NCBI RefSeq assembly: GCF_032854445.1
Contig: NC_088303.1
Span: 9,245,501 to 9,309,500, forward strand
Direction of reading: 5' to 3'
Length of the DNA stretch: 64,000 bases
Source: Liolophura sinensis
Taxonomy: Eukaryota > Mollusca > Polyplacophora > Chitonida > Chitonidae
Shown: piece after piece, positions 1-64,000 of the stretch
How positions within the stretch are numbered: position 1 is the first letter of the stretch
Layout of the letters: every line of letters begins with the position of its first letter
The notes under the pieces: generated by a model
What the model saw: only the letters and a program-made list of their open reading frames with translations
Databases searched by the model: none
What the model was told of the DNA's origin: nothing
Made by a program: the position numbers and the translations under genes

Positions 1-1094
1 TGTTTCTTTTAATGTATCCTAACGGTTTAACTTGTGCTTATATTCCTTACAAACATGTAAGATATGTATGACATCCAGTGTTATCATTCCACCCCCACTT
101 TCTAGATCAAAAAGGAAGTGGCAGTGGTCTGGTGATGTACATAAATAATACCATCTCTAACAGTACAAATAAGGAGGACTAATCTTCCCTTGGGACTAAT
201 GGCAATTTTGAATCACTGTTTGTCGATATTATTTTAAATGGAAATAATTATACATTTGGTATAATTTATAGACCTCCAGGGAAGAGTTTAGTAAATTTTA
301 ATTATATGTGGCAGTCAGTTGTCTCAGGCTTGAAACCTGAAACATGCAAATCTTGTATAATGGGAGATTTTGATATCGATCTGTTCAAGATAGAACGTCA
401 CACCCCATCAAAGTAATTCTTTGTTGTAATGAAAACGCATTATTTTCCCTCCAAGATAACCAAGCCTACTAGAATTACAACATTGGCAGATGATATATAC
501 CAAAACTTTCATGGAGATGGTATTGTTTCAGGTAAATTACTTTCTGAAGTTACGGATCATTTTCCCGTTTTTCACATTAACAAATGCACATTGGCATGTG
601 TTCCACCACCCACATCTTACACTTATCGTCGAATTTCTGAACATCATCAAATGATATTTAGAGCGGAATTAGAAAATATCGACAAAGGATCGGTAATGTC
701 TGAAACTGATGATCCGTACATTCACCTGAGTTGTTTTCTGGAAGATTTCAATAATGTATATAGGACATGTTTTCGTGTCACGTCTTCTACACAGCATCAA
801 CGGTATCCATAAGCCATGGATAACATACGCAATTTTGAATTCTATTCGTGAGAGGAATAGGCTCTGCCGTCTGAAATTGAAAGAAAAGGACACTCTTATA
901 TTAGCAGAATACAAGACTTGCCGCAATAAATTTAACCATATCATAAGAACCGCCAAAAAATACTATGAGACAAAATTTAACAGCTGTTACAATGGTATGA
1001 AAGGTATATGGAAAATTACATCCCACTTATTGAATGGAAAATCTCACGTCTGGTTACCATCTAATTTAAAGCATAACATCATACACATAAAGCG
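1..1094 (+). mobile_element. Decayed LINE fragment (CR1/L2-like endonuclease and linker)
   Basis: Three plus-strand frames together give endonuclease pieces: IIYRPPGKS (about 260), CIMGDFDIDL (about 350) and SEVTDHFPVFH (about 545). A linker typical of CR1/L2-type LINEs follows (KPWITYAILNSIRERNRL at about 815, then YKTCRNKFNHIIRTAKKYY). Many stops break it. A SINE interrupts it at 1095. The left end lies outside the window. Confidence 0.7.
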
Positions 1095-1309
1095 GGGCCT
1101 CCGTGGCTCAGTTGGTTAGTGCGCTAGCGCAGCGTAATGACCCAGGAACCTCTTACCAATGCGGTGCCTGTGAGTCCAGGGGGAAGGTCTCGCAGAACTG
1201 TGCGGATGGTCGTGGGTTTCTCCCGGTTTTCCTCCCACCATAATGCTGTCTGCCGTCGTATAAGTGAAATATTCTTGAGTACGGCGTAAAACACCAATCA
1301 AATAAATAG
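1095..1309 (+). mobile_element. SINE-A copy in LINE debris
   Basis: Head GGGCCTCCGTGGCTCAGTTGG, body ending GAGTACGGCGTAAAACACCA, tail ATCAAATAAATA. Shorter than the 3439 copy: part of the region after the B box is missing. Confidence 0.85.
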
Positions 1310-3423
1310 GCATAAACGATCCGGAACAAATATCAAAGTGCTTTGACAAGTATTTTACATCATTTGCTTCAAAACTTCAATCTGATCCCCAGGGTTTCCA
1401 CTGCTTTTATGCAGTTTTTAGGCAATCCGTGCCCTAGTGATTTTCCATTTAGCCCATTGTACTCCGATTGAAATAAGAGATGCGACCAGTAGCTGAAAAA
1501 ATAGTGCCCGTGGTATTGACGGAATAAAAAGGACCCCTTGCAACTAGATAGGAAATCGCCTCACTTCTTTGCAGCAGTGAGGTGTAATTTTTTCATGCAG
1601 AAAAACAATTAAAACTTACTTAAATACGAAGGTGTAGCAGGAACCGTCTGTAATTCAAGTGTGCGCTGTCAAAGGTTACAAAGTTATCTGCCCCTTGTTA
1701 TTAAAGCGAGCGCTGTATGTTGAAGTTGTTTGCCTGATGCATATGTTAAAGATCTCCAGCATAGGATTTTTAAGCTTTGGATATGGATAATGTACTTGTG
1801 TAATGTCAAGTTATATTTTTCCACAACTTTTTACCAACACCGAGGAGAAGAAAGGGAGGGGGACGCATATATGTTTCTTCAATATCTTTTACAGCTTTTT
1901 TCTTTGACTGAGAACCATAGCCTATACCTTTGGCCGCAAGCAGTGAAATCAACATGGACAGAATGGTTGCCATGTTGACACTATCAAACATTCAGTTGGA
2001 AAAGCAGTACATTTAAGTAAAACAAAATCATTAGGTAACATGAAGTTATACAAGGTTATTTTGTTGTTGCACTGGAACACATAGCATCACTATAACATTC
2101 TACTTAGTAACAGAAGGTTGGGTAGGATACAATTTTCGCCTTCCATCACCCTGTCCGATGTTAAAAGTAGAGACCAAGGGCTGTGAAATGGGTCTGTTGC
2201 TCTTCCTCTAGTTTTAGTTTTCTTGTAACTAATGACCAATTATCTTCTAGTACAATGCATTGGTCTTCTTCACCCACAAAGGGCCTATCAGTTATTCTGT
2301 CTGTAATGGAGAATCCAGTCCCACATCAGAACGTCGTCTTATGATATACTGTAATATTGTAGTCATTTTCCCGAATTCTTTTTTGGAAGCTAAGTCGTTA
2401 CCAATTTTATTTGTTCGGTTAGTGTGAGCATGAAAATCTTCATTATATGCACCACTGCCATATGTGGCAACTTGTCAAGGCAACATATGGTAATACAATA
2501 TATGTTTTGGCCCTTACATTGTATAGTTGTATCTCAACAGTACAAATATGGCAAGGACACATAAAATACATGTACAATCTGTTAGCCTTTTTTTCGATCT
2601 TTTCAGGATTATATGCAAATACTCATCGCATATAGCAAACGCAATTAAGAGCTCATTCCACAATTTAACAGATAACTTCTTAAACTGACCATGAAAAACT
2701 TTGTATAATAAGTTTGTTGACATTCACGTAATTAGAAATATCAACTATTGGACAATAACCCATTGGATCAAGAATTGCTACAGGCAATTTTCAGTGGTAG
2801 TTCGGTACTCCCTAACCTACTTTTCCAAGAGAGGAACTACTTGGTAAGCCTACTGCAGTAGGCCTATACATGTTTTGAAAATACTCAACACTCCACTATT
2901 TTGGGTCCCCATCTGGAAAGCGTGAAGTTGATTGAGTGAAGGGGGTTGAGAAAATCCAAAAACATACACGTGCATACATATGCATACGGTCCATGTATTG
3001 GCCTACATTGACCTACCGGGACAGAGATTTTTGTAGTTACATATAGCACTACAATTATATGTATGTACATGTCGATTGCCCAGAATTACGACTAACATGC
3101 TGGAATAAATTAATTATCTCAGCACTTCCTCACGAGAAATGAATCTGAATGACGCTCAAAGGCCAACATTTATCTATTACACCTCAATCTGTAGGCCTAC
3201 TGGAGTTATTCTAATAACTCACTCACTGACAACTTTACCTTTTCATTTTGTCTTGATAGCAGGCGTTGCCTCATTATTTCATTCTAAGGTTAATTTGTAT
3301 ACACGAGCAACTGCCATTTTGAGATCAAAACTAGCCCTGTAGGGCTGTGATTACGTGTACTATCACAACCATGTCTTGTGCCATAAGCGTACCTTGAATA
3401 CCTCTGTACTTCCCTTGCTGGCT
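1310..3423. other. No gene seen
   Basis: AT-rich intergenic DNA. The short open frames have no recognisable motif or splice context. Confidence 0.6.
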
Positions 3424-3438
3424 TTAATGTACTACTGC

Positions 3439-3698
3439 GCCCTCCGTGGCTCAGTCGGTTAGCGCGCTAATGACCCAGGAGCCTCTCACCAATGCGGTTG
3501 CTGTGAGTTCAAGACCAGCTCATGCTGGCTTCCTCTTCGGCCGTAAGTGGGAAGGTCTGTCAGCAACCTGCGGATGGTCGTGGGTTTCCCCCGGGCTGTG
3601 CCCGGTTTCCACCCGCCATAATGCTTGCCGCCGTTGTATAAGTGAAATATTCTTGAGTATGGCGTCAAACACCAATCAAATAAATAAAAATAAATAAA
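3439..3698 (+). mobile_element. SINE-A copy, intact, with 15-bp target-site duplication
   Basis: tRNA-like head with A box (GTGGCTCAGTCGGTTAGCGC) and B box region (GAGTTCAAGACC). The body contains TGCGGATGGTCGTGGGTTT and the conserved end GTATAAGTGAAATATTCTTG; the tail is AATAAATAAA. Flanked by perfect TTAATGTACTACTGC repeats (3424-3438 and 3699-3713). Confidence 0.9.
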
Positions 3699-4519
3699 TT
3701 AATGTACTACTGCTGGGCACCAAATAATTTCTCTGTCCGCAGTCATAGTCGTCTCAACTAATAAATCCACACAAGCATGAAACTAGTGGAAACTGGATAA
3801 ATTCTAACTACCATCTTTGTTCCCGTGGAAAATGTGACCGAAGCTGGGCCTTACGGTAGGAACGTCCAGCTTAGCATTGGGGTGATACATCGCCGACCAG
3901 CCACAGGGACAACAGGGCAGGCTGAAAATCAGAAAAATACGAACTTCTTCACGAAGGATTAACTGGAGAATTTGTTATCCACTTTTTTTCGTAGATGTAT
4001 TATAAAATATTTCAGTTTGTGCCATAAACAGGAGTGATATTTTTCAATTTCAATTTCACCGATCAGAAGGCTACAGTACATGGCAGAAAATTCCTCTAAG
4101 AGAACTGCAAATAAAAAATAAAACCAAAACAATACAGACTTAAGAGAAATTAATTTTTTATGAACAATTCCATTTGTGTTACAAAATACAAGAATCTTGA
4201 TAAACACCGGCAACTGTTGTTAAGGCCTATAGGCCTACTTAAAAGGCAACCCACAGTGACTTCGTAGATTACCACGCACATAACACAGTCGGTACATTTG
4301 TTCCCCAACAAGCGCATAATAATGGAGAGGTTTAGTCACATTGTATATTGTCTTAGCTGGAGCACTTGAGAGAAGGGAACGGGCAATTCTCTAACCAGGT
4401 GTGTGGAAAGTATTTAATGGTCATCTTACTTTCGCGCACCTGCATGTATATAAAGTAGCCTACGCTTTATTATAATACAGCGAATACGACGGCGAGAGCC
4501 AAAGACAAGGAGCAATCTT

Positions 4520-4676
4520 ACTGGGTAAAGGGGTCTGCCATCAACCTGCGGATGGTCGTGGGTTTGCCCTGGGAATTACCTGGTTTCTTCCCACCGTGTA
4601 AAATGCTGGTCACAGTCGATTAAGTGAAATATTCTTCAGTAGGGGGTAAAACACCAATCAAATAAATAAATAAATA
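4520..4676 (+). mobile_element. SINE-A copy, 5'-truncated
   Basis: Body (GCGGATGGTCGTGGGTTTGC) and tail (CACCAATCAAATAAATAAAT) without the tRNA head. Possible short duplication CTGGGTAA/TTGGGTAA at the ends. Confidence 0.8.
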
Positions 4677-5374
4677 TTGGGTAATGACAGCATTATATCA
4701 CTCGGCTACATGGGCTACATGATTGGTGCTTAACTGCACATGCACTTAATTTTTTAATTATTTAATTATTTCAGGGTCCAGGCGCCGTCAAGGAGATTGA
4801 CAGTTTTGGAATCTGATGCATGTACATGACCTTACTTGCTTTTGCCGCAGGTCGATATACGGACATATGTGTGCAGTAAATTATTAAGACCTTTACCAAT
4901 GAGGGCGCATTCGAATCCATCTCTCGTTGTTTTGTTTGTGGCTAAATCGAGATTTTGCCAAGCTCATGTAGAACGTAAGTCAATGCTTTACTCTTGACAT
5001 TTCCGATTATTTCAGCCAGACACTTGACAGCCGTTATCTTGATGAAAATTCTGTAAGCCTCAGGTGAAACACCCTTCAACTAACTAACTAACTTTCTACC
5101 TAACTAAATAGAGAAATAAATAGATAAATGAATACATCTCCTTGCAGTAGGTAAACAAGACGAGTTGCTGGGCCAGTATTAACTGAATTTATCAGTGTTG
5201 TAAGTAGATGTGACTAGCGGACCAATATTTTAACGTCTATTTCAGTTCCGTATACGTACAAATGACCAAATGACCGATATTTTAATTACCATCAGCGCTG
5301 TAGAGGAATGGCCATCTACGTAAGTAGATGAAATATGAAATATGTAAGTGAGAAATATAGTTGAATATGGCGTT

Positions 5375-5600
5375 ATTTATTTATTTCATTGATGTTCTAT
5401 GCCGTACTCCAAGAATATCTCACTTATTCGACGGCGACCAGCATTATATGGTGGGGGGAAACTGGGCAGAGCCGGGGAGAAATCCACGTGGTAGCCGGCA
5501 GACCTTAGGATTAGCTGGACTTGGATTGCTTGAAATGACCGCACTGCATGGCAAGAGGCTTCTGGGTCATTGCTAATGTGCGTACCTCAGAGACCACCCC
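5375..5600 (-). mobile_element. SINE-A copy, minus strand
   Basis: Read on plus: tail TTATTTATTTATTTCATTG, GAATATCTCACTTATTCGAC, then the GTGGGGGGAAACTGGG body and CTGGGTCATTGC near the tRNA-like end. Divergent, with a partial head. Confidence 0.75.
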
Positions 5601-5638
5601 CACCCCCACCCCCACCCCCCACCCCCCCGAGTTTGGCG

Positions 5639-5639
<1 letters not shown>

Positions 5640-5669
<30 letters not shown>

Positions 5670-5925
5670 TTTCATTAATGTTTTACGCCATACTCAAGAA
5701 TATTTCACTTATATACGGTAGCCAGCGTTATGGTGGGAGGAAACCGGTCGGAACCCGTGTGAAATTGACGACCGTCCGCAGATTGCTTGCTGACCTTTCC
5801 ACGTACGACCAGAGAGGAAGTCAGCATGAGCTGAGCTTGAACTCACAGCGACAGCACTGGTGAGAGGCTCCTGGGTCATTGCGCGGCGCTGGCGTGCTAA
5901 CCACCTTGGCCACAGTATTTCGTTA
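5640..5925 (-). mobile_element. SINE-A copy, minus strand, near full length
   Basis: Tail (TTTA)n, GCCATACTCAAGAATATTTC, ACTCACAGCGACAGC (B-box side) and GCGCTGGCGTGCTAACCACC (A-box side). Confidence 0.85.
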
Positions 5926-6183
5926 AGCAACAATCAAATAAATTTATAAATCCATGATACGGTCTTTTATACCAAAAGCATATACATCAGGTTATTTCAT
6001 CTTTTAGTCACGGTTAGGAGAAGGGGAATCGAGGAAAGCTATATATTCCACGTCAGAATAACGGATGTCTATTCAATAATGATATAATACGTCAAATTAT
6101 TAAGAAAAAATTAATTTGCAAAATGAATGCCTAGGGTTTTGCCTCAAGCAAGGGACAAAACGCAGGGAAGTTGTGCTTTTGAT

Positions 6184-6420
6184 ATTTATTTATTTGTTTG
6201 GTGTTTTACATCGTAGTCAAAATATTTCTCTTATACAACACCAGGCAAGCAGTATGGTGGGAGTAAACCGAGCAAAGCCCTGGGGAAACCCACAACCATT
6301 CACAGGTGGCTGGAAGACCTTCCCACGGAAAGGAAGCCAGCATTAGCCGGACTTGAATTCACAACGACAGCATTGGTGAGAGGCTAACGGCACGCTTAAC
6401 AACTCGGTCACTGAGTTGTG
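6184..6420 (-). mobile_element. SINE-A copy, minus strand, diverged
   Basis: TATTTATTTATTTGTTTGGTG tail, CAAAATATTTCTCTTATACA, then body and ACGGCACGCTTAACAACTCG head remnant. Confidence 0.75.
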
Positions 6421-6429
6421 CTTTTGCCT

Positions 6430-7500
6430 TTTTTCATTAGGTTGTTGTTGAGAAATAAAGTAGCTGTGACAGATCTAAACCTATAATTTATATACGTTCC
6501 GAGGCTTGTGCTGGTTGGTTTCCCATATCATGGGTGTCTTGCTCTACTCTGCCCTGTTTTTTACATGGCATGTGCTGTTGAAAGTCAAGTTCTGCCGCGA
6601 GGCGTTGTTTAGTTAAGGATCAACATGTACATGTGGCTGACTCTATAAGAAATCAATATGGTAATAATCAATGTGGTAGATATAAAGGCAAGTTGACCAG
6701 TGTTATAATGATAATAGCAGTGATTTTTTTAGAAATGATAATTTGACCAATATTTTCACGATTTAACTCCAATATCAATTAATAGTGCATGCTTTTGGTA
6801 TATGTCAAAAATCACCAACTTACCAATATTTTGGTGTTTTATTGAACTTTTATGTTACATATTTTATTTATGGACAAACAAGAGAATGATAGTATAATAG
6901 CCTTATCACGCCTCCATGAAGAAAGTATAAAAATCCAGGTCTCGGTGCATGAGCCATATCGGTCCTTTACATTACACTCAGTCGATAACTGGATATGTCA
7001 GATCTGCGGATTGAGACCAGTGACCAATCATTTCCAACGGAAACATCAACACAAAAGAACAAATAGCTGAGCAGTTAAATAAAGTGGTAACTCTCGAGGG
7101 CATGGTACAAAAGAGAAGTGCTTGTACTCATAGTTAGAAATAAAACGTACATGTATCTAATATAGTTAAAAAAAAACAACGCCTTTTGGAGGACACGGAG
7201 ACGAGTGCCTAAAAATAGAGGAATGCGAAACTGGCTTCAACTGGCAAAACTTGGTAACAAGAGTCAAATGGGCATACAATAAAACCTCTACGATAAGCGA
7301 AAGTAATCTGTGCAATTAAAATGTTGTATACACAGCTGATTTTAACTGGGCCGGCACCACTTCTACCATACACAGAGGCGGTATAATAGTTTGCACTATA
7401 TAATGACTATGTATGTACAAAAACGTATCGTATCACAGATGTCGTATAGGTATATTGATGTCCTTTTGAAAAAATCAAGTGGACACACCTAACATTGTGT
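6430..7500. other. No gene seen; 3' flank of the NRF-6-like gene
   Basis: Nothing supported between the SINE at 6184-6420 and the poly(A) signal at 7521. Confidence 0.5.
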
Positions 7501-7520
7501 TAAGCTTAAAAGATCGCCGA

Positions 7521-7526
7521 TTTATT
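7521..7526 (-). terminator. Likely polyadenylation signal of the NRF-6-like gene
   Basis: AATAAA on the minus strand about 110 nt after the TAA, the first canonical hexamer downstream. A 17-bp GC-rich repeat lies between stop and signal. Confidence 0.5.
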
Positions 7527-7544
7527 ATCTGTGGCATGGTTTAA

Positions 7545-7640
7545 TCGCTTAGCAGTCTCAAACGTTGGACAATCTCAAGCGCCGGACAATCCCAAGCGCC
7601 GGACAATCTCAAGCGCCGGACAATCCAGCAGTTTTAGGCG
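7545..7640 (-). repeat. Short 17-bp tandem repeat in the NRF-6-like 3' UTR
   Basis: Four to five copies of a unit containing GATTGTCCGGCGCTT, starting right after the stop codon. Its GGCGC core echoes the end of the coding sequence (GGCGCC-TAA), so it may have arisen by slippage at the exon end. Confidence 0.7.
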
Positions 7641-7753
7641 CCGAGCAGTTTTAAGATGATCTTCTCAAGACCCAGGAAAGGCGATTCAAACAGCACCGAC
7701 AAAATGAAGGCGGAAGCGTAGGCAATGGACAGATGTCCAAGGTAAAAATACAC
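7634..7753 (-). CDS. NRF-6-like exon 15: C-terminal end and stop
   Basis: Residues 1042-1080 and TAA: VYFYLGHLSIAYASAFILSV then LFESPFLGLEKIIL, the family's final membrane span followed by the E.P...LEK tail. Acceptor CTGATTGCAG, phase 0. Confidence 0.94.
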   Translation of the reverse strand: MYFYLGHLSIAYASAFILSVLFESPFLGLEKIILKLLGA

Positions 7754-10700
7754 CTGCAATCAGAAAACAAACTTACACAAACCATTGTGTTAGACTGAGA
7801 TTATTGTTCCATGCCATTCATGAACTCGGACATTGGTTGCTATAGACGAGGCGCAGACATACTAGTATAAAAATAAACTTCGTTCGATGACTTAGCCATT
7901 TTCCCTGAACGCAGACGTTTCTCTTTTGTCTTTTTATAGACTGACTATATGTCGGAAACCAAACAAGGAATCATAAATCACTTACGTCATTGTTTTGATA
8001 ACTTTATGTTGTTGATTAATTTATGTTTGAACTTATTATTACAACTGCTTCGTTAGCAAACTTCATTCTATGCTTGCTGGGATTCGTACAGACTGTGTTT
8101 GGAAGCACGGATTGTTTTCATTTTAGAAGAGAGTGTTAATCATTTGCTGTTCCAATAACGACGTCATTATGGAACGTATATTTTTTGCTGATCATCTAAT
8201 AAATATAAGAATAATATGTATAGAGATGTTTTGTTTGTTGCTTTGTTTTCGTACATCGATGGAAGAATTCAGTCTTATATAACACATGCAAAAAGTGTTT
8301 TTGTTTTGTTTTTACAGGATAAGGCATGTTCAGTAGTCAAGATTTTCGTCCATGACAATTTTATAAGAAAACATTATAAAAATTATACTGGGCGATAAAC
8401 CTTAACCCCCGGCCTTAACGTGTGTCTTTACGACAAACTCGAGAATCCATCCAGACAGTTGGATGGCAAACTAAGCACATTCGCAAAACATCAAGGCTGG
8501 TTTTTCATCCTAATGATTTTGCTTGAATGTAATGGAAGTCTAGTCTAGAGTATGTGCTTCTAGTTCAAATTTTGCCTCGTATTACCCCGGTGCTTCATAG
8601 TTAATCCCGCTCGTGTCATAACAGCTTTCATAACAGCTTTCATAACGCTCGTGTAGTCACTCAGGTAAATAAGAGCACTCCTGCGGTGCATGTGCACGAC
8701 TTACCATGACGTAGTCACTCAGGTAAATAAGAGCACTCCTGCGGTGCATGTGAACGACTTACCATGACGTAGTCCTCAGGTAAATAAGAGCTCTCCTGCG
8801 GTGCATGTGCACGACTTACCATGACGTAGTCACTCAGGTAAATAAGGGCACTGCTGCAGTGCATGTGCACGACTTACCATGACGTAGTCACTCAGGTAAA
8901 TAAGAGCACTCCTGCGGTACATGTGCACGACTTACCATGACGTAGTCACTCAGGTAAATAAGAGCACTCCTGCGGTACATGTGCACGACTTACCATGACG
9001 TAGTCACTCAGGTAAATAAGAGCACTCCTGCGGTACATGTACATGAACATGATCACTGGGTGGATCAGGTAGGCGGCATAGGTGAGGCGTGCCAGCGGGA
9101 TGAGGCCTTTCCAAGACAGGATACTGTTAATGTATCCTGTAAACATATGAGGCATTCACTAAGTATTCGCACACACTAAATACACTAATTGTAGAGCTTA
9201 TTCTTCCACAAGATCAAATGTATCTCACTCCCACCCAGCATACACGACGGTGGCATGTAAGATTATAGTCGGATAGGAACGCTTCCAAGCACATCTATTC
9301 CAGACTGGTTCCTCTGTTTACACGTGCAGCACATGTAGACTGTAAACTCTTTGACATATGATTTCTGTACATAGAATTTAAATTTAACAACCAACACTGA
9401 ATTCTGTTAGTTTCCACCATATCAGGCGTCACAACCTTATCTCCTCGCATAGAATTCGTTTACTTTCCATCATTTCAGGCGTCGCAACTTATCTCCTGAC
9501 AATGCATTCCGTTATTTTCATCACATCAGGCGTCACCAGCATATCTCCTGACACTGAATTCTGTTACCTTCCATCAGATCAGGCGTCACAAAACTTATTT
9601 CATGACATTAAATTAAACTACTTTCTATAATATCATGTGTCACAAATTTATCTATTGACATTAAATATGATAAAAAATGTACAGGATAAGGATTCGAACC
9701 AGAGCAAGGACGACAGTATGATGAATGACAAATGGTCACACGTAATCCGTGACAATTTACCTCAGTTTGAGTTCTTTTACTCCATTTCTTTCCAGCTTAT
9801 CATGCGTCATTGGTTCATCTCTTGACATTGAATTTCGTTATATTGCGATATAAAATCCTTAAGAGACTTATCTCTTTGCACTGAATTCCGTAACTTTCCA
9901 GTAAATTTTGCTAGTTAATCACTATCACTAGTTAATCTCCTGACATTGATTTCCACTACATACATGTGCCAGTGTAAGAGAAAATGTGTAAAGTTGTAAC
10001 TTTACAACGCACATGTGTCATGCGTCGCTGACTCATCTTCTCACACTGACATCCGTAACTTTACAACACACATGTACCATGCGTCGCTGACTCCTCTTCT
10101 CACACTGACTTCCGTAACTTTAAAACATACATGTACCATGCGTCGCTGACTCATCTTCACACACTGACTTCCGTAACTTTACAAGACACATGTACCATGC
10201 GTTGCTGACCGATCTTCTGACACTGACATCCGTAACTTTACAACACACATGTACCATGCGTCGCTGACTTATCTTCTGACACTGACTTCTTTAACTTTAA
10301 AACATACGTGTACCATGCGTCGCTGACTTATCTTCTGACACTGACTTCCGTAACTTTACAAGACACATGTACCATGCGTCGCTGACTTATCTTCTGACAC
10401 TGACTTCCGTAACTTTGCAAGACACATGTGCCATGCGTCGCTGACCGATTTTCTGACACTGACTTCCGTAACTTTACAACACACATGTACCATATATCGC
10501 TGACTTATCTTCTGACTCTGATTTCCATAACTTCACAGGCATACGGGTATATGTATGGCTTAATTCTCCTCTGACACTGATTCCCTTAATTTTATAACAT
10601 ACCATTCGCCACAGATTTTTGTCTTGAAATTGGCTGATCTCTTGTCGGACATATGGTGTTCCCTTTTATGTAAAAGTAATTCCTTTAATAAGCGACACTG

Positions 10701-13700
10701 ATACGACTTTCAGAGTGACAGACTTACCTCCCCTACCGGTATGGCAGGCGTATATCACCCAAGACACACATGCTGCGAAGGCTGGTCGTGAGAGGCTCTC
10801 ATAGGCCGTGCGGACTGGCTGAGACCAGGGTTGTCCACCTTCTTGTAGCTCTGTGTACCCGCAATAGACGAGGAAAAGCCCGACTGTGAGGGCGATTACC
10901 CATCCAAGTGTAGCCCATATCTGTGGATTGATCATCAGGACAACATGTTATAGCGCTATACAATTATTAGATACAGAACTAAGAACTCAGGCTAGAAAAC
11001 AAACTAATCTCTTCTTACTTAAATGGAAATGAAACAGATCCAATTATGGAATATCCCAGAAATACTTGATCACAATCCTCCGATGTTCCTAAAGTCAGCA
11101 GGGGTTATGGAGTGGTGTTTTTATTAATGGATCAACATATGCCGTTTAATCAGTCGATTCAGTCGACTTGCCTGATTTAATTTTATAACTACTATTCTAG
11201 GTAGGGTTAACATGAATACGTTTCCAGGGTTACTATCAGAACAAGATACATGGAAAGTGCACAAAATTCACATCCTTCTGTATTTGTGTAGACACCAGTC
11301 CTGTCTTTGCGGCACATAAATATTTCGGATGTCGTGTCGACGGATGCATCATTGAGAGTGATCTCCCTTACTTTAGCTTGCGAGGACAAGGGCTATATGT
11401 ATCTAATGAACCAATCAAACTCAACAACTGCGAATATCAGGAAAAATAACCGTGTAAATAGCCGTGTTAAGAAGGGATTCCTTTCATGATGTCGTCGGGT
11501 TGTATGTCGACTCCAGTAACACACAGAAATATCTTTGTCATTCCTGGATTCAAAAATGACATTGCAGAGAGACTAAGAGTAAGAAACATTATCACGCTCA
11601 GCCATATTTTGCACTCACTACGGATAGCTTCCTCTGTCCTCGCTTGTACATGATAAAAGCCAGTAGAAGGCCAATGGCGTACGCTCCGACTCGGCACCAC
11701 GGCTTCACGTATATGTCGTTGTAGTAGTTAGGTTTGCCTGGTGCTACCGTCTTTCTGTAAAGAAAATATGAATAAGAAATGTACAAAACAACTGTAGTGA
11801 AAATAAACCCCTTTTTTGTGCAGAATACACTTTTGTAACATAGTAGTGCAAAAGTCCCGACTGTCACAACATACCCATGAAGTCGGTGAACTGCATGCTG
11901 TCCGCAGCATGTCATGCACTCAGACGTTTTCTGGCTCAGGATTCAGTTGTTCGAAAGTGTGTTAGTTAAAGGTGGTATTAAGTCATTTTTTATATTTAAA
12001 GCTTTAGCCAGACTCAGCAGTGAATGCAGTTCTCCAAAGTCAAAGTATAACAGCAGTTTTAGGTCATATTTAATATTCTGGTACACACTTTTTTTAGGCT
12101 AAGTACAAAACTGAAGACTTGCCTTGAAGTTAAATCTAGTATGAAGCCTTAAACCACGTTTGAGCAAGTTAAAAGCCTAAAAAGTCATGTGCTCAAACTA
12201 AGAAACCAGTCAGAATTCAGTTATATCATCATCTTAAACCGGTTTGTTCTAATCGAAACGGTTTAATCGTTCTACAAGCAGAATGTCCACTGTGGAAGAG
12301 CCAAGACGTGGTTCTTCCAAAGCATGAGATTGTGGGCATTAATTCTCGTAATCGCCACCGCGTGGGTGATGAAAAATACCTTAATTTGAGAACAGTGTGA
12401 TGAAATTTCCATATAATACATGGGGCCGACCACTTTGCAATTTCCTATAGTTATTTTCCATGTTTCCTATAGTTATATAAGCCTAAGCAGAAACATTTTA
12501 ACTACGTGGTGACGTCCAACCCGATGGGCTTCAGTCCCACAAGGTAAGTTGATATGTTTCGCGGATTCATTCTTTCATACTCACATATTCTACACTCCAA
12601 TCATTATTCATTTATTCATACTTATATACCCCAGTTATTAAATAATTCATTCATACTCACATATTTTAAACCCTAGTCATTAAATAATTCATTCATACAT
12701 GTACTCACATATTCAACATGTTGCCAGCACCTCTGTTTTCAATTATGGCTGTGGATGTTATACTGGCTGCTACCAACAGTGAGGTCAAGATCACTCCGAC
12801 AACGGGAAAACTATATACGAAGATAAATTACCAAGTATAAAGCGATTATCAACAGACACGGAAAAACTATGCAAGCACGATATGTAAGAGTGAGTGAGTG
12901 AGTGAAAGTTTTAACGTCGCTTTCAACAATATTTCAGTTTTATCGCGACAATAAAACGTCAAGTAGTCGATCTACTACGGATACTTCATTTACTATTCAG
13001 TCAAAAAAGGACACCAGAAGTCACATAACAAACACAGAGGGTAGTTTAAAATCACAGCTTTCCTGCCATACCAATGGTAGAGAGAAAATCAAAAATAGTA
13101 TCACTTTCTACAGAATTGAAAAGTTCTGAAAGAGAGCTCACGTGATAAAAGGAATCTCGTACAGGAGCAAAGTCGCCACAGTCAAGCAATATGTGCTTGA
13201 CTGTGAACCGTTGATCACAAGCAAAGCAATGAGGAGCATCTTCTCCTTTCAACAAATACCCATGCGTAGCACGTGTGTGACCGATACGACACCTCCTCAA
13301 AATGCAAGAGCGGAGACGACGTCGTGAAAGGGAAGGTGCTGGACCAACAAACTGACGAATATCATGCAGTTTGTTGGTTGTCTGGTCATCCCATTGAGCC
13401 TGAAACAAGCGCTTGATATAGGAGCAAATAAGTGAACGCAAGTCCGAATATGGAACGTCAGTTTGGGTAGTAACGGAATGCAAAGCCGCCTTCGCGGCTT
13501 CATCTGCAGCAGTATTCCCAGGGATACCCATATGCCCGGGCACCCAACAAAAGACAATGATAAAATCTTCATTAAGTCGTTTAAAACATCTCCCTGATAG
13601 ACTGAATGTCTGGATGTACACGCGCGAACTAGCCCGAATTACCTGGAGGCAGGAAAGGGAGTCAGAGCAGATGAGAAATCTGCTACCTCCTAGCTCTGGA

Positions 13701-16700
13701 ATGGACCGAAGTGCGCACAAAATTGCCTTGGCTTCCGCAGTAAATACAGAACAGGAATTTGGAAACCGAGTTGAAATGGTTCTGGGCCCAAGGACAGCGG
13801 CAGAAGCCACGCCATCATCATCCTTGGAACCGTCAGTGAATATGCGGTGATAAAATTGATACTTTGAACACATATTACTAAACTCCTGCTGGTATACTAA
13901 AGGGTTGGTGGAAGATTTCTTCAGGGCGGAGAGCGAGGTATCAACCTGAGGCTCAGGACATAACCACGGTGGATCTTCCTGGATGCGTATGGGGGTGATA
14001 GTATCCAGCCCAAGTCCAGCTGCTTGCACATGTTCCTGGATGCGGACACCCAGTATAGGAACAATGGATGGCTTCTGAGCATATAAGTCTTCAAATTCCG
14101 GATGGAAGACACAATCAAAGGCTGGGTTGGATGGATTGGCTCTAAGCTTGGTGATATACTGTAAGGATAGTTTAGTTCTTCGAAGCTCCAGGGGAGGCTC
14201 GTTTGCCTCAACATACAGACTCTCCACAGGAGAGGTACGGAAAGCACCTAAGCACAACCGTAGGGCGATGCACCGTAGGGTGATGTACAGTATTGAGTCT
14301 CTTCAATTGGGAGCGAGACGCACCTCCATAAACACCGCAGGCATAGTCTAGCTTAGAACGAATCAGTGCTCGATAGAGCTGAAGTAGGGTTTCATGATCC
14401 CCTCCCCATCGAGCACTAGAGGCAACCTTCAAAATATCAAGCGCCTTTAGGCATCTGGCTCTAAGATAATTAATGTGAGATTTAAATGTAAGGTGCTTAT
14501 CGAAGATCACCCCGAGGAATTTTGCCTATGGCACAACCTTGATGGGGGACCCATCTAAAAATACCTTGGGGTCTTCATGGGGGAAGTACTTCCGACAAAA
14601 GTGTACACAGTTAGTCTTCGACTTGGAGAACTTAAATCCGTTCTCCAGTGCTCAGGCATGGATTTGTTAAGGCAAATCTGCAGCTGTCTCTCAATAGTGT
14701 GCATACCTTTGCCTCGACAAGAGATACCAAGATCGTCCACAAAAAGGGACGCATTCATACTAGGAGATAAAACTCTGGCAAGGCTATTAATCTTAATGCT
14801 AAAGAGAGTAACTGATAAAATGCTGCCTTGAGGAACCCCCTGATCTTGTTCAAAGTAGTCAGATAGGGTAGCCCCAATCCGAACTTGGAAGTGACGATGG
14901 TCTAAGAATTTACGAATAAAGTCAGGAAGCCGACCTCTAAGTCCAAATCCATGCATATCTTTCATAATGCCATATTTCCAAGAAGTGTCATATGCCTTTT
15001 CCAGATCAAAAAAGACAGATACGACATGGTCACGATTAACGATACCGTTCTTAATAAAGCATTCTAGACGAACAAGGTGATCAACAGTACTGCGATTCTT
15101 TCGAAATCCACATTGAATGTCGCTTATCAACTCATTAGTCTCCAAAAACCAAACCAAGCGATCGTTAATCATCCTCTCCATAGTCTTGCATACACAACTG
15201 GATAAGGAAATAGGACGATAGTTATTTGGATCGGTAGAATCCTTTCCGGGCTTTGGGATGGGGACAATAATAGCGTTTTGCCATGAGGCAGGAAAATTCC
15301 CGGAAATCCAAATGGTATTAAAAATTCCAAGAAACACCCCCAAGGAAGATTTTGGAAGGTGTCGTAAAAGCTGATAGTGGATATCATCTGGCCCTGGAAT
15401 TGAGTCATGGGCCTTGCTCAGGGATGCGGATAGTTCATGTAGAGAAAATGTAGCATTATAAGATTCTTCATTTGAGGATGTAATATCAAGAGGACTTGCC
15501 TCGGTCCGTTCCTTTTTACGCTGGAACTGAAGCAAGTAATTATCTGAAGACGAATGGTGCGCAAAAGAAGCGCCAAACCCATTGGCTATGTCAAGTTTTT
15601 CTGTCAAAGAATTATTCCCGTCTTTAAGATGATTGACAGTGACATTGGATCCCTTGCCTTTGATGCGTTGGATCATATTCCAGACTTTTGACATAGGGGT
15701 ACGATGATTAATCTTAGAAACATAACGTTTCCAAGTCACGTTTGGACTGTTTGATAGTCCTACGGGCTTCAGCTCGAGTACGCCTAATATCGTCTAAATT
15801 ACCGGGAGATGGTCTACATCAGTACGCGCGCTCAGCACGTTTCCTGAAACGCCTAGCTCGTTTACAGCCCTCCGTGAACCACGGTTTCTTAATATGGGGA
15901 ACCGCACAAGATTTCGGGATACATTTGGAGGCTACATCGATTAGCTGATCCGAGAATTGCTGGATAGGATCAACTGCATCAAGAAAAAGGTCGCTAGTAA
16001 GTGTTTCACCACACAGAACAGCAAAGCGAGGCCAGTCTGCTTTATCACAATGAAAGCGTGGAAGGGAGGAAGATACCGGCTCCTCAAGGGTAAGTATGGT
16101 GGGGAAGTGGTCGCTTCTGTACAGATCATCATGGACGCTCCAGCTGAATTCCGATCTTAGCCCTGCATCAGCCAGAGCTAAATCAAGGACCGAATAAATG
16201 CCCTTTGCAGGATGAAGGTAAGTATGTGTGCCATCATTTAAGACGCATAGAGAGTTATTAGATATAAAATCCTCCAATACAGAGCCCTTCTGATTACGTT
16301 TAGAGTCACCCCAGAGAACACTATGGGCATTAAAGTCACCCAAAAGAAGACACGGTTTAGGTAATTGATCATATAAATTTTGCAGCTCTTGTTGGTGAAG
16401 AGTAGAAGAAGGTGGTATATAAATAGAACAGATTGTTAATACTATACCCAGTGTGATACGCACCGCCACCGCCTGCAAATCGGTGTTCAGTGCCATTCTA
16501 TGGTGTACTACACCCTGCCTAATCAAAAGAGAAGAACCCCCTGGTGCCTTTCCATTCGTAGACGTGGCAACAGCGTGATGAGATACATAACCTCGACATT
16601 GATAACTAGGATCAGTCATCAGAGTTTCCTGCAAGCTAAAAGCTATAGGATTGAGGTCTTGAGCTAACATCTGGAGGTCTGCGAGGTTACACCTCAATCC

Positions 16701-19700
16701 TCTACAGTTCCACTGTATGTTCTTTGTAGTAGCCATTATTAATATTTATTTATTCTTTTTCTTTTTTCTGGACTTCTTATACATCGCTGCCCTACGCTCA
16801 GCAAAATCCTCCTGTGACAACGTTATAAACTTCTTCTGCTTTTTAATCTTGTCAATTTTAGAGTCTCGTCGCAATGTGCGATAATACGACCCCAGGGATG
16901 TTGAGACGGGTACCAAGACCTCACCCTTGCCATTGGTATAGGCAGGCAAGTCTTCGGGTGCATCCAATTCCGAAAGAGATTCCTCCATATTGGATTCTCC
17001 ACCAGCCCTAGACATATCAGATTGCTGAGAGCTTCCCTGAGGATCAAGGCAATCTGCTATATCTCTAGTGTCTAACTGTGACATTGGTGACGGGTCAGGG
17101 CTGAACGTGCTACCCCATAAGGACGGGCTCTTACCAAGTGCACCTTTGGAGGCCGTCACGCCACTGGATTGCGTCTCCTTAATGCAGGATGGCGTAGTAT
17201 TCGAAATTTCTGACGATCTAGGGGGTGAGGAGGTATTCCAGATTTGACTCATACTGACAACCCACTCCGGGCTATTTGACGTCTGAGATGCCTCGCAAAG
17301 GCTCTGGGGCCCACCTACTACTGGCGATTCGCTTAACTTCCTGACCTTATTTGTAGCATCAATGCGCTTATTTCGAATCTTTTTGCTGGAGGATATGGAG
17401 TTAGTGACAACTTGCCACTCTCCAGCTTCCTCGTTGTCAGCAGTAGAGTTATCCAAAGTCCCTTTATTTTGTTGACTGGAAGGAACAGACTCGGCAGAAA
17501 CCCCAATTTCCATATCATCCCCATGTCCCTCACTATAATTACCATCATCATCTCCTCGACCTTCATTCTCATCTTTATTGTCACCTTCAACTTCATAAAC
17601 ATTACTATCTTTATCATCATCATCATCATTATCATTGCAATCGTTATCGTCATTATCGCCATTGTCATTTTCATCGCTCAACGGGCAGTCCTTTTGAAAG
17701 TGGCCTGCCTGTTAACACTTGAGGCATTTATCGTTTAAAGGACAGTCGGCCTTGAAATGTTCTGCGCTATCACAGATGTGACAGGCACGGACCTGACCTC
17801 TGTACTACAAAGGAATTCTAAAATTCCCAACCGAAATTGATTGTGGAATGATCTCGGTCACACCACTCATGTAAATACGGCGCAAACCATTCTCAAGTGA
17901 CCTATCAAAAAGGTAATGTTCCCGGCTGACGTGATGGACCGTGAATGAGAAGCCGCTAGTCAACAGCTGTTCCTTCACAGCGTAGCCACTGTAACATTCC
18001 AGACATCTCTAGAGACATTGATTAGTCCCTTTAAGACTTTAGGCCCACTCCCCACTAAGTCCTTTAGCCGATTGTATACTTCAACCGGTTGTACACCTCC
18101 CTGTATTACAAGCTTAAGGCTTAAGTGTCTATTTACTCGCCCTGCCCACAACATTGTGGGCCAGGGCGAGAACTACTACCCTAAAGAGAGGACCACAACT
18201 ATGCGTTTGGAACAGTGTGGATGCTGAGCGCAAAATAGATACGATATTACAAAGTGGAAATGCACTTAACTATGTACAGGTTATTTACAGAGAGGCTAGT
18301 GAATACGTCCTGCCTCTAAGAGCGACAGAACGTAATGTCGTACCACCTTCAGACTGGGTGACCACTAAACAAAAGCTGAGAGCACAAAGGCTAGTTCCAC
18401 AGCCAGCCAGGGACTCACGATATATAATCATAACACCATGCTAATTACATGAGGAAGTACGAAAAGAGGCACCCAAGATAGGCCACTCTCTTGAAGAAAT
18501 AATACGTGGTGAAAGTATTGAACGATTTAAGTAACATGTGTGACTGGGACATGTTTTTTTTTACCTTTTCTTAGGTATGGATAAACCAAAAGCAAGTTAA
18601 GATGGGATTTGAAGTACGTAGCAAAACATTTTAAAACCTTTACAGCAAGTCGGCATTTGCAGTGAATTAAACTTTGTTATATTTTCTACAATAATAGTGG
18701 CATTCATTTAGCTTCTCTTTGACATAAAAGAGACGATTTTGTCAGAGAGCCAATTCACCGTGAATAGTACGGTCTACCTATTCACGGGCTTGAAACTATA
18801 CAAAAGAGCTTCGGAGAAGAAAAACTATTTTCCCCAAACTGTTGAAGAATGTACTTGCCAACTGTTAGTGTTCCTTTCATGTTACATGTATCTCAGCTGA
18901 CGAGAAACCATGTCCAAACATGTCGTAATTGATGAGAACATCATACTACTCACAAATACAGGGCCAGAATGAAGACTGGTGAGATGATGTAGAACTGCAT
19001 GTCGTTAGCCAGGTACCATGTCCATCCCATACACTAAAACACACAATACATGTACACATACTTACATATGCTGTTTTATAGGGAATCCACAAGACGTCGC
19101 AACTAAATAACATATCAAAATGCCATTCACTGGCGGTATATATATTGTACGTCTTACAGCATGCATGAGGCCGAAATTTTGTTGATAAAAACCCTGATTA
19201 ACATTGTGTTAAAACGAGGACGGCTTTATTCTTGCGTCATCAACCATGGCACAATACAATTGTCAAAGGTCAATGAAAGTTACAGTTATAGTCCATTCAA
19301 CCAAAGTTTCGACTCAAGATGATTTACAACAAAAAGCAGAAGACTCCATTCTTTGCTATATGTATGTCTAAGGCATGTGAAGTAGATATCAACACACTTA
19401 TACAGCCATTAAGCTAGGGTAGTTTTCATTGTTTAGGCCAGGATTGTTTGTGTTCAGGACATTTGCATGCACTTGTGCAGCTTAGAATCCTTCTTTTACA
19501 GATTTCCAAATATCTGCATAATTTCCTGCTTGTAAATAAGGGCACCGTGTTTTAACATTTTTCAGCGTGATTATGTTTTCCCGCTAAAACTGCATTAACT
19601 CATCTAGTACAGGGCAGTTTGCACCTCCAACTGAGATACATGGTGTAGAATTTCCGTCCTGTATTTGACGATGTCGTGAGACTTGAGTGACTGACGAACG

Positions 19701-22700
19701 GCAATGTTATCTACATAAGCGTTTGTGGAAGTTGTAAGGCTCGACCTAAGACGGTGTATATGTCATTGGTTTCAATCAAACCATTCCAAGAGTTTATCTT
19801 CTTTTGGACGATACCGAGTGCGACCGACTCAAATTAAAAATGGGAGTTAGCAAAAGTTTGGATTGCTGGCGATGTAACAGGTACATTTGCGTTAATTGTG
19901 ACGTTATGGTCTGTATTATTCATGAGGTGATATGAAGTAAGAATTACTGAAAGATTACAGGAATCATGTTTTTGTAGAGCTTCGACATGTTGAGGACAAC
20001 ACAAGCGAAAGAGTTGATTTCCAGGTTAGTAAATGGAAGAGTACAGATCGGTATAAACGTCAAATCTAATCAGCTATACATGCATATATACATTTATTAT
20101 CAATATAACATCAACCTGTCTAAAAAAGCTTATACGCATCGTTAGAATACAGTCTCATTGACCCTTATCATTTTACTTATTTATTTTAATGCACAAGACC
20201 TTAGACACTAAATCAATAAATGAATATATTTCACTGACCCACTGCATCGGTTGGTCATTATATTTTCTCTGACCAATATATAACCCCTCTCTTCACTGAC
20301 AGTTAATATGATACATTTAACCAGTGGTCATTATAGATAAACGCACCTTTATGATTATTCTACTACTTAACGTAATAATACATGTACTAACTCTTCTTCA
20401 CAATGTACTAACTCTTCTTCACAATGTACTAACTCTTCTTCACAATGGGAACATCCTGGAAAAATCATATGAAGTATGTAATTGATTTCATATTACATTT
20501 TTTGCTACTTTTACTAGTTTATGTGAACATAAAAATAAATAATAAACACATTAAGTGTTCTTCCATCAATAACATTTCGAACCAAACTAAGTGAAGAATA
20601 CTGGTATAATGCAGACCGTTAATGTTACTTTTGGGCATCATTGTCTCTGTTCGGTATAGCGTAGAATTTGCTGTCTACATGTACGTGTAGGCCTACTGAT
20701 CTAGTACCCTCCAGGCCTTGGTCAAGCATATCCAACTTTCCTGATCTCTTCCTGTGGCCAAAGTCAATAACTTGCTTAAACAAAAGGATGATATTACTAA
20801 AAGGAATAGATTATTTACAATCAAAAAGCGTAAATTTTGGAAAATGTCCGTGTTGTTAAATTGCTGTTAAACCACACGTTATAACATATAATATTACATC
20901 TATTTATTACTAAATGTAAAGCATGTTTGACCCATTTGATGTGTTAGTATTCATACCACTGCTATAGTTCTTGAATTAGGTATAAATCTAGCCCCGTGGT
21001 ACTTAACAGCCACTAGTACATGAATAAATGTCTGTTTCTATATAATAAGCTACCACTGTAAATCTCCTTTATACTACAAATTATTATGATTAAAATCTTT
21101 TTAACTGTCAACTCAAGTTTGCTATGGTACGAATGTTATCGCAATCCTTCTGACTCATAGTCCATTTATCACTTGGTATTGACATGTAGCTCATCTTTTC
21201 CTGCTTAATCAGCTGGGGTTTTCAATGGCTGCCACCTGTTTATAAACACATAGCATTGCCCGCATTACTGCTTTACCTGGGTCAAACCACCTGGATTAAA
21301 CCTATATCTGAAGAGAGGCTATTTATATGTTAACATATCGGAGTGGTGTCAAGATCAATGCTGATCAATGATAACGGGGTGGGCACGCGACTCCAGTCAC
21401 TAGCTGCACAGCAATATATATTGGGTACAAAGTTTAAAGGCAAATAAGTTTTCGACCTAAGAAGGATTTTTTCGTGGACAGGTACATTAGTATGTCCAAG
21501 GTCACATTTTTTATGTTTCCGTCAACACATACGGCAGGGTTTTATTGAGTATTGCTCTTCAGAGATGTCCACATAGTTTCGTGAATAAGATTGAGTGTGT
21601 TTTGACTTGAGTTAAACGCCCGCGCAAGCGAATGAATTCTATATGTGTTGCATCTAGTAGGGAAAATCCAAAGTATAATAAAATACTTGTAAATCACAAA
21701 TAAATAAATATATGATATATACTCGCTACACAGTTGACGAACGGAGGCCATTGCGGGCGACATTGTAAGACACTGACGGCCTATTCACAGTGGCGTCAAG
21801 CACTGGAAGATGTCACACGCAGAAGTCGCTATAATGATGGAGAGGTTAGACAGGGTTCATTCCTGAGTCCGGTCATACCCAACATTTTACGTTTAACGAT
21901 ACTAATATCTCCTCCGTTATACCGGTCACCATGAGTCCGAAAACATGAGAGATAAACTCACTATATCCACGTGTAAACTTTGCATATGGACTGATATACT
22001 CACCATGTCGTCGACGCGCACCAGGTTGTTGATGTAGAGAAGGTTTGTCCACCAGTTTGTCTTGCAGTTCTCTGCGTTAGACATGTCTCTAGGCAGCAGC
22101 GGGCCGAAGATAACGTACTTGTGTAATCCCGTGAACATCATAATTACAATCATGTATATCGGTGTCAGCCTAACAGAAACAAGGGAAAAGGCAACAACTA
22201 CGTAAATCGGTGTCAGCCTAACAGAAACAAGAGCAAAGGCAACAACCATGTAAATCAGAGTCAGTCTAACAGAAACAAGGGAAAAGTCAACAACTACGTA
22301 AATCGGAGTCAGTCTAACAGAAACAAGAGCAAAGGCAACAACCATGTAAATCAGAGTCAGTCTAACAGAAACAAGGGAAAAGTCAACAACTACGTAAATC
22401 GGAGTCAGTCTAACAGAAACAAGGGAGAAGGCAACAACCATGTAAATAGTAGTCAGTCTAACAGAAACAAGAGCAAAGGCAACAACCACGTAAATCGGAG
22501 TCAGCCTAACAGAAACGAGGGAAAAGGCAATAACCACGTAAATCGGAGTCAGTCTAAGAGAAACAAGGGAAAAGGCAACAATGATCATGTAACTCGGAGT
22601 CAGCCAAAAAGAAAAAAGGGAAAACGCACAAGCAATCATATAATTCGGGGTTATCCTAAAACAAGGGAAAGGCAACAACAATCATGTAAATCAGAGGCAG

Positions 22701-25700
22701 TCTATGGAAACAAGGGAACGAGGAACAGCAATCATGTAAATCGGAAACAGCTAAAGGGAAAAGTGTGGCGGTGGTACATTAGAACCCCAACAGAATATAA
22801 TACGGAACAGTTTCGTTTGAACAATCAACTAAAATGCATATATGGCAGTGTTGTAATTAGGTAATCTTGGGCATCCTGTAAGCCCCAACCACGTTAACAA
22901 GCTCACGTATGAAAAATCAAGAGGAAACTTTGGTTCACTGAATACGCCACTAAAGGAAGTACAAGTACATGGAAAGTACTTTGTGTAATGAAAGTTACAC
23001 AAAGCAGCAAAAAGTGCGTACGAATCCTTGTACATTTATATCAAATTAGTATGCGGAGTTTTTTAATGGAACTACGAAATCTGGTGCAGACGAACACTGT
23101 GCAGGCGAACCTTGTATCCTTTAGAACTATATGAATCCAGGTCTTCTAAAGTCTGCATTCCTTACCTCCAAAACCTGTGTACGTAAAAGACTACCATCTT
23201 TGCGCATGTCACTCTACCCTTTCGCTTATCGATGTCTTTGAAGAATAGATACGCCACCAGAAACCCACTGAAAAAGCACGAAAAAATGACAGTCGGCATA
23301 AGATTTTTTTTGCCTCAAATCTGGTCGTGTGCCAATATGTGCGATGTACATATGTTCACTGTTTATAAGATGGCATCTTAGGCTACATAATTGCGTTTCA
23401 AAAAAGGATTTCATCTTCAGTATATTCAGGTGCTGTAGAGATGCATTTCCTAGGAGGAACCGAGTACAAACGAGCAAATATTTGTTACTTATTGTCAGAA
23501 AATAATCAGAGGTAAGCCTGACAGATGTTCCCAACGTTGTCACCTCATTTGATGCTTTATACATTCAGAAAGCCGGGAAGTTAGTGGAACTCGGTCCTTT
23601 CGATTGTGTTGTTGACCTTGTCTTATAAAGTTGAACATGACACATAACAGGGGTTTCGCAAACCTGACGTAATTCTGAATTAATGTCCTCGTTGGCCTTG
23701 AATTAGAAAGACCCTAACCTTCAGAGAGGTAAAGAAGCAGCTAGTGCATCAGCCATAGGACAGCTTGCAAACTTGGTTACCTTCTGTTTAGTCTCTTCAC
23801 AAATCATTTTTTGATATTGTTTCCTTGCTATCAGTAGCTTCTGTTCATTAAATGAATAACTTAGAATCCACCCTGCTATCGTTTTCGAGACAGCGACACT
23901 AATATTTTACATGGTCATCTTAGTTCTCAGTGTAAGCTCAAGGATTTGATACTTGATTTGCATTATCGTGCATCTGAATGGTCACAGTTCCACACGGAAA
24001 ACACAAAGTATCAATTTTTTCTGTTATTGTTGATTTCTATTGTCCTACAAAGGCTCAGATAAGCTTTTTGTAGGAATTTGTGGCCTAAAGGTTAAAATAA
24101 ATTTACCTATATATATTTAAGGGCTGGGAAGTTCCTAAGACATTAGGAAAATCTCACCAGGAAAGCCAACAAAACATCACAAGGGTGGTGATATCTGACA
24201 CGAAGCTACACCCAGGATCACAAATGGTTAGGTGAGTTCTCCGGACGATGCTGGATGTGGCCGACACGAACCTAGCAACTCAGCCACGTTCCGATGATAG
24301 CCCACTTGTTATATTTGTATTAATTGCAACGATATGATCTTCATAATTTAAAGGTGTTGAATTATTGAACAGTAATTTTAAGATCATGTGACACCTGTTC
24401 TGTGGTGAACAGCTTTGACACTTTCAGGACAGTAGAGCGGACAGCACCGAGTTCCATAACGGTAAATGTAAAAGAACACATCTGTAATCTTTTGGAAGCC
24501 GGGAAGAATATTTATTTATTTATTTGATTGGCGTTTCACGCCGCACTCAAGAATATTTTACTTATGCGACGGCGGCCAGCATTATGGTGGGAGGAAACTC
24601 GGGAGCTCGGGGGAATCGGGAAGAATAAGTGAAGGGAGAAAAGATTGGTGTATTTATTTAATTGGTAAGATTTGCTCACCAGAACACTGAAAACTTGTGC
24701 ACTGAAAGTCTTCTCTGACCGCTGAGGATGTGCCAATTGAGAAAGTCTCACCTGAACACGAAGACTGTGTCAAATGAGAAAGTCTCAATTGAGCACTGAG
24801 AAAATCTCACCTGAGCACGAAGAACGTGTCCACTGAGAAAGTCCCGTATACTAGCGGCATGAAGGTGAATCGCTGGAGGTAGCCAGGAGCGTCGATCATG
24901 TTTTCTACAAAAGTCATGTATCAGATACAATAAAACAACATATTAAATATCATAAACATCTGCACTGATAACATTTGAATATTGCAGACCAGATTCTGGT
25001 TATCCAGCACAAAGAATGCGCCTTGGAAACATGTTGCCACTTTGTCTGCTAATGCAAATGTCTGGTTATCCAGCACAAAGAACATATTCTGGTAACATGT
25101 TGCCACTACTCATAGGTTATCCGTCACAAAGAACACATATTTACTAAACGAAACTTCACGCCACCGTTTATTCGGATGCTAGTCATCCTGTGGTTTGTGC
25201 CACAGCTAGGTTTCAACGGTGTGTTAACAGACATTGCCATAGTAAGATATGTAATGTTTTATAAAATATAATAATATAATATATTATATATTATTTACAT
25301 ATATAATATTTTATATCATGTTTGTCGTGGACTTCACACCTGACGATTTCTTTAGATAAATGACCCCTTTGGACTGTAATCTCAAATGAAAAAAAAATAC
25401 AGCCTAAGAAACAAAGCTACACAAGCGTACCTGCCGTCTGGTTTTCCGAAATAGAGAATACACCGTAGTAGAAAGTGTGACAGAGGATGACCCAGGCCAT
25501 ACTCAGGTAACGAATGCCGTTCAAACATGTAATCGAGCCCTTAGGGTGTGTGGCAGCCAAGATTTTTGGGACATTTGACAGAAGTGAAAAGCTTAGCCAC
25601 AATTTCACGGCCAGACTCTCTGAAAGTAAAAGAACACATGGTTGTTTATTCAACTACAAGCACAGATTTTTTTTGACGTATTTTTACGTTTATGTACGTA

Positions 25701-28700
25701 TTCAGCCTATGGACGTTTAAGGAAGCATAACCCCAAATACATCTTGGCTATTTTGGCCATGCGACCATACTGATCAAGATTGGCCACGAAAGCTTCTATG
25801 GCTTGCCAATAAATATTAATTTGACATGCTATATGTACTTATTTATTTGACTGGTGTTTTGCTCAAGAAAATTTCCCTTATATGACAGCTGTCAGGTTTA
25901 GCAAAGCGGAGTGCTCTAAGTAAGCCATCGATGGTCGCCAAAGGTATCTTTTGACTTAAAGCCTCTGACAAGAGGGAGAGAGAGGGGGGAAGGGGAGGGA
26001 GAAAGCTCGTTTCGAGCACCGGACTTTCATGTTCAAGTGCCAGTGCCCTAAACACATGCGCCAGCGAGACCGCAGCATATAGTTCATGCTGTTCAAATTG
26101 ACTGAACATGCACGTACAGGTAAATGGGTGCTACATAGTTTTCAGTTGAACCTACTCATTTGGACTAAGTAGTTACACCTTTAAACAAAGTAATAGTTCT
26201 ATTTTCCAAATTTTACCTCGTAACGTACTGTAAATGCCTGTATTACCAACAGAAGTTTTAAAGGAAGCCAATGAATATATGGGAAAATGGTTTCACTTCT
26301 CACCTAAATCGTCGAAAGGAATAGGAAAATTGGTTTTCAATGAAAATGGTGTTTTTACCTCTCTTCCTTGGAGCCGCCTTGACGGTGTGCGCCTCTGCCA
26401 TCATAACATCGTCATTAGTCGATCCAGGCGCAATGTTGCTTATCTCGTTTTCCATTGAAAATGAGGTTTGAACCACTCCATTGTGGTTTTCCTCTACAGG
26501 ACCTGATCCGTTAACACGGAGATTATGGCCGGCCTTTTCAGAAACATACCCTCCATTTGTGTGACCAATATCGGTTGAACGTGCTCCAGTAGTCTTTGAA
26601 GAAATGGCCCCGTTGCTTGATGGCGAAAGAGTCGCATTCCGCGGCTTAACAATGATTTCAACCAATGTTCCGATGGCAGTTAATGCTAAAAGAATACTAA
26701 GTATTACTCTGAAAACAAAAGTATTTGGCACACTACAGCACATTAAATACAAACAAATCGTTCTTTAACTCAAAACAGCGGGGCTAAAAAGAAACATTTA
26801 ACTCTCTGATTTCCATACCCCATATGGCGTTTATATTTAAAAAAAGATTCGCTATACAGATTAAACATATACCGAAGTGTGACAACCGTTGATATAAATA
26901 GTAAAGGAGACTAACATTGCTGCTATTGCGGAGCCATCCTGGGAAAGGTTTGCATCATTGCCACAGAACACGTCCCGTACACTGATGTCAATTTGGGACA
27001 TAAATCCTGCCAAGAAAAAACAATTTGTATCTTAATGACTATTTAGTCCTTCCTACCGTTATGAATAAAACCATATACATATATGATTGGCTTTGGTTTT
27101 CTGATAAATACAATTTATGTCTTGGTCTCTTCATACTTTGTCATTATAAGTAAATTGATGTACTAAATTTAACTGTTAGTGTGAAAATTGACTGCTATGA
27201 GTTAATTACGTGTAGGTTATGCTTTTGGCATTGCCAGAGTTTTCTCGTGAACAGAATGTCATAAATTACGTATGACGTTGACGTTGATGATGACGTTGAC
27301 ACACCAGAGTTTTCTTGTGAACAGTATTTTATGAATTAAGTTAATGATGACGTTGACACAACAGAGTTTTCTCGTGAACGGTATGTTATGAATTAAGTTA
27401 ATGATGACGTGGACACATCAGAGTTTTCTCGTGAATAGTATGTTATGAAATAAGTTAATGATGACGTGGACACATCAGAGTTTTCTCGTGAATAGTATGT
27501 TATGAATTAAGTTAATGATGACGTTGACATATCAGAGTCTTCTCGTGAACGGTATGCTATGACTTAAGTTAATGATGACGTTGACACATCAGAGTTTTCT
27601 CGTGAACGGTATGCTATGAATTAAGTTAATGATGACGCTGACACACCAGAGTTTTCTGGTGAACAGCATGTTATGAACTAAGTAAATGATGACGCTGACA
27701 CATCAGAGTTTTCTCGTGAACGGTATGTTATGAATTAAGTAAATGATGACGCTGACACACCAGAGTTTTCTCGTGAACGGTATGGTATGAGTTAAGGAAA
27801 TGATGGTTTTGACAAACCAGAGTTTTCTCGTGACAAACTTTATATGAGGTAAGGAAATTATGTTGCTTACATACCAGAGGTAAGCATGGCCTTCACGTCG
27901 GATCCGGCACAGGTGTTAGGCAGACACAGGCCCCAGGAGAGCCGGACGGGGATCCCATGGGTGTCCTAAAGACAAAGACGAGGCATGTAAATCGCAATAA
28001 ACTATGTGTAACGTACATGTAACTGGACAGGGTCAAGATATCATCGCTTTAAATTTATTAAGCAGTCATACACGAAAGATTTTACCATGTGGCGATGTAT
28101 CACATTTTACCATGTGGCGATGTATCACATTTTTACCATTTGGTGATGTATCACATTTTGTATCACATTTGATCATTTGGTGATGTATCATATATGATGA
28201 TGTTTCTTTACCTGTTATCTCCAGATGGCTCGTGAACGGCTGATGTCTGACCATCTGACCAGTACTATTTTGCATAAATCAGTATTGGACAAATGAAAAG
28301 AAAAGTTGATATAAATACCAATGTGCTTTGAGATCTGTGATTTTGAGTGTACCTGGGTTTTAATATTGCATCAACTATAGACCTACTGAGTGTAAACCCC
28401 TCACAATACTTTATATTGGTTATCTGTTGTAGCGAGCAATAAAGAATCATCCAAGACAGGTTAAATTGTGTTGTTTAAGCCGTATAAGTGTTAAACAAGC
28501 AGCTTATACTAACTGAGATATACAGAAATAAATGGACTTTGAAGGTATCGTATCCTATTGAGAAATGGTCTTACCACGCCGAGACTGGTAACAAAAGACT
28601 TGGGAAGGTCAACAGTTAGACGACAATAATGGCCTTTAAATCGCTCATAGTCCACTCCCACCTTGTCCCGCCGACGAATGATAGTCTGGGTGTCCCGAAC

Positions 28701-31003
28701 ACTGACGGACAAACACTGGTCATAGTTGCCTACCATGTACAGGTTACCTTTCAGGATTCCAGCACCAGGTTTGCCTGTGGCATCAAGCACTAAAGACGAA
28801 AAGTAATACTTTAAAAAGGTTTCAAAGTGAAAATATTTTGTCCACAAGACTGATAATAAAGCAGTAAAATAAAAGATGCCAAACCGGGAAGGCGTAAGTA
28901 GAATTTCACATCGAAAAGATCTGTTTTAGTCAAAGTGAAATAATTAATTTATCACGCTGTGATTTTGCAGCAGCTAAAATACACAGTGAGAAAATTACAA
29001 CAGTCATCAATATCAAATGGGCGTATAAACCGATACAGCGATGACACCAGGTTACAGATATGGGCGTTCCGCTTTGTGTCACACCATGTGTCACCTACGC
29101 GTTTTTGGGAGAGCATACATCAACTTTCAGTGTAGGAAAAAAATCCCAAGTACTGGTAAGTAAGCTTGGAACATAGTATCCTTATAATGCTCGTGGGAAC
29201 CTAGGATAGACCTGTTGTGTCTGAGTGGTGATGTCATTTTTTACAACGTCATAATAACTTAGGCATTCCTCCTGTCCTACCTACTTCTTCAATGTAAATA
29301 AAAGATATCATTTGTGTGCAGGACGCTGGTAATTCAGATTTAATGTGAAGTACACTCTCCAAGTATGAACAATGCTAACCATATGTCACGTAATCATGAC
29401 CGGTAGGCCTGCCATAAAATCGGTAATGGTTGTTGTTTATGGATGGAGGAAAGTGAGAAGGGAGCGGAGAATCGCCAATCATTCGAGAAGTAGATTCAAA
29501 AGGGCGATCTCACTGCCCTAGAGCTAATCGTCTTGTCCACTAATTGCGGATTTAGTGTCAGGCTCTAAATACAATGGCATTTAGAGTATAACATTTTGGT
29601 TTTGTTTATATCTAAAAAGCAACACCAAAAACAATGATTATTCCCCCGGTCTCATTCATCGTGCTGAGCGCTAAACAGTGGGAATTTCTAAAGTCTTTTG
29701 GTATGACAGGACCCGAGCTTGATCCTGTATCTCCCGACTTCGAGGCGGATGCTCTGGCCATTAGGCCACTGAAGCGATCAGAAAATTCTTGGTGTTAAAC
29801 AAAAGGTCAGTGAAATAAACAAATCACCAACAAGCGACAGTTTGCCTGCTATGTCTCTGTCACTTAAGGACGTGATCATTACAAATATATGGTAACATCG
29901 GTAGAGCGTGTTGCGCAACACTACGACAAGAGCATTTACCATGCTTACCTGTCTCTTTACTGTAAGTTGTCCATGGACGTTAAGCAGGTAGCTGACTAAG
30001 GCCTTTATTACAAGTGTTGCCTCCCATCAGGTTACTAAGCGGTGTATTACAAGTGCTGCCTGTCATCATCTTACTAAGGTGTCTATTACAATTGCTGCCT
30101 GTCATCAGCTCATTAAGGTGTCTATTACAAGTGCTGCCTGTCATCAGCTCACTAAGGTGTCTAGTACAAGTGCTGCCTCTCATCAGCTTAATAAGGTGTC
30201 TATTACAATTGCTGCCTCTCATCAGCTTAATAAGGTGTCTATTACAATTGCTGCCTCTCATCATCTTAATAAGGTGTCTATTACAAGTGCTACCTGTCAT
30301 CAGCTTACTAAGGTGTCTAATACAAGTGCTGCCTGTCATCAGCTTAATAAGGTGTCTATTACAATTGCTACCTGTCACCAGCTTACTACGGTGTCTATTA
30401 CAATTGTTGCCTGTCATCAACTTACTATATTTCTGTATCTTACTACATATACTCGCAATACAAAAAGTTTATCGGAATTGCACACCAAGCATAATATACA
30501 GGTTGTTTGTAGGCCTACGCGTAAAAGGGGATATTTTAAGAATGTATCAAATGTTATTGTAAATGAAGGCAAATGTATTTACCTAAGCATTAGTTGCGCA
30601 TTGAATATGACAACTACGGTTTCTGTGAGTTATTGGAATTTTGGGCAGAAAGAGAAAGTTTATTACAAATGAAAGCAGAATAGACTGGCATGCATCGTCT
30701 GCATTTTGAAACAGTCTTCAAATGTTTGGAGTAATGTTTGGGAAATACTGCCGTAACAAAATATCTCCACAAGACCATTGTTTTGGACGAATGTCTATCA
30801 GTAAATGTGGTACATTTTTAGCTAAAAAATTGCGACTTTTCACAAGTTTACAACATTTTTGGGGGTTAATTACAAATTTAGGGAGAAATTCAACTTTGGA
30901 ATTTGATTTGTATTTTTACATGAACATGCTATGGCTTACATCAGTTAAAACTGATTCAACCTGGGTATTAAAATTATCTGGAGCTGATACTAATTGTTAA
31001 TGG

Positions 31004-31100
<97 letters not shown>

Positions 31101-33224
31101 CTTGAATTGTGAAATATGAAATGGTGGGCTACACGAAAATCTGTAGAAGGCAGTAAGTAAGTTCAAGAGTCAGAACTGTTCAGATTAATTCACCAGGATA
31201 TGTTTTTATATTTCTTGGAGCGGTAGATATAGGGTCAGTATGGGGCGGGTACCTTAAAAGAGGAGTGAGTGAGTGCTTGGGGTTTAACGTCGTACTCAAC
31301 AATTTTTCAGTCATATGACGACGAAGGAATCATTAGGGTGCATGTACGTGTAATGTGCCTCCTTGTTGCAGGACGGATTTCCACCACTCTTTTATTTAGT
31401 GCTGCTTCACTGAGACGACTTACCGAAGGCAAGTAAGCCACCCCGCCCGAGCCATTATACTGATACGGGTCAACCAGTCGTTGCACTATCCCCTTCATGC
31501 TGAACGCCAAGCGAGGAAGTTACAACTTCCTTTTTTAAAGTCTTAGGTGTGTGTGACTCGATCAAGGATTGATCCTGGATCCACCGGTCCCGAAGGGGGA
31601 CGCTCTACCAACTGTGCTATCCGGGCCGGTCCTTAAAAGAGGAAGTTGTAACTTCCTTGCTTGGCGTTCAGCATTAAGGGATACTGCGACGACTCGTTGA
31701 CCCGTATCAGTATAATGGCTGGGGCGGCTTACTTGCCTTCGGTAAGGCTTCTCAATGAAGCAGCACTAGACAAAAGATCGGTGGAAATCCGTCCTGCAAC
31801 AAGGAGGCAAATTACAGGCACTCCAAGGACTCCGTCGTCGTCATATGACTGAAACATTGTTTCGTACCATGCTAAACCCCTAGCACTCACTCACTCTTTA
31901 TATTTCCACTCACAATTTCTACATGAAGTTTCTTTATCCATCTCTAAATACTTTCCAATTACTCATTTTTAACAATCAATTCCACGCAGCGGTTAAGACT
32001 TAATGCTCTAGACGAGCTGACGTCAATATATATTGAATAAAACAAACACTTACTTTGTAAAGCCCATGATTTGCCAGACAACAAGGCCTGGTATGCCATA
32101 GTAATATCATTCACACAATGTTTATTGATTGGTATAACAGTCTTCTCCGGGTTTTGAACTCCTGGAAGTGCGTTTACTTTGCTTATGATTTCCTCCGGAT
32201 GCAGTTGAATGAGGATTGTGGAGAGCAGCTGTCCAACATTTCGCGGATCGATCCCGGTTAAGTTCATTTTTCGAATTTGTCCCATTACGATCCTGTCCAG
32301 TGCTTGGAAGAATGGATTCTTCACTATTGCTGGAACGGTGTCCAGAGTGAAATTCAGCAACAGGCTTTCTATTGTGAATCTAATCGAAGGTGTCTGAGGG
32401 TAAAGACCAAACTTCCGCAACAATCCGTAGAATTCCAACAAAACTTCTGACCAGTCTACCTGAAAAAACACAGCTTCCACAACTGGTCCTAAATGAGACG
32501 TGTCCACTCCGGTTAAATTAACGGCCATAACGTGTTTGCTGATGATGTCTTCCGTGGACCTGACTAAAGGGTTGATTAAAATACTTGGTAGTGTACCAAG
32601 GGTGAAGTTCAGAAGAACCATCTTTAATCTCGTTTGTAGAGAAGGATGACTTGGGTATATGTTGTCTTGTTTTGCTATAACGTATAAGTCATTTACGAAA
32701 GTCTTCCATGGAAACCTAATTAGAAGAGCCTTAATCACGTCGGCTGCGTTGTTGTTATCAACGCCTGTCAAACTGATCTTACTGATATGGCCAGTGATGT
32801 CGTCGATGACTTGATGTGTCAGAGTGGAATTTAGAACTCTGGGAAAATCCACCAGCAACAGAGTCCAGAACTCATTCGTTAATTGTGGAAGTAGCGGGTT
32901 GTTAGAAATACCGACTTGGCGAAAATATGGCTGGATAGCTTCCCAAAGAGGCATAAACTTCTGAACGAAAGCAGGATTGTCTTTTAAAAACTGCAATGCC
33001 AGTTGTATTCTGGGAGGAAGGGTTGGTGTCGATGCCAGAGCGGGTGGGGCTGCATATAGCGTTGTAACGTCACTGGCGCCCGACACGCTGACAGGCAGTG
33101 GTTGTCGGTTTCGATAGAAGGAAACAGCTGAACTTTTACCAAACACTGAAGACTGAGCTGTGCCATGGCCACACGAGGATATGGCTAGTACACCAATAAC
33201 TATTAGTGTCATTGCAGGTGCCAT
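7634..33224 (-). CDS. NRF-6-like (nose resistant to fluoxetine) membrane acyltransferase, 15 coding exons, complete
   Basis: I joined exons by hand on the minus strand: 33224-32054, 28789-28575, 27965-27875, 27006-26916, 26708-26359, 25619-25431, 24904-24811, 23267-23166, 22169-22004, 19033-18954, 12810-12709, 11754-11619, 10920-10728, 9136-8994, 7753-7634. All introns are GT-AG and phases agree, giving 3243 nt (1080 aa plus TAA). Order of parts: signal peptide (1-26); ectodomain with three internal repeats; NRF domain (about 367-522, starting at a CVND motif and including WALQ and GNYDQCLSV); a membrane segment (523-543); a Ser/Asn-rich loop; and a multi-pass Acyltransferase-3 domain (about 655-1070) with the WVILCHTF motif (His687), VDTFFVLSGFLVAYLFF and FHRFW/RLTP-type blocks. 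Family members (C. elegans NRF-6, NDG-4) are implicated in lipid or yolk transport; the acyl substrate here is unknown. The ATG is the first in the exon-1 frame and has a strong context (ACAATGG). Confidence 0.9.
8653..9042 (-). repeat. 58-bp tandem array carrying exon 14 donor copies
   Basis: Seven copies of a 58-bp unit (one is 57). On the minus strand each contains the last coding part of exon 14 and the donor CATG|GTAAGT. Donor copies sit at 8994 (used), 8936, 8878, 8820, 8763 and 8705. 58 is not a multiple of three, and reading past the first donor reaches TGA inside one unit. Confidence 0.95.
8994..9136 (-). CDS. NRF-6-like exon 14
   Basis: Residues 994-1041: ILSWKGLIPLARLTYAAYLI then HPVIM, the conserved LSW..F.PL.RLTY.AYL.HP motif near the C-terminus. 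Acceptor TGTTTACAG; donor GTCATG|GTAAGT, phase 0. The last part of the exon plus this donor is repeated six more times downstream. Confidence 0.94.
9380..10640. repeat. Long 59-60 bp satellite in intron 13
   Basis: About twenty units. The right part (9985-10520) has nine well-preserved copies with CATGCGTCGCTGAC; the left part (9380-9960) is older, with CAGGCGTCACAA and TATCTCCTGACA. On the minus strand many units have GGAGATAAGT or AAGATAAGTCAG, similar to the exon 13 donor GGAGGTAAGTCTG, but with AT in place of GT. Confidence 0.85.
10728..10920 (-). CDS. NRF-6-like exon 13
   Basis: Residues 930-993: TLGWVIALTVGLFLVYCGY, then RTAYESLSRPAFAACVSWV; the last matches the family motif A.Y.S..R..WA..V.W. 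Acceptor CAATCCACAG; donor GGGGAG|GTAAGT, phase 1. Confidence 0.94.
11619..11754 (-). CDS. NRF-6-like exon 12
   Basis: Residues 884-929: YYNDIYVKPWCRVGAYAIG then LLLAFIMYKRGQRK. The YVKPWCRVGAY block matches the family's Y.KP(Y/W)CR.G.Y motif. Acceptor TTCTTTACAG; donor TCCGTA|GTGAGT, phase 0. Confidence 0.95.
12570..12720 (-). repeat. Tandem copies of the exon 11 donor region
   Basis: AATAT|GTGAGTA recurs at 12709 (used), 12661 and 12585, with a degenerate copy between the last two. GAATGAATTATTTAAT fillers sit between them. Units are 38-48 bp and AT-rich. Using the second donor would add 48 nt but begins with a TGA codon. Confidence 0.7.
12709..12810 (-). CDS. NRF-6-like exon 11
   Basis: Residues 850-883: FPVVGVILTSLLVAASITST then AIIENRGAGNMLN, a transmembrane segment and loop. 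It was found from the gap between exons 10 and 12. Both phases (2 in, 2 out) fit exactly. Acceptor CGTATATAG; donor GAATAT|GTGAGT, followed by related donor copies. Confidence 0.85.
13052..14257 (-). pseudogene. LINE RNase H domain and C-terminus
   Basis: Carries FTDGSKDDDGVASAAVL (Asp), FTAEAKAILCAL (Glu), LICSDSLSCL (Asp) and WVPGHMGIPGNTAADEAAK (His/Asp), so all four catalytic positions are present. A C-terminal zinc-finger-like motif, HCFACDQRFTVKHILLDC, follows, as in other I-type LINEs. Same frame as the RT part but separated by a stop and the frame-shifted segment. Confidence 0.9.
14555..15739 (-). pseudogene. LINE reverse transcriptase domain
   Basis: Contains NNYRPISLSSCVCKTMERM, GFRKNRSTVDHL, FFDLEKAYDT, GVPQGSILS and LFVDDLGI (the catalytic FVDD box). 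All core RT blocks are in order. The frame closes at 14555 before the RT thumb is complete; a fragment in another frame at 14208-14510 (HLTFKSHINYLRARCLKALD) continues the thumb, so a frameshift lies near 14530. Confidence 0.88.
15819..16736 (-). pseudogene. LINE APE-type endonuclease domain
   Basis: Starts MATTKNIQWNCRGL. Shows the endonuclease motifs LQET (catalytic Glu), LLLGDFNAHSVLWG (Asp/Asn) and YRSDHFPTI (SDH). The frame ends at 15819, shortly before the reverse transcriptase frame, which is shifted relative to it (997 nt between the two starts). An intact ORF2 would be continuous, so this is a break. Confidence 0.85.
16746..17800 (-). pseudogene. LINE ORF1 (gag-like) remnant
   Basis: Two CCHC zinc knuckles can be read upstream of the longest frame: CHICDSAEHFKADC near 17790-17750, and a second near 17715 with an in-frame stop between its cysteines. 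A long Asp/Asn-rich acidic tract (about 17540-17680) follows, then a Ser-rich region and a Lys-rich C-terminus (KKSRKKKKNK). The order is typical of ORF1 nucleic-acid-binding proteins of I-type LINEs. The N-terminal part towards 18240 is too decayed to annotate. Confidence 0.7.
18954..19033 (-). CDS. NRF-6-like exon 10
   Basis: Residues 824-849: CMGWTWYLANDMQFYIISP, the highly conserved WYLANDMQFY block, then FILALY. Acceptor GTTTTAG; donor GTATTT|GTGAGT, phase 2. Confidence 0.95.
19040..22000. other. Intron 9 of the NRF-6-like gene
   Basis: About 3 kb without exons. It contains the 21-bp triplication, and a short plus-strand stretch near 21840-21890 reading GEVRQGSFLSP, which resembles an RT motif but is too short to assign. 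Confidence 0.6.
20384..20446. repeat. 21-bp triplicated repeat in intron 9 of the NRF-6-like gene
   Basis: Exactly three identical copies of TGTACTAACTCTTCTTCACA+A. Confidence 0.92.
22004..22169 (-). CDS. NRF-6-like exon 9
   Basis: Residues 768-823: RLTPIYMIVIMMFTGL, then GPLLPRDMSNAENCKTNWW and LLYINNLV, all classic Acyltransferase-3/NRF blocks. Acceptor TTTCTGTTAG; donor GACATG|GTGAGT, phase 0. At least seven more intact copies of the acceptor lie upstream in a 48-bp array that stays open in this frame, so the true 5' edge may vary. Confidence 0.88.
22161..22760 (-). repeat. 48-bp tandem array carrying exon 9 acceptor copies
   Basis: Unit of exactly 48 bp; eight intact copies counting the one at the exon edge, then four to five diverged ones. 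Each intact unit has a pyrimidine-rich stretch ending TTTCTGTTAG followed by (A/G)CTGACTCCGATTTAC, which is the acceptor plus the first codons of exon 9. In the exon 9 frame each unit reads RLTPIYVVVAFSLVSV-like peptide with no stop. Alternating variants (GAGCAAAGG versus GGGAAAAG) suggest a 96-bp higher-order unit. Confidence 0.95.
23166..23267 (-). CDS. NRF-6-like exon 8
   Basis: Residues 734-767: SGFLVAYLFFK, then a basic loop (DKRKGR), then YVHRFW, the conserved FHRFW/R motif before RLTP. Acceptor GCTTTTTCAG; donor TTGGAG|GTAAGG, phase 2. Confidence 0.93.
23270..24500. other. Intron 7 of the NRF-6-like gene, left part
   Basis: No exon, repeat or RNA gene that I can support between exon 8 and the SINE-A fragment. 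Confidence 0.6.
24508..24612 (-). mobile_element. SINE-A fragment in intron 7 of the NRF-6-like gene
   Basis: TTTATTTATTTATTTGATTG tail, GCCGCACTCAAGAATATTTT, GCGACGGCGGCCAGCATTAT; the rest is missing. Confidence 0.8.
24660..24815 (-). repeat. Imperfect tandem copies of the exon 7 3' end and donor
   Basis: After the used donor at 24811 (TTCGTGCTCAG|GTGAGA) a second copy lies 59 nt on, at 24752 (TTCGTGTTCAG|GTGAGA). A third, weaker one (CAGTGTTCTG|GTGAGC) lies near 24676. Each is preceded by GACTTTC and a diverged exon-like stretch. Extending to the second donor gives a TGA directly after the junction codon. Confidence 0.8.
24811..24904 (-). CDS. NRF-6-like exon 7: acyltransferase membrane segment
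   Basis: Residues 703-733: APGYLQRFTFMPLVYGTF then SVDTFFVL, the conserved VDTFF block that continues into SGFLVAYLFF in exon 8. Acceptor TTTTGTAG; donor GCTCAG|GTGAGA, phase 2. The donor is repeated 59 nt into the intron. Confidence 0.93.
24985..25135 (-). repeat. Three diverged repeats with an FFVL-coding core in intron 6
   Basis: Three copies, about 65-75 bp apart, of GTTATCCAGCACAAAGAA (plus strand), alternating with AACATGTTGCCACT. On the minus strand each has TTCTTTGTGCTGG, close to the end of exon 7 (TTCTTCGTGCTCAG). They lie upstream of exon 7 and have no splice context I trust. Confidence 0.5.
25431..25619 (-). CDS. NRF-6-like exon 6: start of Acyltransferase-3 domain
   Basis: Residues 640-702. 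Contains FSLLSNVPKIL, then GSITCLNGIRYLSM and WVILCHTF. The His in this last motif (about 687) is the conserved candidate catalytic residue of Acyltransferase-3 proteins. Donor GGCAG|GTACGC, phase 1. Confidence 0.95.
25838..26070 (-). mobile_element. SINE-A copy, highly diverged, in intron 5 of the NRF-6-like gene
   Basis: TACTTATTTATTTGACTGGTG, CTCAAGAAAATTTCCCTTAT, then a poorly matching body including a GA-rich stretch (25970-26003). Confidence 0.55.
26359..26708 (-). CDS. NRF-6-like exon 5: first membrane span and polar loop
   Basis: Residues 523-639. Opens with the hydrophobic span VILSILLALTAIGTLVEIIV. A low-complexity Ser/Thr/Asn-rich loop follows, probably the loop that separates the NRF and acyltransferase parts in this family. 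Donor AGAG|GTAAAA, phase 1. Confidence 0.88.
26916..27006 (-). CDS. NRF-6-like exon 4: end of NRF domain
   Basis: Residues 493-522, including DVFCGND, the last conserved Cys of the NRF domain. Acceptor TTCTTGGCAG; donor GCAAT|GTTAGT (weaker +3 T), phase 2. Confidence 0.9.
27230..27880 (-). repeat. 57-bp tandem array beginning at the exon 3 donor
   Basis: About eleven copies of a 57-bp unit in intron 3. The register begins at the exon 3 edge: CTCTG|GTATGT at 27875, CTCTG|GTTTGT at 27818, then CTCTG|GTGTGT or CTCTGATGTGT in further units. The sequence after each junction (ATTTCCTTA(C/A)CTCATA) also repeats. Some copies keep GT, others have lost it. Confidence 0.9.
27875..27965 (-). CDS. NRF-6-like exon 3: NRF domain, cysteine segment
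   Basis: Residues 463-492: GIPVRLSWGLCLPNTCAGSD, the conserved Cys pair near the end of the NRF domain. Acceptor TTTGTCTTTAG; donor CCTCTG|GTATGT, phase 1. The intron starting here opens into a 57-bp tandem array that copies this donor. Confidence 0.93.
28070..28200. repeat. ~27-bp tandem repeat in intron 2 of the NRF-6-like gene
   Basis: Four copies of TTTACCATGTGGCGATGTAT plus CACAT; the last two are diverged. Confidence 0.85.
28575..28789 (-). CDS. NRF-6-like exon 2: core of NRF domain
   Basis: Residues 391-462. The split codon A|TG continues WALQ into MLDATGKPGAGILKGN, then GNYDQCLSV and a Cys (HYC), the core signature of the NRF domain. Acceptor CGTCTTTAG; donor GGCGTG|GTAAGA, phase 0. 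Confidence 0.93.
29645..29780 (-). mobile_element. SINE-C (tRNA-derived) fragment in intron 1 of the NRF-6-like gene
   Basis: Minus-strand head CAGTGGCCTAATGGCCAGAG, B-box-like GGATCAAGCTC, then CATACCAAAAGACTTTAG and TAGCGCTCAGCAC. Confidence 0.65.
30010..30432. repeat. 39-bp tandem array in intron 1 of the NRF-6-like gene
   Basis: About eleven copies of a 39-bp unit (13 codons) containing GCTGCCTGTCATCAGCTTA and AAGGTGTCTATTACAA. Since 39 is divisible by three, long open frames appear on both strands (30014-30562, 30079-30672, 30420-29980). I regard these as products of periodicity. Confidence 0.9.
31006..31100. repeat. (AT)n microsatellite
   Basis: About 90 bp of pure AT dinucleotide, about 160 bp left of the nested SINE-B pair. 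Confidence 0.97.
31265..31630 (-). mobile_element. SINE-B copy, full length, with 13-bp target-site duplication
   Basis: On the minus strand: tRNA-like head GGATAGCACAGTTGGTAGAG (A box) and GGATCAATCC (B box), a body with GAAGTTGTAACTTCC, and the end CTGAAAAATTGTTGAGTACG + ACGTTAAACCCCAAG + CACTCACTCACT. Flanked by CCTTAAAAGAGGA at 31252-31264 and 31631-31643. It is inserted in an older SINE-B of opposite orientation. Confidence 0.9.
31631..31905 (+). mobile_element. Older SINE-B copy, interrupted by the 31265-31630 copy
   Basis: Plus strand from TTAAAAGAGGAAGTTGTAAC to TGACTGAAACATTGTTTCGT, then CTAAACCCCTAGCACTCACT. The same CCTTAAAAGAGGA lies left of the inserted copy, so this copy was split. 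tRNA head absent. Confidence 0.85.
32054..33224 (-). CDS. NRF-6-like exon 1: signal peptide, repeated ectodomain, start of NRF domain
   Basis: Codes for residues 1-390 and ends in phase 1 at CAAA|GTAAGT. It starts with a hydrophobic leader (MAPAMTLIVIGVLAISS). Three related blocks follow, each with an LTG(V/I)D motif: SLTGVDNNN, NLTGVDTSH and NLTGIDPRN. They are separated by LLNFT(L)..(L/V)P segments about 95 residues apart. N-glycosylation sequons (NST, NLT, NFT) fit a luminal or extracellular location. The open frame extends upstream to 33290, but that codon is GTG, so 33224 is the first ATG. The ectodomain before the NRF domain is longer than I expect for the family. Confidence 0.88.
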
Positions 33225-33699
33225 TGTCGGCTGCTTGAGAGACGTGAGCGATGTTCGAAATCCCTTGCTCAGATGACACTTGTTGAGCACCTGTTAAGCG
33301 TCTGAAGTGGTTAGCTGTCCCAAGTTGTAGTAAAACCTGATGCGTCATTAGAACACGTCAGAGTCCAAAGGTGTCCTATGTACAATAACAATTCGGTGAC
33401 ACCCTCAGTTAAGCATAGTTACAAGAACAGTCGGTAGTACACGAGCTGATTTGACAGTAAGGTTAGTCCTGGCCACATTTTTGTGTTGACAGGAAGATTA
33501 CTGATTAGAGGGTGGTAGTCAATATCCAGGCCTGGTGATCAGTGCCACTCGGTCTGCAGGGAGAAGCAGTTGTACTATGTGCTCACGATAACCCACTAAA
33601 ACGTTCACATTTTTTCCCGCGGTCCCATTAGCTTTGCGTGGTCCGTCGTGTTTTCTCACCTCGAAGATAGTTCAGTCGTGAGTTAACCTCGAACCTCTC

Positions 33700-33825
33700 A
33701 GTTCTGAGCGCCAAGCCAGGCAGCATGAATTTTTGAAGTCTTTTGGTATGACCCGATCGGGGTTTGATCCCAGATCTCCCTGCTTCGAGGCAGACTCTAA
33801 CCATTAGGCTACCGAAGCGGTATGG
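33700..33825 (-). mobile_element. SINE-C (tRNA-derived) fragment
   Basis: Minus-strand tRNA-like head CGGTAGCCTAATGGTTAGAG and B box GGGATCAAACCC, then GGTCATACCAAAAGACTTCA and GCTTGGCGCTCAG. Confidence 0.7.
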
Positions 33826-34002
33826 ATTGTTTTGAGGTGATCCCAGCAATCGGCAGGAACATTCGACAAAAATCATTACTGAGTGAACTTCCGTTTCCAC
33901 AATAAATTAAAATATTTGAAATTTAAGCGTCTCGGGGATCAATTCATTTCGATGTGAAGACAAAAAGTTACGACAGCTTCTTCATCCCTGTTATTGACTT
34001 TG

Positions 34003-34062
34003 ATTGGTAGGAGTTTAACGCCGTTCTCAAGAATTTTTCACTGTCGGCGTTCAGGTTTTTGG
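34003..34062 (-). mobile_element. SINE-A 3' fragment
   Basis: TTGATTGGTAGGAGTTTAACG then GTTCTCAAGAATTTTTCACT; only the 3' domain remains. Confidence 0.5.
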
Positions 34063-34864
34063 TTGAGTAAACCTGAATGTCCAGAGTAAAGCTGAATGTC
34101 CAGAGCAGGTATATGACAAAGCTCTTGACTTAAAGGCCGCAGCCTTGGTCAAGGGCATGATGTCTCAGGGCATTCCAGCACTCCAACCTGTGTTAAAATT
34201 GAATACTGCTCTGTACTGATAACAATTTAATCTATATTACTTCCGCCAAAGACGCTGCGTTTTGGTTGTCTCTCGGCCTGCCTGTCTGTCTATCTGCTTG
34301 TTTGGTTATTTCTCTCTTTGTCTGTCATCAAATTTAAGGGAAAAAGTTATAACCTGATTTCAGCATCCAGTCATTACATTTTGGTGTTGATTCTGGGCTG
34401 AGATCCCCCCCCCCCCACCCCCACCATACCCCCACCTCACCCCCCCACCCCCCGCCAGATTAAACGGTTGTTCTTCAACAGTTTTTTTATGCTTCACTTT
34501 GTAATAGTGAGGAGAATCTGATGATGTGGGGCAGCGCTGTAATGTGTGAATTTGTACATTTGATTGTGGCGAAGGGATGCGCCCTTGTAGAGACTTCCAG
34601 GTCTTTCTTTGACATGTTCTGTCCTAACACACTGACAGACGAGTACCCGCTCCTAATCTGGCATTGGGCACGGAATTTGTACATTCCCCTGCTCTCACTT
34701 CTTGCGGGACCTTGCTGACCATAAACGGTGGAAGACATTTGTGCCGCCATTTTGTACAGTCGAAGGTTTTTGAAGACTATTTGTGTTCCACCAATAAAGT
34801 GTACATATGTCACATGTGGAAAAGTTTATCACTAAATTCCATCGGACAAAATTCTGCAGCATAA

Positions 34865-34873
34865 CATCAAAAA

Positions 34874-34960
<87 letters not shown>

Positions 34961-34967
34961 AATAAAA
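34865..34967. repeat. (AAAT)n microsatellite
   Basis: About 100 bp of AAAT units with no SINE body attached; it may be the expanded tail of a lost SINE-A. Confidence 0.95.
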
Positions 34968-35521
34968 TGTGATCTTGAGCACACCCTACGCACACAGTAC
35001 AACACACTGGGTTTGTGATGCCAAAAACACTCCAGTCCTACGTGCTCTGCCAAAACCAAGTGCCCTAGATAAACATTTATTTTGTAAATTAAAATTCCTT
35101 TCTATGTATACAAGCTGCTGAGCTCCGTTAGCTTCGTGATTAAAGTCACTTACGCGTACTGGCATGACTAAGTTGCCCTAGGGCTGTTGTTTACTTTAAA
35201 TATTATAAGAACTAGGCAGCTTCACGGACTTTAGACCGACAAAATTTGAGATTTAAGTTGCGAAATATATATGAATTCTATACAAAGGGCGTTGTGTTTT
35301 ACAAGTTGGAATATCCTAATTAAATATATTCTGCTGAGTTTTCCTAATTACACGCTCCATGAACAGGGAATAATTTGAGAACGCTAAAGTGAAACCATAC
35401 AGTTGTTTAAAATAGAAAATAATAGATACATTGACGCATGCAACGAGAATGATGCAAACGATTTCAACAGCGACTGGCCAATCCCCCGGGTAAACTTAAT
35501 ATTTTACTTTCACATACTAGT

Positions 35522-35600
35522 TGCGGCCACCATGAAGTCGAGAGGCCTGGGATCAAATCGTGGTCGCGTCATACCAAGGGCTTTAATAAACAATTAATCA
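35522..35600 (+). mobile_element. SINE-C fragment, plus strand
   Basis: GGCCTGGGATCAAATCGTGG (B box) then GCGTCATACCAAGGGCTTTA; the head's A box is lost. Confidence 0.5.
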
Positions 35601-36599
35601 ATTAATCCATCTATCCATCTATCGACTAATCACATCACATCTGATCAAATCCTGTCTGTTTATTGGCATATATATTCATAAACGAATGTACTAGCCAAGT
35701 CGTGGGCTTTATGGCATAAAGCTGTATGTGGGCACTAATGAAGTCCAGTAAAACGTCAAATAGTTTACAATGCCTGTATGCAAAACACTGTATACACACT
35801 GTATAACCCTGATTAATTGGAACAGCCATGGCTTTGTTCATTTGCATTATGAATAGAACAGGGGAGAGCATTACAAGACATTATTTCTAAACGAAGAAGC
35901 CGTTGGCTGTGAGTAGATGCTGGTATGGAGAGACTTCACTAAACTAATGAGAAATAATGCGACAAAAATCACTTTGTACAGCATGACTCTTCATTACAAG
36001 CTTTGGAAGAGTACTTTCCCCATCGTTATGTAAAGTGGCAAGTGTTTGCTGTTAGAACGATGATTTTCTTGTTCAGTGTTTGATAACTTCACTATAAACA
36101 CGCTGTGGTACATGTTTGTATTTACTAACTTGTTGTTTGTGTATCGTACCTTTCGCATATATGTTATGTCGTGCACTGTTTGCTGTACAAGTCCTCATAC
36201 CTGGGCGAGAGGGTCATGTGTTTGGACACCACCCGCATGGGCGGAGCAGCACGTGCTTATTAGTGTTTGTCTGCCATCGCTGTAAAATAAATATCGCTGC
36301 AGCAGCATACGATTTCACCGGAAGTGTTGTCTGTTAGAGCAAAACCGTGTCTAATCATTTTGAAGTGGTGACACACCCTTGGACGTGACTGGGACTTTTT
36401 ACAGGACTTAAAGATTTACCTCCCTTGAACTATAGATTTGTAAACATGTTCTATTTTAACTACAAAACAGTATTTACGTTATTTGATCTTTGCATGAGTG
36501 CACTGTCTGTCAGATCTATATACTAGAAATGAATATAAAATGGTGTACGTGTACGTGTACGTGTAGCCCTAACTGGGATATTATTGTTCGCTAGTATTG

Positions 36600-37385
36600 T
36601 TTCTTTCAGCATTAATTCTTTCGCCATATTCATTCCGTTATTTACTTTATCGCTATATTCATACAAATGACTCTATCACCATGTTCATTCAATGGCACAG
36701 TCACGATATTCATCTCATTGACTGTATCACCATATCCATCTCATTGACTGTATCGCCATATTCATACCGTTATTTACTCTATCGCTATATTCATTCCATT
36801 GACTATCACCATATTCATCCATTTACTCTGTCACGATATTCATCTCACTGACTGTATCATCATATTGATTCCATTGACCCTATTGCCATATTAATTCCAT
36901 CGACTCTATCATCATATTTCACTCTATTTACAACTCTATTACCATACTGATCCCATTGACTCTATCATCATATTTCACCCTATCTACGACTCTATCACCA
37001 TATTGATCCCATTGACTCTATCATCATATTTCACTCTATTTACGACTCTATTGCCATACTGATCCCATTGACTATCACCATATTCGTTCCACTGACCCGA
37101 TCACCATACTAATCCCATTGACCCTACTGCAATATTGATCCCATCGATTCTATCATCACATTGATCACATTCACAACTCAATCACCACATTCATCTCATT
37201 GGCTCTATCACCATACTCATCACATTGACTCTACCAGCATATTCATCTCATTGACTCTACCACATTATTCATTCCATTGAATCCATCACCATATTCATCC
37301 CATGGACCCTATCAGTATATTCATCCCATGGACCCTATCAGTATATTCATCCCAATGACTCTATCACCATATTCAGTTATCAGTG
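36600..37385. repeat. ~25-bp minisatellite
   Basis: About thirty diverged copies of a unit like CCATTGACTCTATCACCATATTCAT. Intergenic; no gene features. Confidence 0.9.
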
Positions 37386-37389
37386 AAGC

Positions 37390-38990
37390 ATATGTTCCCG
37401 GGTAATTGCAACAGGGGCACACTCCGGATTTACTATATTTTTTTGTATTGTGTTGTTAACAACCAACAATAGCACACGCAGCTTAGATTCGAGTTGGACT
37501 ATTTTATTCCTCAAAGGCTCCCCAATAAGGACTCATCGAGAGAAAATATTGTCAGCAGATATATTGACCAACCAGTTTTTGGCCTAATACTAGATCTTGT
37601 TGAAGTAAAGTCCAGTGTTGCGAAAACTACAACCACCAGTCGTCTTGGTGCGTGGGCGGACATTCTCCTCCTCAGGAAGAGCTAGCTGTCGCCGTGGAAC
37701 GTGGGCAGGCATGCTCTCTTCAGGTAGAACTAGAACATTCACACTTCCCACACGCAAAATGGCGCATTTTGAAGGCAGTCTCCTCGGCAATGGCGTTCAT
37801 CTGCACTGTAGTCTTATCTAGATGCTTTCACGGGATTACAGATCGATGCCGTAACCAAACTGTCAAATGGTGCTTGCCATGCTTTTGCTGTCAAGGAAAA
37901 GGGACTCCCCCTCCAGAGGGCCTTTTGAATGAACTGGAAAAATATAAATGCCTCCTTACGGCTATAAATATGTGGCAATAGTTATTTTACACCTTTTGCT
38001 TCGAAATAACAGCAAGTGCAAATGTGGTAAAACGCACTAATGGACATAGATGTACACGGCTAACACTCCGCTGGAGCTATACAACATTCTGTTTAATTTT
38101 CGTGGAGCAGTGTCAGCGTTCTGCCGCCTCGCACCTCAGCGCTTATTTTGTGTCTCCTGAGAAAGTAGGCCTACAAACAGGTACAAATATACGTGCTACA
38201 GTTTCGACGCCATCACGTATAAGCCTTAGTGACCGGCTTGTCCCGAAGATCGTCACCCTATGTTAAAATGAAACCAACCAGTAACTGGCGACCGCGATAC
38301 GTATGTAAGGAGTAGTGACCTATATATTTTACATTGGACCCCGTGTAAATTTTTTCAGAACCGAATTAGTGACACTTGACCACATAGGCGGACCTGTTTT
38401 TGTTTAATAGTTCTCATCTGTGTCAGTGAAGTATGGTAGCAGTTGTAGGCTTCAAAATGAACCACGTGAAGGCGGCTTCGGTGGGAACTCTCCACACGGG
38501 AGGCGACATTGTTTACTAGCTCTGCCGAAGAGTTAGCAAAGGTATGTAGGGCTGTGTAGACACAGTTTTGAGTTTTCTGATTTGAAGTAAATTTTATATA
38601 AACACCTCGTGTCTCGTGGTTTGACGGAGTACAATAGATCGCTCTGGGATAAATACCGTACATATATTCATTCAGCTATTTATTCATCCACTTAAGATTA
38701 ATATTTTGCTATTAGAACGGGATATGCGTAAGTATGATTATAACATGTAAATATTCATGAGCACAACAAATTGGACATTATGGGCGGCACAGTATTGGTG
38801 TAGAGCTGAATACAAGGTTATACATGTGTGAAGAGGCCTTTGAATTCCTATTTAAGCGATAATGAATAGTCTGTCCTGTGCGGTTTTATGTACGTCGTGT
38901 GTTGACTCGCGCCAGACAGTTTGATTTTGAATTTGTAATATAGGTCTAGTCTTTGACGGGAACTAACATTCTCTATCCATACATTGTCTA
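37390..38990. other. No gene seen
   Basis: Several overlapping open frames at 37494-38266 on both strands have no family motif and are not joined by convincing splice sites. Confidence 0.5.
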
Positions 38991-38998
38991 TCTCCTAG

Positions 38999-39091
38999 GA
39001 ACATGGACTAACGCAGACACGTGTTGTGTATGGGCCAGAAGGGCATCCCTCCGCTTTGCAGCACCATGGAACTGCGGTACTCAGCTCAGGT
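38999..39091 (+). other. Possible non-coding exon upstream of the ART-fold gene
   Basis: A stretch bounded by TATCTCCTAG and CTCAG|GTATGT on the plus strand, GC-richer than its surroundings. It could be a 5' UTR exon for the gene whose acceptor is at 41882. There is no protein evidence. Confidence 0.25.
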
Positions 39092-39484
39092 ATGTATAAG
39101 TACATGTTAATACGTGTTAACCCCATGTCACATGCTCCTTGACGCCGGAGCTGTTGCTGCCACATAGACCATACATTGGCAGGTCCAGGTCATTTCAGGA
39201 CAAACCCTTTTCATTGAGTGAGTTGTGGCACGCCTGGAGTAAGATAGGAATTTGAGTCGTAAGTTTACCGTCGCTTGATTGATTTTTTATTTATTTTCTC
39301 ACGTATTGGCTGTCATGACGATTGCTCATAAATTTTATTACCAAAATCGTCAACGTTGATTTTTTTGCGAGAAATGGATTCGAACAAACGAACTGTTAGG
39401 GCTTATCATCAAGTGTTTACTATCCACAGCGGAGATGGACGCTTGAGACGGATGAGGCAGTGAGGGTTTTGGTGATATGCTGTA

Positions 39485-39780
39485 ATTTACAAACATTTTT
39501 TGCGATTTACTGGTGGTATACGGTATTTACAAACATCTATTGCGATTGTACTGATGGTATACGGTACTTACAAACTTCTATAGCGATTTACTGATCGTAT
39601 ACGGTACTAACAAACTTCTGTAGCGATTTACTGATCGTATACGGTACTTACAAACTTCTGTAGCGATTTACTGATAGTATGGGGTATTTACAAAACTTCT
39701 GCACTGATTTACTGATGACACCCGCTATTTCAAAACTTACATGCTGATTTACTGCGATACAGGGTATTTATTACAAAAAA
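39485..39780. repeat. ~40-bp minisatellite
   Basis: About seven copies of a unit with TTTACTGATCGTATACGGTA and CTTACAAACTTCTGTAGCGA; the outer copies are degenerate. Confidence 0.88.
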
Positions 39781-40821
39781 ATCGCAACTTACTGCCTTGA
39801 AACAGCACAACGTAGGAATTTTACATATGTATTGTGGCTGTAAGACGAAGCAAGGTAGGCTACGTGCAGTAATTATTCAACCATAATATGTTGTGTTACG
39901 AACCTATGGTTAGAGTGAGAAACGAGTGGCAATGATGGTACTGTCACCAATGACCATCAACTTAAACGCTTTGGCCAATTATTTTGTTTATTTGTTGTTG
40001 TTTTTTGCCATCTGGCTTCATGATGTACTCAGGGATATTGCACATACACTACGGTTGATGAGATGTGGGTCTACCGCCCTGCGCCAGGTACCAGATGAAA
40101 GCATTAACATAAAACCGCAGCAGCCGCATTATAGCAAGGTGTACATGGACGTAATGTTATATGGCGTGTGGTTATGGTTCTACATCACCATGGATATCTT
40201 ACATATGTGAGAAAAATCAAACTCATGACATGGCACTTTTAATTCATAAATATGCGATATTCCAGTATATAGGCATGTTTCATGTCTAGTGTTTTACCCA
40301 TGTTACAAACACATCGGAAAATAAACGCGTCACTATACAAACTGCGTATGTGTGCCATCATCATATACGACACGGAAAAGGTCAGAAACGTGTGGATACA
40401 TTCCAAGTGTCTCGCAGAATATTTCATCAGGTCGCAGTCTCGTTTTACTCTGTGTTCTATATCTGTAATAATGGGAAAACAAAGCAAATCAATTTATTTT
40501 TAAAGAATTCATTAATAACTTTGCTAAAGCCAGAACTGTCGTCTGGTTTTGGACATTATTGTTGCGCAGTTTCTTGTGCTGTTTTGTTTTGAAGACCATT
40601 TTAGCAAAGCAGTGGAAGGTGTTCTGGTCTTGGCCTTGTTGTGATTCAAGAGAACTGCCATCGGCTTTACACTGTAACATGATGTGATATACACGGGATA
40701 AATGGATGACGAAATGGTCCATTCCTTTCAGGGCGTCTTTATGTTATGATGAATCTGTGACTTTAAGCTCTCTGAATGCTCCATCTATGCACTTAGAGAA
40801 TGACTCAAAATGACCTGTAGG

Positions 40822-41012
40822 GGCCTCCGTAGCATAGTGGTTAACGTGCTAGCCTCTCATCCATGCAATTACCGTAAGTTCAATTCCAGCTCATACTGGC
40901 TTCCTCTCCATTAATGCCTGCGAGTGGTCCTGTGTTTCACCGAGGCTCTGCCCGTCGTCCTAAAATACTCCTGAAATATTGGGCGTAAAATCTCATTCAA
41001 ATCAATAAAATA
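40822..41012 (+). mobile_element. SINE-A copy, plus strand, internally shortened
   Basis: GGGGCCTCCGTAGCATAGTG head, GTAAGTTCAATTCCAGCTC (B box), short body, tail TCAAATCAATAAAATAAAT. Confidence 0.8.
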
Positions 41013-41549
41013 AATTCCTATGTATTTCCAGGCTAGACCTCGCTTATAAAAAATCTAATTAGCTCGTCACAAAATTCTGAAAAGCTTTGACTAATAAGAT
41101 CGCAAGTGTCTCTAAGTCAGTAGGTTCGTGGAGTGCCTACATTGCGAGAAGCATTGGTACCTGTGCCTCAGCTCACATAAATCACCCTGAACGTAGCCGT
41201 ATCAGCGAGTACGTATTGTTGAGTACGTTGTAAAACACCACAAGGACATAACAAACTTTAACATACTTGACCATATGTAAGATTATTTAATCAGCTGTGA
41301 AGGATGTGTGATTTGATTCTTAGACACTAACTGTTAGGCAAGGGATGCTGTTGTTCTTATTTCCTTCCGAAACTTTAATACAGGCTGTCTTAGCACACAG
41401 ACAAATATTTTTGATCCGAAATCGCGTTTATAATGTTGCTCTTGACCTTCTTTGCATAATTCTGCCCAAAAGAAAAGAAGGGAAATCTGACGTAAAATAA
41501 ATTACATTGCAAAAAATAAATGCCATAATGTTTTTTCACGCTTTTTCAC

Positions 41550-41790
41550 ATAGTTTATTTGTTCTTATAATATTTTACTTATACTATTACGAGCAGCATT
41601 TTGGTGGGAGGAAACAGGACAGGGCCTGGTGAAACCAACGACGATCCGCAATTTGCTGCCGGACCTTCCCACGGACGATCGGACAGGAAGCGGCATGAGC
41701 TGGATACACAGCGATCGCATTGGTGAGAGGCTCCTCGGCCATTGCGCTGCGCTAGAGCGCTAACCTACAGGCCTCGGGGGCCCCCGCGCT
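41550..41790 (-). mobile_element. SINE-A copy just upstream of the ART-fold exon
   Basis: TTTATTTGTTCTTATAATATT tail side, GGTGGGAGGAAACAGG body, GCGCTAGAGCGCTAACC head. Its head end lies about 90 bp before the acceptor at 41882. Confidence 0.8.
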
Positions 41791-41914
41791 TTTAACTTGG
41801 GAGCCTGTGTCTCGACCTACATGAAAAGATGTGTTTTACAGGTTGTAGCCTTAAGCATAAATATTATTTCTCTTTTTTGCAGAGGAATCAGAAGGGAACT
41901 GAATATCCGAAGAT

Positions 41915-42639
41915 ATGGCAGGGATTCGATTCTTTTCCATCCGTGTGAAAGATGTTGGCAGAGAGAACCCACAGTCTTTTGGGGAGCCTATACGTGGGCT
42001 GTCCATGGTGTCGCCAATGACCCTATCAAACGCTATCAAAACTTTGGTAAAAATAGTGCCAGGGATTGAGGCTAACACGGAAAAGGCAGTAGCTTTTGCG
42101 GCCAGCAAATCCGCTCCACCGGGGTTGCCAAAGATGGTGTCGCCGCGGTTCATTTGCTAACTCAGGAATGCGAGTCGGAGAGTTTATATACTCTCATAAA
42201 CTGCCGTCTCCGGGACACCAACAGAGATTCCTTACAACCGTTTTTCCCGATCTTAAAGCACCTGTTGACTACGTTATCACCCTGGCCTACGGCAGACTTG
42301 CCGGTGTGGCGCGGCGTAGACAAGGACTTATCCGGCGCGTTCCGTGTAGGGCAGACCGTTCTCTGGTGGGGTCTTGGGTCGGGTACAACTGACAGGAACG
42401 CCATGGATCATCCAGCCATTCTTGGGAACAATAAAGAGCGTACTTTGTTCAAAATAGAGACGGTCAAGGGCCATATGGTTGGAAATTACACTACCAGGAA
42501 CGATCCCCATGAGGTATTACTGGCACCGGGCTTATTCTTTGAAGTCACTGACGTGATTGACGCTGGAGATGGACTTACCTGGATCGTCGTTCTGAAAGAT
42601 ACCGTCCCTATGATGAAGGCAATGGACTTTCCAATATAA
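41915..42639 (+). pseudogene. ADP-ribosyltransferase-fold protein gene with a one-base frameshift
   Basis: An acceptor (TCTCTTTTTTGCAG, ending 41882) precedes ATG 41915. Frame 2 runs MAGIRFFSIRVKDVG... to about 42130; the homologous continuation (KDGVAAVHLLTQECESESLY) is in frame 1 to the stop at 42637-42639. The switch lies at TTGCCAAAGATGG (42125-42136) and looks like loss of one A. Features of the ART fold: LPVWRGVDKDL (the Arg of R-S-E), WWGLGSGTT in place of the STS motif, TLFKIETVKG, and NDPHEVLLAPG with the candidate catalytic Glu. Two residues before that Glu is Pro, not the Glu/Gln of arginine-specific enzymes. No signal peptide. Total about 241 codons. It could be a functional gene with a sequence error, or a recent pseudogene. 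Confidence 0.7.
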
Positions 42640-42816
42640 GATATTAGCTGTGGTAACCTACGCATTTAGAGAAAGGGATAAGAATGTAGTTTCATAGCGT
42701 GTGTAGTTCCTAAATTCTCAACCTTAGTCCACAAACTGTATTAATGTGAAAGCAAATCGTGATATGATTTCTGACACTTTAACAAACTTTCTACCCAATG
42801 GCGCTAAGAATTACGT

Positions 42817-42822
42817 AATAAA
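42817..42822 (+). terminator. Candidate polyadenylation signal for the ART-fold gene
   Basis: AATAAA about 180 nt after the stop at 42639. Confidence 0.45.
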
Positions 42823-43237
42823 AAATTAATCGATCGAACTGAAGTTTAGCGTACAATTATACTAGAGGTTCTTGTTACTAACGTCCCAAAGCCTGGTTGT
42901 GTATTATAAAGATAATTTTTACCACCATCACCCGCAGACCTTCCCAGTTACGAGCGGAGAAGAAGTCAACATGAGCTTGATTTGAACTCGCACTATGGCA
43001 TTGGTTCAAATCCTCAAATGTTTCTATGAATAGGCTTCTGTCGACTTAATCGTAACTTGCACGATTAAGCTAAGCTGTTAGCTATGGTACCAGGAAGTCG
43101 TTCAGTCGGATCATCGTTGTCTATGATTTATAAATTTATATGCTCGTAATCAGATCGATGGATCAAGGGTTTGAGTCGTATTCAGGCTGACGCTGGTAAA
43201 TCAAGGGGAAGTGTGCTGAGTTTCTGAATCGTGTTTA

Positions 43238-43322
43238 AGTAACCCCGTTTTCACCAGGTAACCCCGTTTTCACCAGGTAACCCCGTTTTCACCAGGTAAC
43301 CCCGTTTTCATCCGGGAATCCC
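43238..43322. repeat. 19-bp tandem repeat
   Basis: Four to five copies of AACCCCGTTTTCACCAGGT, nearly identical. Confidence 0.9.
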
Positions 43323-43354
43323 GTTTTCTCCACCCACAAAAATGACGTCATTGT

Positions 43355-43625
43355 TTATTTATTTATTTGATTCATGTTTTATGCGGTACTCAAGATGATT
43401 TCACTTAGACGACAGTGTCCAGCATTATGGTGGGAAGAAACCGGGCAGAAAACGGGGGAAACCCACGACCATCCGTAGGTTGCTGTGACCTTTCCACGTG
43501 CGACCGGAGAAGCCAGTATGAGCTGAACTTAAACTAGCAGCGACCACACTGGTGAGAGGCTCCTGGGTCCGCCATTGTATAAGTGAAAAACTTGTTTAGT
43601 ATGGCGTTAAGTGAATGAATACTAA
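43355..43625 (-). mobile_element. SINE-A copy joined to an inverted SINE-A end
   Basis: A minus-strand copy (tail TTTATTTATTTGATTCATG; body to GGTGAGAGGCTCCTGGGT) runs directly into a plus-strand end (CGCCATTGTATAAGTGAAAA then GTATGGCGTTAAGTGAATG). Two copies of opposite orientation fused. Confidence 0.75.
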
Positions 43626-44496
43626 ATGAATGAACAAATATACAACGGTGTTACCATCCCGTAACACTTACTTTAAATGCTTTTCACATGCTTTTTTTCA
43701 AATCAACCAATAAGGAGAAGAATTAAAGAATAATACATGAATACAGGTATTAAAATAACAATACCTTAAGTACAAATTTACATACCTACATGAAAACAAT
43801 CTTACCTGATCGCTTAGTAGATCGTAACGTAAACTTTGAGTCCTAAAATTGTACACAATTGGTTAATTTCTCCACTATATACGCGCAAGAATCAACACCA
43901 TAACATCGCGATAAATACCGTTATCCGCTGAGCCCTTCAAAAGACAGACAATGTTACCTTATACACGAATTTCAAATAACAGCACTGGGCTGACGGACTG
44001 TGAATAGGCCTTTACATAATATAAGAGCGGACTTTTCTAGAAACTTACATAATTAGCACGTGTATAAAATGTTCAGTAAATTTGTTAGCTTCTTAAATGA
44101 GCCACAACGGCAGATACTAAAGGAGAAGAATTTTCTTTCAGGCATGTCAGGTGATTGTCAAGTACATGTATCGTCAATGTTTACGTAACACGGTGTACGT
44201 ATTGGGCGGGGGACATAGAGATTAGCCATTGACTCATTCTGCCATATGATTTGGATTTGGTTAAGTACTGTAGAGAAAATAAAAATACCTGGAAATTGAA
44301 GAGGCTTGCTATAAAACGAAGTAAAACAATTTGGTATAATGAACTAAGATTCATGACTCATATAATTGAATTAAATTTTAAATATGACAATTGTACTTTT
44401 TAAAGCCTAAATTATATTAGCCATGTCGGGGAACGTGTTGAAATGAAACATGAAAATACACTAGCCTTGTTCGTGAATTTCTTCCTATCGTAAAGG

Positions 44497-44578
44497 AGGC
44501 CGCCGTCGTATAAGTGAAACATTCTTAAATACGGCGTATAACACCAATCAAATAAATAAATAAATAAATAAGTAAATA
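44497..44578 (+). mobile_element. SINE-A 3' fragment
   Basis: GCCGCCGTCGTATAAGTGAA then ATACGGCGTATAACACCAAT and (AAAT)n, directly before the LINE fragment at 44600. Confidence 0.8.
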
Positions 44579-44599
44579 AAATACACTGATCTACGAAAA

Positions 44600-45690
44600 C
44601 TAAAAGTACCGTATCCAGTTCTTACTTTTTCTGTGAAAATGTCGATGAGGCTGTCACGACTTCATCTTGTGAGCTAGGAAAGCTGAACACTGGGTTCTGT
44701 GCAAACCGCCTTTCACTAAATGTTAACAAAACAAAGTTTATGTTAATGTTGCCCGCGAGTAAACATAGACCACAAATTACTGTTCCCTTGACTGTTTCTG
44801 GGACAGAGGTTAAACGAGTCAGGGAGTTCAAATTCCTTGGTTTTATGTTTAACGAAAAGCTAAATTGGACATCACACATACATTGTATTCGTAAAAAGGC
44901 CTCGAGGAATGTAGGTACATTAAACAACATTAAGTACTGGGTGAATAAACACTTTTTATGCTTTATTATTCTTTGATTATTATTCTACCCTTATTTTTCA
45001 TACGGGCATATTTTGTGGGCAAAGGCGTATAAGTCTCCAAGTCTCTGCAAATATTGCAAAAAAGCGCTGTTCGAACCGTGACTATGTCTAGGTGCCTAGA
45101 ACACACAAAGCCACTTTTTGCACTCTTGAAATTCTGCCGTTATCTGAACTGAACATTTTTTCTACTAATATGATATTGCATAAATTTTTTTATTACCCCA
45201 AAGTATTACCACCTAGCTTTAATAATTACATTATTAAAAACATTGACGTACGTCACTATGGCACAACGTGTCGGCCATTAGATCTGTATCGAACCCCCTT
45301 TAAAAGTAATCTGCCCTATCGTTTACTTAAAGTAGCTGGCCCTCGGGAATGGAACAAACTCCCTTCATACTTATGCAATATCCAGTCAATTTCCTTATTC
45401 AAATCTAAACTAAAATTGTACATGCTGCAGCACTCATTCTCCGTTTAGTCTAACTACTTGATAGTCGTTACTATAAGCACCTGTATACATTATTTATGTA
45501 TTTACTTTTTTCACAGGAACAGATACTAACGATGTTTATAATCACCATAGTTCACGTGCTTGTATTCTATACAAATTGTATGTTAAGGGGATAAAGCAAG
45601 CTCCATGGAGCTTTATTCCTGCCAGTATGTTTCTGTATGTTTATATGAATCTTATGTTTTGTATCTTATACTGGTGAATAAACAAACAAA
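44600..45690 (+). mobile_element. 3' end of a CR1/L2-like LINE (RT thumb) with (AAAC) tail
   Basis: Plus-strand pieces: LSLNVNKTKFMLMLP (44718), KRVREFKFLGFMFNEKLNWT then SHIHCIRKKASRNVG (44810-44910), KPLFATLEILPLSELNI (45100) and REWNKLPSYL (45350). These are typical of the RT thumb and C-terminus of CR1/L2 LINEs. The element ends in GAATAAACAAACAAACAAACAG near 45675-45695. It may be the same family as the fragment at 1-1094. 5' truncated and frame-broken. Confidence 0.75.
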
Positions 45691-45699
45691 CAAACAGTT

Positions 45700-48600
45700 G
45701 ATCAGGTGACTTGGAAATAACAATCGCGCGGCAACTATCACGACAACATCATCAGAATATATTGATTAATGTAAGAGTTCATTAATAAGGCTAAAATGCC
45801 AACAGAACTGAGCTTCAACTGCTTACAAGACACTGTTTGGTTGAGTACTTTAAGAATCTGTGATAGTTTTCCCAAGAAATACCGCCATATTTGCGATTCG
45901 CCTTTGACTGCACTATTTATGGAGATGAACGTAGATTATCACAGTCAGAAAAGAAGGATTATTAGGGCTTCACGACACTTTGGCAATATTTTACCCATAT
46001 CGTGGCAATCTAAGTGCTTTTAGATGATATATTTTGGGGTCATCCTGTAATAAAACAATAGTTTGAAGCTAATTAGCAAATGCATTGTGCATCACAACAA
46101 ATTGGAAACATCCTTGATTTTAGTTGTGAGATTGTGCTAACTTTCAAATATATTTTCTTGTGCATGAAAACTTCATGCTGGGCTTGCTAGTTTTTCTAAC
46201 AATCGTACCTAACAAAGCTACATTGACACAGTCTAATGTAAGTGAGTGAGTGAGTGCTTGGGGTTTAACGTCGTACTCAACAATTTTTCAGTCATATGAC
46301 GACGAAGGAATCATTAGGGTGCATGTACGTGTAATGTGCCTCCTTGTTGCAGGACGGATTTCCACCGCTCTTTTATTTAGTGCTGCCTCACTGAGACGAC
46401 TTACCGAAGGCAAGCAAGCCGCCCCGCCCGAGCCATTATACTGATACGGGTCAACCAGTCGTTGCACTATCCCCTTCATGCTGAACGCCAAGCGAGGAAG
46501 TTACAACTTCCTCTTTTAAAGTCTTAGGTGTGACTCGATCAAGGATTGATCCTGGATCTACCGGTCCAGTCTAATGTAAGAAACCATCTAAGACTGATAG
46601 TCTACCTAAATTCTTAATTTCCTTGATCGAAAGAAAGTCCCTGTTTAACCAGTCAAACCTTCCTAGTCGAGAACTTCTTTCTTCATTGCGCGAGTGATGT
46701 ATCAGTAAAATACATTATTTTACAAAAACGACGGCAGTCAGGTTATTGGAGGACGAAAGCGTCTTTATCCTACTAGCGGGGGGCACTATTCTAGTACAGA
46801 TCTAAAAGGCAGACTGGCTGTGGTCTGTTTTAACGGACACATTCCAACTTCAAAATGTTCCATAAATAAATCAACAACCTGTGTATTGTAAATGCAAAGG
46901 CTATAGTTGAAATGTCGCGTGTTGCTCATGATTATTTCATTTTGAATGCAGATTATAACATTGTTAGAGAATGGTGGAAGTCGAACAAATAAAGACAAAC
47001 TGTAAATAGGTAAATAAAAAAATTAAACAACTGATAGCTGAATACTGACAAATGAGAGTTTTATGGATTTTAACACCCTCTTGTATAAAGGGATTGTAAG
47101 CTATATGTACTATAGTTTTAACTTACAATCAAAAATTACAATCAGGTCCACCCTGTTGTAAATATTTACATTTCATTAACGATAAGTGCAAATACTTTCC
47201 TTAATTAGATTGTTAGTTAGTACTTTTATTTGCAATTGTCACAAGAAGGTGTTACGAGCTTTTTCTCACATGTTGTTGTTAGCTGATGAGTCATCATGAC
47301 GTTCAACTCTTTTGAAGATAAAGCAAGAAAAGTTGACCCGAACATTGCCTATTTACACAGGCCAACTTTATGTACAAATCAAATTTGGCCAACCATCGCT
47401 TTTGTAATCTACAAGCGCCTTTCTGTTGCCTTGTGCAAGCTGCGTAGACTCAGTTGTAGGGCCTACAATCGATTGTCGCTACAATCCCTTTGTGCAAGCG
47501 GGTGCTGATGGGGGAGTGTGAACGATAGGTGGGGTTTACGTAACGATCACACATGCGTGTAGGTAGGGCCAACATGTTCTCAGCCCCTTATCTTATAATG
47601 CTTTATTTCTCCTTTCAGACAAGTACGCACACTCAAGGGACAGAGGAAAACGTGTCAGCGTGCAATGGATAGTAAAACTGTGTGATCAACGAGGGTGTGA
47701 CTCTCAAACCTGAGGAACTGACAACCACGGGCAGTAGCGGTTTTACTTGTGGTATGAACTAGCCTTCTCATCGTTTTGTATACGCTTTTTTCGAACATAA
47801 CCTTGAATGATTTCACCTGTGAGTTTAAGGTTTAATGTTGAATCAGTCATGTCAGGTGTGATGGTGTACTAAACTTTGCTAAGATTCCCCTTTAAAAGAG
47901 GATTAGTGTGACATCTGTGTTTCTCCATCGATCCACAGGTAACCTGCGGGGTTTATTGTCAACGTGTTCTAATCGGCTTAATCAGCCTGCCCTATGCAGG
48001 TTCAATGCTACGGCAGCAGTGTAAGTTAAAAGTACCACTGCAAACCAGTGATGTACATTATTACAGCACGTCTTCACGAAATCATAGAACGATGTCCTTC
48101 AAATTCAGGAGAATCTGTGGAGTTGTGATAATGTGTATTATCATTTACAACTATGATCAATAAAATCAATAATGACAACCTTATATGGTGACGCAAAAGC
48201 TTGCTGGGTTTTTAATCGAATCACTGTGTCTTGGGCACGGAATTTATAGATCCCCTCGGTTCTCACTGCCAGTAGTGACACCCAGCGTTGGGTGATCTCG
48301 ATAGCTGAAGTCCACGTCTTCCACTAGTATGGCGTCCATGTCTGTAAGTCACGCGTGAAAAAAAAATTGGTGGTGAAGTCTGTGGATTACCTTTGCTTCT
48401 CCGAGTGGTTGAATTCGAAGTCGTGAATACTGGAAATTCCCAGCCCAAGAATGGTATTATACCTAATCTAATGATCCCATCGAAACACTACTACAGTCTC
48501 GAAATTTCTGTCCTGATTAATTTTCTGCTTATTCTCTTTCAGTTTGACACAGCAGAATTTATTTGTGTACTAGTAAAATGGTGAAGTTATACACAAGCAG

Positions 48601-48715
48601 TGGAGTATAGCATTCCGGTGCGACTTGAATTTACAAAACTTGGCTAGCTGATTTGTTTGGAAGGATGCTCATCTACATTACATGCTGATGTACGTCGGAG
48701 AGAAATTCCAGTTTG
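45700..48715. other. Intergenic apart from one SINE-B
   Basis: No coding region recognised. A stretch at 47619-47751 has weak splice-like ends and could be an untranslated exon of the sulfotransferase gene, without further support. Confidence 0.45.
46243..46566 (-). mobile_element. SINE-B copy with 14-bp target-site duplication
   Basis: (GTGA)n tail at left, GTCGTACTCAACAATTTTTC, body, and a truncated tRNA head at right. Flanked by CAGTCTAATGTAAG at 46229-46242 and 46567-46580. Very similar to the 31265 copy, so probably recent. Confidence 0.92.
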
Positions 48716-48719
48716 CAAA

Positions 48720-49245
48720 TTGGTTTTCTCTTTCTATTTGTAGTTATCTAACCATCTATTTTTCGTCTGTCTTCTATCTTGAAGAGTAATCTAGCCTTCT
48801 GTTTTTCGTTTATCTCCTCGTTTGCAAGTTATCTTACCGTCTGTTTTTGTCTCTGTTCAGTTATCTAACCATCTATTTTTCGACTATCTTTTCGTTTGTA
48901 AAGTTCTTTAACTTGCTATATTTCGGCTGCCTTCTTGCTCGCAAAGTTATCTAGCCTTCTGCTTTTGTCTCTCTTGTCGTTAGAAAAGCTACTTTGTCTC
49001 CTGTCTTTCGTTTCTCTTCTTGTTTGTAAAGTTGTTTAACCTTCTGTTTTCGTCTCTCTTATGGCTTGTACAATCATCTAACTTGGTTTTGTCTCTCTTC
49101 TCGCTGGCAAAGTTATTTTGCCTTCTGCTTTCCTCTCTTTTCTCGCTTGTAAAGTTATTTAACCGTTTGTTTTTCGTTTCTCCTCTCAAATGTAAAGTTA
49201 TTTAACCTTTTTTTTGTCTCTCCTCTCCTTTGTAAAGCTATCTAA
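48720..49245 (+). repeat. Pyrimidine-rich ~45-bp array ending at the sulfotransferase start exon
   Basis: About eleven units of the type TTTTCGTCTCTCTTCTCGCTTG + TAAAGTTATCTAACC. Each ends in a pyrimidine stretch followed by GTAAAG, so each looks like a splice acceptor. The last unit (CTCTCCTCTCCTTTGTAAAG at 49218-49237) lies 15 nt before the ATG. Confidence 0.8.
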
Positions 49246-49252
49246 GCCGAGA

Positions 49253-49361
49253 ATGCCAAATCCAGGACACTTCTGCGGACGGCGAGGATCTTTCGCCCTC
49301 TTGGCCATGGTAGCAGTGCTAGTAACCATCGGGATACACCATTACTGCATCTTATCAACAG
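49253..49361 (+). CDS. Sulfotransferase exon 1: cytoplasmic tail and signal anchor
   Basis: Residues 1-36: MPNPGHFCGRRGS then a hydrophobic span, ending ILSTG across TCAACAG|GTATAC (phase 1). The only ATG that puts a type II anchor in front of exons 2 and 3. An upstream non-coding exon is possible because an acceptor-like array abuts it. Confidence 0.7.
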
Positions 49362-52300
49362 GTATACGCTGATATTTATTGTTTATATATTTACTTGCTT
49401 TACTGTGAACTTATTGAGCCATGACAACAGGGAGATTTGATGGTTAAAACATATCCGCAAGACTCTACGACCTATACTGACAGATTTGTCCATCAATTTT
49501 CATATTCAGTTCGATTATAAACAAGCTACATTGGTTTGATTTGACTTTCGCCTTAACGCCGTTATAGGTAGATAAAACCAGAGTTGAGCCTCCGACATGT
49601 GACAAATGACTGACGAACTTTCCAACAAAGACCTAATGTGCAAAGGGGTCAGGCAAGAAAAGTATTCTGTCAACGATTGATACGACACCAATAAATCTAA
49701 GATACCAAACCTTCGAAAAGGAAGCACAGGTGAATTAACTAGCAAGTTTATTCAGCTTGCCAGAGTCACCTTGCTGTCGAGACACCCACACAAATGGTGC
49801 ACCTTTGCGTAACAGGGAATTCAAGTCATGGACTCCAGCACTGTAATTGGGGATAAATTTTCTAAACCAGTTAAAAAGACCCATAGCTCTTCTCAGTGCG
49901 TTGACCGATGTCGGCACTGGATAATTCCGAATACCTTTCACACGGTCACTAGGGGCCCATCAGAGGAGATCTCATGCCCCCAAAACACGCACTGTTTCCG
50001 TGCAAGTGTACACTTTTGTGGACCAGGTTTGAAGTTAGCGAGGTCCGGAGACCCATCGGTTTCCAAAACAGGTGTGGAAAGCTGTGTATTTTTGTCACTT
50101 CGGCGATATACCCATTTGAAAGAATCCCGAGTTTAGGCCTATGGAGCTAATGAAATTTGGCCGCTTCTGTGAAAATGATTCCGTTAAATCCTGTAAATCT
50201 GAAATGATGTACCGGAATTCCTGCGTTTGGGAATTCAGATATCTGAAATCACAGCAAAAGCGGAAGTGAGATAAACTGCTCTGTCGTGAGTCAGAGGGCT
50301 GACTATTTTTAGCGATACGTTTAGACACCAAAACCATCCAACTAGTTATGGGTAAATCAACCTTTTCATCTAATCACACCTTACTCCAATAAGTGATCTA
50401 ACTGATGGCGTAAAACTTGCTTTTTGTCTGGAGTTAACCGATAAGGGCGCTGATGTTTGGAGACTGCATTCGGTTTCAGATGAATAGTATCTTTCGACAG
50501 CATGGGTTAGTCCTAGCCCCTGGTTGTCTGGAGTAACAAATATATCTTTGTTAGCATACAAACATTGTTCCAACCTGTGTTTCTCAGCAGTGGACAGTGA
50601 ACATTATAACAAATCAAAACAGTTCAAAAATAATGGTGGAATAACATTGGGAACATTTGCTGGCTGGTCTTGAACAGTAACATGTGCACACACAGGACTT
50701 TGCTTAACAGAATGCCGAGTATGTACAGGAAAAATAACACTGTCATTATCAAAAAGATTAAAATCTGCGAATAGAAATCCACGGGGCAGAGAACACGTTT
50801 CATTTGTCAAATGTAACACTTTAACTGGGATACAATTTGTTGTCGAAACAACCACTACAGCTTTGGAAACAAACAAATCTTTCCGAATTGCATCATTGTG
50901 AACACAACAAACTTCCTGGCTACCAGAGTTTACTACTTTGGGGACTTTCGCCCTGATAATCATTTCAGTGCGCGGTGGAAGTTTGACCTGTTTAGCAATC
51001 CGAACTTTGGTATGAGTAACTTTGCATGTATTCGTCTGAAAATTCCATAGCTCACTATGTTTCCGCAAAAAATGATAACTAAATATCAGTGCTGCGATGT
51101 TTGTGTCAGAATATACACAGTAATTTTCTGTTTACCCGTGGGCAATCGAACAGTAACTCGAGCTGTTCCAAAAACATCAGCATGTGTGTTATCAGCCAGT
51201 AAAGTAGATGAAAATTACAAAGGTGTAATGGACGATTTTAACACAGTGAGCAAAGAACAATACAAATCATGTGACATTAAATTTACACAGCTACATCTAC
51301 CAAGCAACGCAGACACTTTAAATGTACCAAACTTCACAGGTAAATACAGAAAGGTAGGGGAATGATTACCAGTGTCACTATCACCACTACTAGCACTAGC
51401 AGCATCAAAATCACCATCTGGAAAAGTACAGTCAGAGTCGGTGTCCACACAGGCACAAGCAATACATGTGTACGAGCTGGGGGTGAGCTTCTGTGACGAT
51501 GACGCATAAAACGTTCTACTACTTTCCCGGACGACCGACGACCAAGTGTCCCCCGGGAGGTAAGCGTTTCTTTGGTCTTGTTCTGGACGGCGTTGAGGGG
51601 TAGGAACATCCGTACAAGGACGTACAAATAGCCACGAGACGAGACGACACGAGCAAGCTACGTGGTCAAACTGTTCACACAGCTGACATTTCAAATTCGG
51701 GTTTGAGCCACGACCTCGATTCATTCAGTAACACAACCTCTTAGGGTGACCAGTGCCACGACACAAAAAGCGCTGAATCGGACCTTTAGGGACAGCGGAT
51801 GGACTAGTAAGTGGTATTTGGGGCGGTGGCAGGAAAGGTTGCTGAGGTGGCGGCTGTTTATTCAAATCTGCCCGCAGAGAAGACAAATCACGAGTCAGAT
51901 CGGAAATCTGCGCCCGAAGAGCTTGTACAGCAGCGACAGAAGCTGCAGGTGAAGTATCCTGGATGGTAGGAGGGTGTGGTATCACGAGATATCTCAGGCG
52001 TCGATCGGTGTCCATAGGCCTCACCCATTTTAGCCGTGGAAAGGGCGTCGAGATGGGAGACAGGGTTATTAGCCCGTACAAAAGGCTATTTTGCATGGTA
52101 ACAATTCAATAAAACGTTGTGGAATGTCACGATCAGTTTTCTTGAGTTTGAGGGCCTTCTCAGCGAAAGATCCTTGAAAATAGTCCAGGGACTGGTCGGC
52201 AGTGAGGCGTAACTTATGGAAAAGCTCCGCGTTCACAAGTAACTGAGCATTTGATTGAGAATCGGCACCCAGGTATCGTTGGCGAAAGGCGTCTTCCAGT

Positions 52301-55300
52301 GCTGAACAGGTTGTAGTGACGAAAATCATACCAGGGCAGGGCCATTCAGATGTACGTGAAAGGCGGCAGCCTTACGTGTGAAGTTGTCAGGTCCTTGGAG
52401 GTCTATGGAGACGCACGGTTATCCTTTAACAGGTCATTTGCACGTTTATTACTGAACAGTTCATTTTCGTCGTGATAAGAATGATCACCACCCAAAAGAT
52501 AGTGGGTAAATAACGGTGGCGGGGACTCCACAGAAAAACAACGTCGCGGCAACATAGGATCGTGTGAATGTGAGGGAGTTAATAAGTCACAGGCTACAGT
52601 CAACTCAGCGCCGACCATAAAGAAATCGAGCGAAACACAAAACAGAGTCAGAGAGTGCATGCTAGTGACAGTCCAAACACGAGAGCACGTCGTTGTTGTT
52701 GTACCAACAAAATCAAATTTTGGTTCTCCACCATGTTACTTCCAGTTCGCGTCACGCGACGCTTACTGGCAGTGCAAGAGGATTTCTTTGGGGAGCACTC
52801 GCTTCACTAAACTCTCTGACACCATCAAGTTCTAACAGAATTGTGTTAATTTTTGAACACAACAAACCAGAATTACAACGTCCCTTACAGTCGCGTCCTG
52901 TCTCTCGCTTTGCAGGGGTACCACAAATGCTTTTCGAGGCTATCCCTATCACGTGACCATACGTCACTGGTAATTAATAACGATGCCATGTGTAGGCTTA
53001 TCCAAACAGCGAACTGACTGACAATGCATGTCCTGCACACACTTACATTGACAAACTTTAGTCAAATGATTAGTCAAATGATTATCAAAAATAAAAAAAA
53101 TATACTCCATACAATGGGGAGTATTACAATGCGATTGGTAGGGTAATGGCATTTCCCTGGTCAAATATATGTGTATATACAGATTAGGATTTCGGCAGAT
53201 GCCAGAATTGCATCCGACGATTCGCCAGTTACTTTCTGTGGGTCGCTGGTTTCCTCTGGGTGTACTACCTTCCTCCTCCTGTGAAACACGCACAGCTGTG
53301 AAGCTGAATTCCTGTAGTGTAATGTTGTTATATATGCATTTAGCCAGCCCATTAAGATTACGTTATATGTTTGTTTACATTATATTTGTTTACATTATTT
53401 TTGCTTACATCTTCGTCATGTTGATGCATCTTTCTGATAGTGAAATTTGTTTGATTCTATTCAGCTTGAACCACACACAGGATAGGAAGGAGATGTGTGC
53501 AAAAAAGTCTTTTGATCTGGAAAACAACACGTACAGCCATGCTAGTTTCGCTAGCCACGTGTGCAAAAAAGTGAAAAACGTACAGTCATGCTAGTTCTGC
53601 TAGCCAAGTGTGCAAAAACATGAAAAACGTACAGCCATGCTCTGAACACGTGTTCGAAAACGTGAATAACTTGCAGCCATACTAAAGCTAGGCTAGAAAT
53701 GTGTACAAAAGTGTGAACAACGAACAGCCATTTTAGTTAAGCTATAGCTGTGTGTACAGCTAAGCTATAGCTCCACTAGCCATATACAACCATGCTAGTT
53801 CCAGAAGTCGTGTACACAAAAGCGTGAGAAACGAACTGCTGTGCTATTGTTCCGCTAGCCATGTGTACCAAAGCGCGATAAATGTACAACCCCGTTATAG
53901 TTTTGCTAGTCATGTGTAGCAAAACACGACAAATGCACAGCCATGCTATTGTCCCGCTAGTTGTGTGTATAAAAGCTCATCACATTTAAAATGTTCTTTG
54001 TTTGTTGATTACATGTACGTGTTTTGATTTTCAGGCCTCCAATCAAGACCGCGTATTATACGTATTATACAGGTAATATAATTTTCCATCGTCGTCACAA
54101 ATATCTGGAGTTTCTCCAAAAGGAAAGCAAGTAACTCACAACACACAAGTTCTGTAAGTCATACCCAACGTTTGATGGGTTAGGCTCAGACTCAACTAAT
54201 CCATAGAATAAATGAAAACGACAGTGCCCTTTTCATTTTGCTTAAATTCATTTTGATTTATTTGAAAAAATCATCCAATTTTCAGAAATAAATCAAATTT
54301 TCACATGGTAATAGTAGTATCATTCACTCCTGTAGAAACGTGTAGGGGCAAAAAAAATCTCTCTTTTTTGGCTAAATCGTTTCGTAATACAAGATAAAAA
54401 AGCGACTTTTTTCCCATAATATAGGAGCAAAATATAATAAAGATATCAATGGTACCTGGAAAAGATAAACGAGGATAATGTAGCTTGGACAATGTCTTAT
54501 AAGTATTTTAGAAAAGCAAAATTTCGGGCTTATTCATCTAAGCCGAAACAAAGTTTTCACAAATTATATTTTTACGCTGTTGTTTTTGTAATTTAATTTT
54601 TCCACAGACGCCGTACCTAAACAGAACCAAAGTTGTTGGCGCTGTGAATGACCAAATCTTAGGCCGCTTGAATTCCGGTATGCATCGACAACGACACGAT
54701 ACCTTACTTTCCGCGTGCTCGGACATGGACTGGCTGGAATATAGAGGGAACAGTTCGGAAATGTCTGTGAGAAATCATCTCGTTGTCGACAGAAGAAGTA
54801 AACTCATATTTTGTACGATAGAGAAAATCGGATCTACATTTTGGAAACGCGTCCTTCAGATTACATCCGGGTTGCGACCACAGAGGAGCCCATACGATAT
54901 CCCAGCCGACGACGCCCACGGTAATGCATTAGAGACGTTTGCTGACTTGACATTCTACGAGATCATGGAACTTGCCTCATCCTACAAAAAGATTTTGTTT
55001 GTCAGGAATCCGTATTACAGACTTTTTTCTTGCTACATAGACAAATTCTTTCTTCCTAATACAGCGTATTTTAAGCTTAGAGTGCACGTGGCAAAACTAT
55101 TTCCCACGAAATACACAGAAGACGGGTGTGCACCGTTTGTCACATTTAACCAGTTCGTCAAATTTGTCATTCATTCTGTGAAAACTCACAAGTTAATAGA
55201 TGGTCATTTTGCGCCCATATACGATCATTGTAAGCCGTGCCAACTGAAGTATGACATTATTGGTAAGATGGAGAGTTTCGCAGCTGATGCCCAATATACC

Positions 55301-55774
55301 ATCAATTCTCAGAATTTAAGCCATCTTCTGAACGTTAACCTTATGGATGATTCAAATGACAGCGACACCATAATTGACAAAACCAAGCACTTGTACCAAC
55401 GAAGAAATGAGATAGAAAAATGCATGCCGTTTTCAAGAGCCATGAAACTGTTCTGGCGAGCGTTGCAGATAAGAGGTGTGATAGCCAAAGAATATGATTT
55501 ACCTGCCAGATTTCTCTCCAACGAATCCCTGGGTTCTAAAGACATGATTGAATCTCTTCTGCACTCAAACAGGATGGCCGAGGCTGGGAAAAGACGAGCC
55601 AACCGGGACGAAGCTGTACTAGAAGCCTACAGAACTGTATCCGCAGAGGATCTTAGCGAGTTTAAAAGACTATTCAGACCAGATTTTGAAGTGTTTGGCT
55701 ATAGCAGAGAGCTAAATATCATGCCGGCCAGGGGAGAATCTAACAAAGGGTTTTCTTTTCTGAGGATAGAATAA
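49253..55774 (+). CDS. Carbohydrate sulfotransferase (CHST8-14 / Sulfotransfer_2 type), three coding exons
   Basis: Exons 49253-49361, 54035-54072 and 54608-55774 join in phase (1, then 0) to 437 codons plus stop. Exon 1 codes a type II signal anchor (FALLAMVAVLVTIGIHHYC, residues about 14-32), placing the enzyme in the Golgi with a luminal catalytic domain. PAPS-binding motifs: KIGSTFWKR (5'-phosphosulfate loop, residues 122-130) and VRNPYYRLFSCYIDKF (3'-phosphate site, about 181-196). The family block GHFAPIYDHCKPCQLKYDII is at about 247-266. Members transfer sulfate to GalNAc, chondroitin, dermatan or HNK-1 glycans; the acceptor here cannot be told. The N-terminal stem is short. Intron 1 (4.7 kb) holds an antisense Ty3/gypsy remnant. 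The exon 1 ATG has A at -3. Confidence 0.88.
49515..52966 (-). mobile_element. Ty3/gypsy LTR retrotransposon remnant, antisense in sulfotransferase intron 1
   Basis: Minus-strand order: 5' LTR candidate, primer site, gag, protease/linker, RT and start of RNase H. Gag has a capsid-like piece (52329-52069) and a degenerate knuckle (CRGTGHPKRLC); a full CCHC knuckle, CQLCEQFDHVACSC, is near 51700. RT pieces include FRFCCDFRYLN (50260) and PVPTSVNALRRAMGLFNWFR then KFIPNYSAGV (49930-49830); an RNase H start (PVLPFRRFGI) is at 49725. Stops and frameshifts are throughout. No 3' LTR or integrase was found. Confidence 0.8.
52734..52966 (-). repeat. Candidate 5' LTR with primer-binding site
   Basis: On the minus strand a 233-bp stretch starts TGACGTATGG and ends GAAGTAACA, followed directly by TGGTGGAGAACCA (52733-52721), which begins with TGG as a tRNA primer site should. 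Without a second LTR the left boundary is a guess. Confidence 0.45.
53500..53970 (+). repeat. Diverged ~50-55 bp tandem array in sulfotransferase intron 1
   Basis: About eight units with the motifs CAGCCATGCTAGTT, CTAGCCA(T/A)GTGT and AAAGTGTGAAAAACG. It ends about 65 bp before exon 2. No splice-site copies seen. Confidence 0.75.
54035..54072 (+). CDS. Sulfotransferase exon 2: stem microexon
   Basis: A 38-nt exon, residues 37-49 (GLQSRPRIIRIIQ), between GATTTTCAG and ACAG|GTAATA. Phases 1 in and 0 out match its neighbours. The short size lowers confidence. Confidence 0.6.
54608..55774 (+). CDS. Sulfotransferase exon 3: catalytic domain
   Basis: Residues 50-437 plus TAA. Acceptor TTTTCCACAG. 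Carries every PAPS-binding and family motif (see the gene entry). An ATTAAA at 56015 is the first plausible poly(A) signal. Confidence 0.93.
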   Translation, partial: TPYLNRTKVVGAVNDQILGRLNSGMHRQRHDTLLSACSDMDWLEYRGNSSEMSVRNHLVVDRRSKLIFCTIEKIGSTFWKRVLQITSGLRPQRSPYDIPADDAHGNALETFADLTFYEIMELASSYKKILFVRNPYYRLFSCYIDKFFLPNTAYFKLRVHVAKLFPTKYTEDGCAPFVTFNQFVKFVIHSVKTHKLIDGHFAPIYDHCKPCQLKYDIIGKMESFAADAQYTINSQNLSHLLNVNLMDDSNDSDTIIDKTKHLYQRRNEIEKCMPFSRAMKLFWRALQIRGVIAKEYDLPARFLSNESLGSKDMIESLLHSNRMAEAGKRRANRDEAVLEAYRTVSAEDLSEFKRLFRPDFEVFGYSRELNIMPARGESNKGFSFLRIE

Positions 55775-55799
55775 CAGCTGGGTGATTCTACTCCACAAC

Positions 55800-58100
55800 T
55801 TCACGCGCATGTATGTTTTAATACAATGGATATATAACACAAGTATGTAATCAACCTTTACCCCTCTGTCACCATTAATATTTTTTTCCATGCTTAAGCC
55901 ATTTTTTGATATGATTTGGCGACACAACCACTTATTCAACAGGTGAATCGCACCCACCAACCTCTCCTACAGCTGGCATAAGTTAACCCCATTTGAAGTA
56001 ACTGTATTATATGAATTAAACTTTTCGAAGAATTCATTGTAATCAGCATGTTTTGTGCGTTTTACTATAAAGCATACCTTTCTCAACAGTTACTTGCTTT
56101 TTGAGATATTGACATCTGTTAAATTTATTGATTTAATCATGTGATTTGTGCCATCGTACTAAAGAGTCTAACCAAATGAAAAAGCAAATGTTCAGTCTAT
56201 ATTCATTTAATTTGATTTAATTTGAAGTATTTGACCTGTGTTTGACCCCGTAGTCAAGAGTATATCCCTTACACGACCAAAGTCTCTATAGGGCTATAAG
56301 GAGAAAAGTGACACTATGTACATGCATGACCCGGAACTATGTAGTGGCTTTAAATACAAATGACGTATCAGCATATGCAGATACGAAGCGCTAATTTTAC
56401 ACTGCTCCACGTTTAGCCCATAGTAAGGCTGTGGCGACAATAACAAATGATATTGGTTGACACACTGATGACGTTTATGTGCTTATCTCTCCAGTAGATG
56501 AATGTATGAATTTCACGTTGTTTACGGAAGCGCGTACATGCCATATTCTGTTGTCGATGCGTGACGAAAGAATTATTCAGACTGAAAAAGCGTCAGAGAG
56601 GTGCATAGAGGAAATACAATGAGTGACCCATTATATCAATTTTATTAAACGAGTGGTGTAATTTTCAGTCTGTGGCAAGGAACAAAAAAAATTACATCAC
56701 GAGTTTAATAAATTTGATATAATGGCTCACGAATTACATATCCTACTTACTTTTTTTGTACGGATTTAGGAGATTGATAGAGAAGATAACATATGTTCGT
56801 TTTGGCAAGTATGTAAATGAGATGCCTACTGAAATCGATATATGTGAAACGGTTGGAGCCAAATCACACATTTAGCTAAATATAGTTCTAGAAAACACTG
56901 AGGAAATCTGTGATTTCTGTTAACAGAAAACACAGTTATTTAGTGTGCTATTAGACGACGAGCTTTGATTTGTTAAAAAAAATCAGCATTCATAACTGCT
57001 CATTTATCGAAACATTGGGCTCCAAAATTGTGACCTATATCTAGTGATGTCATATCTCTGTGACATCCCGCGATGACTTGCAGGGTGCGAGGAGCGATGA
57101 TTTTGAAAATCATGCTGAATGGAATATTCAAATTTATGCTTTTAACGCGATCAATTCACTTCAAAATTTATTTCTGGTCTTACTAACTATCGTGGGCATT
57201 CGAGACTGCAACAAAACCGTGTCTACGATGTTTCCAAAAACCTGATTTTGGTTCTGTTTTAGACATTCCGTGTGTTGGTAGACTTTATGTTTTGTCAAAG
57301 GCTCACAGTGAGACCAATTATCGTGTTGTGGCAAGCAGAATGGACTAGATCTAAAAATTATCTTAAGGTAGATCAGTTGCAGACCAGTTCATACACACGC
57401 GACAACTCTTTGATACTCTACAAAATACTAAGGAAAGTTTGTAGATTTTTAATCTCGAGAAAATCTGATACCGACGCATGCTGCGGTCATTGAACTCCAG
57501 TTCATTGTTTGCGAGAACCGGTACCTTTTTTTTTAGGCTTACTAGCGCATCCTTTCTTTTCAACAAAATTTACTAGTTTTTACATTTCATGAAGATAAAA
57601 TTTATGCCTATCCAGTGTCCAAAATAAAGTGAACCGTTTGGTACCAAGAAACCGACGGAAACCGGCATTACCGTGTAGTAAGTGATCGTTAGCCTCGTTT
57701 GTTTAACGGCAACAAAGAATAGAAGTAGTCCGGTGTACAGTTGTACTTTTTCATGGGATAAACTTGTCAATGAAAGTTGCGGTTTATTTATATAACTCGT
57801 GGAATATTGAAAATTTACGTTACTGTTCTTATATGACTGACACTTGCAAGCTATGGGATAAACATACTTATGGTATGTCTACACCACCATACATGTCGGT
57901 TTTATGTTACAAGTCACCCCCCCCCCCCCCACCCCACCCACACACACACACCCAACCACCGAGTTACGTGGGAGGGATATTCTAGTGTCCTGAGGCAACT
58001 CTGTAACGGTCTACTTCGTACATGAACATACAAATGATCGCCGCTTCTCACTGCTTCACAGTCAGTGAGAGCATAAGGGTGTTACCGGTAACAGTGTTAC
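55800..58100. other. Intergenic between the sulfotransferase and C1q genes
   Basis: Holds the foldback element and a C-run plus CA-rich tract (57916-57955). No coding region seen. Confidence 0.6.
56619..56732. mobile_element. Foldback (long inverted repeat) element
   Basis: Left arm GAGTGACCCATTATATCAAT (56621 on) and right arm ending ATTTGATATAATGGCTCAC (56730) are inverted copies about 46 nt long with about six mismatches and a loop of about 20 nt. Probably a MITE-like remnant; no coding capacity. Confidence 0.75.
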
Positions 58101-58112
58101 TAGCGTGATAAG

Positions 58113-58365
58113 ATGGCTCGGGGAATTCTTGGACTGATTGCATCCTTGGCTCTTGCTATACAGTTCACCAATGGCGCACAAAGTGATAGTAATGCTTTTA
58201 CAGAAATCCTGTCCTCATTAAGCTCGCAACTGTCCACCTCGTGTGACACTGTCGGCATCGTGACTCAGGTTTTAATACGAGAAATTGAACAGAGAGTCAA
58301 ACTGCAAGAAAATGTCGAGACTCGACTTGCGAAACTGGAAGAAAAGGTTGCAAAGAACGAGAAAG
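58113..58365 (+). CDS. C1q protein exon 1: signal peptide and coiled coil
   Basis: Residues 1-84. Donor GAGAAAG|GTATGT. Open reading continues into the intron with unrelated sequence, but the C1q domain requires the splice. Confidence 0.88.
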
Positions 58366-59856
58366 GTATGTTCGCGTCAAATGTTTGTCCCGGCAAAGTG
58401 TCAGATATTACATGTAAAATACTCTGTCTTTTACAGAGAATATTCCTTAATTATTTTTGTTGCTTATTTTATCAAGAAGTTCTATACGCACGGGTTACTG
58501 TGGAGCGCGGGGCTCTCGCTTGACCATTCATTCGGATACTGCATGGTTTTCTCCGCATCAGATTTCCACCAAGGCCCATAAAGCTTGAAATAAGATCTGT
58601 CTTGTACAAGGGATATAGGAATATGCTCCTATCAGTTTACCCTGGTTTTCATCACCTATAAAACTGACTGATAATGGGAAAACTGAATAATACATATAGC
58701 GTTAACCCGGTTAAGTAAGACCAAAACAAACACTTTGCTACGTGGCATGTGTATGTACGGGCTGTCTATCCGCGGGAGTAAGGCTCATCGGAAAAACGAA
58801 AGAAAACTGCATCTAAAATATCTTCAATGATTCCTTTACGGAGAAAGGCTAATGGGCTGTATTGTTTCTTCCTTGTCAAGGCATTTCTTCTCATTACGTA
58901 AACCACATTTCATTTAATAGGAAGAAGTGTATGGTATTAAACCTATAAAATAGCTAATTTGATATTATAGGGAGTGCGGGAGTGAGTGAGTGAGTGCTTG
59001 GGGTTCAAAGTCGTACTTAACATTTTTCAGTCATATGACGACAATATATTATACGGATAAAGTGAAACAAAAATTATGATACAGTGAACGAAATCATTAT
59101 AACAAACTATGGTCCATAAAGCCGTGTATCATATGACTAGATGTAGATTACTGATATCTCACAGATGCTCTGACGGAATGCCAACAACCACTTCCACCGT
59201 TGTAAATTTGAAATTCGAACCTCGTTGGTCGTGTGTTCTAAGGGTTTCGCATGGAAGTCTAATGGAATGGTGGCTCAGTGGTTGATCTCTGTTTTTTCAT
59301 TTGACTCATTCAACAATATTACAGTTACAGTTATAAAAGTTACAGTTACTGGTTTCTTACTTTGTCTTTTTGGTGTTGTGTTATAACGGATGTAGATGTG
59401 TCTGTACATTCCCATTAGACAGCACTGTTACATTATACAGCTGTATTCTTGCTCTTCACAGTCCCTTTGATCGCCTTCTCGGCCAGAGTAGAGCCACACA
59501 TCAGGGGCCTTACCAAGCAGCAAAAGGTAGCTTTCTCCGACGTCGTCACGAACCTAGGCAACGCCTACGATCCGGTGACCAGCGAGTTTAGGTGTCCAGT
59601 GTCCGGCCTGTACCATTTTGAGGTGACCATTCTCAGTGAACCAGGGGAGAGAATCGAGACAGAACTGATGGCCGCTGGCGTGTCAGCCATGAAAATTTAT
59701 TCTGGAGCAGTGACATATTTCGGATCTGGTGGAAATTCAGTGTTGCTGCAGCTGAACAAGGATGATCGCGTGTTTGTCCGTCTTCATCTCAGTACTGGCT
59801 CTAACATTCACAGAATGTGGAGTACATTTGGAGGCCATCTTGTTCAACAGATCTAA
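58113..59856 (+). CDS. Secreted C1q-domain-containing protein, two exons
   Basis: Exons 58113-58365 and 59462-59856 (phase 1) give 215 codons plus TAA. Residues 1-22 are a signal peptide (MARGILGLIASLALAIQFTNGA). Residues about 45-84 form a heptad-like, charged coiled coil (REIEQRVKLQENVETRLAKL). The C1q domain runs from about 87 to 213: FSARVEP, RCPVSGLYHFEV, then VLLQLNKDDRVFVRLH and STFGGHLV at the end. There is no collagen stretch. Proteins of this build are greatly expanded in bivalves, where they act as pattern-recognition lectins that trimerise through C1q and coiled coil. The ligand is unknown. The ATG context (AAGATGG) is good. Confidence 0.92.
58977..59050 (-). mobile_element. SINE-B 3' fragment in the C1q intron
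   Basis: GTGAGTGAGTGAGTGCTTGG then ACATTTTTCAGTCATATGAC; only about 70 bp of the 3' end is present. Confidence 0.8.
59462..59856 (+). CDS. C1q protein exon 2: C1q domain
   Basis: Residues 85-215 plus stop. Acceptor GCTCTTCACAG. Starts VPLIAFSARVE, the usual first strand of the C1q jelly roll. Confidence 0.94.
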
Positions 59857-60152
59857 TCACCAATGTTAAAAAGAAAAATTATGTGCTGTTGTTCGAATTT
59901 TCAATAGAGATGGATCACATTGTATTACAGCCACGTGATAATCATTTAAAGTGAAGTCATTCTGTGAGTTAAATCGAACAATTCAAGCCTATCGTCTTTC
60001 AATGACCCTTTGTGTCATATGTGAGCGTTAAGTGTAAACCTTTGCAGACTGTCTCTCTTCTTAAATACTTTATGTAAGTGAAAATCCACCAGAAAAACTT
60101 TGAATCTTAAGATCTGTTTACCAATCAAGCAATATCTTCTGTTGAAATATCG

Positions 60153-60158
60153 AATAAA
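60153..60158 (+). terminator. Candidate polyadenylation signal for the C1q gene
   Basis: AATAAA about 300 nt after the stop. Confidence 0.4.
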
Positions 60159-60159
60159 T

Positions 60160-63100
60160 TGGATAGACCTTTCTTATCCGACGTTTTAAACGTATGCATG
60201 CTTGTTATGCGGCTGTTGGTGGCCCAATTGACAACTTTTATTGGAATGTAAACTTTCAAGATGAAGGACCATCGACACAGGACTCTCTGATTGACAACTA
60301 TATTCAAGATAGCAGGTTTTAATATAAGGTATCATTTATTTGTTGAAGCAAGAAATTTTGGCTCATGAGATAGTGAAATCTCGTGAAGCCTCATGTTCAG
60401 TGAGACAACACCAAATAGCCTACACGCAAATATTACCTGCGGTCCTGAACCTAAAGTCGCAAAACGACAAAAACAGTTTTCACAGAAGTTTTACTGTTTT
60501 CAAACGTTCTGTGGACACTGTTTCATGTATCTGCTTCACAAGAAATCTGTTTTAGAACATGGGAATGTATCAACTGTTGTAGCAGCGTTGTTGGTACAAG
60601 ACAGAGGTGTAACTTCAGCGTGTTGAATGGCATTTGAGCGAGTTGGTGAAAGCATATTTCTCCCGTGCACCGTTCGTTAGAACTGGCAATATTAAGCATT
60701 AACACTGAACAACAATGTAGAAAACTGAATTATATTTGACATCAATACTTTATATGAATAAGTCAGCCTTTGTGCTTTTTTGAATTGTTACACACATATA
60801 TTTTCAACTTATTAAAAGATGTTCAGCATTTTCAGTTGAAAGTTAAGTCACATGTAAGTCTTTGCTCTTTCATGAATAACCCTGTAATCGTTTCCATTGC
60901 AAACGTAACGCCAAACATCGAAGACTGATAATTGAATGTTAAGCTCCTTATAGTTATACCGGAGGCCAAGGTTAAAAGCATCATTGCAAGAGCAGTTAAT
61001 AGCTCAACATAACATCCAACTGTTAAGACTATTAAAAAATCACGTCGTTAAACCTACAGGTGTTTTATACTTAAACATAGCCTTAGGTGGCGAAGAAATG
61101 GGTTTTTCTTTATAAGGATTGTGCGAAACCAAAGCTATAGTGCACCGATCCTGGAAGGGTAAACAGCCTACATACCATAGCCACTGAATAATTAAGTAAC
61201 CAATTTATCTTGCACCACCCATTCAGTGCAGAAGATCGATGTATTTAGGGCAATCTCTTCAATGATGAGCTCATTGTTGTCACATTCGAACAAAGGTAGA
61301 TATCACGGTCAACAGACACGTATCTGCTGAGTACGGCACTATACACGTCCCAGCGAATCCGTTGTTGTCAAATGAAAACAGGAGTATTTCGTCTGATGTG
61401 AGGTAAAGGAGCGTAAGGGTACTATTTCTTGTTTTTGTGAGACGGAACTATATGGACAGGAAGACGTCAATTTGTCCACCTGAAATTAGACTGTTGTACA
61501 CGACAGAAGACATTAGATTTATTAGCACCTTAAAGCAGAAGAAATATGACTATAATTCTAAGTCAGCGCGATTATAATTTTGAGTCATTTTTTGATATCC
61601 ACCAGACGATTAACGTGGGGACGCCCTATCTAACATAAACACCCACATATTTACACAATATAAACTGTATCTTCGGAATATGGAATATTCAAACTAGTGC
61701 TCTTTAATGTGAGCTGGGGGGGGGGGGAGCACAAATGATGGCTGTAACCAAAGCCATGTATTGCATCCATGTAGATCTCTCGTGGTCTGTTTTTTGTTAT
61801 TAGACTCAGATATAGATTAGACCAGGCATCAGACTGGTTTTTATGTATATGGGCTATTTCGGAGTCTGCGTGGACTGGAACATTCCTAAACTTAGCGAAA
61901 GCAATGACAACTTGATCACCATATCTTACTGATCTAAGGCCAAAAGCCAGGCTTCAGTTAGCAATCCCTGCAGAGAGTGAATCAGAGTAAAATGACAGAA
62001 GAATAGAAAATGCGAGGCTGTGATCTGAAACTGACACATAGTATATAACCCATTATCATGAGTAGTGAACCTGTATGGATATGAAGGCTAAACGGTTGTG
62101 AGCCACATATCAAAACGGTGAGGAAAAAGACCCCACCCCCCACCCCACCCCCAAAACAAACAAACAAAAACAAACAAACTAACAATAACAGACACATACT
62201 AAATAGCAACAACAACACACAAAGAACACTGACCTCTACATGGCATGACGTGCTCAGACGTTTCTCTGCTATTGCTATCAGACCATCACGCGAACTGCAA
62301 GTTACGTGCGAGAGTACGAGATTTTGAGATTACACAGTCCCAGTGCTCCGTGACCATTGCCCCATTCAGCCGTGTCCTGAATCCAGCGAGTACTGGAGTT
62401 GTGCTTCAACGCTTTGTAGCGATGGTTTGATATCCGCGGCGGTCTAAACTTACATAAATACTGTAGTATACAAAGACCATTATTTGGTAATTTAAGGCCA
62501 GGGGAGGAGATCTTAAATAAGCAGGTCAAGACTAACGGTGTAGAGCAACCCTATTATATTGTTTTGTAAGGATTTTGTCTGATTTCTTTAAAACATGAAG
62601 TAATGAAATAGCAAAGTGAAACAAGTACAAGTAAACATGTACAAACTACCTGTATGGTCTCCCGAGGTTGTCAAGGCAATAGACTTTGTATGCTCAGTTT
62701 CGGTTATCATTGAATATAGGCTTTAGTTTCTATTTCTGTATCGTCTTCGTGCGCTTAACTTGTTCAGATTTGAACAGCTTATTTAAAATTTGCTGAAAAG
62801 ATACAGGTTTGGACGCAAAGAATCCAAAAAAGTAAGGCTTAAGATCAAGATATGAAAGAATATGTTAGATAATGATTTGATTGATTGTTGTTCAATGTCA
62901 TATACTTAACAAAGAATTTTGTTAAACATAGGAATCAAGACCAGTTCATTGCGTTTTATAATAGTCAAGTACAGTCCATGGTCCACAAACGCTCTCATAC
63001 TAGTACTACGTACACTTGCCATTTCTCTTTCTTCAACTTGACGGATAAAGGATATCCCTTGACGGAAATTATGTATCAAATTTATTAAACGAGAGTCAAA

Positions 63101-64000
63101 AAAGTCGTTTGTTTCGAAGTATCCAAACATTTAAGATAAGCTGGGTGTATTAAGTATACGATCGCTTCAAAGGGTAACTCCACGACTTCTTTCTTATCTG
63201 GAATACGGAAAAGGGAAATGTAATTGATTTTCTTCACATATTTAAAAACCTTGATTCTCACATAAAATTTATACTTGAAACCAGTCGTAACAAAACGCCT
63301 TTTCTATGTGAACGTTTAACCGGTAGGGAAAACAGAGTTGTAACAGATACATTTTACAAACAGACATAAAACAATATATTGACTCCATATCCTGTCATCC
63401 TGGGAATAATATAAAGCTAATTTCACATTCAATCTGTTTTAACTGCTACCCCGTGATGGAAGCGGACCCGGACTTTTTTCACCACGAAACCATTGAGACA
63501 ATAGTGCTGTCGTACATGATGACCTAACAGCAACGGGGCTTATCAGAGGTTCAGCAGACAGTATCAATCGTCGCTCTGGTGCTCTTGGCTTGTAGGCTTC
63601 GTTGCTTTGTCAGCTGTGTTCTGCTCAATGTGGCAGTCTGGAACGTGGCAACCAAATCCCAGAGGGTGGTAGGACGATGTCCGCACTGGGAGGAAGGTGT
63701 GGGAATGCACCATGATACGGCCCAAATCTACATGTTGCGGCAAGGCGGTAAAACCCTCGGGAAGTCACGGCATAGGACCCCCGGCAATAGCGAGTGACGA
63801 AGCAGAATTTTCACTTGAAATGACGACTAGTAGGCCCTGAGTAACAACCGGCTGCAATTGACGCCTCAAAGTCGTCTCCTGGAAGTCAGTGTGAGCGGTA
63901 GTAGGGTAACGTAAGTCCAGTCATGTCGAGATGCCAACGCACCGCGGATGATGCAAAAACTGTCAGCTCTAGTAGCGCCTCCCAGGATGCGCCTCCCAAG
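60160..64000. other. No gene seen
   Basis: Contains a G10 run (61716), a CCCCACC tract (62130) and a foldback-arm match. The open frame at 63579-63797 has no recognised domain. Confidence 0.5.
63068..63105. repeat. Partial copy of the foldback arm
   Basis: TATCAAATTTATTAAACGAGAG matches the arm of the 56.6-kb element over about 20 nt. No partner arm was found. Confidence 0.4.

What the first reader, a model, noticed from the sequence alone, without database searches (positions are those of the whole stretch)
7634..27965. Splice-junction-anchored minisatellites in one gene
In the NRF-6-like gene, tandem arrays begin at exon edges and each unit includes the splice site. Four cases are clear: donors of exons 3, 7 and 14 and the acceptor of exon 9. 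Exon 11 donor is probable and exon 13 donor weak. Unit lengths are similar (48-59 bp). That 4-6 of 14 introns show this seems far above chance. It suggests a recurrent process that duplicates DNA across exon-intron junctions, or selection for extra U1/U2-type sites. I know of no named system like this; tandem duplication across splice sites is known in intron gain, but not as arrays repeated along one gene.
Basis: partly seen in the sequence, partly recalled or inferred. Interest (0 to 1): 0.9.

Follow-up and report, generated by a model that had tools for sequence, protein, structure and literature searches.

The report
Splice-site minisatellites ("mirages") in a chiton
In one gene of a chiton, five exon edges have been repeated several times in a row into the neighbouring intron; the same oddity is known from amphioxus under the name "mirages", and it is most likely local DNA stuttering that splicing tolerates rather than a new system.

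Summary
The minus-strand NRF-6-like gene was rebuilt for 14 exons with a continuous frame. Tandem arrays cross 5 of its 27 tested splice junctions: donors of exons 3, 7, 11 and 14 and the acceptor of exon 9. The exon 13 donor is not supported.

The lack of a named parallel does not hold. Tandem duplications of exon/intron borders are known in amphioxus Adh3, globin, TnC and PGBD5 genes as "mirages". The window matches the chiton Liolophura japonica, where further arrays start at exon ends of GH31, gelsolin-like, Mot1-like, RPC1 and SNF-family genes.

"Far above chance" is only partly upheld. About 16% of positions in this gene's introns test as tandem, so 5 of 27 is unsurprising per position. 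Random placement of arrays gives P = 0.02 (exact contacts) or 0.004 (grid contacts), for a gene chosen for the pattern. SNF-family junctions show 4 of 76. Genome-wide donor-motif tests disagree: 1.0-, 3.2- and 2.4-fold.

Best reading: recurrent local tandem duplication, tolerated because splicing uses the exon-side site. A donor-centred bias is not excluded. Extra sites show no clear sign of selection.

The parts
7634..28789 (-). NRF-6-like acyltransferase gene, exons 2-15 (the 5' exon or exons were not modelled)
   Evidence: continuous frame and GT..AG introns; Pfam Acyl_transf_3 and NRF
27224..27879 (-). 57-bp array at the donor of exon 3; the exon-side copy is diverged and includes 5 exonic bp; junction at 27875/27874
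   Evidence: score 15 against a null maximum of 13; TRF 27283-27833; alignment; interval
24639..24843 (-). 59-bp array (about 3 copies) at the donor of exon 7; 33 exonic bp copied; junction at 24811/24810; copies at +59 and +131 keep GTGAG
   Evidence: score 26; alignment; alternative donors
22144..22754 (-). 48-bp array (about 11 copies) at the acceptor of exon 9; 24 exonic bp copied; junction at 22170/22169
   Evidence: score 31; TRF 22146-22628; units
12559..12719 (-). about 48-bp degenerate array at the donor of exon 11; 5-10 exonic bp copied; junction at 12709/12708
   Evidence: score 18; alignments
8653..9046 (-). 58-bp array (6.7 copies) at the donor of exon 14; the unit is 46 exonic plus 12 intronic bp, homology reaching about 53 bp into the exon; junction at 8994/8993
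   Evidence: score 40; TRF; units; overlap
   Evidence: unit cross-similarity 40 against shuffled maximum 22

Best explanation
These are mirages: ordinary short-period minisatellites that arose by local tandem duplication of DNA that happened to include an exon edge. The exon-side copy stays functional and is the one spliced. The other copies fall inside the intron, so the mRNA is unchanged. The coding side cannot be invaded further, which is why each array seems to start at the exon. Copy number then drifts and copies homogenise or decay. Shown: arrays cross five junctions, exonic overlap varies from 5 to about 53 bp, units of the five arrays are unrelated, copies differ in divergence, and similar arrays start at exon ends of other genes. 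Inferred: the duplication mechanism (slippage or unequal exchange) and use of the exon-side splice site.
For: Five junction-crossing arrays. No two of the five junction units resemble each other above the 95th percentile of shuffles. Copies range from 0.92-0.98 identity (exon 14) to 0.76-0.78 (exon 3), so the events seem to differ in age. Some 16% of tested positions in this gene's introns (70 of 444) and about 9-10% in the window and in SNF flanks test as tandem, so junctions need not be special. SNF-family genes: 2 of 33 donors and 2 of 43 acceptors in arrays, against 4-19% of positions 20-800 bases into the intron. CAGGTAAGT occurs as tandem pairs as often per site as the same motif read backwards: 516 per 9,807 against 256 per 4,849. 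Use of any of the 14 alternative donors scored downstream of exons 3, 7, 11 and 14 would bring in a stop codon, so only exon-side splicing keeps the protein. In amphioxus, RT-PCR suggests that mirages do not disturb regular splicing, and haplotypes differ in copy number (PMC3087553).
Against: Random placement of arrays in this gene's introns makes this many junction contacts unlikely (P = 0.004 for 6, 0.02 for 5; post hoc). Two wider donor-motif tests exceed their backward controls: CAGGTGAGT pairs 1,288 per 10,097 sites against 110 per 2,731; MAGGTRAGT 2,486 per 33,488 against 743 per 24,245. Distinct MAGGTRAGT arrays at the start of C1 also exceed the control (see rival 1). No RNA data and no related species were available.
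Confidence: 0.72

Rival explanations
1. A mutational process favours splice donors: some feature of donor DNA or of its transcription (for example R-loops, pausing, or a G-rich core such as AGGTGAGT that promotes minisatellite growth) seeds tandem duplication there.
For: 4 of the 5 junctions hit are donors. Placement test P = 0.004-0.02. CAGGTGAGT tandem pairs per site 12.8% against 4.0% for the backward motif; MAGGTRAGT 7.4% against 3.1%. Distinct MAGGTRAGT arrays in the first 5.47 Mb of C1: 17 in the listing, at least 20 with three more shown, against 4 for the backward motif; P = 0.025 or 0.008 given the single-site counts.
Against: CAGGTAAGT shows none of this: 5.3% against 5.3%, 20 against 8 distinct arrays listed on C1, P = 0.39. 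SNF donors: 2 of 33. The exonic length copied varies from 5 to about 53 bp, so nothing is anchored on the site. Pair counts are swollen by a few large arrays, only one kind of control motif was used, and the start of C1 is unusually rich in arrays.
Confidence: 0.2
2. Extra splice sites are kept by selection, as decoys or for alternative splicing. The exon 9 case could add whole numbers of residues in frame.
For: All 6 complete exon 14 copies, the exon's own included, keep GTAAGT (units were found by that motif; no complete copy lacks it) and 10 of 11 exon 9 units keep AG. Nine upstream exon 9 acceptors at -48 to -486 score 7.7-10.4 against 10.6 for the real one, are in frame and open.
Against: In the exon 3 array 7 of the 11 copies beyond the exon lack GT (5 AT, 1 TT, 1 GC). 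Mean identity of splice-motif columns against other columns is 0.86/0.95 (exon 14, lowered by a truncated unit), 0.86/0.84 (exon 9) and 0.89/0.85 (exon 3): no clear excess. The 14 alternative donors scored all bring stops, as do the exon 9 acceptors at -532 and -581. An open 48-bp unit is not unlikely by chance.
Confidence: 0.04
3. The gene model or the assembly is wrong and the arrays are not at real junctions.
For: No RNA evidence was available here.
Against: The spliced frame is continuous through 14 exons and its product matches two Pfam domains. The assembly is HiFi with mean read length 8.3 kb (PMC11068029), far longer than these arrays of 0.65 kb or less.
Confidence: 0.03
4. The arrays come from a mobile or introner-like element that inserts at junctions.
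For: Similar unit lengths.
Against: Units of the five junction arrays are unrelated to each other and contain the local exon sequence.
Confidence: 0.01

Closest known systems
[quoted passage not shown] PMC3087553 and PMC3902484, passages)
   Same: Tandem copies of a segment spanning a donor or acceptor, in the intron; Adh3 units of 10-72 bp; copies with intact or decayed splice signals; both border types hit.
   Different: Here in a mollusc and at five junctions of one gene. Splicing, allele-length variation and somatic instability were not testable here. In the passages read, amphioxus genes have one or two such borders each.
[quoted passage not shown] review PMC3443670; potato RdRp case PMC4974935, where the duplicate crosses an intron-exon boundary; passages)
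   Same: Tandem duplication that includes splice signals.
   Different: No new intron was seen to be made here; existing introns lengthen and the modelled exon pattern is unchanged.
Ordinary intronic minisatellites / VNTRs
   Same: Unit length, copy number, decay and homogenisation.
   Different: The terminal copy includes coding sequence and the working splice site.

Membership tests
Mirages | tandem repeat unit spans an exon/intron border | tested here: met
   5 of 27 junctions; exonic part 5-53 bp
Mirages | both 5' and 3' borders can be involved | tested here: met
   4 donors and 1 acceptor
Mirages | many but not all copies keep AG/GT signals | tested here: met
   exon 14: the 6 complete copies keep GT; exon 3: 4 of 11 copies beyond the exon keep GT; exon 9: 10 of 11 units keep AG
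Mirages | do not disturb regular splicing | not testable with these tools
   no RNA data; only the continuous frame and stops behind the 14 alternative donors scored
Mirages | allelic or somatic length instability | not testable with these tools
   one assembly only
Intron gain by tandem duplication | a new intron position arises | not tested
   no orthologous gene from a related species was compared
Introner-like mobile element | related sequence at several introns | tested here: not met
   no junction unit resembles another above the 95th percentile of shuffles; not searched genome-wide

The most novel reading that the evidence does not exclude
In this chiton genome splice donors are preferred seeds of minisatellites, so that exon ends, above all those followed by GTGAGT, are repeatedly amplified into introns; mirages would then be a widespread mutational by-product of donor sequence or transcription, shared by chitons and amphioxus, and a standing supply of duplicate splice sites for intron gain and exon extension (as with the open, in-frame repeats upstream of exon 9).
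Probability: 0.2. Interest if true: 0.75.

Novelty: new member of a known kind. Interest (0 to 1): 0.42.

Why it matters
In the searches made mirages turned up in print only for amphioxus. Finding several in one chiton gene, and more in unrelated conserved genes, would show that they are not a cephalochordate oddity. They supply natural tandem duplicates of splice sites, useful for testing how the spliceosome picks among near-identical donors or acceptors and whether such arrays feed intron gain. A HiFi assembly with transcript-based gene models exists for this species, so the genome-wide test is cheap.

Tried and rejected
Exon 13 donor: rejected. Selection on extra sites: not supported. Shared or mobile unit: rejected on the units compared.

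Pfam scans of the longest ORF on the 5' side and on the 3' side of 20 donor-motif arrays on C1 gave one match above cut-off on each side (GH31 at L069 5'; Fer2_2 at L071 3'). Pfam alone therefore shows no side bias. Gelsolin-like, Mot1-like and RPC1 identities came from four 5' translations picked by eye out of 20 (L075 gave nothing of use); the 3' sides got no equal effort.

Paralogues: the PF01757 search found one weak place, so no paralogue comparison was made. Of 109 SNF places, 63 lay in held loci; 33 donors and 43 acceptors passed the score and margin filters (a smaller run gave 2 of 26 and 2 of 35); the rest were dropped. Junctions there were chosen by score near the HMM match, so some may be wrong.

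In one search the rows for copies at 48, 57 and 59 with identity 1.00 (exons 3, 7, 9, 11) are trivial self-alignments and were not used; one search replaces those of exons 3, 7 and 11. The exon/intron side labels are reversed for the acceptor array, and its exon 9 alignment holds one spurious unit, left out of the counts above. Distinct arrays on C1 were counted by hand from the listings, single-place hits included. Listings stop at about 100 places and can miss reverse-strand places: one search shows three arrays in 4.5-4.7 Mb that one search did not list. The donor counts 20 (listing to 93.4 of 96.4 Mb) and 17 are therefore lower bounds. Because of this I moved the donor-bias rival and the novel case from 0.18 to 0.20 and the main reading from 0.74 to 0.72.
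Full report
Source. G000 has 609,464,459 bases in 632 contigs; contig C1 is 96,433,062 bases and C9, which holds the window, 37,343,639. The Liolophura japonica assembly paper gives 632 scaffolds, 609,495,693 bases, longest 96,433,062 and N50 37,343,639 (PMC11068029, passages). The window is therefore almost certainly from this chiton.

Gene. The 689-aa product matches Pfam NRF (9.3e-15) and Acyl_transf_3 (4.3e-23). Junctions are inferred from frame and homology; no RNA was available.

Observation. A window of 20 exonic and 20 intronic bases at each junction was aligned with the 260 bases on the intron side; 360 tests on shuffled sequence never exceeded 13. Donors of exons 3, 7, 11 and 14 and the acceptor of exon 9 score 15, 26, 18, 40 and 31: 5 of 27 junctions. 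The exon 11 acceptor is borderline at 13. The exon 13 donor scores 7 and fails also at long reach. Exonic overlap is 5 bp (exon 3), 33 (exon 7), 24 (exon 9), 5-10 (exon 11) and about 53 (exon 14). Identity to neighbouring copies runs from 0.76-0.78 (exon 3) to 0.92-0.98 (exon 14). The five junction units do not resemble each other. Among all eight units compared, the two arrays inside intron 13 are clearly related, and exon 14 against one of them is marginal (19; 95th percentile of shuffles 17, maximum 20).

Is it above chance? Tandem copies are very common here: with the same test and cut-off, 70 of 444 intron positions of this gene (16%), 73-82 of 790 over the window, and 94-102 of 1,020 in flanks of SNF-family exons. 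Five of 27 junctions has P = 0.44 against 16% and 0.11 against 9.6%. Shifting the array mask around the gene gives 3.9 expected against 6 on a 5-bp grid, P = 0.20. Placing each of 14 arrays of 60 bp or more at random within its own intron, with 46 bp overhang allowed, gives 1.8 contacts expected; 6 on the grid has P = 0.004. One of these, the exon 11 acceptor, fails the exact test, and five contacts has P = 0.02. With all 21 intervals the grid count is 7 against 2.3, P = 0.003.

Elsewhere in the genome. For SNF-family exons, 2 of 33 donors and 2 of 43 acceptors reach the cut-off, no more than positions further into the intron. Of these, one donor (L028) is a clear mirage by eye; one acceptor hit is a simple repeat. 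This gene against that sample: Fisher P = 0.05. Of 20 distinct arrays listed on C1 that carry CAGGTAAGT in neighbouring units, four begin at the end of an exon recognised by homology: GH31 glucosidase (L069), gelsolin-like (L067), a helicase-like protein that I take for Mot1/BTAF1 from recall (L051) and RNA polymerase III RPC1 (L061). So the phenomenon is not special to this gene.

Genome-wide motif counts, each with the motif read backwards as control. CAGGTAAGT: 9,807 against 4,849 single sites, 516 against 256 tandem pairs at 34-64 bp, equal rates. CAGGTGAGT: 10,097 against 2,731, 1,288 against 110, 3.2-fold. MAGGTRAGT, which includes both: 33,488 against 24,245, 2,486 against 743, 2.4-fold. 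Pair counts are swollen by large arrays. By distinct arrays in the capped listings, CAGGTAAGT on C1 gives 20 against 8 (P = 0.39), and MAGGTRAGT in the first 5.47 Mb of C1 gives 17 (at least 20) against 4 (P = 0.025 or 0.008). That stretch of C1 is rich in arrays: 6 of the 20 CAGGTAAGT arrays lie there. A donor bias is possible but not shown.

How it works. Most likely these are ordinary local tandem duplications whose unit happened to include an exon edge. The exon-side site is used and the rest is intron. Selection on the coding side fixes the array end at or near the exon. Against selection for extra sites: in the exon 3 array 7 of 11 copies beyond the exon lack GT, and splice-motif columns are not clearly set apart. 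The 14 alternative donors scored after exons 3, 7, 11 and 14 would each bring a stop. The exon 9 array is different: nine upstream acceptors at -48 to -486 are in frame and open and would add 16 to 162 mostly hydrophobic residues; two further ones at -532 and -581 bring stops. Whether any is used is unknown.

What is known. [quoted passage not shown] The PGBD5 paper lists Adh, TnC, globin and PGBD5 (PMC3902484, passage). The original Adh paper (Canestro et al. 2002) is not held and was seen only as a citation. Tandem duplication as a route of intron gain is reviewed in PMC3443670 (passages), and a case crossing an intron-exon boundary is in PMC4974935 (passages). My searches found no mollusc mirage in print; that library lacks most subscription journals.

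Verdict. Real, recurrent, and a known kind seen in another phylum with an unusual number in one gene. The excess over chance is open.

Noticed in passing
window 22144-22754, minus strand: The exon 9 acceptor array is an open frame in the exon's own phase: nine upstream acceptors (-48 to -486) would each insert 16 to 162 mostly hydrophobic residues into a membrane protein without a stop.
   Followed up: partly
window 13055-17700, minus strand: A LINE-like element lies inside intron 10 in the same orientation as the gene: ORFs that look like endonuclease, reverse transcriptase and RNase H, in several frames (identity recalled, not searched).
   Followed up: no
window about 24500-24690 and 29615-29800: Short repeats that look like molluscan SINE-type elements, the second with a tRNA-like head (recognised by eye, not tested).
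   Followed up: no
G000 C1:0-5.5 Mb: The start of contig C1 is very rich in donor-motif arrays: at least 20 distinct MAGGTRAGT arrays in 5.47 Mb (17 listed, three more), and 6 of the 20 CAGGTAAGT arrays listed for the whole contig.
   Followed up: no
L028 (minus strand), C5:10272882-10273151: An SNF-family exon donor (CTTCGA|GTAAG) is followed by several diverged copies at about 51 bp and, further down, a second copy of the exon end: a mirage in a neurotransmitter-transporter family gene.
   Followed up: partly
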